DNA from: Megamerina dolium
Taxonomy: Eukaryota > Arthropoda > Insecta > Diptera > Megamerinidae
DNA: 64,000 nt
Assembly: GCA_963854835.1 (NCBI GenBank)
Contig: OY978527.1
Location: forward strand, 33,129,047-33,193,046
Reading direction: 5' to 3'
Shown here: positions 1 through 64,000 of the stretch, one piece after another
Numbering within the stretch: position 1 is the stretch's first letter
Layout: each line of letters starts with the position of its first letter
Translations under genes and position numbers: made by a program
Notes under the pieces: model-generated
The model's database searches: none
The model's input: the letters and a program-made list of their open reading frames with translations, nothing else
What the model was told of the DNA's origin: nothing

Positions 1-735
1 ACCACGGATGATGAATTGTTAGAACAGGAATAATAAGGGACTTGTAGAGTGTGATTTTCGATCTTCGAGAGAGGGTTCGACTACTCAATTGCTTACTCAC
101 TCCAATGTAACACCTGTTAGCAAGAGTTATCCTACGAATGATTTCCAGGCTGACGTCATTACAGTTATTGATGCTGGTTCCTAGATAGATGAAGTCTTTT
201 ACCACCTCGAAAGTGTAATTGTCAACAGTGACGAGTTGTGCAAGACGCAGGGACTCTTTGTTTGTAGACACTAGGTACTTCGTCTTGCCCTCGTTCACCG
301 TAAGACCCATTCGACGTGACTCTTGAGTTGATACCCTCTTGTTGAGTTGATACCGATTATGTCAATATCGTCGGCATACGCTAACAGCATAACACTTTTG
401 TTGAAGATAGTGCCATTATGTCGTAGATCAGCAGCTCGTATTATTTTCTCCATAATAAGATTGAAGAAGTCGCACGATAACGAATCTTGTCTGAAACCCC
501 GTTCCGTATTAAACGGAGGGGAGATGTCCTTCCCAATTTCCACTGCACACCGAGAGTTAAGCAGTGTCATTCTGCAAAGTCGAATGAGTTTTGCAGGCAT
601 ACCAAATTCAGACATAATTGTGTAAAGGTAATCCCTCATCCGGCTGTCAAAAGCGGCTTTATAATCGACGATAGGTGATGTGTATCCATCTGTTTTTCTT
701 GGGTCTGAGTTATATTTGCCTGAAATATTTACCAA
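1..735 (-). pseudogene. LINE reverse transcriptase remnant (non-LTR retrotransposon)
   Basis: The minus strand encodes the palm and C-terminal part of a non-LTR reverse transcriptase. Positions 735-295 carry the VDYKAAFDS motif (domain A), a GFRQ..LSCDFFN motif, and the catalytic YADDIDIIG motif at about 378-352. The homology continues towards position 1 in another frame with NEGKTKYLVST and YLGTSI-like motifs. The frame breaks just after the catalytic motif, where a 13-bp sequence is present twice (323-335 and 342-354). The endonuclease half is absent, and the window edge cuts the 3' end. This is a dead copy; the clade (RTE/Jockey-like) is inferred from motif style only. Confidence 0.85.
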
Positions 736-3671
736 AATACGACTCTAATTTTCTGTTTTATAAATACTACTTATATTAATATACTACATATATTATTTCG
801 ATGATATAAGAAAGACTATTACAAGCAGATGACTAGGTTTTCTTTGTGGGTTTTAGGAAACAAATGTTTATTTCAATATTACCAATTCTTTTCGTCGTTG
901 TCACTTAAGAAGCTTCCTCAGCAGACCGCGGTACAAATATAGAGAGCCTAGTGCAGAAGTTTAGTTATATCAAAATTCTTGCAAAAACGTCTAAACACGC
1001 ACAGAGTACTTATCATACATTCAGTGGCTCAAAATTTCCAATATTTATATCAACGTCTATAACTCTATAGTTTATATTATACGAGCATTTCGAAATATTA
1101 TACAAAGATGAGATCTGATATGATAAGATATGAATATTGTCAATCTATTTGAAATTTTAATGTATGGAATGTTACATTGAATGAGTGTGAATGTTGATAT
1201 TAATGATATAATGAAAGTAATTATAAATACCATTCATCGAAAGAAAGTGGTATGCATTTAATATGGTTATATAAGTAATAACCACTCTTACATTGAATTT
1301 TATCGACTGGGTAAGCATATGTAAGCTCAAAAATACCTGCATGCATGTTTATTACGAGCACTTACTTATATTATCTACTCAATAACATTGCAATGCTCAA
1401 TATACATACATAAATACACTATGCCAATGCAATTGAGATGTTTAATTAAATTTCTGAAATTAAAATGCTTTGTTTATTTAAATTAAAAAATCTCATAAAA
1501 TAATAACAAGCAATTGGTTGGGCAACTCAAATCAACCATTACGTATATCAACATATGTTCATATGTGCACACATAAAAACGAAAACGAAAAAAAAAAAAA
1601 ATGCAGAAGAGTGTCACTATACTGTGCTGATATAGTACCAATACAATTACAGGATAAAATTGTATGTGCCTTAGCACGGTTCTTAGATCTCTGATGGAAT
1701 TATGCATGGTTTGGTTTTTACAGGACATGACATTATTTTTTCCCTTGTAGCATCCATGACCCATTGCTATAATATTGTACAAACATATTGCATTTAAGAC
1801 ATTAGACTCAAAGTTTACATACCCAGAATGTGTTTCAGACACAAAGTCGCTAGGCAAGGAACACTCTTATGTATGGAGTACGAATGGCGGTGCATTCATG
1901 ATGAAGCATTGATGTTGAACGAAAATTGTTGCAGAAAAATAAAAAACATAAATGGGCTTTCAGTCGGTCTAGTCCAACGTATTTATACCCTCTATCCGTA
2001 GAGGGGTCTTTGGGAGGTACATAAATCGTTTTTAGATCACGCCTTTCATTTGTGAACTAACTGATGCACTTTTGAATATAAATAATCGTATGGGAGGTGA
2101 ATAAAATAACAACCAGAGTTCTTCAATGGAAACTTCTAAAGGTGAAGCCAAGTTATTCGCGTAATAATAACCAAGGCATTTTTTTCTTTTGATGTAACGT
2201 GCCTTTCGGGTGCATACCAGATGTGTGATTGTGGCCTGGATTTATTCTATGAGGGCCTATGAAGCAGTGGTCTATGATCGAACCTATAATGATAAAGATG
2301 GCTGATGTGTTTTCACCGAAGCTTCTTGCAAGTAGTTACCAATAACTATATACCCTTGCATTTGGCTGACGGTTATACAAACAGGACAACATGCCATCGA
2401 AGTTTGTACAATCAATGCAATATTGTGTGTACTTGTATCTCCCTTGAAATTTGGTTTAAAATCGAAAAATGAAAGAAATATGACATTTTTGGTGTTTTTT
2501 TTACTATTGTTATTTGTGCTGGTGTTGTTGTTAAAGGTGTTAAAATGCTGCACTGAATATACTAAAAATAAAGCTATATTTGTATGCGCTATTATTGTAT
2601 AAATGGCAAATGCAAATTGCTGTGGCTATGTTAAACTGACTTTTTAAAATTTCATAAGCAAGCAATAATTTTATGGCGAAGTTTATCACAAAATGGAACT
2701 ATGGTATAAATGTGAAAAATAAATTAATTAATTGAACTGCTCTTTTTGTGTTCTTTGTGTGTTCCACAAACTATTTTTTAAAAATGTTTTTCACTCTAAG
2801 CTATGAAACTGTGTGTCAGGATAATTCTCAAGACTATAGTTGACAATATTTTCATAGCAGTTTGACTTTTCAATTTGATTGCTTTAATTGAAATTCATAG
2901 TGAGACAAGAGATTTAATTTTTGACCCATACAATTTTTATTCATTATTCATCATCATCATCAATGCCGTTACTGCTGGATGGTGTGAATGGATGGAATAT
3001 GAATGAATAAATAAATGGAATTGCTTTTGGTTTCTCTCTATATCTCTCTCTCTCTATCTACTTGTGTCTTTTTGTGTTAGTTGCTGTTGTTTTATTCAAC
3101 TTATTTTGTAAACTATCATTTAGTTCGTAAATTTAACATATCGATTTAAAAAGCAATTAATGTTGTTAACTGACAGTTGTATGAGCGTGTGTGTGTGTGT
3201 GTGCGAGTGTATACAAGTTGTCTATTGTTAGTAGCACCTGTATGCATATTCTGAAGCTCCTCTTGGCTTCTACAATAATCATACGAAATTATGAATTCAT
3301 TTATAGCAGTTGAAGGGGTCTTTATGTCAACAATTAAATTTGTGTGTGAATCTTTTTACAATGATTCATCATCGATATTGTTCTTACATATAGGTTAATA
3401 TATCAGAAAGTTTTTTTGGACAATGCCCTTTATTGTAAACTGAATTGTTGTTTTCAGTGTAGGCCTTAGATTAATCTTTATAGCAGATTTTAACAACGCA
3501 CCTCAAGCGAGGTACTAGAAGTGGCATTTTGTCCCTAAAAATAGATTACTTAAGGCGTTATAGATTTCCAAGTAAGCGGTAAATGCACTATAGTGGTGTA
3601 CACTCTCACCAGGATACCACACTGTTATTAGGGAATCAGTACAAAATCTTCTTAATACTTATTATTGTAAA
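736..3671. other. AT-rich non-coding stretch
   Basis: I see no credible gene. The open frames here are short, low in complexity and lack recognisable domains. The stretch contains a T/A-rich tract near 1590, a CT-rich tract at about 3032-3058 and a (TG)n run at about 3187-3204. Around 1955-2015 there is a short sequence (cagtcggtc..., then a TATACCCT-like hairpin) that resembles the start of the long repeat family annotated at 35777 and 63575, so it is probably a relic of it. Confidence 0.5.
3187..3204. repeat. (TG)n microsatellite
   Basis: This is a short run of TG dinucleotides, and nothing else can be said of it. Confidence 0.8.
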
Positions 3672-3740
3672 GGGTTATCCATTTCGCGGTTTCAAAAGTA
3701 TAGGGCATCTATACTTTTGAAACCGCGAAATGGATAACCC
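3672..3740. repeat. Perfect 31-bp inverted repeat, 7-nt spacer
   Basis: Positions 3672-3702 are the exact reverse complement of 3710-3740, separated by GGGCATC. The right arm lies directly in front of the DD41D transposase remnant, 83 bp before its ATG at 3823, so it is probably that element's 5' terminal inverted repeat. The left arm would then be the end of a second copy facing the other way, or an inverted duplication of the same end. Both arms end in TATA next to the spacer, which fits the TA target preference of mariners. Confidence 0.8.
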
Positions 3741-3822
3741 GACATCGACATTCGACATCTGTCAAACTGAGTTGTTAAAACAATTTCTTTCTTTTTCAGT
3801 TCAAATTCTGACATTTGCGAAA

Positions 3823-4690
3823 ATGGATCGCTTAACTATCGCACAACGCATTAAATTGTAAAAACCTATTACAAAAATGGTGATTCTGCCACAGCCACAT
3901 ATCGTGCTTTAAGAGGAGATTATGGTTTACATAATCGTCCAACTACGCAAGCAATTGGCAAAATTGTGAAGAAATATGAAGAGACTGGATCGGTTACAGA
4001 TATTGTAAGGCCTGTGCATCATCGTTTCGCTCGTACCACCGAAAATATCGCTGCTGTAAGTGAAAGTGTTGCCGAAGACCGAATGTGTCGATTCCTCGTC
4101 GTTCTCAGGAATTAGGACTGTCTTACGGCACATTATGGCGTATTTTGCATTTGGATCTACACCTACATCCATATAAAATCCAGCTCACACAACAACTGAA
4201 GCCAGCTGACCATTCACAACGTCGTAGATACGTCGAATGGGTGCTTGAACAACAGGCGGTGGACGGCGATTTTTCGAACAAAATTTTCTTCAGCGACGAA
4301 GCACATTTCTCACTCGGTGGGTATGTTAACAAACAAAATTGTCATATTTGGGGTTCTGAGAATCCTCAAGTAATTGAAGAGAGGCCACTACATCCACAAA
4401 AAGTCACTGCTTGGTGCGCTCTTTGGTCCGGAGGTGTGATTGGACCTTACTTCTTCGAAAACGACGATGGAACGACTGTCACCGTCAATTCGGAGCGTTA
4501 TGGTCATACGATAACCGACTTTTTTTTGCCTGCTATTGAAGAATACGACTTAGAGAATATGTGGTTTCAACAAGACGGTGCCACATGCCACACAACTCGA
4601 GCGAATATGGCTTTATTGCAAGAGAAATTTTCTGATCATGCGATTTGACACCGCTTGACTTATTTATCACTTATTTTTTCAGATATTAAC
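3823..4690 (+). pseudogene. Mariner DD41D (rosa-like) transposase, broken
   Basis: This is a remnant of a Tc1/mariner transposase, which cuts and reinserts DNA at TA sites. The N-terminus starts MDRLTIAQRI at 3823 and continues through a helix-turn-helix region. The long open part (4085-4648) holds the first catalytic Asp in FFSDEAHF and the second in WFQQDGATCH. Frameshifts lie near 3858 and near 4083. After SDHAI at 4648 about 40 bases are missing, and the sequence resumes as DLTPLD in another frame, so the third acidic region is displaced. In the second copy (44108-45222) the spacing fits DD41D, the type first described in Ceratitis rosa. The 3' terminal repeat was not found. It is not functional. 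Confidence 0.85.
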
Positions 4691-5055
4691 CTTCATATGA
4701 GGAGAAAGTGTGAAAAATTCCTTCAAACTGCAGAGCGCGATATTTCGAAAACGGATGTATTCGATTCGAAAAATGTTTGCCATTCATCTCCAATTGAAGC
4801 ATACTTAACCAAAATATTGGCCCATTGCAATTGCAATTGCCGTGCAATTTAGGTATAAATGTCATCATTTACATGTCCGGTTCTTGGAAACTCAAAGTTC
4901 GGCACAATTTTGTCTGACTGTGTAAGTATTGATAAAGTGCACCCTGCTGCTACAATCTTATGCATTTTAGGCTACTACTCTCAAATCGATATTTATGTAG
5001 GCTTTAGTGCTTCTCTGCTTTTTAATTGTTGCATGTTTGTGCCGCAACTCAAGGT
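4691..5055. other. Possible 3' part of the DD41D mariner, then unassigned sequence
   Basis: Translation of 4690-4840 gives a charged stretch that could be the decayed transposase C-terminus, but I cannot align it with confidence. I see nothing recognisable between about 4860 and 5055. Confidence 0.3.
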
Positions 5056-5232
5056 TTAGTGCGTAAGTCGTAGATTGTGGGTTTGCTTCCTAGCCGAAAC
5101 ATAACTTTGATATCGCACGACGCCCATCTGTCAGCAAGCAATTGGCAATTATTGCGATAGTAACAATTTACCATGGAAAAGTTTCTAAAGAGTTCTGTGA
5201 CGAAGCTTAGAAAAAGTCAACATAGTACTGAA
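5056..5232 (+). repeat. tRNA-derived SINE, degraded copy
   Basis: The tRNA-like head is worn (tttagtgcg...tgtgggttt). The body matches the other copies well, with the characteristic caagcaattggcaatt segment and the atggaaaag..ttctgtgac segment. The 3' part is missing. Its orientation is opposite to the clean copy that starts 130 bp downstream. Confidence 0.7.
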
Positions 5233-5346
5233 AGAGAAGATCGGTGGTATCATAATAGAGATCCACAATAATTGTCGATGTCTATGTTTGAAGTCATCTC
5301 AAGTACCCAGAAATAAACTACAAAATTACTGCAGTGGTGCAGAATA

Positions 5347-6381
5347 TTGGTTGTGTGATTTAAAAAAAAAAAATAAATATGTGGCACTTAAAGCCCCAAA
5401 GGGCTCATTGGCCGAGCTTCTCTTCCATTACTGTTGTGCTTCTTAAATTTGGACAGTATTAGAAGGGACCTACTTATTTTATCCGGTTCCGAACGGCAGA
5501 ACACTTGTGACATCACTTTTTCTGAGCTTTGTCACAGAATTCTTTTAGAAGCTTTTTCATGGGAAGTTGTTACTGTCGGAAGAATTGCCAATTGCTTGCC
5601 GACAGGTGGGTACCATTCGAAAGAAAAATCTTATCGATATTAAATTTGTTATGCATCAGCCGGGGATTGAACCATGACCTGCAGATCAGAAGGCGAACAC
5701 ACTAACCACTGAGCTACGGCACCCACTGTGTTGTGTGAATTAGTAACCGAAATTGTCCGAAATGTTATTTTAAATGTCTATTCACTTGCTGTCAAAATCA
5801 GTCAGAAGATTTCAATTTGGTTGTGCGCATTGAATTGCCAAAAAACAGCATTTGCGGGAAGTTTTGTTAAGTTACTTTTTGGCTACAGCTCTCTATCCAT
5901 TACACAGTATAAGGAGTGGTTAGTGCGCTTCAACAACGGTGATTTCTATATCAAAGACAAAGAACGCTCTGGACAGTCGAAGAAGTTTGAAGATGAGATT
6001 TTGGCGACATTACCAAGATCTGGTCGAACCATTACGGGAGACCTGTACGGACAACAATTGATGCGGTTGAATAGATCAATGATCGAAAAACAGCAGGAAT
6101 ATGCGACCAGACGTGAGTCGGTAATTTTTCATGCTGACAATGAACAGCCACAAATTGCTTTTTCGGTCAAAAACTATCTTGCAAATAGCGGATGGGGAGT
6201 CGGAATCGAAAATTGGTTCGATTCAAAGTTCTTTTGTTTGGGATGGAATCCATAAATTGCCGGATTGATGGCTCACTGTTTCTGATGGACAATACTTTGA
6301 ATGACGTGTTTTTTACAGAATTCATGAAAATAAATGTTTTTTGAACACTAAAAAAGCACGTATACTAATTCGCACACCCAA
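5347..6381 (+). mobile_element. Mariner (DD34D, cecropia/mauritiana-like), with nested SINE
   Basis: Terminal repeats read TTGG.TGTGTGA at 5347 and, inverted, CGCACACCCAA ending at 6381; a TA dinucleotide flanks each side (5345-5346 and 6382-6383). The related element at 50493-51352 has the same end. A SINE (5361-5728) sits inside the left terminal repeat. The transposase frame 5728-6255 contains a KDKERSGQ.KKFED N-terminal motif, then jumps to a C-terminal segment (SMIEKQQEYATRRESVIFHADNE), so the middle with the first catalytic Asp is deleted. The catalytic DNARPH motif is altered to DNEQPQ. It is a non-autonomous relic. Confidence 0.85.
5361..5728 (-). repeat. tRNA-derived SINE, full-length (copy A)
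   Basis: On the minus strand this begins with a tRNA-like head that has an A box (TAGCTCAGTGG) and a B box (GGTTCAATCC), both internal RNA polymerase III promoter elements. A unique body of about 290 bp follows, then an A/T-rich tail after GTGCCACATATTTATTT. Its target duplication, about ttgtgtga.t (5351-5360 and 5731-5740, one mismatch), belongs to the terminal repeat of the surrounding mariner. SINEs encode no protein and depend on a LINE for mobility. The family name is unknown to me. Confidence 0.88.
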
Positions 6382-6383
6382 TA

Positions 6384-6690
6384 TATAAAATATATGGCAT
6401 CATTTCCACCGCAAATAAATTAAATGCAATAAATTTCAAGATAACTGAAGAATATATTGGGACTTTACTTTTCGCCGGGTTACCTACTGAGTATCGACTA
6501 ATTATTTTGGTACTGCAGAGCTGCGGCGTGAAGATCACGGGAGACTTTTACGTTTACAGATTTTTACAAGATGTCCGCGATGATTTTAAAAATGATGAAT
6601 CGCCTTTTTATAGTTAATATGAAAAATATGGGGTGCAATGGCATCGATCATATAACAAAATTTATTTTATTCATTTAAAATATGTAACGA
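6384..6690. other. Unassigned AT-rich spacer
   Basis: I see no gene. A segment at about 6530-6570 (tgaagatcacgggagactttta) faintly resembles the ITGDLY region of mariner transposases, but it is too short to call. Confidence 0.3.
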
Positions 6691-6699
6691 AGTAATTAT

Positions 6700-7055
6700 G
6701 GATACTTCGTATATACCAGGTGCAGAAAGAAAATATGAAATTATCGGTAACACAGATTTAGCTAAAGATTATTATGAACGAACATTTTGTATCTAAAAAT
6801 CATAATTTGCGGAAAGTTTATTGTATTATTTTTTTTAAATAAAATGCTGCTGATGTGCATCGAATGCTTATCGAAGCTTATGGTGGCCATGTTCTTTCAA
6901 AACACCGAAAGAGTTTGAAGACACAGAATGGCGAGCTTTGTTGGAAGAAGATGACATTTTAAGTCAACAACACAAGGCAGAAATGTCAAATGTTACACCT
7001 AAAAATGTTCCACACACAACGATCGCTACTAAGCGACCCAAGAAGAATTAAATCG
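6700..7055 (+). pseudogene. Mariner transposase N-terminal fragment
   Basis: Plus-strand translation across frames gives a Mos1-type helix-turn-helix (AADVHRMLIEAYGGHVLS), then TPKEFEDTEWRALLEEDDILSQQ and a NVTPK segment. These correspond to the N-terminal DNA-binding half of a DD34D mariner transposase. There is an internal deletion between the two helix-turn-helix parts, and the catalytic domain is absent. The sequence differs from the mariner at 5347-6381, so it is a separate insertion. The left end may be near the ta/ccaggtgcag sequence at about 6716. Confidence 0.7.
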
Positions 7056-9262
7056 ACAGTTGGCCTCTGCTTGTCGTAGTGTGGGGACACATCTCCATAT
7101 TGGAACAGAAAAATACCAACTTAGCACACATGACTGAATCGCAGAGTGTCGATTCGGTACCAATCGGCGCTGGCGGTAAACTCCGTAGGACCCAGGCATT
7201 AACAACTAATACCAACTAACCACTAACACTATCATCTTCAATAAAATGCACGATCCAAGGTGATGTGAAAGCCATGAAGGATTTGGCAATGAGGGTCTAG
7301 CTGTTCGGGGTACGAGTAGTCGTGCAGCGCAAAACCTGGGGCAATCAAAGCCTTCCTAAATTTTGTTTAATATATATATATATAAATAATCGATGTATGA
7401 AATAATATAATATATAAGTGAAATATATAATATAAGAAATAACTGAATAGAATAATAACATAAATAAACGAAATTTGAACTGAATCCTTGCACTACCGAG
7501 CTTAACCGGTAGATAATATTATGAGTATATTTTATTCGGTTTTGTATGTATATTGAAAAAAGACCTAAAGAAACGGAATATAATAAATGGCATAAGTAAT
7601 TTGTTACTCTTTAATCTAATCATGTCTTTTCACCCCTACCTGGTCGAGTGGTTGACCATCGATATCATCATCCATGATTCCGGCGCTTGGGGAATTGTTC
7701 GTATCTTCGCCACATATAGTATCTCTATCTCCTAATATTTGCATCATTTTAGATCTTTTTCTTCTTCTTCTTTTTCCCTTGTACCGATGCTCAATAACTC
7801 ATGTTGCGCTTGTTCACAAGGTTTATCAATAGGCTGTATTTTTCGTGAGGTAACGTCGCGAAACTACTCTTCTCTGCGAAACCTATTGCTAATCATTCGA
7901 AGGTTCATAATAATCTATTACCTTCTCGTCAACAGTAGTCATGTGCTTTGATAAATGTGCCAATCGAGCTTTTTTATTATCTAGTTGAGTTGGAAGATGT
8001 TATACTTGAACAGATGGGAAGTTCGAATAATAAACTCATACCGATGGTGATTGCAGCTGACTGACGTAAAACTTTCTAGGTACAGAACTCCGTTTATTGT
8101 TTGCTGCATATAAGTGTGTGGCAAGCATGTAGTGATCCGTGCTGCAATTCGAAAATATGGCTTTCGTCAGACTCTTCGTGTTCAGTTTAGTTTCGCGTTC
8201 ACTGGTCTGGATATCACAACGTCATCGAGGCGCTATATAGCCGCATTGTTCTTCTCGCATGGCGGAACATGGCTACAGATGTGTGAATGTACAGATGGCT
8301 ACACTATGTGTCGCAGTATCTTCTGAAAGCAGTGATATCGAGCATATAAAAATCAGAAGAGGAGACTCCGTATACGAAGCACTTTGCTATTTAGTGCAAT
8401 ATATAAATAAATTAAAAAAATATATTTCCATGGCTATTTTGGCCGCGTCATTCAAAGGGTTAATATATGCGTGTGCGTGTCTGTTAATGCCAACTCTACT
8501 TTTGGTAAGTGCTTATTATGCATATAATGTCATAATTATAGATAATATAATTTGTAATTCTTTAATAAAAATGTTGAACAATTGTTTGCTTAGAACTCAT
8601 TGACACGAAAGTGCACCTATGAACATCGAATACCATTTCTCAAGTATTCATATTATCGTATACCTAAAGTGTTAAACCAATGTTATTTATCAAATTATTT
8701 AATCACATAAGTATAGGTAAACCACAAAATCTATATATAGCATATACACACACACACAAAAGCCCTCAGTGATTGTATATAATAACAACAAAAGAACGAC
8801 AACAACAATAATAATAATAATAATAATAACCAAAATAACCACTACGAGCATAAAACAAATTTAAGAACCCTTTTTTGGAGCACACACACACACACACGTT
8901 CGCATACATCTACATGTATTCTTATTGAAATTTCACATGGCCAATCAAAGTGAAATCTGTCAATTTGAATGGAAACAAACTGGATGTGTATGCTCTAATG
9001 ATTAGTCGGTTGGATAGTTATTGGTATTTAGTATGAATGGTATGATGTGTACCATCCATACTTGTGCATACGTAAAATAGAAAAACCAAAATCATAATCA
9101 CACAAAATGCTCAGAAAAGCGGAAATGAACATATGCCACATGTTGGACATGTTTTGTGGTACGTACTGTTGGTGAAAGGAAGGGCGCCATACTTACTCAT
9201 GCTCGTGCTTTTTAAGAGTAGCTGAAGTATATGACGATGAAGTTGAAGTGCCATTCTCTTTG
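7056..9262. other. Non-coding stretch with simple repeats
   Basis: I recognise no gene. Features seen are (TA)n at about 7370-7384, (ATA)n at about 8807-8829, and (AC)n runs at 8746-8758 and 8880-8897. The segment 8040-8400 has a TATAAAAA box at about 8345 followed by a purine-rich start-like sequence and could be a solo long terminal repeat, but no matching second copy or flanking duplication was found, so I do not annotate it as one. Confidence 0.4.
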
Positions 9263-9330
9263 ATATAAAATATATATTGTACATAACTGAGATTGCCACT
9301 CATACACTTCAGTTGTCCGTGAAAGTGTTC
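9263..9330 (+). promoter_or_regulatory. Candidate RNA polymerase II core promoter
   Basis: A TATA box (gatataaaat) at about 9263-9272 is followed by an arthropod initiator-like TTCAGTTG at about 9306-9313 and a GTGAAAGTGTTC segment typical of fly 5' untranslated regions. The TATA-to-initiator distance is about 45 bp rather than the usual 30, which weakens the call. No coding exon follows within several hundred bases. This would be the promoter of a gene whose coding exons lie elsewhere, or a chance match. Confidence 0.25.
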
Positions 9331-9700
9331 TGTGTCAGTGCAGTCAGTATTCACTTCAACCCATTTCATTTAGAGAGCTAGTCGACAGGATCTAACCTTG
9401 GGCCGATTCACAAGATTGAGTGCTCAAAATTCAGTCCTTCACTATAAGTAAAATTATGTGTATGTACTGCTATAATCAGTACAGTAACGTTCTAGTAACT
9501 TAGAAATGCTCAGCATACACAAATTCTTTTGGATATTGAATTTAATATAAATAAAAAAGAAGTTCAACAACAACAAGAAGAAAACGAAAATTTAAATGAA
9601 ACTAAATGAAACTATATAGAAATAAATAACAAAGATAAAACTTCTAATTTTATTTTATCTCTTACTTTAATTTCCAAATTAATTATAATATAGTAATATA

Positions 9701-10870
9701 ATGGGAGTATAAATAGGCTAGATTAGGTTATGTGGCTGCCCTCTCTTTGAGAGGACACACTTAGTCCAGAAAGGCCCATTGTGATACCATCAAGCTTCTC
9801 TTCCAATATTGTTGTGCATGTTAAATTTGGACAGCATTAGAAGGGACGTACTTATAATAGCCGGCTCCGAACGGTAGAAATCTTGTGACATCACTTCAAC
9901 TTAGCTTTGTCACAGAGCTCTTTTAAGAAGCCGGAAAAATTGCCAATTCTTGCCGGTAGGTGGGCACCATGCTTCAGCGGGATTGAACCCACGACCTACA
10001 GATCAGAAGGTCAACTCATTAACCACTGAGCTACGGCACCCACACAAGAGTATAAATAAGTTCATGCGGTTTATTTTCGAAAATTGTAATTTTATTGTGA
10101 AAAATTGGTTATACATTCAATGTTCAAAGTATAGTCCGCCGCGAGCCTGTACTTTTTCCCTTCTTTCTTCCAGCATATGGATTCCGCGTCAGAAGAAGTC
10201 GACATGTTTTGAGGCAAGCCATGAATCGACCCAATTTTTGGCTTCTTCGTAAGAATGGAAGGGCTGTTCTTCCAGACAGTGTGGCATCGATCGGAGCAAA
10301 TGGTATTCAGAATGAGAAAGACTTCCCATTTGAGGGTTTCTAAGCACGTTTTAACTGACGCCGCAACATATGGCGAGCGTTATCATGTTGCAAAACAACT
10401 TTGTCCTATATATCGGCGAATTGCGGCCGTTTTTCTCGCAATGCTCGGCTCAAATGCATCAATTGTTGTCAGTACAGGTCCCCTGTGATCGTATAACCCT
10501 ATCTAAACAGCTCATAATACACCACACCGAGCAGGTCCCACCAATTACACAGCATGATATTCTCGCCATGAATATTCGTATTGGCCGTCAAAGATGAGTC
10601 ATGGCCAGAGTTTCCATACGTTGCCCGACGTTTTGGATTGTCGTAATGGACACACATTTCATCACTAGTCACAATTCGATGCAAAACCGCATTTCTTTTT
10701 TGCCGTTGGAGTGTTCACACGTGAAAAAACGACGCTCGACGTCTCTTGGCTTCAGTTAATACGGCATCCAATTTCCTACTTTTCGGATCATTCCCATTGC
10801 GTTTAAACGATGGCAAATAGTGGGCTGAGTGACTCCAAGTGTCTTGGCGAGTTCATTTGTATGTGGGAGC
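9701..10870 (-). mobile_element. Mariner DD34D, minus strand, with nested SINE
   Basis: The terminal repeat (gggagtataaata...agttcatgcgg) is split by a SINE at 9716-10047 and matches the end of the copy at 39301. The minus-strand frame 10684-10499 reads RIVTSDEMCVHYDNPKRR (first catalytic Asp), then HGENIMLCNWWDLLGVVYYEL, the conserved mariner core. Upstream segments KKEMRFC and NELAKTLGVTQP lie in other frames out to about 10870, where homology stops before the N-terminus. Towards 10250-10480 the C-terminal catalytic parts are frameshifted. This is a dead, 5'-truncated copy. Confidence 0.85.
9716..10047 (-). repeat. tRNA-derived SINE inserted in mariner terminal repeat (copy B)
   Basis: The insert is flanked by a perfect 11-bp target duplication GAGTATAAATA (9705-9715 and 10048-10058), which is mariner terminal-repeat sequence. 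The tRNA-like head (about 9978-10043, minus strand) and body agree with the other copies. The 3' end differs: instead of the usual GCCACATATTTATTT tail it ends in a segment with a ctgccctctctttgagagg hairpin and ggctagattaggttatgtgg, suggesting a subfamily or a 3' end borrowed from another retroelement. Confidence 0.9.
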
Positions 10871-12855
10871 TAATTTAAATAGTGGGCGTGGCTCATCTAT
10901 ATCTTGCGAAATTAGTTCTCTGTATAAAAGTAATGTACATTTCAAATTTGGTGGTCACAGACTGCGTAAGTTGTGGCACTTCGGAGTGTGAAATATTTCA
11001 CGATTTTATATGAGAGCTTTATGAAGTGGTTCTACTTTTTTTCGTAAGCTTATGTCTTCCTATAGTGCAAATCTAAATCTGAAATATAGTTGCCTCGCCC
11101 AGTTCAACTTAAGGTAAATTTTAAGCTTGAATTGTGGTGAAACCGAAATCGAAGACTGCTTTCATGTAATCTATTGAAAATAGTGTTTTTTTTAACCAAA
11201 GCATTTCTTTTAATTTGCTTACGTTGTTGCACAATATCCAACCACTGTGTGGCTAGTCGGTTGGTCTGTGAGCTTGATCAGTGGACATCAATGAGGCGGA
11301 AATGTAAAAGTTTCCCAGCAATTGAACACTTTCATCTTGAATGTGAAACAAGCGGTTTGTCACTTAGTTGTTGTTGTTGTTGTTGTTTTTCGCTTAACAT
11401 TATTATTCTTTTTCCATTCCGAACAGTGGATTAATATGTATACGGTATATGTGAGAAAATATACTCGTATGTGATTTTAACTTGCTAAAATTAAATCAAA
11501 GGAAATTTATATATATACATGTATGTATGTGTATGTTTGCGCATTTTCAGCTCATTGCAATATACTTTATGGGTATGTTAACAATAATTTGCTTACTTAT
11601 GGCGAGACAAACAAAACAGGTTGTTGTAGACTATTTAAATGACAAGGGTTGATTAGCGGATACATGTTCAGTATACATAAATATAAAAAACAGAGGTTGC
11701 CAAACTCTTTGAATTACGATCCAAACTCAACTCTGAAGTTGATACTTGAATGATTTTGAAATTATCACAAATGTTAAGTTATACAATATATTTGAAGAGG
11801 AATAAAACTGATTTATATACGTACCACATACATTTCTAAACAAAACAGAAGTAGTTCGCATTTTCTTTAGTTGCAAATTTGAGTGACAACGTCACAGAAA
11901 TTAATTAAAATATTTATTAATTTTGAATTTTGGTTTGGTTTGGAAAATTAAACAAGCATGCATTAGAAATATAAAGTCACTGTGGAAATAGCTTTATACT
12001 GTTTAAGGAGGTACACACATGAGTCCGATTATTTGTATACAGTCCATAAGCCTTACATGACTTAGAAGATTTCATCGGAATCATTTGTGTTTTTTGGCTT
12101 GTTATTAAATGGCTTAGGAACCACTGCTATTCATGTAGATGATAAAATATGTATATAGGTTTTTTGAATTAATAAAAAGGCGTTTGATTACAATAAGTGT
12201 CAAATATTTGATAGTTTGTTCATGTGCTCATCTGACCATTATTTCATATTACCTTTTGAAATTGATTTTTCCTTATAAACTGCCATTGAATGAATAGAGT
12301 AAAGAAGGCATTTTTATTGAATTCAATATATGATTATTTATCATGTAGTACATGATATTTTTTATTATTTTTAAATAGAAAGTATCTAGGAAAGAATTAT
12401 CATTTTTTGGACTTACTTGGGAAGGAATTGGTTGCGGTATGACGCTTATGACGTTTACTAGATTGAAATACATAACGTATTGACAATTCACCAGAATATA
12501 AAAATGCACTATATTCAGTGAAAAGAAATATGGACATGAGTTTAATCTATCTTGCACTTCATGTACTTACAATAGAAAATCACAAGGCAATAGCATTCCA
12601 TCAAGAGGGAATAGTACGAGAATCCAATGTATAAGGGGGACCAGTCATGGTATATTTCAAGTGTTATGCATTTCTGCAATAAGCCAACATAGAGGACTGC
12701 AAACTGTTACAAGCGCAAAGAGTATGAAAATCCTAGGGAGGCTGTGAGAAGGCCAGGTACCGCCAATAAAATAATATTTCCGAAACCTTGCCAAATCTAG
12801 ATTGGATCGCTAAGTAAATGGAAGAATCTCTGTTTAGTATTGTGATGTATTGTGA
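10871..12855. other. Non-coding stretch
   Basis: I recognise no gene. A (GTT)n tract lies at 11366-11389 and AT-rich low-complexity sequence covers 11450-12560. The segment 10870-11100 (gggagctaatttaaatagtgggcgtggctcatc) is a short relic of the GGGCGTGG-containing repeat annotated at 35777. Confidence 0.45.
11366..11389. repeat. (GTT)n microsatellite
   Basis: This is a run of about eight GTT triplets. In this genome (CAA)n tails end some retroposed sequences, so it may be an old retrotransposon tail on the minus strand. Confidence 0.75.
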
Positions 12856-12859
12856 TCTG

Positions 12860-13248
12860 CACTTAATATCCAGATATCGGTAGCCAAGACGAAGAGCATG
12901 GCATTATCTAAACAGCCGCTCAGGTGCAAGCTCGCGGTATATGGAAAGAGTATTGAGCAGGCTATGGAATTCTGCTACTTGGGTACGATGAATAAAAAAA
13001 AAATAAAGCAGCTCGAATCTCTGGATGATTACGCGATGTAATATGGCGAAATAAACATCTAAGCTTAAAAGGCAAAATACGAATTTATAAAACATGCGTT
13101 CGACCAGTACTCACTTTTGCCGTGGAAATCCGAGCAGATACAACTACAACACAACAAGCAATGAACAAGGTTGAGATGGCAACATTGCGATCAATCACAA
13201 TGCGAAACGAAGATATTAGAGAGATATGCAACACATTGTTAGATGAAG
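12860..13248 (+). pseudogene. LINE C-terminal fragment (RTE-like), first part of a chimera
   Basis: Translation gives AKTKSMALSKQPLRCKLAV, then AMEFCYLGTMN, then in another frame KTCVRPVLTFAVE and ADTTTTQQ..NKVEMATLRSI. This is the order seen after the catalytic site in LINE reverse transcriptases: thumb, YLG motif, and an RPVLTY..E segment. Stops and frameshifts are numerous. The homology breaks off at about 13248, where sequence from a different LINE begins. Confidence 0.75.
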
Positions 13249-13745
13249 CGGGCGGGATGAGAGCTCTTGTGTTACTACTAGGAAAGTCTGGGCAACTCTT
13301 GAAAATAGAAGAACAGTGAACGATCACTGTTGTCAATGAGTAGGAAACCTATAAATTACGTAGTTGCCGTACTCACGGGCCAATGGCTTGTGGGTAGGAA
13401 TGCTACCAGGCTTGGTTTATCGAACAAAGATTTTTGTCGTAGCTGTCAGGACGAGAAAGAGAAGGAAACTGTTTACCACTTCCTCTGTAGATGCCCCGCC
13501 TTGGCACGCAGAAGGTACATCTTATTGGAGAGTGCCTTTTTACAGATACCACTGAGCTAGCACCCATGGATGTTAGGGACATTGCTCTATTCATTAGGTA
13601 ATCCCAATGGTTCCGTTTAACAGAGGGAGCAGGATAGAAAGCCTCAATGATGCACGGTAACACAATGCGCCAATTTTTGGTCCAAGTGCACCACACTGTG
13701 GGGGATGGAGCTGAAGGCGAAGAAGGGAGGGGAGAAATCACGTGC
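13249..13745 (+). pseudogene. RNase-H-class LINE 3' fragment, second part of a chimera
   Basis: From about 13252 the sequence is nearly the same as 61916-62250: the ggatgagagctcttgtg segment, the NRKPINYVVAVLTGQWLVG segment, and the terminal zinc-knuckle FCRSCQDEKEKETVYHFLCRC followed by PALARRR and MDVRDIALFIR. The Cys/His motif is typical of the C-terminal end of LINE ORF2. The 3' untranslated part extends to about 13745. Frameshifts and stops make it non-functional. The abrupt switch from the preceding LINE suggests a nested insertion or template jumping. Confidence 0.8.
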
Positions 13746-13990
13746 TACGTATGCCCTACAATAGGTTGGCTAAATATGTAATGACGGGAAAACCAATGAG
13801 TACGAGACCACCTGGACGCCCTCCCAAACGCTGGAATGAGTGTTGAACAACCAGCTCTACCGATAATTAATATTTTTTTACATATAACCCGAACAAATTG
13901 TATCTTTTGAATAAACGTTTTTTAAAAACAAGAATTAATCCTATAATAAAGAAGAAAAAGAAGAAGAAGAGTATTGTGAAGTCTGCACGA
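13746..13990 (+). pseudogene. LINE 3' end with AAG-rich tail
   Basis: The short motif TRPPGRPPKRWNE at about 13800-13840 is the extreme C-terminus of many RTE-like LINE proteins. A 3' untranslated region and a tail of aataaagaagaaaaagaagaagaag (13948-13972) follow. The same style of tail ends the LINE at 28480. This is probably the resumption of the outer LINE that begins at 12860. Confidence 0.6.
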
Positions 13991-14197
13991 CAGTACCTAA
14001 TAAATGTAAGTCAGCTAGAGTAAGGCAACTCGACTCAATTGTCTAAGTTTGACATCAAATAACTTAATAATTTTCAGCGAGAAGTTTCAATTTCGCTTGT
14101 ATTAAATTTTGTGTCACTATTTATACGCTTCCAATATTTTCAATATTCCAATCTTTGATCCAGATCAATCAGCACATGGTTCGATGTGATGCTCATT

Positions 14198-14347
14198 GCT
14201 TCCCAAGAATGGACGGGTCTACGTCCCGGAAGCACTCGACCACGTGGTCGACCAAGGTCCATTAAACACAGCAGAATACGGAAATGCTTTGTACGGGAAC
14301 AAAACAAAGCATTTCCGTATTCTTGCTGCTACAACAACAACAACAAC
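14198..14347 (+). mobile_element. 150-bp retroposed insertion with 14-bp target duplication and (CAA)n tail
   Basis: A perfect 14-bp direct repeat (14184-14197 and 14348-14361, atgtgatgctcatt) brackets 150 bp that end in tgctgctacaacaacaacaac. A target duplication of this length with a simple 3' tail is the signature of LINE-mediated insertion. Inside are a perfect 20-bp inverted repeat (14273-14292 with 14304-14323, 11-nt loop) and a 16-bp palindrome (14236-14251). The inverted repeat suggests 5' inversion by twin priming. The source element is not identified. Confidence 0.75.
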
Positions 14348-14719
14348 ATGTGATGCTCATTAGATTTCATTTAAATCATTTGATCATACGTACATATGAT
14401 ACAAATCACCGTGTTTGGTGTATTGCATTTAGTTTGGCGCCACTCACATATCATATCAATAATTCATTATTTCTTAAGTGATTCGTAAGCAATGTGTTGC
14501 GGCATTTGGTGACAAAACGAAATGTAAACAAAACGTAGATATGTAGTGTATGCACATATGTACTGTGACTCACAAAACCGATCACGATATAAGAGCAAGC
14601 CAATTTAAGCTCGTTGTATAGAAGAAAGCGCAGCAAAATTGAGAAGCTTGATTTGTTGTTTTAATGCTTATAACCTTAAGTAACGGAGGGTAAAACGGTT
14701 TTGTAGTTGTTGCCTTTAG

Positions 14720-15415
14720 TCCCTTTTATTAAATTTTTTCTTTGACTTTAAATGAAGCGATCACTCTTGTAAGTTTCCCTACAAACTCGGGCAAGTGGAA
14801 CTGATGAATAGTTTAATATTTGGTGTATCCAACTTTTGCTTTCCAAACCGCCTGTATACACGTAGACATGCTGTCTACTTAATTTTGACACATTTCGGGT
14901 GAAATATTCTGCCAAACGATACGCACTTTCCCCCAAAGCTGTTCTACGTTCCAGCTATCCCCTGCGATCGATCTTTTTAGGATGCCTGAGATATGTTCTA
15001 AAGGGTTTAGATCAGGGGATTGCGGGGGCCAATCCAAGACAACAAAATTATTCCCTGACAGACAAGGCTTAGTCACCCTCGCGGTGTGCTTCGGATCATT
15101 GGAAGACAATGTCCGAAGCAATTACCTCCAACTTCTCCATGGAACCAACCAGCTCGGATATCAAAATATCAATGTACGACGACGCCGTCATACTTCCGAC
15201 AATTCTGTAAATATTTCCAATGCCTTTCGTCATCATACAGCCCCACACCATGATGGAACCACCGCCAAACTTCAATGTTGGTTTAACGTTATGAGGCTGT
15301 AGCGCTTTTCCTGGTGTTTTCCAAACCCATTCTCAGCCGTCGGAGCCCAGACGGGATTCATCTGACCATATCACCTTGGCCCAGTCCTCTGAAGTCTATT
15401 GAGAATAGGTTTTGG
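14720..15415 (-). pseudogene. Tc1-like transposase remnant
   Basis: The minus-strand frame 15121-14879 reads NDPKHTARV, then LDWPPQSPDLNPLEHISGILKR, the second catalytic Asp and the third acidic residue of a Tc1-like (DD34E) transposase. Upstream on the minus strand, 15290-15180 holds the FGGGSIMVWGCMTKG segment. Downstream, 14880-14740 holds a KVGYTKY-type C-terminus. Frameshifts interrupt the reading frame, and no terminal repeats were identified. Confidence 0.8.
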
Positions 15416-15423
15416 TGAAATTA

Positions 15424-15501
15424 AAACGAAGTTAAACCAATAATGAAGTTTGGCGGTGGTTCCATAAAGGTGTGGCGCTGTATGATGACGAAAGGCGAGA
15501 A
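15424..15501 (+). pseudogene. Tc1-like fragment in opposite orientation
   Basis: The plus strand reads MKFGGGSIKVWRCMMTKGEN, the same transposase segment that lies on the minus strand at 15215-15290. The two copies form an inverted repeat of about 70 bp separated by roughly 140 bp. No further Tc1 sequence follows, so this is an isolated inverted duplication. Confidence 0.75.
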
Positions 15502-16421
15502 TACGAGAAGACTTATAATTTCAGTTTGAAACTATATTTGGTGTCAAAAAAGAATGGTATCCATGGTAAGGATAATTTTCTGGAAGCCTTCGGTTCTTGA
15601 TACATTGAAGAAAAAACTTATTTTCTGTGGTGAAAAAAAAAACAACACTTATTGACTTTGCTCCCTAAATCTTTGAATGAGGAAAATATCAATTTGAAAG
15701 CAGTTATAGTGGATATATAAGAAGTTTCACCTGGAATATTTTAGGGTAAGTTATTGAGCAGTGTCGTAAAAAAAAGAACTGAGTTTATGTACCAATACTA
15801 AATACAGGTTGATTAAAAAGTTATTGAAAGCAAAAATGAAAGAATGTGAATTTTTAAACAAAATAAATTTTTGTATTGAATATAATCTTCTTCAACTTCA
15901 CTACACTTACTAAACATATAAAATGCTGACCCTTGATCATCGCACAGTTCTTCGAAAGGTTAAACATTGGAGTTTCGTTGATTTTCATATTCAAAGGCAA
16001 CTTGAGTTCCCAACGAGCTGCTCGACTGCCTTCCAACAATGTACCTGCAATTCTTGATGAAACTAAAACGTTTAAAAATCGATTTGTATTGTTTTGTAAA
16101 GTTCCTCCTCACATTTTCTTTAGCAAAAGGTTTCTTAAATAAGTGTTCTTTTAATTCTGATTTAGATATTTTTATTTGTTCAATAACAGAATTTCATACA
16201 CAAAATTCAAAACTATGTCGTAACAGAAATCCTACTTCTCATTAATAAGTCCTCTTAAAGGTACTATATACACACCCACGAAGTGATGTCATTGTGAGAC
16301 TAATAAGTTACCAATTCCAAACCGTACACGAAGGTATGTACTGTAACCCTGCACGAGTGATCACGGTACATATATTCATTTTTACGATACAGTGGTAGCT
16401 TAAGGTATTTATTTTTTATCT
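15502..16421. other. Unassigned stretch
   Basis: Open frames at 15854-16245 read on both strands, but none shows a recognisable domain. The plus-strand frame 15933-16142 has a RLNIGVSLIFIF-type hydrophobic segment that could be a decayed LINE tail, but this is too weak to call. Confidence 0.3.
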
Positions 16422-16736
16422 AAAAAAAAATAAATAAATATGTGGCACTTATTTTGGACAGTATTAGAAAGGATCTACTTATTTTAGCCGGTTCCAAACG
16501 GCAGAATTTTTGCGACATCACTTTTTCTGAGCTTTGTTGCAGAGTTCTTTTAGAAGCTTGTCCATGGTAAATGGTTACTGTCGGAAGAATTGCCAATTGT
16601 TTGCCGACAGGTGAGTACTGTTCGAAAGAAAAATCTTTTCGATATCATATTTGTTATGCTTATGTTATATTATGATTGAACCCACGACCTACAGATCAGA
16701 AGGCCAACACACTAACCACTGAGCCACGGCACCCAC
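16422..16736 (-). repeat. tRNA-derived SINE with internal deletion (copy C)
   Basis: The tRNA-like head ends at about 16734. The body is as in the other copies, but it lacks the AAAGCCCCAAAGGGCTCATTGG block near the 3' end: gtggcactt is joined directly to attttggacag. The target duplication is short (TTTATCT at about 16415-16421 and 16737-16743). It lies 34 bp from the next copy in the same orientation. Confidence 0.85.
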
Positions 16737-16770
16737 TTTATCTATTATCACTATTATCACTATTTATATA

Positions 16771-17130
16771 AAAAAAAAATAAATATGTGGCACTTAAAGC
16801 CCCAAAGGGCTCATTGGCCGAGCTTCTCTTCCATTACTGTTGTGCGTCTTAAATTTTGGACAGTATTAGAATGGACCTACTTATTTTAGCCGGTTCCGAA
16901 CGGCAGAACACTTGTGACATCACTTTTCCTGAGCTTTGTCACAGAGTTCTTATTAGCAGCTTTTTCATGGCAAGTTGTTAATGGCGGAAGAATTGCCAAT
17001 TGCTTGCCGACAGGTGGGTACCGTTCGAAAGAAAAATCTTTTCGATATTAAATTTGTTATGCATCAGCCGGGTATTGAACCACGACCTACAGATCAGAAG
17101 GGAACACACTAACCACTGAGCTACGGCACC
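16771..17130 (-). repeat. tRNA-derived SINE, full-length (copy D)
   Basis: This is a complete copy with an A/T tail at its left end, the body and the tRNA-like head at its right end. It is bracketed by a perfect 11-bp target duplication CTATTTATATA (16760-16770 and 17131-17141). Proximity to copy C in the same orientation suggests repeated use of the same TA-rich target region. Confidence 0.9.
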
Positions 17131-17141
17131 CTATTTATATA

Positions 17142-17620
17142 CTCATTTATAAACAATTACCACTAAATCGTGATTACTATTCATTTCATCATAGTCACTA
17201 ATTTGCATTAGTGTTGCCAATACACCTTTTCACACAAATTGCCAAAAATCTTTTGATATCAAAAAGATTTTTGCATAGTTTAATAATTTTATTAAAGATA
17301 AAAATTTTAAATTCTGTTTTAGAAAACAAAAATTAGCTGGTTCCTTCTGGAGGCAAAGGAGTCAAGAAGACCTTTTTAGGATTAAAGGGGAAGGTTCGCA
17401 GATGATTACCCGCAGTACCTGTTTCAGGATTACTGTGGAGCAAGAACTCTTGATGAAGCGCACCGTAGCTGGATCTGCTTCAAAAGAACCACTCGGCGGT
17501 GTGATGACCGAAATTTAATCAGATTACCCCACGTCTCGAAATTGGCGAAGAGTCTAAAAAACCTCAATAATTGCCATGCTATTAGTTTATGAGAATGAGC
17601 TCTGATTACGTTCTAATTTT
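17142..17620. other. Unassigned stretch
   Basis: I see no gene. The segment 17335-17560 is less AT-rich than its surroundings and could be part of an unrecognised element, because it directly precedes a tRNA-like SINE head. Confidence 0.3.
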
Positions 17621-17625
17621 TCTTT

Positions 17626-17692
17626 GGCCGGGAATTGAACCTCTGACCTACTGCTCAGAGTGCCAACATACTAACCACTGAGCAACAAGAGT
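17626..17692 (-). repeat. tRNA-like SINE head fragment
   Basis: The minus strand reads gctcagtggttagtatgttgg and then a B-box-like gaggttcaattcc. It is the same type of head as in the SINE copies, but the body beyond it differs. It may belong to a second SINE family whose body is the 17335-17620 segment. Confidence 0.6.
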
Positions 17693-18346
17693 GATACAAT
17701 ATCATTTCGCCTTCAATGAACTTAAATATTGTCACTTCGACTCACTCGTATTTATAATTTTCACAGGATAGCTTTTGTTCATGGATAAGAGAGGGCTAAA
17801 CGAAGTCAACGAATATGACAGACTCTGTATTCGTTTTTCTTCTCTTCGACATAGATTCGAGATTGTCAAAGAGTACAAACAATTAATGCCAAACGATTAC
17901 AACTTGTCTTTACTAGGAAAAATTCACTGTTGTGTATTTGTATTCATCCGAATCGTGCGACGATGTGTACCTGATTATATTTTTACTTACTCGTGCAGGG
18001 CTCTAACATGTACAAACTCCAGTGCCATACATTTTGCGTTGAATTAGTGTTTGAAATAATATTTGCGATACTTTGTCTTACGCTTTGGCACGTATATATG
18101 TATGGTATTCGAAACTATAGGTATATGGATGGAAATCTATATGAATCGAATTGTTGTCCTCCAATATTTTCACATACTTTCATGTACGTCCGCACACATA
18201 TTCCGCCTCTCTCTCACTCTCTTCCACAGAATCTTTGGCATACGCATCGACTTTTGAGCTGAATACAAACACGTCTTAGCATCAGTTCGTTACAATTTTA
18301 CCAAGTGCCATGCAAAACGATGGAGTTGGAAAGCCACAGCTTGACT

Positions 18347-18367
18347 ATGATGATGATGATGATGATG
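18347..18367. repeat. (GAT)n microsatellite
   Basis: These are seven tandem GAT triplets, and nothing more is seen. Confidence 0.8.
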
Positions 18368-18796
18368 GTTAAGGAAAATGCATGGCAATTGTCATTTCGT
18401 GCAAACATGAGAAAAATGTCCTCAACAATTGCGACAAATCGTTGCGCCATCGTACCATCATTGATACCTAGCCCCCAGATGCTAGATGGTACATGAACGC
18501 CTCGTGGTCATCATTCGCCCATTTTCGAAGACTCTTTAATTGCAGTGATGGCGACTCCTCCACAACTGTACAGCATACTGGTAGCAGCGTGCCACTAGAG
18601 TTCAACACATATGCACACATGAAAAGTGGGAATGTGGTGTTCCTCAAAAAAGGTGACCGGGGAAATTGTTGTAGGATGTGACAATATTGCTTTTGATTTA
18701 TGATGCCATAAATTCATTTTTGTTTTTCTCTCACATTACTATGTGTACTTGTATGTATACGGAATGGTTCGTCTGTCCAAGGAAGAGACAGCAATA

Positions 18797-18823
18797 TGTG
18801 TGTGGGTGTGTGTGTGTGTGTGT
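18797..18823. repeat. (TG)n microsatellite
   Basis: This is a TG tract with one GG interruption. Confidence 0.8.
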
Positions 18824-19147
18824 ATTGTGCGGTAATCGGAAAGCTGTTGTGCCCTGTCGAAACGGATCCAATGTCGTTGGCAATAAGTGAGCAAGTGTTG
18901 TGTAAGGTGCAAGTTGGATGATGGCGGATCCTGCGACGGTATGGTGCATGCATATTTATGTGTGCAATGGTTGTTACTATTGGATTAAAAGATAGCAACT
19001 ACGAGTATATGTAGAATAGAAAGTGATCGAGTGTGAGAGGCAGAGTTCTTTCTAATACTTACTAGTTGTACTTTGTCGCAATGACAATGACCAAATGACA
19101 TCTTTACATTTTTACATTTTCGATTCTACGTCTCACTCATATGAGAT

Positions 19148-19170
19148 TGTGTGTGTGTGTGTGTGTGTGT
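19148..19170. repeat. (TG)n microsatellite
   Basis: This is an uninterrupted TG tract of about eleven units. Confidence 0.85.
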
Positions 19171-20334
19171 AGTGCAAGTCAACTCTACGCCTGCTTGCAA
19201 TTCAACCTTAACAAATTTGTTTGCACTTTATGCCACAGCCACATTCAGCACATAGTATAATATGAGTATGGCTTATCTAACCAGCTCACCACTGCTCTTC
19301 AACATTTTCCTTTATTCCTATTTACTTGTATTGATGACATTGTTGGTAATCGAGTATTGACGATGCTTTGGTTGTTCGTGCGTACAAAATCTCATAGTGT
19401 TCGCATGGAAAAGGTGAAAAATACACTTAGTCACCAACAACCTACTTTGAAAGATGAGTGGCTGCATGTGTGTGTGTGTGAGTGAGTGTGTCTATAGTGG
19501 TCATATGAGATTTCATCACTAATGCATACACTCTACTATCGATTCCCATACATGTGCATGTGTGTTTGAGTATTTGAATACATTGGTGAAGCTATTACAC
19601 GCAATTTGGTTGCAATTCCTTCTGCCATCTACAAGTGTGTGTGTGTGGATTACTTGTAATGTGAAATTGTTACAGGCATCATCTAATGGTGATGTGCAGA
19701 CAATGACATTGTAGACAGTTATTGTGATTATTTTGTAAAACGACACAGCAAGTTGACAATTTGTTGGTAAAGACAGCGATAATTTCACAAACATTATCTC
19801 ATATTAAAGAGAATGATAAAAATTGCATAAAATGAATTTCAAACAGGTGATCTACTACAGGTTATAACATATTCACATGTTGACTAGAGTGGATCAATGA
19901 AAAAATTCCAAATGCCCACCTCTTAATTGATATCTTACCTTGAGAGCATCTTGGTACCATTAACATTGTTTTATGGTTTGTGCAGTGACTGAGGGTTAGC
20001 ATTTTACCCTTTAAATTTAATTTTTTTGCTAGTATAATCGATTCTCTGGGATCATCAAATTTGATATTTAACATGACAAATTTCAATAGTGATCAGCAGC
20101 TTTATTGCTTCGTTTATTCGTTTAATTTATTATTTTGGCAAACAGTTTCTTACTTTAGATAAACTGTTATTATTATTATTTTCTATTTTTCGAACCAAAT
20201 ATACAAAATCGATCTCAAATATATTTATTTAAACTTTAATTTCACAATACTCAAATGCACAAATATAGAAACTATTTGACATTTCTCACTATAAAAACTG
20301 CCACAGTGGCGGATAAAACAACTAAAAATTACTA

Positions 20335-20712
20335 TACAGTCGACCGCGGCCATCCGAATTATACCTGTAGATACAATACAATATATAAAAAAAGTTGACT
20401 CGCATATCCACCTTCTTATTTTATTTCCACTACTTTGTATGGGAGCTACATTAAAAAGTAGGTGTGGCTCATCAATTTTTGATAAGCCTCGGGCATAGGT
20501 TACACATGCCAAATTTCGTCAAAACAGTTCAATATTTGCTCAAGTTATCGTACGTATCAGTCATGTGGCAGACAGACGGACGGACAAACATCGTTAAATC
20601 GAAAAATTTAGGATTATATATACTTTTCTATACCTCCGAAGATTCCTTCAAGTGATTACAAACATCTAAAAGAAATAATTATACCCTGCATATCCATATG
20701 CTGGGCATAAAA
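20335..20712 (+). repeat. Diverged copy of the long GGGCGTGG-type interspersed repeat
   Basis: It begins with cagtcgaccgcggcc and a TATACCTG segment. It passes through atgggagctacattaaaaagtaggtgtggctcatc and tcaatatttgctcaagttatcg, then a run of CAGACGGACGGAC units, cgttaaatcgaaaaattta and ctccgaagattccttcaagtg, and ends with a TACCCTGCATAT...ATGCTGGGCATAA hairpin. The same blocks occur in the same order in the copy at 35777-36692, but the middle is deleted here. No coding capacity is seen. Confidence 0.75.
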
Positions 20713-20894
20713 ATCATGCGAAGAGTTTAGTGTTGCTGTTGTTGAAATGGCTGCTTTCTTCTGGAAGACATAATTTGTGACTAGCACCGTTTTATTACCA
20801 CGTATACTCGTTGAGTGCTTGTTAAGTGTTGTATTTTACTATATTGGGGCAGTTGAAACTAGACAAAGTTTCTAGGTTCCCATCTGTTAAAGTG

Positions 20895-21487
20895 CTACAC
20901 CCATTTTGTGAGATCCAGGAATAACAATATTCTTTTAATCTCTATTTCTGAGATTTCAGAAATGTAGTGTAGTGAGAGGCTTTCTGATTCATTTTCATCC
21001 TGGCAGGTGCGACAGAATGCATTGAAGGGAAGATTCTTTCTGCATGTTTTCCTACCTTCCAATGGCCCGTCAGAACCGCAGTAATGCGTGTGATGTTTGG
21101 ACGAGAACAATGTCATGTCTGTCTTGACACGGTGCAATTTGTCAACCGCTTCCACCTCTGTTCCGCAATGGAACAGTAATTAGAAGCTATGACACTTTTT
21201 ATTTTACTGAACGGATTTGCGACTGTTTCCGCATTGCATTGTATTACTAGTTTTGAAGATATTGTCTTAGGATCTAGGGCTTTGATAGCAGCTTGAGTGT
21301 CTGTAAATATAGCTATCTTCGACCATGAGACTATGTCACTTGAAAGGAATATACATGCCTCCTTCGTGGCCAGCATTTCTGCATGAAGACGTAATGATTT
21401 GGACGCTTGAAGAGGCCCCGAATATATACCCGCCCCTACCCCGCAGTTTAGTGAATCAGAATAGTATTTTCCCCTAACCTCTAACAA
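20895..21487 (-). pseudogene. RNase-H-class LINE remnant (RNase H plus zinc knuckle)
   Basis: Minus-strand frame 21487-21113 reads a degenerate RNase H domain with the FTDTQAAIKAL motif and an LHAEMLATKEA motif (catalytic Asp and Glu). Frame 21155-20895 continues with the C-terminal FNAFCRTCQDENESE motif, part of the terminal Cys/His knuckle. The N-terminal TDGS motif and the reverse transcriptase are missing. It resembles the better copy at 61334-62250 but is more diverged. Confidence 0.8.
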
Positions 21488-22960
21488 ATAACAGATACAA
21501 CAATTTCGAATAAATTCTTTTTAGGGTTTAAGTGAAGAAGTTAGAGTTTAAGTGAAGAAGTTAGAGTTTAAGCGAGAGCTACAGATTTGCACCTTAATAT
21601 ATTGCCATAAAATTTATCATTTTGTTAAGAGCTAATTAAGAGCTTTTAAATTTGTTTATCTGTGATAACAGACAAGTGTTACATTGCAATATTGAAATTC
21701 ATATTATTTGCCATGAAATGAAAAACTCATCAGATGAACCACTTATGTATATATTGTTGTATCACATACAATATAAAATGGTTAACCGATAGATATTGCG
21801 ATGAACTGTCTAAACAAATGGTTCATCGTATTTTTACTACAGCGAATTCGAGCTAATACGAAAAAGTTATACGATACAAATCACAAATCACAATCACAAA
21901 TGGTTTGCTTTGGCTCTTATGTGCTTCGTCCATCGAGATGCGTTCCCAAATGCATTGCTTCTGACGCCTGAGGATTCCGCGATTCTTGCACACAGTGAAT
22001 GTGCTGCGAACTCATTTGGACTCTGCTTACTTACATCCTGATTCTCATACTCGAACTGAGCGTTCGTCTTGTCCAAACAGCCTTTTGTTCGTGTATTTGT
22101 ATTCCCCTAATTCGAATTCGGCTCCTTAGTGATAACTATTCGATAACAGCTGATTGTTATTTATCGAAAACGTAACAAATGTATATTCTCTAACATGAAC
22201 ACGACTTAAAATGAAGTAGAGAACTGTGAAAATCAAACGAAAAAGCTGTTGTTATTGTCACTAAAATTGATAATTCAAGCAAAAAAGATAAAAATCAAGC
22301 AAAAAATCATGGAAAAAATATTTAAATTATTAAAATTACTTGTTTAATACCTTTTAGTGGTGAAACAAACTACCAGTGCTTAGTTTGATATGCTAGAAAG
22401 AGTGTTGCAGAAAAATCCAGACTTAGAAAGAGGAGCCCCAATATTTGGTGCGAATAAGAACATGGTTGACCTGCAGTAGAATGAGTTAGCCAACTAGAAA
22501 GTTTTTAACAAATCTTAAACAAAATGATATTATTGATTAATATACACATACAAATGTAAAATATGTGCGGTATGTGGGTGTAAGCCAGAGTAAACCACTT
22601 TACTTCTATCCCATTTCATTTCCATATAATACTACAACTATCTGGAATGCCTATAAATGCACGTCTACTTACTCTGCGTCTGGTAACTGCAAGACATTTG
22701 TACAATCTTGCAGCCTCCACCTTTCAACCCGCAAATCCTCTGCACCGGAACGTTCACTGGCTAAAAACTCTATTGCTTGATACATTTTGTTCAAATTTAA
22801 ATTGGTTAAATTTAACTTTGTTCGAATTTTAATTTGTTAAATTCAATTATGTTTAAATTCTTCCTTTTTTTAACTTTTACACAAAGTAAACAAAAGAATT
22901 TCCACAAGTCTTTTCGAGCGAATAACATAAGAACGAAAGGGTGGTCGATAATTCTTAATC
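21488..22960. other. Non-coding stretch
   Basis: I see no gene. Around 21520-21575 a short unit (agagtttaagtgaagaagtt) is repeated two to three times in tandem. The rest is AT-rich and unrecognised. Confidence 0.4.
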
Positions 22961-23065
22961 ATTTGGCCACGAATCGTTCGTATGGCTTTTTGTTAGAGAC
23001 AGACTGTTACTCACTTATGTGGCCATTACAACCGAAAATCTATTTAGGCCGAATTCACCTATGTT
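22961..23065 (-). pseudogene. LINE 3'-end fragment
   Basis: Positions 23012-23045 (cttatgtggccattacaac, then cgaaaatc) are almost identical to 46432-46460, which reads as the extreme C-terminus and 3' end of an RTE-like LINE on the minus strand. Only this short end is recognisable here. Confidence 0.45.
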
Positions 23066-23189
23066 GGCCTATACAGAATGCCATTTTTCCAACTGACATA
23101 AATCTGAGTTTGTTCGACCAATACTTTACACACTTTACAGCGATACAATAATTCAGATCTTTTTCCTCAACCGTATATCAGGTGTAGTA

Positions 23190-24400
23190 AAAAATAAATC
23201 TATTATTTTTCCTATAGATGGCTTTAGTAATCTGTATCTCGCGTTGTATAAGTGCGGTCGGATTACGCTAAATTGTGTTAGAAAGACAGGATTTCGTACT
23301 AAATAAACTTTTCAGGCAGTTTTATGATGAACATCAGTAAAGAGAAAATACGCCATATTTTACAGTTTTTCTTCGATAAGGACGAAAATGGAAGCCAGAC
23401 GGCTGTGAAATGTGAATAGTGTTTATGGTCCTGATACTTTAACAGCCAGTCTCAAGCAATTTTGGTTTCGTCTATTCCGTTCCGGTAATTTTGATGTCAA
23501 AGATGTACCACGCTCTGGAAGGCCAATTGTCGAAAATATCGATAAACTAATGGAAATCGTCGAGACTGACCATCATGTAAGCACTGTTTCCATTGCCCAG
23601 CAGCTAAACATTGCACAAAAACCATTTGGAACCATTTAAATAAGGCTGTATACAAAAAGAAGCTTGATGTATGGGTGCCACACGAGTTAACGCAAAAAAA
23701 CCTCATGGACCGAATTTCTAATTGTGAATCGCTGCTGATTCACAACAAAATCGATTCATTTCTGAAGTGGATGGTTAGTGGTGATGAAAAGTGGGTCACT
23801 TACGACAACGTCAAGTGAAAACGGTTGTGGTCGAATCGCGGTGAGCTGGCGCAAACGGTGGCCAAGCCAGGATTGACGGTCAGGAAGGTTTTGCTATGTG
23901 TTTGGTGGGATTGGCAGGGAATCATCTACTATGAGCTGCTCGCCTAAGGTCAAACTCTTAATTCGGACCTGTACTGTCAACAATCGGGCCGTTTGAAGGA
24001 AGCAATCGCCCGGAAGCGGCCAGCGTTGGCCAATAGGAGAGGAATTGTGTTCCATCAGGACAACGCTAGGCCACACACATTGATAGTGACTCGCCAGAAG
24101 CTCCGGGAGCTTGGTTGGGACGTTCTTATGCATCTATCTTACAGTCCGGACCTGGCATCAAGCGATTACTACATGTTCCTGTCTATGGCGAATGATTTTG
24201 CTGGTGAAAAATTTGCCTCATGAGAAGCTTGTGAAAATCTACTGTCCTAGTTTTTTGCCAATAGAGACAAGGGTTTCTATGAGAGTGGCATTATGAAATT
24301 CCCTTCAAAATGGCGACAAGTTATCGTACAAAACGGTGCATATTTGACCTAAATCGGATCATTCTATCTGTGCTAAATAAAGCCTTCAATTTAATGCAAA
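23190..24400 (+). pseudogene. Mariner DD34D (irritans/SETMAR-like) transposase, broken
   Basis: N-terminal motifs appear in successive frames: KEKIRHILQFFFDKDENGSQTA (helix-turn-helix), VNSVYGPDTL, RSGNFDVKDVPRSGRP (23412-23639) and then a GDEKWV motif around 23780 with the first catalytic Asp. Frame 23993-24223 carries RRGIVFHQDNARPH and YSPDLASSDYY, with 34 residues between the two Asp, so DD34D. A C-terminal MKLPSKW-like motif follows in another frame near 24290. At least three frameshifts and several stops make it inactive. The ends are uncertain; a cctatagatgg/ctttagta sequence near 23210 may be the left end. Confidence 0.85.
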
Positions 24401-24945
24401 AATAATTCTGTTTACTAAACCTTATATTATAATTGCTGGTTAGGCATATTACAGGAAATACCTAAACAATCGCAATTAAAATGCATAAAAGTAGTCTCTG
24501 ATTTCATTATCTACACATAACGCATATATGAGTGTGGCACTTGCGTATCTGCAAATGCATGTGAGTAATGTTCTTGGCCACTTTTCTTATAATGCATTTT
24601 CATCATCGTCATCATCATCATCGGCATCATCATCAATTTGTCAAAGTGCATCAATGTTTAACAACATTATATGCTTTTAAAAGCACTAAGACCAACATAA
24701 AATTGATGACTTCCGTTGATTCATGACAATGCTGTTTTGCATTTGACGCACACATACACACTACTCTTTCATGTTGATAATATTGTTTGATAAAATGTAA
24801 TTAACCTATGTAATTTATGTGTTTATTGTAATACATTGGAGAAAATTAATTTAATATTGCATGTGCTAATGTATTTTATTTACTAAATATAGTACTGTTG
24901 AAAAGAAAGAATATGAATTTTTAAGAGTTTAAGATAGGAAGAATA
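24401..24945. other. AT-rich stretch with (ATC)n
   Basis: I see no gene. It includes an imperfect CAT/ATC triplet repeat at about 24599-24635. Confidence 0.4.
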
Positions 24946-24954
24946 AATATTGTA

Positions 24955-27900
24955 TGAAGGCCGATGAAGGCCGAGTACTGCCTATTAGACCCCATTAGTG
25001 GTCCTTAGGCTCTGCTCGGTAACTCCTATTCCTTCCTCCACGTGGTGTCGGCTGGAGTACGAGCAACCAAAAAGAAGATCAGGTACCCAACCCTGGTGGG
25101 AAATTTGGTCGTACACTAATAGGAAAGGGGGCACAGCTCACGAGTGACAGTTCTCCATGTTAGGAGCGACTCGTGAATTGTGTATGAACAACGGCAGCTG
25201 GTTGTTCATTAGTGATACTGGCGTGAATGTAGATATACAAAGGAAATGGTAGCATCACAAATCAAATGGCGCTTGAGGAACTCATGGTACGGCATTTGAA
25301 CAGCGAAGTAGAAGGCAAGGAGGGAAACCACTACTTTAAAATAAATCCCTAGAACAGTCACAGTTCACCAATTATGGAAAAGTATGATAAAAAACGGCCC
25401 TCAGTCTCCGGTAATAGGAGGGTGCTAAGAATCCCCGGAGGTAAAACAACTAAAAAATTAAATATTGATACATGGAATGTGAGAAGTTTATATGAAGCAG
25501 GAAAACTGGCCAATGTCATACAAGAAATGAAAAGATTAGAGGTAGACATCTTGGGAGTATGTGAAACGTGGTGGCCAAACAATATTCTGGAAACACAACA
25601 AGCAGACATAGAAATGGAGTAGGCATAATTGTATCGTTACATCTAGCCGACTCGATAACTTAATTCATTCCGCTTTCAGATAGAGTTATGCTACTAAAAT
25701 TCAACTCCAAACCGATTAATCTCAATATAATACAAGCATATGCTCCAACACTGGATAAGCCAGATGCGGAGATAGAACAATTTTACGAGGAAATAAACAC
25801 ACTACTGAAATTAACGAAGCCACATGAAATTACACTAATAATAGGTGATTTTAATGCCAAAGTTGGCAATGAGAATGTAGACGGAATAGTAGGAGCCTTT
25901 GGTTTAGGTACAAGGAATGAAAGAGGGGAACGACTCATACAATTTTGCCTAGAGCAAAATTTCAAAATCACTAATACATGGTACTGCCTACCAAAGAGAC
26001 GCCTATACACCTGAAAATCTCCCAAAGACACAAAGGAAACCATTGTTAGAAATCAGATAGATTACATTCTAGTGAACAAAAGATTTCAATCGTCCAAGGT
26101 TTCAACATATCGGGGCGCTGATGTGTCATCTGACCACAACTTGTTGATAGCTATAATTAAATTACGTTTATCAAAGCCGAAAAAGTCGCAGAAACATAAA
26201 AAAATTTGTCTGGATCTTCTTCAGGATGAGGATATTTGCGGAGCTGTAAAGAAAGAAATAAACAATAATATCAATAAAATCAAAAATATTAAAACTCAAA
26301 CGGAAAGTGTAGAAAGCTACTGGGAACAAACAAAACAAATTTTTAGCGGAATTCCTAATAAATGTTTAAATCGTAGAAAAGATAATAAGAGGCAGGAATG
26401 GATGAATGACAACATCATGAAATTGATGGAAGAAAGACGAAAATACAGAGGAAAAGATGAAGCGAAATATAAACAAATCCACAACCAAATAAGAAAAGAA
26501 ATTAAGGAAGCGAAACACAAGTGGTTAGACAACCAGTGCCTAGAAATTGAAACCTTGCAACTGCTACATAACGACCATGCCCTACATAAAAAAATTAAAG
26601 AAACTGCCAGTGTATACCAGAAACGTACGTATGGAATACTAACAGATGACAGAAACAAAATTATATCAGGACATGACGCCATAAAAAATACTTGGAAAAG
26701 TATATACACCAACTATTTGATAATGAAAACAGAGAAGATTTAAATCGGAACATGACAGGGGACCAACTGAGTGGTCAAAGTATAACCAGAGATGAAGTGT
26801 TAAAAGCAATTACTAATGCAAAAAGTAAAAAATCTGTAGGACCAGATGGTATTCTAGCGGAATTTTTTAAACTCATAGATTACGAAAACATAGATATACT
26901 GACAAATTTATTTAATAAAATTTATGATACAGGCACATATACCAAAGGAATGGTTGCAATCAAGTTTTATACCATTACCAAAAAAAAGCTAAGGTACGTA
27001 AATGCGATGATTACCGGCTAATTAGTCTGATGAGCCACGGCTTAAAAATATTTCTAAAAATACTTAAGGCCCGCTTATTCCTACAATGCGAAGAAGTAAT
27101 GGGCCGTACGCAATTTGGGTTCAAACAAGCTATGGGAACACGCGAAGCCCTGTTCAGCCTACAAGTCCTCATTCAAAACTGCAAAGATGTGCAAAAAGAT
27201 GTGTATGCTGTATGCTTCAGTGATTACAAAAAAGCCTTCGATAAAGTTCTTCATGAAAAGCTGATCAAGATTCTCAAAAATATTGACATAGATGAAAAAG
27301 AGATAAGATGTATTACCAATCTATATTGGAATCAAACCGCGCACTTAAAATTAGAGGAAAATGTGACAAAGGATATAAAAATCAAAAAAGGTGTTCGGCA
27401 AGGATGTATTTTGTCTCCAATGCTCTTCAACATATACTCAGAGTATATACTTGAAGAAGCTATAGCATCTTGCAACAAGGGCATCAAAGTAAACGGTCAG
27501 ATGATAAATAACATAAGATTTGCCGACGACACTACAATAATAGCTGACAATATAGACGATCTTCAACAACTTGTAAAATCTGTAAGTGAAAAAAGTCGGC
27601 AATATGGACTAAGCATCAACAAACAAAAAACTAAATTCATGATTATATCTAAAACTCAGACTAATAACATAGAATTATGTATAGATGACCAGACAATCGA
27701 AAGAGTATCAAGCTTCAAATACTTGGGTTGTTGGCTAACCGACAATTGGCAAAATGACAAAGAAATCCGTTGTCGTATAGAAGCAACTAGAACAGCATTC
27801 TACAAATACAGAAAAGTTCTATGCAACCGAAGTTTGAGCATAAAACTACGAATGCGATACCTAAAGTGTTATGTTTTGTCTGTGTTGTTATATGGTGTTG

Positions 27901-28490
27901 AAGCGTGGACCTTAAAACTTACATTGATGAACAAACTGGAAGCTTTTGAAATGTGGTGCTATCGTCGTATGCTAAAAATTTCATGGACAGATAAAATCAG
28001 CAACAATGAAGTATTACGAACACTCAAAAAAGAAAGAGAATTGCTACAAACGATAAAACGTAGAAAAACGGCATACTTTGGACACATAATGCGAGGACCA
28101 AAGTGTGAACTATTACAACTGACAGTGGAAGGAAAAATAGAAGGCAAAAGAGGAATAGGACGAAAGCAAAAATCATGGTTAAGAAATATTAGAGAATGGA
28201 CAGGATTAACAACAATTGGACAACTGATAGAAGCCGCGCGAAACAGACAAGAATATCAAAGTATAGTACTAAGCCTAAACTAGATCAAAAATGAAATACA
28301 AATATGTGCAATGTAACTAAGTATCATATATGTAACAATAATTTATGTTTTCCTATGTTAAATGTTTAATGTCTCTGAGTAATGTGTATAAACAATATTA
28401 ATATTATAGAACTGTAAAATATTCGAATTGTGATCGCAAACATTCTGTAACAGAATATACAAATAAAGAAGAAGATGAAGAGACTGTTGG
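24955..28490 (+). mobile_element. RTE-like LINE, nearly full length
   Basis: This is a non-LTR retrotransposon with a 5' untranslated leader (24955-25372), an AP endonuclease, a linker, a reverse transcriptase and a 3' end at about 28490 carrying an aataaagaagaagatgaag tail. The layout is that of RTE/Proto-type LINEs with one main ORF. Autonomous mobility would need endonuclease nicking followed by target-primed reverse transcription. This copy carries a few lesions (listed under the ORF) but is by far the best preserved LINE here. No target duplication was found. Confidence 0.85.
25374..28286 (+). pseudogene. LINE endonuclease-reverse transcriptase ORF, several lesions
   Basis: The endonuclease has TWNVRSLYEAGKL (25469 on), ADILG-like and CETWW motifs, GDFNAKVG near 25846, RNQIDYI near 26055 and SDHNL near 26130. 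The reverse transcriptase has KKSVGPDGI, DYKKAFDKV (domain A), RQGCILSPMLFN, the catalytic FADDTTII (27516-27542), YLGCWL and YGVEAW. Lesions are a deletion after 25617 where the frame restarts with NGVGIIV, a TAA near 25661, a Trp-to-stop TGA near 26012, a frameshift near 26695 and another near 26990. The last frame (27030-28283, 417 residues) is uninterrupted through the whole catalytic region. The protein cannot be made in one piece. Confidence 0.88.
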
Positions 28491-29500
28491 AAAAGTCCAC
28501 CATTCATCATGAATTACTTGGACGTACCTGATGAAAGAATTTGGCTATCGGAAGATCTATGCTCAATATATTCCATAAAAGTTCACAAACAGTTCAGGAG
28601 CGCTAACTGTAGGTGATCAAGCTGCATACAAATTATTACTGGTGATGTGAAGTGACGTTTTCATTATCTTGCAATAACAAAGCTACAAATTACCGATAGG
28701 AATCTTCCAGAAAAAGTCAGTTCTTAACACAGGACTGATGAAATTGTTTCGTTTTCTAAAGCTTGCAAGTCGTACAGATGTAGGATTTGCGCCCTCATAT
28801 GTGTGCCTCCGTGTTCGTTCAAAACCGTTACTGCATGGTGAAGAGTCATATGCTACTCGAGGTGCTATTAATTTAGTACTACGAATTTAGATTTGAAAGT
28901 TGATACACACTCTGCTCTAATCCAGAATGTAAAGCGTTTTTCCGTGCCCATTGGATGAGTTTTGCGACAAGGGGTTACCTAGGACCACATTCCAATGGAG
29001 CCATTCTGATAGGGCGTCACCTCATAGTGTAATGTTGACCTTATTATGGTAGGAGGTGCTACTCCGCTTTGTATTCGTCGGCTTCCTAACTATTGTTTTT
29101 CGGAACCGAAACGATTCAAAAATATGTCTCTGGTCAAACGGAGCTCGACTATGATCTATAGCACTGCAGCCATTCCGCGCAATTAAGCATCGAGTGCATA
29201 TACCTCTAGTGGAAGCAGGACCTTTATCACGTTAACTGTTTCCAGGATTTCGGTCAAATGAGCCGTGATCTTTGGCTAAGCAAAGACCTATTAACAGAAC
29301 TCTCCTGTTTAAAAATCTCAGGGGTTCCTGCTGCAAGGACCAGTACCGGTTTCTTCTAAGGGGCGGAGCTCGATGAACGGATAAGCTTCGATACATAGCG
29401 ACACCGTGTCCCAAGATCCTCTCGTATCGCACACAGGATGAGCCGGGCATCTCGAAAAGAGCTCAAACTGGTGAGATGTTTGATAAGTAGAAGGTGAATT
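28491..29500. other. Unassigned, probably decayed retroelement 5' sequence
   Basis: This stretch is noticeably richer in G+C than its surroundings and has no long frames. The minus-strand frame 29450-29232 resembles nothing I know. Because RNase-H-class LINE sequence starts just downstream on the plus strand, this may be that element's decayed 5' half, but no endonuclease motif could be read. Confidence 0.35.
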
Positions 29501-30640
29501 TTTATTGGATTACAAATCTAATTGGTGAGGTACCGTAAGAAAGAGGTCGACAGAAGTTGCCGCACGAAACTGGAAAGGTCCCTAAGAGGCGAAGATTTTA
29601 AAATTCTGCTCGTAGGAAAACTCTGCATGCCTATCAAAGCGGAAACTCCAGTGAATTGGCTTTGCATAATCAACAAGTGTAGAACAGCTTTTGTCAGGAA
29701 AAATTACGTATTGTGCATTTCTCTGAATATTAAGAGTGCGTTCGACAATGCTATTTTCGAGAGTATATGTGATTGTGCCGGGAAGCATGGTGTAGTTAGA
29801 TTGCTAGTAAATAGATTTCGTTTAATTGTAGCCGAGCGGATTCGAACGATGCATGCAGGATGGTCTACTTGTAACATCTGAAGTAAACAACGGATATCTC
29901 CAGAGTGGCGTGCTGTCTGCTTTACTCTTCTGCAAGGTGATTGATCTTCTGAGCTCGAATAACTACGCGTAAGCCTAAGCGGAAGACAACGTCAAATTGC
30001 TGCAGCCCTTTCGCTTATGAGCGTCTGCAGAAAAGTGCAGCATATAGTCAGTATGATAAAAACTTGATGCGGGGCGAATGTACTATCGGCCAATCCCTCT
30101 AAAATTGGTTTGGTTTTCTTTATCAGTAGGAGAAAACTGATGGTTTCATTCTTCCCATACTCGTAGGAGACACGTTCAGTTATTGGACGTGGTTAAGCAT
30201 CTGGGAATAATACTCTTTTGTAAATCGCTTGACTCTTATATATCTACACTGCTTTATGTTGTGCTAAGATTTTTACTAAAATGTCTGGCCCAGTATTTGA
30301 TGTTGGGGTCTTTGTGGAGGCGTGTAAAGCCCAGCTGTTTTTTGGACTTTGTTCGCCACATGGTCATATTTTCTTCTGCCTTTGAGCAGAGATAACTGCA
30401 GATTGGTAGTCGGCCTGGTAATGGGCCATTTCTTATGGGCTGGTCATATGGAAAGAGTAGGATTAACAAATTATACACTCTCTCCAGCCTATGGGCAGGT
30501 CATAACACTTCTTGTGCATTTCAGTTTTTTAGGTTTTGGCATAGATGTGCTAAGGGGCAATACTCTTGGCTCCTTGGCACCACTTCCGATTTCTTCGTAA
30601 ACCATGCAGATTTAAAACAAATTAAAATGGATCACAAACG
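29501..30640 (+). pseudogene. RNase-H-class LINE, decayed reverse transcriptase and C-terminus
   Basis: Frame 29522-29881 contains NKCRTAFVRKNYVLCISLNIKSAFDN, the LINE reverse transcriptase domain A, followed by HGVVRLLVN. After a frameshift come GYLQSGVLSALLFCKVID (domain B) and a damaged catalytic region (AEDNVKLLQP instead of ADD). At 30390-30600 a C-terminal segment GHFLWAGHMERVGLTN, then CAFQFF..GIDVLRGNTLGSL, equals the zinc-knuckle tail of such elements. The RNase H domain between them is deleted. It is inactive. Confidence 0.75.
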
Positions 30641-31826
30641 CAGTACAATAAACGTATTATGCTTGAGTACTGCACTTATATTGATATCAAACACAAAAAC
30701 TAATGACCTTCTCTTTCCTTTATTCTTCAAAATTTGGAAAATATTATCCAAACTTGTCAATTCGCTTCAGCTTAAAAATCAGACGTAAAAACGGCGGATG
30801 CCTTAGCAAATTCGACGCACCTACGCGCGTATGCATTTGTGTGTGTATATGTGTATGCACTTTGTAACAGCATACATCTGAAGTCCTTCCAAATACGAAC
30901 AACTGGCCCATCAAAGCCATCAGCTACGTCTGTCATAAGATGTCTAATGAGCACATGTCCTTAATTGAGTGTGAATCCTTTAAATATGTAGCATTGCAGA
31001 TGCAAGTCGTTGCGAGTAGAATGATTCCAACAATGTCAATCATTTCATTTGCTTTTCGTTTACATTTGCAACTGTTGCTGTGATTGTTCGCATTTAACAA
31101 ATGTTATGCAATTATCATGAGAAGGCGTTAAATGCGTTACATTGTTAACATGACAACTAACACTTGCAGTATGTTGATAAAACTACACTAGCTCACTCGT
31201 AAGCATGCATCCTTCAAAATAACATAATTTGCAGTTAAGATAAGTATGTGTGTGTGTCGTTCTTGCTGATGGCTTATCAGTATTACATTATGTAATTGGG
31301 GCTATAATAAATTGGTTGTTAATTATTAATTTAAACACAAAGGAACAACCGACCCATTTACTTAAGTTTATCATTTCTGTTTCGGCTATCTAACCGGTTA
31401 TTAAAATTTGATTAGTGTTGCTTAAATACTCAAAATTTATAATTAGAATATAATTAGATTGTAATTCGAATATAGCGAGTGGTTGTGGTATGTCACGTAT
31501 GTCTTTTTTGTCAATTGTCCAATTTTTCAAGGTATGTACCTTTGCAATTTCTATGGCAAGAAATGCAATCAAAATTCATCTATACTGGCTTAATATACGT
31601 TTTTTATGAAGAACCGGCTGTAGAAACATCAAAAAAATATCACCTCAACGGTATTTGGTAGATTTCAACAATTTTAAGGGGTTTTTGAATCCTGAAAGGG
31701 GTGTTATTATTTGTATTGTTTAAAATAATTTTCTAAATTGTTCATTTTGTTACGCATAATTTTAATGCTGACTAAAGCTTCGTCACTAAACGTTTGGATG
31801 TGCTGGTGCACAGTGCCTAAATGTAT
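30641..31826. other. Non-coding stretch
   Basis: I see no gene and no recognisable repeat beyond short TG and CA runs near 30838 and 31248. Confidence 0.4.
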
Positions 31827-32300
31827 GTACGAGGGTTGCCTTTTATATTTTAAAAAGTATAATCTAGTACGTTTTTGTAAAATCTGACATTTCCATTGAA
31901 AAGTTTGACATTTTTTAATATAAAACTATTCAGAAAGTTTTGATATACAAGCACTATTTGTGATATTTACAGTGACTTGAAACATTCATCTCATTTAACT
32001 CGTGAACATTTGCGAGCTATGCTTTTTTACGATTTTCGAAGTGAATTATCTCAACAACAGTGCTTCGATCGTCTTCATGCGGTATTTGGCAATGAAGCAC
32101 CAACCCTCCAGACAATTTATAACTGGTTTAACGAATTCAAGCGTGGTCGCCGTTCGCTTCAGAACGAATTTCCTGAAGGTAAAATTCCAGAAGAAGCAAA
32201 TGGTTTTCCAAAGAAATTGTACAAACAGAGCTATTTTTTCATATTCGTAAATAAATACTTATCTCATCCCAAGATTTTTACGTCATCTCAATAAAAAAAA
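31827..32300 (+). pseudogene. Mariner transposase N-terminal fragment (Mos1-type helix-turn-helix)
   Basis: Frame 31977-32294 begins HSSHLTREHLRAMLFYDFRS and contains SELSQQQCFDRLHAVFGNEA and TIYNWFNEFKRG, the N-terminal helix-turn-helix of a mariner transposase of the SETMAR/Mos1 type. The catalytic domain is absent; after FPEG.IPEE the frame enters unrelated sequence. A mariner-like terminus TA/CGAGGGTTGCC lies at 31828-31840. It is a deleted, inactive copy. Confidence 0.8.
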
Positions 32301-32639
32301 ACCGCAAGTATATTATTTTTTATGTTTTTCCAACAAGGAAAATTAATTTTTAAAATTTTAACCCTTGGTCATTGCCGAAAGAGGTCTCTATACGTACAAA
32401 TGGGCATTATATTTAAAACAGGGATCCAATCGTCTTATTCGTAAATGTCTACTCGTCATTTGGCAATTTATTTTCGTTCAAGTGACATTCCATTTATGTG
32501 TGAGAGTTTATATTTGGTACTTGATGGCACTCCATTTTGTCTCAAAAAACAATTTCCACGTACAGTAAATAGCTGTTTTAAGTCTTGAATTTTGTTCCGT
32601 TGTTGAAGATTCCTCTACGAATTAAATTCAGTTGATGTG

Positions 32640-32960
32640 GAATTACCATCCCATACCACAGTCTAATTGTTGTTATATAGATCAATCATTATCTCTAGTA
32701 TTTTGTACTAAATTCCGATATTTCTAAGTTTCTCTCACTGTAGTCGAATGCTGCTCTAAAATCCACAAAAGAACACGTACTGGGTTGTGAGGCAGAATCA
32801 TTGTCCATCATAGCATAGCCTTTCCTAAAGCGAGCCTGGCATTGATTCTCCACTCAAGAGATTAATCGTTCATTAATTACTCCGGCATCCAGTTTGGCTA
32901 TAAAATTTAGGAGGAAATACATCTGCAATTATTTGCTTCATTTGTGTCTTCTTTTTTTAA
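32640..32960 (-). pseudogene. LINE reverse transcriptase fragment
   Basis: The minus strand at about 32795-32730 reads TCSFVDFRAAFDYSER, which is reverse transcriptase domain A, preceded by a CRFRKGYAMMDNDSAS-type segment and followed by weak downstream homology (KILEIMIDLYNNN in another frame). Both ends are truncated, and the right end abuts the large inverted repeat. Confidence 0.7.
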
Positions 32961-32967
32961 ATCGCAA

Positions 32968-33435
32968 TTTTTTATTTTATATATATACATCTCGAGTGTT
33001 TTTGTACTCTACAATACAAATCGATTTCCATTATGGAACATGTTTAATTAGTGCAATAATAAATTAGTGCCGTTTATATATATCACGAGGTTTCTTGTAA
33101 TAAACAATATAAATACATAAACGTATAAAAGTATATCTCGTGTTTTTTTTTTTCTTTGTACAAAGTGATGTACATAAGAAACAATCAGTTTGCAATTTAC
33201 GTGCATTTCTCTTTCATTTCAATACGGAATTTCTTCCGATAACGAAAATAATTAAATAAATCAAAACTTGATTTAAACATATTCCTTGAGGAATGGTATT
33301 GGCCACCAACGAAAGGCTTAACCATTCAGAATGTGAGAAAAGGTGTGCTGATGCAAATACAACAGCAACAGCAAGTAGCAGCAGCGCTATCATCACATCA
33401 ACCGTAACAATAACAACAACAATTAATCATCAGAA
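32968..33435 (+). repeat. Left arm of 468-bp inverted duplication
   Basis: This arm is the reverse complement of 33841-34308 over its full 468 bp. I count only two mismatches (near 33018 and near 33388) and equal homopolymer lengths. It includes an A/T-rich outer half, a T11 tract (33143-33153) and an inner half encoding a Ser/Thr-rich reading frame on the plus strand. No terminal repeats typical of fold-back transposons were recognised. Such high identity means a recent event or gene conversion between arms. Confidence 0.95.
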
Positions 33436-33840
33436 TTCAGAATTCAGTGTCAATTTTCTGACATGGTGTATTTTATAAACTCGAGGACACGGTTAACGGT
33501 TAACGGTCGAGTGGTTGTTTCTTTGATATTGTGTATGTGAGAGAGATGCCGGTGGGCTCATACCTTGGTTGAGTTGTACCGATGTGATTTTTCTGCGACT
33601 TGAATTACCGACTGCTTCTTGCTTCCTAACAAAATTAAAGTTATTTAAGTTAAATCATTTTTAAATAATAGCATAATAAATAATAATAATTAAAAAACTA
33701 CTTGTATGCGATGTTTTCGCTGTTGTTGATGTTTCGCTGGTAGCGTCATTTTTCGCCTTCATCTTGTCCACTCTCAAACTATTGCTATCGTCACTTGACG
33801 ACAAATCTTGCTGTTGTTGTCGGAGATTTTCTTCCATTTG
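33436..33840. other. 405-bp spacer of the inverted duplication, with possible exon
   Basis: The spacer is unique sequence. Its right part, read on the minus strand from about 33850 to 33700, encodes SSEQMEENLRQQQQDL, then an SSSDDSNSL segment and a Lys/Thr/Ser-rich stretch, directly after an in-frame stop and a possible acceptor (ttaatcatcag). This looks like a low-complexity exon of a nuclear or regulatory protein, but I cannot name it and no donor was settled. The left part (33480-33640) has no recognisable content. Confidence 0.45.
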
Positions 33841-34308
33841 TTCTGATGATTAATTGTTGTTGTTATTGTTACGGTTGATGTGATGATAGTGCTGCTGCTA
33901 CTTGCTGTTGCTGTTGTATTTGCATCAGCACACCTTTTCTCACATTCTGAATGGTTAAGCCTTTCGTTGGTGGCCAATACCATTCCTCAAGGAATATGTT
34001 TAAATCAAGTTTTGATTTATTTAATTATTTTCGTTATCGGAAGAAATTCCGTATTGAAATGAAAGAGAAATGCACGTAAATTGCAAACTGATTGTTTCTT
34101 ATGTACATCACTTTGTACAAAGAAAAAAAAAAACACGAGATATACTTTTATACGTTTATGTATTTATATTGTTTATTACAAGAAACCTCGTGATATATAT
34201 AAACGGCACTAATTTATTATTGCACTAATTAAACATGTTCCATAATGGAAATCGATGTGTATTGTAGAGTACAAAAACACTCGAGATGTATATATATAAA
34301 ATAAAAAA
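33841..34308 (-). repeat. Right arm of 468-bp inverted duplication
   Basis: This is the mirror of 32968-33435. The duplicated inner frame reads on the minus strand MVLATNERLNHSECEKRCAD followed by a Thr/Ser-rich stretch, and it runs on into the spacer in this copy, so the right arm is probably the ancestral one. Confidence 0.95.
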
Positions 34309-34720
34309 TGTAAAGATAAAAATGCGCGCACTGTTCGTGTCGAGAAAAAATACAAGTAGAGGAAAAAAAAGAACAAGAATATACGAACGACTGCTGACTG
34401 ATCAAGTCAGAGTTGCATTCGCTTTCTATAAAGGTGGCACCAGACAATGCGCGTGACATAATTTTCTGGCGTAGACATTCCGCCCCCCTTGCAGGATTAC
34501 TGCAATGGAGACGCAAAGCCTACACCAGAGACGTAGAGGGAGGGAGAGAGATGAAGGGAGATAGAGGGAGAGAAATAGAGAAATACAAAATTAATTTTGT
34601 TAATTAAACAAAATTAAAATTAATGTAGAACTAATTGAATTAAATTAATATAATCAATTGAGAAAAAAAAAAGAAATTACAAGTTGATTAATTAATTATA
34701 GAATTATAGATATAAAAAAT
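34309..34720. other. Unassigned stretch with purine-rich tract
   Basis: A GA-rich tract at about 34535-34585 (gagggagggagagag) is the only notable feature, and no gene is seen. Confidence 0.4.
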
Positions 34721-34732
34721 TTTAAAATCATA

Positions 34733-35101
34733 AAAAAATAAAAAATAAATATGTGGCACTTAAAGCCCCAAAGGGCTCATTGGCCGAGCTTCTCTTCCAT
34801 TACTGTTGTGCGTCTTAAATTTGGACAGTATTAGAAGGGACCTACTTATTTTAGCCGGTTCCGAACGGCAGAACACTTGTGACATCACTTTTTCTGAGCT
34901 TTGTCACAGAGTTCTTTAAGAAGATTTTGCATGGCAAGTTGTTACTGTCGGAGGAATTGCCAATTGCTTGTCGACAGGTGGGTACCATTCGAAAGAAAAA
35001 TCTTATCGATATTAAATTTGTTATGCATCAGCCAGGGATTGAACCACGACCTACAGATCAGAAGGCGAACACACTAACCACTGAGCTACGGCACCCACAT
35101 G
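34733..35101 (-). repeat. tRNA-derived SINE, full-length and clean (copy E)
   Basis: This is a complete copy with tRNA-like head, body and tail, bracketed by a perfect 12-bp target duplication TTTAAAATCATA (34721-34732 and 35102-35113). It is the best reference copy for defining the family: about 355 bp without the tail. Confidence 0.92.
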
Positions 35102-35113
35102 TTTAAAATCATA

Positions 35114-35776
35114 TATGTATAACCAAAAAAAAAAGAAAAAGAAGAAGCAATCGGAGGCAAAATATCAGCGGTGTTCATTAAAAAAAGAGAAAGAAAAAAA
35201 AACCTTTGGGGAGGGATCATCTACGTGGTGGATATTTGAGGGTCCGGTGGATGGCCATTTGGATGCCTGGGAGCACCGAAATCGACCGTGAGTCGATTCG
35301 GTACAAGGCCGTGAGCCGCTCCCTAGGCTGGCAGAATTGCCAATTCTGTGGCTGGCTGAGTTGCCAGAACCACAGAAAATCCAGGACCATATTAAATGAA
35401 TTTAAAAAAAATGTGTTTTTTTTTTTATCTTCCTCCTCTCAACCAAAAAATGATGAGACGGGGCGGGATTGCCGGTGAGCTGCTACGTTGTGGTGGATGA
35501 GGTTTGTTGTTGTTGTGCCTGCCGTGGTGTTACGTGGCCGTCGATTGGTTTGGGTATACCATATGTGTACACGATAAAGATAACTAACACACACTTTTTC
35601 GAATTTGTCCAAAATACAATATTTATTAAATTTACGCGGATTATAATTAATATAAATTAATTTTATTTAACTTAATTTATCGTAAAGAAAGCAAGAGATA
35701 AAACAACTCACGCACTGTTCAATTTGGGAGAGAGATCGATAATAGAATAAAATATAAAGAAGTATAAATAAAAAAA
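35114..35776. other. Unassigned stretch
   Basis: It contains A-rich tracts and a G+C-richer block at 35205-35400 with an inverted pair of gaattgccaattc-like sequences. A phrase gtcgattcggtac here recurs at about 7146, so the block may belong to an undefined repeat. No gene is supported. Confidence 0.35.
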
Positions 35777-36692
35777 TCTCCTTACAGTCGGCTGGGGTCG
35801 ACCAAATTATACCCTGCATATGTAGATTTATATATAAAAAGTTTACTCGAATATTCATCTTTTTCTTTTATTTCCACTTTTTTAAAAACAATTTTTGCAT
35901 ATACTACTAATTTACACCCGAAATATGGTTGACTTTGACGAAGTACTTTGTATGTTATGAGAGTTCTAAAAGCGATAATTTAAAGGAGGTTTTTAAGATA
36001 ATTCCGAGACTTAGTATGGGAGCTATATAAAAAGTTGGCGTGGCTTACCTCTTTCTTGTAAATCCAATTAATATTTCAATATTAATCCACACCTTAAATT
36101 TGTTTGTCCTACGTTGAATAGTTCGTAATTTATAGCGGATAAAATTTTTTTACATTTCCTCAACTTTGTATGGGAGCCCCAATAAGAAGTGGGCGTGGTA
36201 CACTGATTTTCTGCCAGATTATTTCCGACTATGATATTAATTTAAGTGTCAATTATGGTTATTCTGGACAGAAGAGTAGTATAATATAGCTCTATGTGCC
36301 AAATATTGTTGTCCCAAGTGGTATATTATGTGAGTTATAGGAAGTTAAAGATTTTGAAAATCCGAGGTTAGTCGCTTTGAATGCTTGGTGTGGGCGTGGT
36401 TATTGACCGATCATGCCCAATATCAATCCCCTCCGTACCCTTGTATCATAGGTTACTTGTGCGAAATTTCGTCGAAATAGCTCAATATTTACTCAAGTTA
36501 TCGTGCGAACCAGCCAGGTGACAGACAGATGGACGGACGGACGGACGGACATCGTTAAATCGAAAATTTAAGCGACGCTGATCACGAATATATTTCTATA
36601 TCTATATCTCCGGAGATTCCTTCAAGTGATCACAAACATCTGACCGAAATGAATATACCTTGCATATTGCATTATGCAGGGTATAAAAAGGA
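35777..36692 (+). repeat. Long interspersed non-coding repeat (GGGCGTGG type), complete copy
   Basis: It begins CTTACAGTCGGCTGGGG and a TATACCCTGCATAT segment, contains four phrases with a (G)GGCGTGG core (about 36022, 36188, 36391 and weaker ones) spaced 150-200 bp, then CAGACAGATGGACGGACGG repeats, TCGTTAAATCGAAAA, CTCCGGAGATTCCTTC, and ends TTGCATATTGCATTATGCAGGGTATAAAAAG, which can form a hairpin with the start-like sequence. The copy at 63575 is closely similar. No ORF is present. The repeated internal modules suggest a regulatory or non-autonomous element. The family is unknown to me. Confidence 0.8.
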
Positions 36693-37271
36693 CTTGGGAT
36701 AGGGAAAAAAATGAGAGAGTGGGAGTGGTAGGAGTGGAGAACTGGCATAATTGGTGATGCCAGATCGCCCACACGCTCCTAATCACAATAACAGTGCGCG
36801 AGGTGTTCTTGATACTTGATACACATACTACTTATAAGTATTCGGATATCGGTTACTAATATCAAATAATATTCATACTAAGTAATCAATTTTTTAAAAA
36901 GTTTCAATAGTACGTGCATAGGTAGAGGCACATATGTACTTACTTATTCGAATAGAATATGCATGTGTGTGTGCGATTTATTAATTTCTTATATATTATA
37001 TTAATCTTATTACCTCTGACTAATAATAAGTCAAATTTATCTATTCAGAATAGTGTAATGTAGTAACATTTCATTTGGAATATATTAAAAATGCCTACAT
37101 ATAAGTGCATAAACTGTATATACAAAATCAATAACAAATCCTTCGTTTATGTCTTATATTTTTTCCTTCGCCTACAAACAAAATTAACATGACAATCTAT
37201 TAAGGTTTGGGTGGCATTTAATTTTCTCTGTATACTGTATTTTAGAATTTAGATGTAATCTATTCACATAT
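36693..37271. other. Intergenic AT-rich stretch downstream of the host gene
   Basis: I see no recognisable feature. It should contain the 3' untranslated region and polyadenylation signal of the minus-strand gene; AT-rich sequence at 37090-37270 is suitable, but I could not settle a single signal. Confidence 0.4.
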
Positions 37272-38559
37272 TTAATATTTCAATTTTAATAGCTCATATA
37301 AAGGTATCTCTTGTTTGGTTGTGGTTTTGGCCTTTTGCTTGAAGAAACCTTTTTCTACTAAGAATTTTGGTTTCTCTACATTCGGATGTGTCCGGTAGAA
37401 TTCTATTAGCGCTTTGGTTGACCTCAAATGACCAATACCCTTGAAAAGTTTCTGCCCGGAGAGCAGCTCATCGGGGAATACAGTAGTTATACGTTCATCA
37501 CTTGCAGTTGGCATCCAAGGACGATCCTTATACGGTATAGTGTGTCCAAAGGCTACAGTGTGCAATTTCTTAGGAACATTGTGCAAACGGGCCTCAATAT
37601 ATTTCTCATATTTCAATTCGATGGCCATCTGTTGGATAAAAATGATGTATTTTATATAAAGCGCATGCGACGCATATATAACGTAGAATATATGTAGATA
37701 ATTTACTTCAGGTAAATTCCATTTATTTGCAACGGTTTGTGCAATCGCTTTCACTTCTTTGGGTTCGGTTTGTATCGATGCTAAAAGCTTTCTGTCACCC
37801 TCAATTGAGAATAACGATTTGAGTTGTGCTACTGACATATCCGCTTCATGATTGCTACCCAATGCATTTATCCATTTTGTGAAGCGTTCTGCAGACTAAT
37901 GGAATTATGAAAGGTAAGCCATGTTGGTTGTGTGTATATTTTCAAAGCTCACCGCATCCATTAGCTGCTCAGCTTGTTCATCCAAAGTCTTTTCCCAAAT
38001 GTTACGTTCCATTTGATAGATTTTTGAATCCCATTTAACGCGTTCTTTTCGCGGTTTGCATATGAATGTGGAGCACCAATTTATGCTCTTTTTAGCCTTA
38101 CGCAAATGTTCCATTGGTGTATCTAATTTAAGCTCAAAATGTGGGAATTCGTTTTCCAAACGTTCAATTTCCGAACATGTGCTCTCATTGAAGACACCCT
38201 GAACGGCATAGTAAATAAATAAATAAATAAATACGTACGTATTGAATGACAGCAATTTTGCTTACCTTTTTCTTTTCCTTTTTCTCCGATTCGTCTTCAT
38301 CGGTATCATCTGCTATGCCAAATGATTTTGGTGTCTCTACACTTGATTCATCAATGTAAACGTGACGATCGTAATCATCGAATTCGTAGGGCATTATTTT
38401 AGCAACACGGCGTCGCAAATTCTCCGGTAACGTCACAGATAAATCACAATTTTTCACATGTTCCTTCCGGCTCTTTAGAAATGCCGCCAACTCTATTTCG
38501 TGTATTACATGCTTCCAGTAATCGCTGTTACTCTTGAAACGCATTGATGTTCTGGACAT
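37272..38559 (-). CDS. Four-exon protein-coding gene, function unknown
   Basis: The exons on the minus strand are 38559-38266, 38198-37953, 37895-37707 and 37628-37272. The introns are 67, 57 and 78 bp, each GT-AG and each in phase 0, with donors GTAAGC, GTGAGC and GTAAAT. Together they encode 361 residues with no internal stop. I chose the ATG at 38559 (context taaaATGtcc); an in-frame ATG at 38571 would add four residues. The N-terminus is basic (MSRTSMRFKSNSDYWKHVI). Residues 80-98 are acidic then Lys-rich (TDEDESEKKEKKK). The middle has Trp/Cys-containing SINWCSTFICKPRKERVKW and a charged helix, and the C-terminus is basic. There is no signal peptide and no membrane segment. I do not recognise the family; a cytoplasmic or axonemal role would be a guess. 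It is the only intact host-like gene in the window. Confidence 0.9.
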
Positions 38560-38599
38560 TTTAGCACACATTTCACTTTGCTATCCGTTGTTGTTCGAA

Positions 38600-39300
38600 G
38601 AAAACGTGTGTAGAAAATATTTGAAAAGTTTATAATTTTTATAATTGACAAAATGTTGATACATTATTGTGCTGGAATTTTTTTCATGGTGCGTAGGCAA
38701 CAGTTGTTTGGTCAATGGTCTGTTTGTAATTATGTATGTAATATGAGTAAAGCAGTATAAAGCTTAAGGTTATTGTAAATTTAGTAAAAGCTATATAGAC
38801 TAATACACGCTATCATCGTAACAAGGGTTGTTGTCTGAAAACCTTTACAATACTGCTTTAAGAGTGGTTGCTACAATAAGCACAAAAAAGTTCCATGGAA
38901 AAATATTGCTTTTCCAAAATATTTCCGAAAGCCAAAAGCGATTGGAGTATTGTGCAGAAACTTTTCATCGCTTTAATAATATATTTGGGACACCAATCAA
39001 ATCAAGCTTTTGTATTTTTTATTTATTTTTGTATTAGTAAATCGTGATTTACCAGAGAATTTATAAATAGTAGAGAAGTTCTATTTTGGATTTTTGAGCT
39101 TTTTGCTGATTACAATATCAGGGTCGCTTAACAGAGTTGCAGTGAGCAAAAGCTGTGAGTCAATATAGCAAATAAAATTGAAATAAGCCCACGTAATAAG
39201 TACAAATTTATATATGAATTAGTAAATACTTTTATGAATGAATTCTATATATGTGGAATAGAATATTTTATGAAGAATTTTTACTATTATTCAATATATA
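38600..39300. other. Intergenic stretch upstream of the host gene
   Basis: This should hold the minus-strand promoter. No clear TATA box with a matching initiator could be fixed. The frame at 38828-39037 (plus) has a NLYNTALRVVATISTKKF-type peptide without a recognisable domain. Confidence 0.4.
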
Positions 39301-40330
39301 TTGGGAGTATAAATAAGTTCGTGCGGATTTGATAACGGATGTCGCTATTAGTTTATTATTCCATTGTTTCATCTGGCAACACTGTCATTTTCAAGTTTTT
39401 TTTTCAGTATCTGTCATTTCGCTGAAGTGTAACAGCATAGCTTCTGTATGCTCCGAAAATGTCAACTTTTGTATCGAATGTGCTGAAATTCATAGGATTT
39501 GTAGTGAAAGTTTATTGTGATCATATCTTAGCTGAACGAACGTGTCAGAAGTGGTTTGCCCGATTTAAAAGTAGCAATTTCGATTTGGTCCGGAGCGCCA
39601 CCAAAGATTGAGGATGAAGAAGTGGAGGCGAAGCTCGATGAAGATCCGTCACAAACGTAAGATAAACAGGGGAAAACCCTTGGAGGCATTCAGTCGACCA
39701 TTGGCCATCGTTTAAACGCAATGGGCATGATCCGGATGATAGGAAATTGGGTGGATAATGAACTGAGACGTCTAATGCCATTTTTTCACGTGTGACCAAC
39801 TGCTCCAACGGCAAAAAAGAAAAGTGTTTTTGCATAGCATTGTGACTGGCGATGAATTGTCGGTCCATAACGGTAATTCAAAACGTCGGGCAACGTATGG
39901 ATACCCCGGCCATGCCTCATCATCGACGGCCAAGCCGAATATTCATGGCGAGAATATCATGCTGTGTATTTGGTGGGACCAACTGGGTGTGGTGTATTAT
40001 GAGCTGTTGAAATCGCATCAGACGATCACAGGTGACCTGTACAGACGACAATTGACGCATTTGAGCCGAGTATTACAAGAAAAACGCCTGCAACACGCCG
40101 AAAGACACGATAAAGTTATTTTGAAACATGATAATGCTTGACCACATGTTGCGGCGCCCGTTAAAACGTACTTAGAAACGCTTAATAGGAAGTCTTACCC
40201 CATCCGCTGATTACCACTTGTTTCGATCGATGACACACTGCCTGGAAGGACAGCGCTTCCACTCTTACAAAGAAGCGAAAAGACATAAACACATTTGGAC
40301 ATTTCTGTGCTTTCGAAAGAATAGCATTTA
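39301..40330 (+). pseudogene. Mariner DD34D, plus strand, broken
   Basis: The left terminal repeat ttgggagtataaataagttc starts at 39301, preceded by TA. Transposase pieces appear in order: an N-terminal segment near 39455-39560 (TCQKWFARFKSSNFD), then IQSTIGHRLNAMGMIR near 39700. Frame 39824-40141 carries HSIVTGDELSVHNGNSKRR (first Asp), HGENIMLCIWWDQLGVVYYELLK and HDKVILKHDNA (second Asp). After a stop at 40141 a deletion removes the PYSPD part, and YHLFRSM-like sequence follows. No right terminal repeat was found. It is the same family as 9701-10870. Confidence 0.85.
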
Positions 40331-42596
40331 ACATGAACCAAATTCAGAGTAATAATATTTTAATATGATATTTCGAACGTGCATTTATGCATAAACTATG
40401 AACATTTCATTATGATTATTGTTTTAATAGTGACGCTAGAAGGCAAGTCCTGTGAAGGACATCTATAAAATGCTTATACTGAAGAAAATATTACTGCTGT
40501 AACATACATAAGCTCTTTTAAGTCAAGTCAAATTTAATTATACTCGTATTTGCGTTGGGATTTCAGCCATAGACATGTTGTTCGTTGGACACTTAATAAT
40601 TTAAAATCAACCTAAAAAGGAACAGCCAATGAGATGATGAAAGAAAACTGTAAAACGATTCATGCGAGGAGTCTCAGTTGATATGGTTTTAATTTTCGGT
40701 AGTAGTAGGACTAGAAAATATTAGATCGTGAAGTTAAATCTAAATCGAAGCGGTGGGTGTTTTAAAATGAAGCCAATTTAACGAAAGTAAAGCGTGAACG
40801 CTGCCTAATCATTAAAATATATCCACAACTTAAGTGGCTACTAAAAACTTCAGTTGGAAATTTGTGAACATCAACAAAGAAGCAAAAACTATGAATACTC
40901 GTGTGCTCCATGCACTTTAGAATTCTTAATATCTCTACTCCATATTTTTATAAAATGTATAAATATTACATAGCTTAATACGTTTAAAAAAATTTGGTAA
41001 TAATTCAATTTAATACTGCACTTTAATACGACAATAAAACTATAACAATGGCAACACACAATGTATGCTAATCAACAATTTTAACAATTTTCACACTTAA
41101 CTACGCACAACATATCGAGCATCAAGAATGGAATGCATGAACTCATCAACTATTAAATATGTATGAGGGATCTGTAGTCAAAACGTTATAAGCGCCAGTA
41201 AAAGTATTTTTTGTAGTATACCGTAATAAGATTTGAAAAAATTATTTAAGAGAATGCATTTTGAAAAAGTGACACTTGTAATGTTTTTGATCGCAACACC
41301 TTCAAGTAAATGTAGTAGCATATATTTACTTTAGATTTGCCAACAACTTGTTGTGTTGTCGTTTGTTGACGAAAAGAAATAAAGTTTGTCAAGCAAAACG
41401 ACATATCTAGATTTGCACATGCATACATACATAAAAAAATGTAAATATAAACATTCAGTAGTACAAGTACTACTATTGTTATACATGGGAGCAGGTTGGT
41501 TCGTCTGTTTTCTTCTTTTTTTTTGTTTTCATGAGACAAATATTTAGAGAAAAATAACAAAAGAATAAAAGTCCCACTGGCTTTAGTACAACAGCAAATA
41601 CTATATATTGTGTTGTTGGTATCGTTTTTGTCGCATGACAATACAACTAAAACATTTACTGGCATGTACTCGTATGTTGTCTACCTGCACAGAGTATAAT
41701 TTAAAAGACCCAGCGTTGCTATAGAGAGGATTGTATCATTAATGTACCTTTACAGTAGTAACTTTAGTGGTCTGTTTGGTCAAATTGAACCAAAACAAAT
41801 AGTATTATAATTATATTAAAAATTTAGAATATTATTTGGAATATCCTGTTATTTTAATATGATAATCCATCCTATTATTTTCCCAGTACCTGTACTAGTA
41901 TTAACTAAAGTGGTGATGAAAACAAATCACTTCAAACATTTATCGTAGATATTGACAATAGTTGATTAAATTAACGAGATAGTAGAAATTCTCATTGAAT
42001 TTATTATAAAAGCCTATTAATCTTAGGGACATAAAATGATTGGCCTGATTCTGCCGATTTATATCGTACACTCTACACAGATGCACACAAAACTTAGACT
42101 AGTGCCTAATGTAGGTCTAATCAAAGATAGTAGACAACAATTTGTATTGTTAGCAACAACACAGGTGTAAGAGCTGTTCCGAAAGGGTTATATGGAATAT
42201 GTATTGTTGAGCAATTGCCACACACTTTTGTATTGGGCATACTCTTATGTGCGAACATAAACCTATAATAACATATAAATGGGTTTATTTACATTGTTTA
42301 AATATGCATGACACGTTTGTTGAGGCAGTTAAGAAATTGATTTGATTTTAAGTTTCTTATGTTAGCTTTGATTTTATCCATTATTTCTGTTGGGTTTGTA
42401 TTGTGTTATGGCTATTGTGGCTATTGTGGCTGGTGTTTAAGCAAGTTGGATTTTTCTTTATTTGCATACATCTAATTTCACCAATTTTAGTTTGGTTTTC
42501 AATTATTTCTATATAGCAATCGTATAGGGTGTTTACATTATTGTATCGTTAAAATGTGTAAAGATTGTGTCTTTTATTGTCACAACTAAGATTCAG
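40331..42596. other. Non-coding stretch
   Basis: I see no gene. The longest frame (41665-41246, minus) is a low-complexity translation of AT-rich sequence. Composition and absence of features would suit an intergenic or large intronic region. Confidence 0.4.
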
Positions 42597-42601
42597 TTGT
42601 T

Positions 42602-42676
42602 GGGGCCATAGCTCAGTGGTTAATGCGTTGTCCTTCTGATCTGTAGGTAGTGGGTTCAATCCCCGGCTAAGGCACA
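42602..42676 (+). repeat. tRNA-like SINE head
   Basis: The sequence ggccatagctcagtggttaa, then the B box gggttcaatcc, forms a complete tRNA-like head with RNA polymerase III A and B boxes. The following bases (ccccggctaaggcacaac, then aatttgttaaatttaac) match the early SINE body only partly, so this is a 5' part of a diverged copy. No CCA end or proper acceptor stem is seen, so it is not a functional tRNA gene. Confidence 0.7.
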
Positions 42677-42779
42677 ACATTAATATCGAAATGACTCCAA
42701 TACAATTGAAAGAAAAATTTATGCAAACAAAATTTGTTAAATTTAACTTCGGTAATATTGAAGCGTTGGTATGGCAGTT

Positions 42780-44105
42780 AGGCAGACATACATTCAACAT
42801 ACTCGCCTGGAGGTAGGCGTGGTTTTCGCCGACAGCGCTTATTTTCAAATATAAATGGAAATTTATAAAAATAATTATATGTCCCGCTCTATAGTCTTAC
42901 TGCTTTACATGTTCCTTTGCATCGTATGTACAACAGGCGTATAATGACTTTTCAGTCCTTTTTTTGAAAAATTAATTATACTATCGTCGACCAGAGCCAT
43001 TATTATAAGTGAAATTTCGAATAAAACTTGAAGTGGAGCATCATGTATATCTTTTCCCATAGTTTACAAATAGTCAAAATTGGCAAATTAACACAAGAAC
43101 ATTATTTTTGTTGTTTGTTCACCATTCCTCAACATCCAACTCAACCTATTACGGTAGAAAATTTCCTAAAAAAAAGTCATATGCCTAATGTACAATCGAG
43201 CGATTCCGCCCATTCCGAACTTCTTGGAACTCGTTAGTAAATGTAATTATATGTACCGAGCTTCGACTTAAAAAAATGTGAAAACAAACAAACGGCAGCG
43301 TATATTTGTGTGAATCGTAAGTTTGATTTTTATCCGATCTAGCCCATTCGTCAGTGAAAATTGTTCTTTACTCAATTCAGCTACGATGAACATGGAATAT
43401 GCCGAATGCTTCGTCATAAAAATACTAAATTTATGAAGCAATAGGTAATGACCAAATCTATTTGGTTTGATTTGGTAATTTATTGCTTGGTTGGATGGGC
43501 AGGGGAGAAAAAGAGGACCAGGAAATGGCTGAAGAACCTAAAGATATTGAGGGTGGCAATGTTGAAAGTGTCATGTTGTATCGTGTGAGCGCCATTAGTA
43601 AAAGTAAATAAAGTAAATATAACACAATACCATTAGATACAAATATGAATTACAAGTATTACTTATACTATAATAGAATTTTAATTACTTACAATAATAT
43701 AATATATAACATACATTATAGTAACATACAATATATCTACTTTGTAAATGTCACTTGTCAAAAATAAGTATTTGTAAATTTTAAAATCAAGCAATTAGGC
43801 TGAGTGGGTTTTCTAAAGTTATATACAGAAGCAAAAACGTGTCAATTGAGACAAAGCAATCATTGGATAATAAATTGTGGTGCTTTGGTGAAATTGAAGC
43901 AAAAATATTGGTGGAAAAACACCTTTTATAATATCTTATAATTCCGTGAGGCCTCTATGGCAGATTTCATGTACAAAGTGGTAATTAGATTATGTTATGA
44001 CAGCATATATTTTATTTTTCAATATTGTAGCCCATATCACATTAAGTTAAGTTCCCATTTGTTATACTATCTGATTCCAAACTACAGATTACTTGCCACA
44101 ATATA
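42780..44105. other. Non-coding stretch
   Basis: Only a weak relic of the long GGGCGTGG-type repeat near 42965-43030 (ctatcgtcgaccagagcc) and AT-rich sequence are seen. Confidence 0.4.
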
Positions 44106-44107
44106 TA

Positions 44108-45222
44108 CAGGGTGATTTTTAGGAGCCTTCGGATTTGATTTAAAAAAAACACATCAAATTTATAGACATGTATGAAATCTTTATTTCAGTAGATAGAACG
44201 ATCTATATAATTTTATGTTTAAAGATGATTTCACATAAATATTGGCCGCGGCTGGGCGGCCAATATTTATGTGCGTTAAATCGCACAATCTAGGTGGCCA
44301 ATAGACCGGCCCCAAACGTGAAATAAATTGTTCACCGAACTCGCCTCTCAATTGGGCCATTGTTCGCTTGCTGTGTGGCATGTGGGACCATCTTGTCGAA
44401 ACCACATGTCAGCCAAGTCCAGCTCTTCCATTTTGGGCAAACAAAGTTTGTAATCATCGCACGGTAGCGCTCGTCATTCACAGTACCGTTCCTGCCTTCG
44501 TCGTCTTTGAAAAAGTACAGTTCAATGACGCCACCGGCCCATAATCCACACCAAATAGTGCATTTTTCGGGATGCATTGACAGTTGACATTGAAATATGG
44601 CAATTTTGATTGTGCACGTATCCATTCAACCAGAAATGAGCTACGTCGCTGAACACAATTTTCCGATAAAAAAATGGATCTTCATCCAACTTTGCCAACG
44701 CCCATTCACCAAAAGTTAGCTGTTGTGATAGGTCCGGTGGCTTCAATTCTTGCACCAGCTGTATTTGAAAAGGTTCTACACCCCAATCCTTTCACAAAAG
44801 TTTCCACGTAGTGGAGTAACAGAGGCCCAATTGCTGCGAACGGCGCAGAATCGATAATTCGCAGTCATCGAAAACACTGACGGATACAGCTGCGATAATT
44901 TCCTCTGTCCGCATTTTACGTATGCGTGTTGAAGGTTTAATGTCCAATAATGTAAATTTGGTGCGAAATTTAGTCACAAGATTCCGAATAGCCGCCTCAG
45001 AAGGTCGCCCAAACTGACAATAAAATGAGTGAATGAATGTGAGCATGAGCATGAATTTTGATAATAAAATTCAGTAATCTGCAAGCGTTGTTCGTTTGTA
45101 AGTCGATTCATGGTTAATTTATAGATCAAACTGAACATGTTTGACAGTAACATGTTACACGAAGGCAGCTGAGTTGCCAAAAACAGTGTTGCCAAAAAGA
45201 AAGTTGCTAAAAAATAACCCTG
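44108..45222 (-). mobile_element. DD41D (rosa-like) mariner with both ends and TA flanks
   Basis: The left end reads CAGGGTGATTTTTAG (44108-44122) and the right end, inverted, CTAAAAAATAACCCTG (45207-45222); TA dinucleotides flank both (44106-44107 and 45223-45224). The minus-strand transposase begins MNRLTNEQRLQITEFYYQN at about 45111. It continues through a GRPSEAAIRNLVTKF helix-turn-helix, FSDVAHFWLNGY (first Asp) and WFRQDGPTCH (second Asp, about 44400), then PPRLCDLT. Frameshifts are present at several points. Immediately after CDLT the expected third acidic motif is replaced by a 16-bp hairpin (44232-44273). At 1,115 bp the element is slightly short. It is not autonomous. Confidence 0.88.
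44232..44273. repeat. 16-bp perfect hairpin inside the DD41D element
   Basis: Positions 44232-44247 are the exact reverse complement of 44258-44273, with a 10-nt loop (gcggctgggc). It stands where the third catalytic residue of the transposase should be encoded, so it arose after, or together with, inactivation. Confidence 0.85.
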
Positions 45223-45224
45223 TA

Positions 45225-46430
45225 CTAAGCATTTGCTATTTGAACCTTTAAAATAGGTAAGTGCATACATATTATAATTTTGATTTTTGGCTTGTTCGTT
45301 TGTAATTTGTATAGAAAGGAATTTATCATTGCAGCTTCACTCAGTTTGTTTATTTGCTTAGTCGAACAAATTCAATGCTTTATTGAAGCCCACACACCAT
45401 CGCACACATATGTATGGTATTCCTAAGAATATATTATTATTATAAGTTTCTACATTTTGCTTCTTCATTCTGATGAACTTTATGAAAAGTATCTAAGTAC
45501 ACACATAACACACATAAGTGACAAAAGGGAAAGAACAAACAAATGAAAAATTCAAAAAATTGAAATATGAAAAAGAAAAGTGCGCATATTAAAAATTCTT
45601 GTCAAAAGCTTTTGACATAAATTAAAAGTTTGTTGTAGTTCTTGTTGTTGCTGTACGAAGACAACGCTGAAGCAAAGGGCCAAAATGGAAAGAAGGTTCT
45701 CATCGAAAGCGGAGAGTGGTATAGTGCACGTGCCTAAATATATATTGTATATTCGACCTTCTTTGTCGGCTTCTACATACTCGTTTAAGAATTCTTACAT
45801 ACATGTGTTCTTATATGTACCAAGCAAATGAGATTCTGCAATGATGCAAGTGAGTTAGCAATTGTTGAGCGCACCGTGCATTCATTTCTATTGATCACAC
45901 TCATTTGTTATTCCTTGTACTTGAAAAAACGAGTAAGTAAACTTTATTCATGCTGTACTCTCATGTAGGAGCATATGTTGTGTGATCTCCCTACAAATAA
46001 TTATGAGGCAGTTGTACAATTGTAACTACTCTTTATCTAGGAACAATGTTACTACAAGTACGAAGTTTGCTGGATTATTGCCACTAGTTTCCATGGAGGA
46101 AGAAGGATACTAGTTGCAAACTAGAAACAATGTTAACAGAGTTTGTAGCAGAGAACTGGAATTATTCTCTTTTTTACGTCATTGGTTGACTAACACAAAA
46201 AAGAGTATTAATCTATATGACACAAAGAAGAACATCCACTCAAGTCCACGTATACTCGTTTACGCAAGAACACATGCTAAGTGCGCGAAAAAATGGTAAG
46301 TTCTTTGCTGATATGAACCAGTGTAGTGCTCAGATCTCTCATACAGTGAATCGACTAAGGAATACAAAGAGTTCAATGGAATGATTTAAGGCATTGGAGT
46401 TACTTTCAGTTTTGCTTTACTTATTTACTT
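45225..46430. other. Non-coding stretch
   Basis: No gene or recognisable repeat is seen, and the frames are short and of low complexity. Confidence 0.4.
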
Positions 46431-46431
46431 A

Positions 46432-46700
46432 CTTATGTGGCCATTACAACCGAAAATCGATTTAGGCAGAATCTAGCATGATTCGCCCTCCCATATTTTC
46501 CTTCGCTCACTGGCGCCAGTTAGAGGAGTCCAGCGCTGACTGGTTCTCCAGTACTTGGGCTTCCCACCGGAGGTGGGGTCTGTCTCTTCTGCATTGTCCA
46601 CCAGCGGGTTCCTAATATAGCCAAAGCGTGTTCTCCAAACGTTCGAAATGCCCTAGCCAGCGCTATTTGATACTCCTCACCAACTCCAATAGATCCAAAG
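46432..46700 (-). pseudogene. LINE 3'-end fragment (C-terminus of ORF2)
   Basis: Minus-strand translation across frames gives RTFGEHALAILGTRWW, VGSPSTGEPVSAGLL/GKPKYWRTSQRWTPL and then a SERRKYGRANHARFCLN..FSVVMAT end. It corresponds to the C-terminal RPKYRW..DQL region and final codons of RTE-like LINEs. The last 30 bases recur at 23012-23045. Only the 3' end is present, as expected for a 5'-truncated insertion. Confidence 0.6.
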
Positions 46701-49700
46701 ATCTTGTCCGACTATTCCATCGTAATCGTGGCTGAAGCTATATTAAGATGGTTTGGTTCGTTTATAGAACAGTTATCAATTGGTCAAAACTGCCATGAAA
46801 GCATTGGGCTGAGTTTAGATTATTTGCTGAAAATACCACATTTTTACGTGTATACATATTTATGCAAGATTAGGTATTTCTTCAAAGTTATATGGTTTCA
46901 GCACAATTCTGAATTACTGTGGAATAGTCTAGCGTGTACAATGGTTAAGTAAAGAGAAGATTTTTCTGAATTTGTTATATTAAATTTATTATATTTAATT
47001 CCTACACCAATAAAGATCATGAAACGAAAATGAATCAAGGATCGGAAAATAATTATTGTTTGGTTTTGAATTGAGAATCGGAAAGTAATTCTTGTTTTCT
47101 TATTTTTAGCTTCAATAAAATATATCAATGCTGCAAGTTTCAAAACTTATGGTATCGGTTTTTGGAGTAGGCCTATTTATTGTAGGGACACTCGAACGCA
47201 TAGTAGTGGTGGTGAAGAAATTATGAAGAGTTGGTGTTGGTAAGAGGTACCATAATGTATCTTATAAATTTATAAAGTGTAAAGTTTACAATGTGCTAGT
47301 GCTATTAATTTGTAGAAATGGAATCATTTTCCATTAGCCTCCTCATTCTCCTTTCTATCATATCACTTTGAACAAAAACTGTCAAATATTTCTTTGAAAT
47401 AATTTGTGATGCCAAAAAAATAAAAATAAAATGTATGCTTGCATTAATGTACTAAAACATGAATTAGTCGGGTTCGAAAAAAATATTTCCTTACAAAGAT
47501 CGATGATAATTATTAGGCGGATTAAAATTGTAGAGACCCACACCCACTATTTAATGTGGATTTATACCCCAAAATTAACGACCATGTTTTTACGTACATA
47601 TTTAATCTTAATATTTGTACCCACAGAATTAATTAATAGCCTAAAATTTGTTTACTGCGCAAAAGATAAACATGACGTATGCATGGAATAAAATGGTCGA
47701 CCCAGTCGGACTGTAAGGTCACGTTTCTTTATTTATCATTGCAGCATCATTTTTGGTATTTGATATATGACATTATTAAAATTTAAAAGTATGCACTTCG
47801 TCCTTGTATAAAACTACTGAATTTTTATAGAAAGTAGAATTTTTCTAGAAAAATAATGAAAGACAATAACTGTTTATTTCGTAGATTTCGATTAGATTTA
47901 TTATCTCAGAGTATTGATTTCTTCTTTTCCTACAAACAGTTTTTTGTTCGAATTTACTACAAGTAATTTCCCAAATGTTGAAAATTTTCGGAATTATTTC
48001 TTACATAAACCGGGCTAATATATGTACAATATATAGTGTAGGCATATAAGGCAAATGAAACTTTTTTAATTAATTTTCACATTATTTAAGCGCAAAGTGT
48101 GTAAAATGTTCAATGAATGTGGACGGATTTTCATACACATACATGAATATTATATTCATTCATTCAACTGTTGATTGACTCGCAACGATGTTCGATGTGA
48201 AAAGTTAGACACATACTGTTTCTCTGCCTACATTTCACTCTCTGTCTCTCTCTCTCTCTCTTTTGATTAAGACAATTTGTTCTCTATCAATATATTGTAG
48301 AAGGATATGAAAAGAGATGGGCAGATTAAAAATTAATAAGACTATGTGAATGAAGCTGATGGATTTGCAAATAAAATTATTTATAATACGACTATATACG
48401 TACAAGTTTTGCTTGCACTTGTACGTGTTTGTAAAGGGAAAATAGTTCTTTACCCATAATAGCTAGTACTAACAATAGGTGTCATCTTTGTAGGCGTAAT
48501 AACTTTTTCAATAATAAATAAATCAAAATATTTATTTATGTACATACAGTATTTGGAATTTACTTTTAACGTGGCATTCTAACTTCTGTTTTCTTAGCAA
48601 TCTTAATCTTTCTGTGACATTAAGCCAAATCGACTAGCAAATGTTTCCTTCTATTGGGTTGACTAGATAATCCAATATATAGTTAGGTATATATTTATGT
48701 AGTAGGAGGATGACTGCGATTTCAGTGGCATCAAGAACATTAGTAGCTAACAATCAAAAGTTGTACAGGTGTCGTCAAGAAAATGGCGATGTGAAATGAT
48801 ATTCCTTGACTTCGCCATGTCACATGTACACCTACATGCAACATGCGAGTATATTGAAAAATTCGTCATCATCCGTGTTGTTGTTGTTGTTGTTGTTGTT
48901 GTTACTGTTGCTCATATTATCATTCCTACTTTGAACACACTCACTCACGCAGGCAGACAGATACAGAAAAATATGTTACAATATTTATTGCAAAATAATT
49001 CCTGTTAAAGTTACTTTTTATTTCTCTTCTTCATCTTCTGTGTCATCCAATCTGATAGAAATGGTTTAACGAAATATTTGCAATATATATACATTAAAAT
49101 ATTAAAAATTCTTTAACATCTACAAATTGTTTGGAAGATTTGCTTTCTTTTACGCAACACAAGTAAGCGCAAAGACTTTTAAATTGATATTGTCGTCCTT
49201 CTTATGAAATATGTCTTTGATGGTTGCGATTATCCTCGTGTACATATGTACTATATGTACCTAGGTACGTGTATATACAGTGTGTGGTTAAACGGAAGTA
49301 TCAAAAAGGAAAGTAGGAGATATATTTCAATAAGGATTTATTTTTTCTTTTGAACTCAATTTTTTGTTTTGTTTTTTTGGTATGGGCTTCATATTTAAAT
49401 GTTATAAAATATGTATTAGAGCTTGTTGTAACAACAGGCAGCACGACAGTACAAACACGAATAGATTTAATTTAATATACGAACTAGTTAAATATGTTAA
49501 TCATAATAGAGACGATTTGACTTGTGGCATAGAGGATAAGTAGCAGTATTCTCTTTTATTTACCAATTGATTTAGAAGTACTTAAGGTCTTCAAATATTA
49601 ATCATACGCGTTTTTGAGCAATTCTCTTTGTTTCATACATATTCACTTCTCTATCGAGTAAGTAAAAGCACTGTGGTGGAGTTATCGTTTTGGTATTAAT

Positions 49701-50490
49701 GGTATATGATAATAATTTCGTGATTTTTTTTTAACTTTACGAAATAAAAACATTTCATCTGTTGTTGGTGTTTTTTCCATCTAACGAACAGACAAACACA
49801 TACCCCCCTCAGAATGCTCGACAATTTTGTATGCCTCACCGATATGGGCATATGTAGTAAGTAAAAATCTGAAGTGTTGAAGAAGCTCGAAGTGTTTATT
49901 GTACGAATGAAATCAATAGGCATGTGCGGAGATAAAATGCTTAGGGTGAACACTTGAAAAAATATAGACCTTTCTGTTACAAGGGGCAGATAGAATGAGA
50001 CATGTTTAAGAAAGGTCGGTGGACACACAAATTGATGACCAGGTTGAAGTTAGGATTGAATTGGTATCAAGGGGAAGTTAAATATTATCGTACTCTGTCT
50101 CTTAAGGACCGGTGGATAACACAGGTTCGTTTCGCCTCCATATTGTTCAAGATAATCGATGTGATTGGAAGATTTAGCACTTTTATCACCATAGGAAGGA
50201 GATTCAGTGCCGAAAATATTGTAACTGAAAGTATCACGTCAAAACAGTTCTGACGCGAAGTAAATTATACCGTTGTGAGCAGCCGGAGTAAGTATATAAT
50301 GTGAGTAGATAATACCTGGATTGGCAAGTCAATGGGGCAATGGAAATGCAATTTATTTCGTTTTAGCCGTTATGAATCCGACAAACGATGGGACGCAGGC
50401 TCTAAGTATTTTTACAAAATCTTAAGCTCGTCCACTTTCCCAAGAGGCGACCAATTTGGCGACAAGCAGCGTCTGTCTTTTATCAAAATT
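46701..50490. other. Non-coding stretch with simple repeats
   Basis: I see no gene. It contains (TC)n at 48245-48261, (GTT)n at 48876-48903 and, at 47697-47722, a short relic (gtcgacccagtcggactgtaagg) of the long interspersed repeat's terminus. The minus-strand frame 50028-49696 has no recognisable domain. Confidence 0.4.
48876..48903. repeat. (GTT)n microsatellite
   Basis: These are about nine tandem GTT triplets. Confidence 0.8.
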
Positions 50491-50492
50491 AG

Positions 50493-51352
50493 AGTGAGTG
50501 AGTGAAGTAGGCCCTTTTTAGTGCCCAAAAATCGTTTATTTTTAAGAATACTTTAAAAAACATGTCATTTAAAATATTGTCCATGAGAAACTATGACATT
50601 TCCCCATCTTTCTGCCAATTTATGGATTCCATCCCAAAAGAAATTCGCCGGCTTGGCGGCCAAAAACGAATCGAGCCCATTTTAGATTCCGGTCACTGAA
50701 GTGAAAAGTATTCCATTAAGAGCGTTCTACGTGGACTGGAACTAGTGGTAATCTGAAGGCGCCAGGTCTTGGTTATAAGGCGAGTGGTGTAAAACTTCCC
50801 ATCCGCTATTAGCAAGATAGTTTTTGACCGGAATAGCAATGTGTGGTCGTGCGTTGTCATGGTGAAAAATTACCGACTCGTATCTGGTCGCATATTTCGG
50901 CCGTTTCTCGATCATTGCTCTCTTCAACCGCATCAATTGTTGTCAGTACAGCTCTCCCATAATGGTTCGACTAGGTCTTGGTCGAGTAATGTCTCCAAAT
51001 CATCGTCCTCAAACTTTTTCGGCTGTCCAGAGCGTTCTTTGTCTTTTATATGTGTATTGGATAGAGAATTGTGCCATACAATTCCATAAGCAAATGGTGA
51101 CGTTCAGCCGCACTTTTTTTTGAAAAAAAGAAACTTTACAAATTTTCCCACAAATACTCTTTTATCGCCAATATTTCAAATTTTCCATCGTGAAAAAAGT
51201 ATGATGCGTACAACCAAATTGAAAGATGTTGACTGATTTTGACAGCAAGTGAATAGACATTTAAAATAACAATTCGGATCGTGATGTACGACATCGCGCT
51301 TACTCGTGGCGCCATGTAACGTAAAAGGCCGGTTACTAATTCACGCACCCAA
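50493..51352 (-). mobile_element. Mariner DD34D (cecropia/mauritiana-like), minus strand, internally deleted
   Basis: The right terminal repeat GGTTACTAATTCACGCACCCAA ends at 51352, followed by TA. The left end near 50493-50525 is diverged. The minus-strand frame 50936-50742 reads MMRLKRAMIEKRPKYATRYE, then VIFHHDNARPHIAIPVKNYL and SPYNQDLAPSDYH; 34 residues separate the two Asp, so DD34D. N-terminal segments lie at 51210-51020 in other frames (ERSGQPKKFEDDDL-like). The central region with the first Asp is missing, exactly as in the copy at 5347-6381, so both may descend from one deleted progenitor. Confidence 0.85.
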
Positions 51353-51354
51353 TA

Positions 51355-52356
51355 ACATCGACCTTCAGGTTTTTTTTGAACTTCTCACCATTTAGGTCTT
51401 TGTGGTAGCTGGCTAATATACACAACACACCGTTACCTCAAACATTGTTGTTTCCAGTTTTGTAGAAATTACCATCTAGTTATTCGTTTTGAGGACGTTT
51501 CAAAAATATCGACCTTAGGTGTTGTTACCAATTTTCTCAAATTCCGACTTAACATCATCAATTTTTTATTGTATATGTTTCATTGCAGACTTAACTGCTG
51601 CCTCCCAGATACATCCTTTCTAGAGAGATATAAGTGTGGAGAATCTGAACTCCGATAGCAAACTCTGGAGCTGCCATTCGTGCAAAACTATGCCTACCAG
51701 TATTGCTGGGCAACTATGAACTGTATGAGATATAAAGTGATTATGTCAATAATCAAAATCCAGCGGCTGCGGCTGTTGGTCATGACGACAGAATGGAAGA
51801 ACATGCTCTAGCCACGATGGTGTTGCGTTTGGAAAAAATCTATGAAGAGGAAAACATAAGTGTAAAGGGTGGACCAATGCCTCAGAGACTGTCAAAATCA
51901 TTCATAATGATGAGATAAGCATGTGAGTAAATATTTTTTCATTTTCGAAATTTAATTCAATATAGTTCGTGATTCAATGTATTCACATCGTGTTCCTACA
52001 TTGAGATTGACATTTCACATTGTATTCATTTATATGTACATTTCCTGCATAAATCTTATAAATCTCTGTATTATCCACGTTTACTTATTGCTGCAATTAT
52101 TTTTGAATATTTTTTTTTTTTTTTAATTCATAATATAGTACTTACTGAATACAGATGATTAATTTTCATATTGCTTTTTATATATATGTACTTAGTTTTT
52201 TTTATACAATCATCGTATCGTATTTTTGTTTAATTTGTACAGTTTAATGCGAGCAAATAATGTGATGCTTTTAAAAACAGAATTAAATAAATAGCTGTAT
52301 AATGCGCATCTAAAACAACCACAATATTTGTGAATAACGGCGAGTTTATAAAGTGG
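51355..52356. other. Unassigned stretch
   Basis: The part 51360-51920 is less AT-rich and may be a decayed element, but no domain could be read. The rest is AT-rich. Confidence 0.35.
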
Positions 52357-52665
52357 TCCTGCAGTCGGCCTGAGTCGACCTACATATACTCTGCATCCAT
52401 AGAGTATGTGTGGAAGGTTCATGAAAAGGAAAACTAAGTCAGCAGGACCATGCGTTTAGGTAGCCAAAATTTCGCCAAAATATCTTCAATATTTGTTGCA
52501 GCTATCACGAGAACCATCTAGGTGACAGACAGTCACATACACATACGAACGAGCGAAATGCCTTAAACTCTTTTCTATATCTCCGAAGCTTCCAGTAAAT
52601 GGTTACAAAAATATCTGACCAAAATGATTATACTCTTGAACGAGTGTGTAGTGAATAAAAACATA
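52357..52665 (+). repeat. Diverged partial copy of the long interspersed repeat
   Basis: It begins cctgcagtcggcctgagtcg with a TATACTCTGCATCC segment. It contains aatttcgccaaaatatcttc, aatatttgttgcagctatcacg, gtgacagacagtcac, a weak taaactcttttctatatctc, ctccgaagcttccagtaaatgg, and a tatactct end. The block order equals that of the copy at 35777-36692, with the GGGCGTGG modules deleted. Confidence 0.65.
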
Positions 52666-54185
52666 TTCTTCTTGCAACAGATCGATCGATTCAATGGGCA
52701 ATTAAGTAATACGAGTCTACATAATATATATGTATATGTATGATGTATGATTAATCATATAATAATTTCAATTATGCTTCTGTTGATTTAATCGTTTTCA
52801 ATTAAAACATACAGCACACAGTACAATCAATATCAGCGATTGAATATGAAAATATTATTTATTAAATGAAGAGGATAATGTAACATATAAGGGTAATATC
52901 AGTGGCAGCAAGGAATAACAGCTACAATCGATTTTTCGAATTTTATAGGAAATCATTTAAAAATGTTTGAGTGAAAATTAAATAATTCATAAACTTTATT
53001 CTATCTAAGTCGATGCTGCAATGATTCGCCTGATTATCTCCTTGATAGAACAAATCATCATCAAAAACAAAAACAACTTCAGTGAAATTAGGGACGAATG
53101 TAATTATGAGGACTATTGTGCTTTGTAAAGATTGCGATTGAAAATATTTTCTTAAGTTTTTTTTTGGAATCGGAACTTAAAAAGAGATCTCTTCTAAAAT
53201 TCATAAAATCAACTTAAACGATTATTGCTTTTTTCACTGTGTAATTAATGTTACTCATACGCGCCGGTGTACTCTTTTAGTAGATTGTTTTTTCACCTTA
53301 TTCGAAACAAAAATCTATATGATTCAAAGGATTGCTACAAAATACAAAGGTGTTGTGGTGCAACACGCTTTCAATTACTCCCACTGCGTTTGTTAAGAAT
53401 ATATATATTGTATATAATGGAATAAATGAATTGAAATTGCCAAAAGCTGGTTAAATGTCATATTTCAATATGGTTGCTCCTTGTCAATATGTTTCTGCTG
53501 CACGTGTGCAGCATATTGTAAATATATATATATATAGTGGCATGGCACCATTACATTTGCTTACATTTACGTTGGGTATTTATTTACATACAGCTTTCAG
53601 TCTATTCGGTTACCTGTTTGTTTGTTTACTTCAATATGTATGCCATATATTTACATGTGGTGGTTGCTACAAGACTGTAGTTTTACCACTAGTATATACA
53701 CATATTCATATATCCGTATGTAACTATACACATGTGTATGTATATAGACTTAATCGGTTGCAATGATATTATTTCGTTGAATTTGCATACTTCACCGCTG
53801 TTTATATATGTAAATATACATCGACACATATGAACATTGATTTTGGTTGGAAAAATATTAACAAATGCAATAATAACAATACAACTTTTATTACATCCGT
53901 TGATGTCGATGACAACAGAAACAGCAACATCAATATGTGTAAATAGATATGGAAAAGGAAGTCATTTTAAAATATAAGCTATTTGCATTTTATTGTTGCA
54001 ATACTAGTACTTAGTATAGAGGTAATATTACATATTGTTTTATTATTGTGTAAGGATATAATTCATAAATTCTTCACCCACAATATGATGATAATTTGTT
54101 CTTAAATAACTATAGATATGCTATAACTTTCGACAGATTCATTTTATACGATGTTGCCAAATTTATAATTTAAATATAGTACTCA
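52666..54185. other. Non-coding stretch
   Basis: No gene is supported. The frame at 53455-53766 (103 residues) is hydrophobic low-complexity translation without recognisable domains. Confidence 0.4.
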
Positions 54186-55115
54186 AAGTTTTATCTTTCT
54201 GGTCTTTCTGGTAGTACACAGATTCCAAATCGGAAGAAGTCGACATGTTTTTTTTGAGGCAATCCATGAATCGACTCAATTTTTAGCTTTTTTGTAAGAA
54301 TTGAAGAGCTCTTCTTTCAAGCCGTGTGTCATCGATAGGAATACGTGTAATAGAAAGGAGCAATATCTGGGCTATACGGTGCGCAAGGCAGGGCTAACCA
54401 TTTCAGCGTTCCTATGTAGGTTTGAACGATTTCAGCAACATGTGGACGAGCATTGTAATGATGCAAAATTACTTTGTCGTGTCTCTCGAGACGTTGTGGC
54501 CATTTTTCCTTCATTGCTCAGCTCAAACGCATCAATTGTGTTCGATAAAAGCCACCGGTGATGGTTTCATTCGGTTTTAGCAGCTCATAATAAACACTAC
54601 CGGGCTGTTCCCACCAAATACAGAGCTTAGGCTTGTCACCATATACATTTTGCTTTGCCGTTTATGATAATTGTTCGCCGGGGAAAACCCATGATTTTTT
54701 GGCTTTGAGGTATCGTAATAGATCCATTTTTCATCACTGGCAACGATACAATGAAAAAACTCTTGCTTTTTTTGGTGTTGAAGTAATTGTTCGCATGTGA
54801 TAAATCGGCGTGTAACATCTCTCGTATTGGACCCAATATCCTTGCTTTTGAAACATACCCATTTCTTTTATACTCTTGGAAATGGTTGATTCTTCAACCA
54901 CTAATGATGTTGGCAATTCTTGAAGTGTTCGACGCTAATCTTCGCCTAATAAAGCCGCCAATTCTTCAACTTCAAATTTATTGGTTGGCCTGAACGGAAT
55001 TTGTCTTCAATGTCGAAATCACCACTTTTAAAACGACGAAACCAGTACTCATCCATTTTAATCGATATCAATGGTTGGTGGTTCGGTGGTCCAATCGAAC
55101 TGAAACCAATTTGAA
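54186..55115 (-). pseudogene. Mariner DD34D, minus strand, broken
   Basis: The order on the minus strand is: N-terminal DEYWFRRFKSGDFDIEDKFRSGQP (55060 on), ESTISKSIKEMGMFQKQGYW (about 54905), then a YIVASDEKWIYYD-type segment with the first Asp (about 54750), KPKLCIWWEQPGSVYYEL (about 54620), and ERHDKVILHHYNARPH (54514-54440), where the second catalytic Asp of DNARPH is replaced by Tyr. PYSPDIAPFYY follows with the third Asp lost. Several frameshifts exist. It is related to but distinct from the copies at 9701 and 39301. Confidence 0.85.
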
Positions 55116-55128
55116 ACGCTATGCTTTT

Positions 55129-55331
55129 ACTTATAAATATTAGCCGGCTCTGCTTTGTCATTAAGCTATTTTAGAAACTATTCATGGAAAATTGATACTG
55201 CCCGAAGAATTGCCAACTGCATGCCGTTCAAAAGAAAAATCTTTGCAATATTAAAGTTGAACTTCAGCCGGGGATTGAATCCACGATCTACAGATCAGAT
55301 GGCCAACTAACCACTGAACTACAGCATCCAT
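55129..55331 (-). repeat. tRNA-derived SINE, 3'-truncated
   Basis: The tRNA-like head (about 55270-55330) and the first 140 bp of the body are present. The copy ends at ttagccggctctg and lies directly next to the mariner N-terminus. No target duplication was found. Confidence 0.75.
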
Positions 55332-55917
55332 ATCTTACGCAGTAAAGTAGTTTTCGGGTATTATTTTAAAGCTTTAAAATATAATGGGTGTGGCTCATTT
55401 CTTGTGGATTATTACGTGACATAATATCAATCACGAATGCATATGTTGTTGTATTAGTTGGGCTATTAAATGAATTATAACAGTTTCACATTTTTAAAAG
55501 TTCGCTGGTTAGGCTCTTTAATGGATAAAAGCTGTATTATATTGATTAAAAATATAAGGTAATCTAAATTTATTCAAGTAATAGGTAGCTCATTTATTGA
55601 ATTCATCGCGCAAACTAGCCACATAACAGACCGTTCGAATGCTCGGGCCGACTGTAAGGCCCTCTATCATTTAGCCAATGTATTGTTCGTTCTTGTCTTC
55701 AAGCAGACAATCCTAGTTATAATCCTGCAAAAAATTGTGCGACTAACCTCTAAAGAGAGTAGTCCGGGAATAATCTTTTTAGGTATCAATCAGTGATTAG
55801 TCTCCGATCGATCTCTTTAGAAATGCGTTCGGGATCAATTTTTAAATTAATTAATATTTTTAAAGATTTTCTACACTTTTAAGTGATTCGCTTTTATGTC
55901 AACAATAATATGTTGCA

Positions 55918-56170
55918 GATTAGCGCAGTTGATAGACGGTGATAGAACATGCGATAGCAAGACACACAATATTGGGTACCCAGGTTCGAATCCGAAGAGT
56001 AGCTAAAAATACGTAAATTTTATTTGTACTTTTAAATTTGAAATATATGAATCGGAATTTATAATGCAGTGAATGAAAATAAATTGTTTTTTCGAATCAC
56101 GACAAATAAAAAAAAAATGTTTTTTTGACATGAGAATTATAATGCAATTAATGAAAATAAATTATTTTGA
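55918..56170 (+). repeat. Possible tRNA-like SINE head with tandem body unit
   Basis: Positions 55922-56003 contain an A-box-like ttagcgcagttga and a perfect B box GGTTCGAATCC, as in a tRNA with a long variable region. Downstream, the segment ttataatgca..aatgaaaataaatt occurs twice (56060-56083 and 56138-56164). This could be a second tRNA-derived family, but only one copy is in the window. Confidence 0.35.
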
Positions 56171-57857
56171 TTCGAATAGTGGGGAAGAGCAAAAATGGGT
56201 AAATTTTCAAATAATTGAAATAAAAATGTACTTCAGCATTACAATGTATTAAATAGGAATTTCTAACCGTTCGACTAATCTACATTTATACCCGTTCGGC
56301 TATGAAAGGGTACAATTAGTCTCTTCATAGGACATCCTCGTACAAAAGGGAACAGTTCATTCCATATAAAGATATCAAAAGTGCGATTTGCGAATAATCC
56401 CGGACACATCCCGGACATGTCGCATTTTTTGCAGAGGATTGAAAGCAGTTAGTAAAATTTGTGTGAATTTGTATTTAATTTCTACACTATGCATTCTTTC
56501 AGATAGAAAATTTATTTATATCGCATTGATGTTTATTTCTACAAGTAGACAACATATAGAAGAATATTGAGAATCTAAAAAAATACCATTACATACATTC
56601 TGTTATTAATAATTAATTGATGTCATCAAGTCAAAAAACTTTACGTTGATTGGTGCTATTTTTTAAACTGATAATTGGTATAAGAACATTACTACAAGCA
56701 AAATAATAAAAACAGACGTGTAAACTTTCTTTTCACCGGTAATAAATGAAAAATTGCATACAAACGTCAGTCAGCTACAGTTTTCCAAATTTTTGAATTT
56801 GATTAAAATAATTGTTGCCAACTATTAGAATAAGTTTCAAAAATGCTCCTCTGCTCTTGCTGTTATACTATATGTTGTAATCTTATATACTACTTTCTTA
56901 GACTCACTTCGTGCAACAACAAAACAAAGACATAAAGTAGTAATTTATTAGTAATTTATTGAATGCCTTCATTGTTTGCATCATGCGATAGTTACTTTGC
57001 GATCGCAATATGCGACCAAGTATATTCTGGGTGCTTATGTACATATAATTTTGTAGGCGTCACAATATTTGCAGCATTTTTCACTTCAATAACTTTGATA
57101 ATAATTCATTAAGTTGTTGTTGCAACCAAAAAATATTATCTGCAATATTTATTTGTCATTACCTACATACTCGTTCATAACTCCATCACTTCCAATACTG
57201 CAGCAACGACGTACACGATTAGTATGTGGCATATTAGTTATAATGGAGAGTTAATAGGCGAAATTATAAAGGTTCATCGACTAGTCGGTAATCGAATCAT
57301 ACCAGTCGGATACTTTCCTATATACATAACTAATTCGTGCATTCGATTAATCGAATTGCAGGTTCTCTAATTGTTGGTACTATTGGCCTATTTCGATATT
57401 TGGTACTGTTTCGTATTCGACCGAATTTAGTAATGCAACTCACTCAATATTTTCGAGGTAGTAAGATGATGTAAGAATTTTCATATTATTTATGAGCATT
57501 ATCAAAACCAACTCCATCATATTTATCATTTACTGCAACTTTTTCACTATCCTACAAACTTTTTTTTTTCATTTCGGAACTTCATATGCCGAATTCTTGT
57601 ATACGCTTCATTCTCACCATCTTCTATCAATTATGGCTATCCTTGTCAAAATATGATACATACAACGCCAAGCTATGCAGTTGAAGTTACAATTGAAACC
57701 GAAGTTTTCATTTTTGCCGTACTGTGTTTTTGGCATGAACGCATAACAACAACAACAACTGTACAATATGTACATTCAATACTATACATTGTTGTTGTTG
57801 TTAGAGTTGTTGCTGTAGTCGTTTACTTGCTTACTCTATTGTTTAGTAAAACTTAAG

Positions 57858-57877
57858 ACACACACACACACACACAC
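57858..57877. repeat. (AC)n microsatellite
   Basis: This is an AC tract followed by CT dinucleotides. Confidence 0.8.
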
Positions 57878-58095
57878 TCTCTCTCATCCAGAGATATTCA
57901 GGAGGAGTAGAGACAGAGAAACAGATTGTTAGATGATATTTTGTTGTGAGGCAAGTGAACAGAGTATTAATGGCGGCAGAATTACAATAATAAACAACTA
58001 CAACAACAAAAACAATAAACACCAAAAAGCACAAGTATAATTTGTAATAACTGCACAAAGCCAAAAATAATCTTAACTTTGCCGAGTATAATAAA

Positions 58096-58117
58096 AGAGA
58101 GAGAGAGAGAGAGAGAG
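58096..58117. repeat. (GA)n microsatellite
   Basis: This is an uninterrupted GA tract of about eleven units. Confidence 0.8.
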
Positions 58118-58402
58118 GGCGAGAGCGGTTAACCGATTCATTTCTGATTCATTAACTGATCAATTTAAAAATTCGAATGAATTTTTGTGTTTTCTCTAGA
58201 GTATATTGGTTTCCGGTTATTACAGTATTGTGGCGAAAACGAACAAGGTTTTGACAAGGCATAACAGATTTTAAGGAAAATGTTATTCAATAAATACTTA
58301 TTCGGCGTATACAAAATAATTTGTCACGCGTGTTAAATGTTGAACAGTATTGTAAAGGATCTTGTAATATTGGCTGCTTTTGAATGGATGAACCCGTGTG
58401 GT

Positions 58403-58500
58403 ACTCTTTCAGAGCTTTGCCACAGAGCTCTTTTTGAAACTTTTTCGTGGCAAATGCTTACTGAAGCAAACATTGCCAAATGGTAAAAACCGCTTTAGCA
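58403..58500 (-). repeat. SINE body fragment
   Basis: The segments tttcagagctttgccacagag and ctttttcgtggcaaatgcttactg match the central SINE body. Both the tRNA-like head and the tail are missing. Confidence 0.6.
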
Positions 58501-58670
58501 AAATATACCAAAATTTACTACACCTCATTAACTGCCAGATGTTACATCAGACCTGGATTGATTGGATCAGGTTCTGTCTGTGTTGGCAAATTTTGCATGG
58601 AGTGAAAGTTGCGGTCGATGCACGACCAGACACACTTAAGGCTTGTTTTTGTCAACTGTCTTTGCAGATT

Positions 58671-58699
58671 TTCTTCTTCTTCTTCTTCTTCTTCTTCTA
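58671..58699. repeat. (TTC)n microsatellite
   Basis: This is a run of about ten TTC triplets. On the minus strand it is a GAA tract like the tails of the RTE-like LINEs, so it may mark an extremely truncated LINE insertion. Confidence 0.7.
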
Positions 58700-58850
58700 G
58701 TGGAGCACCGCAATCGATGGTAGACCAATAAATCGCGGAATAGCATTTCCTAACGCTATTGGATACACAAATAAAAATGAGGTAGAGCAATCCAAAGTTA
58801 AAGTTTTTCTCATATCCGGACGGACGAGGTCTAAATAAACAATCTTACTT

Positions 58851-59160
58851 GGCCTTCTGATTGTTCTGGTTGTGGGTTCAATCCCCGACTAAAGCATAAA
58901 TGTTATATAGAAAAGATTTTTCTTTCGAACGGTACCCACCTGTCGGCAAGCAATTGGCAATTCTTCCGACAGTTATAATTCACCATGGAAAAGCTTCTAA
59001 AAGAACTCTGGGACAAAGCTCAGAAAAAGTGTTGTCGAAAGGGTTCTGCCGTTCGGAACCGGCTAAAATAAGTAACACGCACTACAGCAATGGGAGATAA
59101 GCTCGGCCAAAGAGTTTTTCGGGGCTTATAGGTGCCACAAATTTATTTATTTATTTTTCT
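58851..59160 (+). repeat. tRNA-derived SINE, 5'-truncated in the head
   Basis: The plus strand carries the second half of the tRNA-like head (ggccttctg..gggttcaatcc), the complete body and the ending ggtgccacaaatttatttatttattt. It is the only near-complete copy in plus orientation besides the worn one at 5056. Confidence 0.85.
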
Positions 59161-60384
<1,224 letters not shown>

Positions 60385-60545
60385 ACCGTTGGATTATAGG
60401 CCACTCAAGCCAAATTTCGCCTCAATAGCTCAATCTATGTTCAAGTTATTGTTCGAAGCAGCTGATAAGTGACAGGCGGATTGACGGCTGGACGGACATC
60501 GTTAAATCGACAATTTAGGTGGCACTGATCAAGAATATATATAGT
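60385..60545 (+). repeat. 3' module of the long interspersed repeat
   Basis: The blocks ggccactcaagccaaatttcg, cctcaatagctcaatc, gtgacaggcggattgacggc and ggacatcgttaaatcgacaa, followed by atcaagaatatata, correspond to the end of the copy at 35777-36692. The start and the final hairpin are missing. Confidence 0.65.
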
Positions 60546-60734
60546 TTTATATTGTTGGTGTTGCCATACTGTGACCAGGAAAACAACTGATTTTCGCAAA
60601 TATAAATGTTTGTCAATGGGTAAATAGCTCGTGCACTGGTTTGTAGTTCGAGTCTGTAGTTGATGACAACCCACTCCCTGCGAGGATTTCAAACCAATGC
60701 TGTTATTGTGATGTCATCTTGCGGTTTACACAGT

Positions 60735-60980
60735 ACGTGTCAATCTACTTCCATTTACGGCGACTGATTTCTGTATGAACAGGTGTTTGTTTGGTCGCAG
60801 TCCAAAGATCAGCGTTGCTTATAACGTCGGGCCGGAATATCCGCATAATCTTGCGGAGACAGAGGTTAAGGAAAAATTGCAACGGTTCTAGAGTGAATGC
60901 TGTTAGATTCCATGTTTCGCACCCAGAGACCAGGAGATACCTCTTTTTACCACGCATATTTGCCTTATTGCTAGACTGAG
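60735..60980 (-). pseudogene. RTE-like LINE C-terminal fragment
   Basis: The minus strand reads GCETWNLTAFTLEPLQFF, then LCLRKIMRIFRPDVISNADLW and TEISRRKWKVD, matching the GCETW...CLR.I.....VISN..LW...RRRKW order seen downstream of the reverse transcriptase in RTE-like LINEs. It is truncated on both sides and faces the RNase-H-class LINE that starts next to it. Confidence 0.75.
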
Positions 60981-60984
60981 GACT

Positions 60985-62258
60985 AAATTAAACAACAGGG
61001 GATGCAGTAGATGCATAGGATTCTTATTTATTGCGTATCAGGGCTATACTCTGCGGTCGTCAGACCAATTCTTTTTTACGGTGTGATAGTCTGGTGGGAA
61101 TCTTTAAATAAGGGGGTACACAGACGGCTAATAGACAAGGTTCAAAGGACGTCAGCGGTGTTGACAACAGGTGCCCTAAGAACTACCATGTCATTTACTC
61201 CACGTAGATTTATTTGGCAAGCAGAGAGCGCAATCAATTGCAATATCAGCAATTAGGCTAAATATAGCTTTACGCTGGGCTCAACCAGGATACGAGCTTT
61301 CACGGATCCTGGGGGAGTGGACTACAATTCCGAATGCCATCGACTATACCATCCCCATACCATGCTTTGACAATAGATTCTCAACCCTCAAGGGAAGAAT
61401 GGAATAGGGGTATTGTCAACGAAACTGGAGTTCAATCGGTACAATTGTGCACAGATGGCTCCAAATTGGAGGGTAGGGTAGGAGGTGGCGTCTTTTCTGA
61501 TTCCTTGTGTATTAAGCTCAAGTTCCGATTACCCGACTTTTGCAGTGTTTTTCAAGCTGAGATTATGGCTATAAAGGAGACGGCAACGTGGCTTCGCTGT
61601 AATATAATATATTTCAAAGATGTTTATATCTACACCGACAGTCAAGCCGCCATTAAATCTCTCACAGGAACGTTCGACAAATCGACACTTGCCCTTAAGT
61701 GCCGCTCAACTCTTAACGAGCTAGTGGAGCACTACAATGTACACATGGTATTGGTACGGGGGCATAGGGACATTCCAGGGAACTGTGAGGCAGATGAATT
61801 GGCGAGATCGGGCACTAGGTTGCCAGAGATCTATCCATCGCATCAAGCTGGTATTCCGCTTGCAACATGCAAGCTCCTTATCACACAACATCACCTCACC
61901 ATAGCCAAAAGAAGATGGCTGGATGAGAGCTCTTGTGCTACTACTAGGAAAGTCTGGCCAACTCTTGACGAACTCGCTCACTGTGGTCAATGAATAGGAA
62001 AACCATCAGTAATATAGTCTCCGTACTCACGGGCCACTGGCTTGTGGGTAGGCATGCTGCAAGGCTCGATTTACTGTCCAACGATTTTTGTCGCATCTGC
62101 CAGGACGAGGAAGAGGAGGAAAGTGTTCACCACTTCCTCTGTAGATGTCTCGCCTTGGCACGCAGAAGGCACACTCTATTGGGGAGTGCCTTTTTTACAG
62201 ATACCACTGAGCTTGCACTCATGGATGTCAGGGACATTGCTCTATTCATCAGGAAATT

Positions 62259-62262
<4 letters not shown>
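60985..62262 (+). pseudogene. RNase-H-class LINE, 3' half
   Basis: Frame 61011-61256 has the YSAVVRPILFYGVIVWWESL segment that follows the reverse transcriptase. Frame 61334-61993 is an uninterrupted 219-residue RNase H domain with all catalytic motifs visible: CTDGSKLEG, FQAEIMAIKE, YTDSQAAIKS and GHRDIPGNCEADELAR. Frame 61990-62250 adds the zinc knuckle FCRICQDEEEEESVHHFLCRC. RNase H converts the RNA-DNA hybrid during reverse transcription in I/R1/LOA-type LINEs. A one-base overlap frameshift at 61990 and an earlier one near 61260 break the ORF. The 3' end runs into a (TA)n tract. The reverse transcriptase core is absent. Confidence 0.88.
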
Positions 62263-62350
<88 letters not shown>

Positions 62351-62352
62351 TA
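62261..62352. repeat. (AT)n microsatellite at the LINE 3' end
   Basis: This is an AT tract of about 90 bp with one CA interruption at 62330. It begins inside LINE coding sequence (after FIRKFH) and ends exactly where a putative DNA transposon starts. Confidence 0.9.
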
Positions 62353-62579
62353 GGGTGGGTCAAATTTTTTCGACTCAAAGGCTCATCGTGATTCTTATTC
62401 TAAGCAAATTTGCCAAAGAAACCATAGCTCTAAAATGAATTTCGAGCCCCCGGATTTTTCAAAATAGGTATTTTTTCTAGAAATATTCGAGAATAGAGGC
62501 AAAAAAATGGTATTTCCTTTAGCCAAATGTGTATGTGGGGGTTTTTTGGGTCGCGGAATCCATTTTTGACATTAATTTT

Positions 62580-62970
62580 TATTTTTGAGTGCCGCCAAGC
62601 ACGATTTTGATATCGTGGCGGGGGCAGCGGTCATAAGCTTCTTCGAGGCGCTGAAAGAAGCTCTCCTTGGTCACATTGTCCTTCTCATCCGTCGGAGCGT
62701 GGGCACATATAAGGCTGATGTTGAAAAATTTTGCCTTGATGCGGATTGTGGCCAGCCGTTCGTTCACAGGCGTGAACTGTGAGACAAGATGTCGTAGTCT
62801 CTTGCTGACCAAAAATCCACATCCTAATTCGTGCCTTTCAGCATGGCAACTGTAGTAGATATCACAGGACGCTCTTTTGGAGCAGCCCTGTCCTGTCCAT
62901 CGCATTTCCTGGAGAGCGGTGATGTCAGCTCTGTATTTTTCGAGGACATCAACATGGTTACGGTAGTGTA
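62580..62970 (-). pseudogene. LINE endonuclease fragment
   Basis: The minus strand, from about 62960, reads NHVDVLEKYRADITALQEMRW, then YYSCHAERHELGCGFLVSKRL and FNISLICAHAPTDEKDN, the N-terminal half of a LINE AP endonuclease. It stops at HDIKIVLGG where GDFNAK would follow. No reverse transcriptase is attached. The motif style matches the type of LINE whose reverse transcriptase remnant lies at 1-735. Confidence 0.85.
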
Positions 62971-62985
62971 AAATTTTTTTTAGAG

Positions 62986-63490
62986 CTAAGTCTTTACTTT
63001 AGACTTGTCCATAATAACAAGATTGCCATGACCATCTTTGACGCCAATGTCTTCCATAAGAGATGTTGCCAATGCTGATGCTATTCTATCTGACACACCA
63101 AATCTGTCACACATCATAGCAAACTTGAAAGCATCGTATCTGGGTGTATATGGTCCTCGTTTCGTTTGAGATGCATTTTGTGCTTCTACTAAATGTGTAC
63201 TATGCTCATAATCACTTTCCTGGTCTTCTTCTGGCACGTATGTTAGACCCTGGCTCTCTTCAATTGTTTCTATTATTGTAGATGTAGGTGCTTGCTCTTC
63301 AATTTCTGTCTGGTATTCCGGTATCGTAGATCTTCTGTCATTATGTTGATCCATCATAAACTCTTTCAACTCTTCTGGAATCATTCCACATGAGCATAGA
63401 GCAGCTTTCAAGTCACATTTACATTTCCCAATGTAAAATAATTCTTTTATGGATCGTAAGAAAGATGTGAGACTCTTCGTTTTGTTTCTT
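62986..63490 (-). CDS. Cys-rich ORF of a repeated, uncharacterised arthropod family (partial)
   Basis: The open frame runs on the minus strand from about 63490 (after an in-frame stop, next to a possible acceptor gaattcag) to the stop at 62986. It begins RNKTKSLTSFLRSIKELFYI, continues with a KCKCDLKAALCSCG cluster that looks metal-binding, then an acidic Glu/Thr-rich linker. It ends with a conserved-looking RYDAFKFAMMCDRFGVSDRI, then ASALATSLMEDIGVKDG and KSKVKT. I recall similar Cys-cluster plus CDRFGVSDR proteins in other arthropods, but I cannot name the family and give no function. The reading frame is intact for about 165 codons, which is unusual in this neighbourhood. It may be a transposon accessory gene or an exon of a longer gene. 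Confidence 0.55.
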
Positions 63491-63574
63491 AATTACTGAA
63501 TTCAATTAATTTTTTTTATTAATTACATTTTAATGCTTTTATTATTTGTTATGTTGAATTTTAGAAGAAAAAAA

Positions 63575-64000
63575 AATCTCCTTACAGTCGGCTGGGGCCG
63601 ACCAAACTATACCCTGCATATCTAGATTTATATATAAAAAGTTTACTCGAATATCCAACTTTTCTTTTATTTCCACTTTTCGAGAAACAATTTTTGCATA
63701 TACTACTAATTTACTCCCGAAATATGGTTGTCTTTGACGAAGTAAAAGGATTTTAAGATAATTCCGAGGCTTAGTATGAGAGCTATATAAAAAGTGGGCG
63801 TGGCTTACCACTTTCTAGTAAATCCAATTAATTTTTCAATGTTAATCCACACCTTAAATTTGGTGTCCTACGATGAATAGTTTCTAAGTTATGGTGGTTA
63901 ACATTTTTGTTTAATTTCCTCAACTTTGTATGGGAGCCCCAATAAGAAGTGGGCGTGGTACGCTGATTTTTCGCCAGATTATTTCCGACTACGATATTAA
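63575..64000 (+). repeat. Long interspersed repeat, 5' part, cut by window end
   Basis: From ccttacagtcggctggggcc onwards this copy follows the copy at 35777-36692 closely: tataccctgcatat, aaaagtttactcgaatat, atatggttg, gagctatataaaaagtgggc and gggagccccaataagaagtg. It lacks about 40 bp near 63745. The window ends within the repeat. Confidence 0.85.

What the first reader, a model, noticed from the sequence alone, without database searches (positions are those of the whole stretch)
32968..34308. 468-bp inverted duplication with about 99.6% identity around a 405-bp spacer
Both arms are exactly 468 bp with only two mismatches that I could find, including an equal T11/A11 tract. None of the ends shows recognisable transposon termini. 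The age of the surrounding elements contrasts with the freshness of this palindrome. It could be a recent fold-back (template switch) event, a fold-back transposon, or an arm pair kept alike by gene conversion. Transcribed, it would make a long hairpin that could feed small-RNA production.
Basis: seen in the sequence. Interest (0 to 1): 0.85.

Follow-up and report, generated by a model that had tools for sequence, protein, structure and literature searches.

The report
Young inverted copy of gene leader
In what looks like an insect genome, a 469-base piece resembling the leader of a gene has been copied backwards just downstream, so a transcript across it could fold into a long hairpin; such copies are a known kind of event and can become RNA-silencing loci, but no activity was shown here.

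Summary
Arms 32967-33435 and 33841-34309 are 469 bp, gap-free, with two mismatches, around a 405-bp spacer. It is the most identical duplicate pair in the window; the next one over 300 bp is 96.4%.

A fold-back transposon is unlikely: no exact 2-12-bp target-site duplication at the pair or either arm, no tandem repeats inside, no other copy in the window at E up to 1e-6. The genome could not be searched. The right arm and spacer read like the 5' end of a minus-strand gene: TATA and initiator outside the arm, the arm as leader, an ATG three bases beyond it, an open exon, a 12%-GC GT..AG intron, a second open exon. The left arm is then most simply an inverted copy of the leader placed in the next intron by template switching or copy-type break repair. 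Against the gene model: the predicted peptide has no database relative.

The minus strand folds into one stem of arm length. Whether it yields siRNA, is edited, or does nothing is untested. Ordinary in kind, clean as an example.

The parts
32967..33435 (.). Left arm; inferred to be the inverted copy, lying in the presumed intron 2
   Evidence: Alignment and self-BLAST; direction of copying is inference
33841..34309 (-). Right arm; inferred to be the source, most of the 5' leader of a minus-strand gene
   Evidence: Alignment; flanked by TATA/initiator outside and ATG inside
33436..33840 (-). 405-bp spacer holding the predicted exon 1, intron 1, exon 2 and start of intron 2
34423..34430 (-). TATA-like element TATAGAAA, 31 bases before the initiator A
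   Evidence: one mismatch to the consensus used
34396..34401 (-). Initiator-like TCAGTC, A at 34399 = inferred transcription start
   Evidence: such a TATA+initiator pair is expected 1.7 times per strand and seen at 4 minus-strand and 2 plus-strand sites
33702..33837 (-). Predicted exon 1 coding part (ATG at 33837, 45 codons plus one base), GC 0.419
   Evidence: no homologue
33626..33701 (-). Predicted intron 1, 76 bp, GT..AG, GC 0.118; the donor is weak
33564..33625 (-). Predicted exon 2, 62 bp, open in the frame needed and in one other, GC 0.435; donor AAG|GTATGA follows
32971..32976 (-). AATAAA at the far end of the left arm: a possible poly(A) signal for a self-contained hairpin transcript; one of five AATAAA in 32000-34400, so weak

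Best explanation
A recent local templated inverted duplication. The source is the right arm, most of the 5' leader of a minus-strand gene that starts at about 34399. During replication or break repair, synthesis switched to the opposite strand, copied 469 bases of the leader, and rejoined about 0.4 kb downstream in the gene's second intron, giving leader - exon 1 - exon 2 - inverted leader. Shown: the arms, their identity, the spacer, the lack of exact target-site duplications. Inferred: the gene model, the direction of copying, the copying mechanism. Consequence, inferred: the primary transcript folds into a stem of arm length with exons 1 and 2 in its loop. Most likely the inverted arm leaves with intron 2, so any effect is on nuclear RNA (editing, slower splicing). 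If the transcript keeps the left arm or ends at it, it would be a hairpin-RNA precursor whose 21-mers match the gene's own leader.
For: 469 bp with 2 mismatches. Promoter-like pair outside and ATG inside the right arm. GC 0.419 / 0.118 / 0.435 over exon 1 / intron 1 / exon 2. A scan for ATG-exon, AT-rich short intron, second exon with AG|GT found this site alone on both strands (three acceptor variants), none in two reversed controls; thresholds were set after seeing the site. No TATA+initiator pair on the left arm's side. No exact target-site duplication. The last six bases of the left arm at its inner end recur within the next 14, true of 1039 of 63980 window positions, compatible with microhomology. 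RNA of 32967-34309 minus: one stem, -845 kcal/mol, no shuffle control at this length.
Against: The 66-residue peptide has no relative: none sharing three words, none among solved structures, 29 candidates but none at E up to 10 with a padded query, though that collection holds insect proteins. First donor weak; exon 2 open in two frames; no third exon recognised among stop-to-stop frames of 75 codons or more, a list that misses short exons. Presumed leader holds three AATAAA and one ATTAAA. The TATA+initiator pair is not rare. No empty allele or relative was seen, so direction is inferred.
Confidence: 0.55

Rival explanations
1. Staggered-break micro-inversion: the 405-bp spacer was inverted and the 469 bp beside it were duplicated in inverted order by fill-in of staggered breaks.
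For: It gives the same anatomy; papers on Drosophila inversions with these terms were seen as a listing only.
Against: It would make the present order promoter-like pair, leader, ATG a product of the inversion, with the ATG three bases from a breakpoint by coincidence. No ancestor was available.
Confidence: 0.1
2. Fold-back element or MITE-like transposon with 469-bp terminal inverted repeats.
For: Long near-identical inverted arms around a short middle; the window is rich in transposon pieces.
Against: No exact 2-12-bp target-site duplication; no other copy in the window at E up to 1e-6; no tandem repeats in the arms; no match of the window's frames of 60 codons or more from outside 30500-37000 to arms or spacer; spacer looks genic.
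Confidence: 0.1
3. An older inverted pair kept alike by arm-to-arm gene conversion.
For: High identity over a full arm with sharp ends fits conversion as well as youth.
Against: No positive sign; two mismatches carry no information on it.
Confidence: 0.1
4. Assembly or library artefact (fold-back read or chimeric clone).
For: Very high identity; no reads could be seen. A GAATTC spans the inner junction of the left arm.
Against: Both arms end in different sequence on both sides, the spacer is 405 bp, the arms differ at two sites. Fold-back reads normally give arms that meet and run to the read end (recalled). The source copy has no GAATTC at that place, so simple EcoRI ligation does not explain it.
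Confidence: 0.07

Closest known systems
Drosophila hairpin-RNA (hpRNA) loci, e.g. D. simulans hp58 and the hpRNA at ballchen (PMC10317233 section 12)
   Same: Young inverted repeat made from part of a gene, close to that gene; the ballchen case is described as a partial duplication of the gene's 5' region.
   Different: Here the inverted copy lies inside the presumed transcription unit of the source gene with the coding start in the loop; no siRNA or Dicer-2 dependence known.
Template-switch mutations that create hairpins (PMC8794818, passages)
   Same: Local copying from the opposite strand gives an inverted copy and a perfect stem in one step.
   Different: The passages concern stems of a few to tens of bases; here 469 bp with a 405-bp spacer.
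Templated insertions of Drosophila pol theta end joining (PMC2895639, passages)
   Same: Insertion copied from nearby sequence, microhomology at junctions.
   Different: Average insertion 7.6 bp in wild type at an I-SceI break; 469 bp is far longer.
Fold-back elements and MITEs (recalled)
   Same: Long inverted arms and a short middle.
   Different: No exact target-site duplication, no second copy in the window, genic-looking middle.

Membership tests
hpRNA locus | Long, well-paired inverted-repeat arms | tested here: met
   469 bp, 2 mismatches; one stem in the fold
hpRNA locus | One transcript across both arms | tested here: inconclusive
   Predicted start and exons only; an AATAAA at the left arm's end, one of five in the stretch scanned
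hpRNA locus | 21-nt siRNAs from both arms, Dicer-2 dependent | not testable with these tools
   No small-RNA data
Fold-back transposon or MITE | Target-site duplication | tested here: not met
   No exact match of 2-12 bp flanking the pair or either arm
Fold-back transposon or MITE | Many copies in the genome | tested here: inconclusive
   No other copy in the 64-kb window; genome search did not complete
Fold-back transposon (FB type) | Tandem repeats within the arms (recalled) | tested here: not met
   No tandem array reported within 32967-34309 (score 50 or more)
Template-switch inverted duplication | Source on the opposite strand nearby, no target-site duplication | tested here: met
Template-switch inverted duplication | Microhomology at the switch points | tested here: inconclusive
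   Inner junction: six-base recurrence, 1.6% of window positions; outer junction A/T-rich, no clear sign; ancestral site unknown
Staggered-break micro-inversion | Spacer inverted relative to the ancestor | not testable with these tools
   No ancestor or relative; the present order of promoter-like pair, leader and ATG argues against

The most novel reading that the evidence does not exclude
The gene has become its own silencer: an inverted copy of its leader within its own transcription unit, with a poly(A) signal at its end, turns a share of its transcripts into a hairpin whose siRNAs cut the gene's own mRNA and that of any allele without the duplication. This would be an hpRNA caught at birth, a natural counterpart of a hairpin silencing construct, with the coding start in its loop.
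Probability: 0.12. Interest if true: 0.65.

Novelty: new member of a known kind. Interest (0 to 1): 0.36.

Why it matters
Where hairpin-RNA loci come from is called 'an ongoing conundrum' in PMC10317233 (section 12). A 99.6% inverted copy of a gene's leader inside the same gene would be a very early step and is directly testable by PCR in several individuals and by small-RNA reads. If nothing is transcribed across it, it is simply a recent local copying error of a known kind.

Tried and rejected
Fold-back transposon: no exact target-site duplication, no second copy in the window, no tandem repeats within. EcoRI ligation scar: a GAATTC spans the inner junction but the source copy lacks it there. 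Rfam at gathering scores: one match in the window, not at the arms; no tRNA. An exact 27-base pattern of the arm in viral and prokaryote contigs: 0 matches each, as expected for an insect-like window. Predicted 66-residue peptide: no relative. Frames of 60 or more codons from outside 30500-37000, compared with that region: no match in arms or spacer. Pol theta end joining as sole mechanism: its insertions are far shorter. Literature: six searches answered; their listings showed no inverted leader copy inside its own gene, but I saw only listings, passages of five papers (PMC10317233, PMC8794818, PMC4710571, PMC2895639, PMC4345017) and one named section (PMC10317233 section 12), so this is no claim of absence from print.

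Full report
Observation. The inverted pair is real. The left arm aligned with the reverse complement of the right gives 32967-33435 against 34309-33841: 469 columns, no gap, two mismatches, 405 bp between the arms. Self-BLAST agrees; the repeat finder extends the pair loosely to 482 nt at 98%. The next most identical pairs longer than 300 bp are 96.4%, 95.1% and 93.5%, so this is the freshest duplicate in the window, though the gap is one of degree. Two differences in 469 is 0.43%, 95% interval 0.05-1.5%. With a Drosophila-like mutation rate (recalled, about 3.5e-9 per generation) that is very roughly 0.07 to 2.2 million generations, if gene conversion has not reset it and if such a rate applies.

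Source. The window looks like an insect genome. For the LINE reverse transcriptase at 26928-28280, 120 of 973 hits were listed; the seven rows that name an organism name insects (Pararge, Diaphorina, Apolygus, Lasius), at about 49-54% identity, while the top hit, unnamed, is 61%. There is a Mos1-type helix-turn-helix and a drz-agam-1 ribozyme. Species and order are unknown.

Anatomy. On the minus strand the order is: TATAGAAA with its first base at 34430; TCAGTC with its A at 34399, 31 bases on; 90 bases of leader; the right arm, 34309-33841; three bases; an ATG at 33837; 45 open codons and one base; a 76-bp GT..AG intron of GC 0.118; a 62-bp exon open in the needed frame; a donor AAG|GTATGA; 128 bp of presumed intron; the left arm. 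Exon GC is 0.419 and 0.435. A scan of both strands for this arrangement found only this site, in three acceptor variants, and none in two reversed controls. The thresholds were set after seeing the site, so this shows rarity, not significance. The TATA+initiator pair alone is weak: 1.7 expected per strand, 4 minus and 2 plus sites observed. A GA-rich tract lies further upstream at 34534-34580.

Against the gene model. The predicted peptide has no relative: none sharing three words, none among solved structures, and with an X-padded query 29 candidates but none at E up to 10. The same collection does hold insect proteins. The first donor is weak by eye, exon 2 is open in two frames, and I recognised no third exon among frames of 75 codons or more, a list that misses short exons. 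The presumed leader holds three AATAAA and one ATTAAA. The gene could be fast-evolving, non-coding or mispredicted.

Direction. The right arm fits its flanks (promoter-like pair outside, ATG inside), and no TATA+initiator pair was found on the left arm's side. So the left arm is most simply the copy. This is inference; an empty allele would prove it.

Origin. No exact target-site duplication of 2-12 bp flanks the pair or either arm; the arms match nothing else in the window at E up to 1e-6; no tandem array lies within them. At the inner junction the last six bases of the left arm recur within 14 bases, as at 1039 of 63980 positions: compatible with microhomology, not proof. Template switching is reported to create hairpins, in the passages I saw of a few to tens of bases (PMC8794818). 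Drosophila pol theta insertions average 7.6 bp in wild type at an I-SceI break (PMC2895639, passages). A longer copying process, such as a fork template switch or break repair with strand invasion, is more likely here. A staggered-break micro-inversion gives the same anatomy (listing only) but would need the present leader-ATG order to be a coincidence.

What it may do. Folded as RNA, the minus strand of 32967-34309 forms one stem of arm length, -845 kcal/mol (the tool gives no shuffle control at this length). If intron 2 is spliced normally, the mRNA keeps one arm and only nuclear RNA is double-stranded, where ADAR or the MLE helicase could act; [quoted passage not shown] If the transcript ends at the left arm, where one of five AATAAA in the stretch lies, it would be a complete hpRNA precursor. 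Young hpRNAs of D. [quoted passage not shown] In Anopheles a 21-nt class was noted in adult testes (PMC4345017, passages). This is resemblance; the defining tests, siRNAs and Dicer dependence, could not be made.

Verdict. A real and recent inverted duplication, probably local and single, though copy number in the genome was not tested. It is a clean example of a known kind of event. Its interest rests on the possibility that it is an hpRNA at birth, which in its bold form I rate at about one in eight.

Noticed in passing
25013-25128 (+) and 25353-28280 (+): A drz-agam-1 HDV-like ribozyme (48.7 bits, gathering 37) lies just upstream of LINE-like frames, the last of which matches RVT_1: a ribozyme at the likely 5' end of a LINE.
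   Followed up: partly
5362-5726, 16767-17131, 34734-35098: A roughly 365-bp repeat family, copies 93-96% identical; the third copy sits about 330 bp upstream of the inferred start.
   Followed up: no
37275-38580 (-): Neighbouring minus-strand open frames of 118-207 codons that look like exons of a host gene; no Pfam match at E up to 0.01.
   Followed up: partly
31944-32291 (+): Mos1-type helix-turn-helix (PF17906, E 2.2e-12) of a mariner remnant.
   Followed up: no
59743-59843 and 62261-62350: Two long AT dinucleotide arrays, 50.5 and 45 units, 100% and 97% matches.
   Followed up: no
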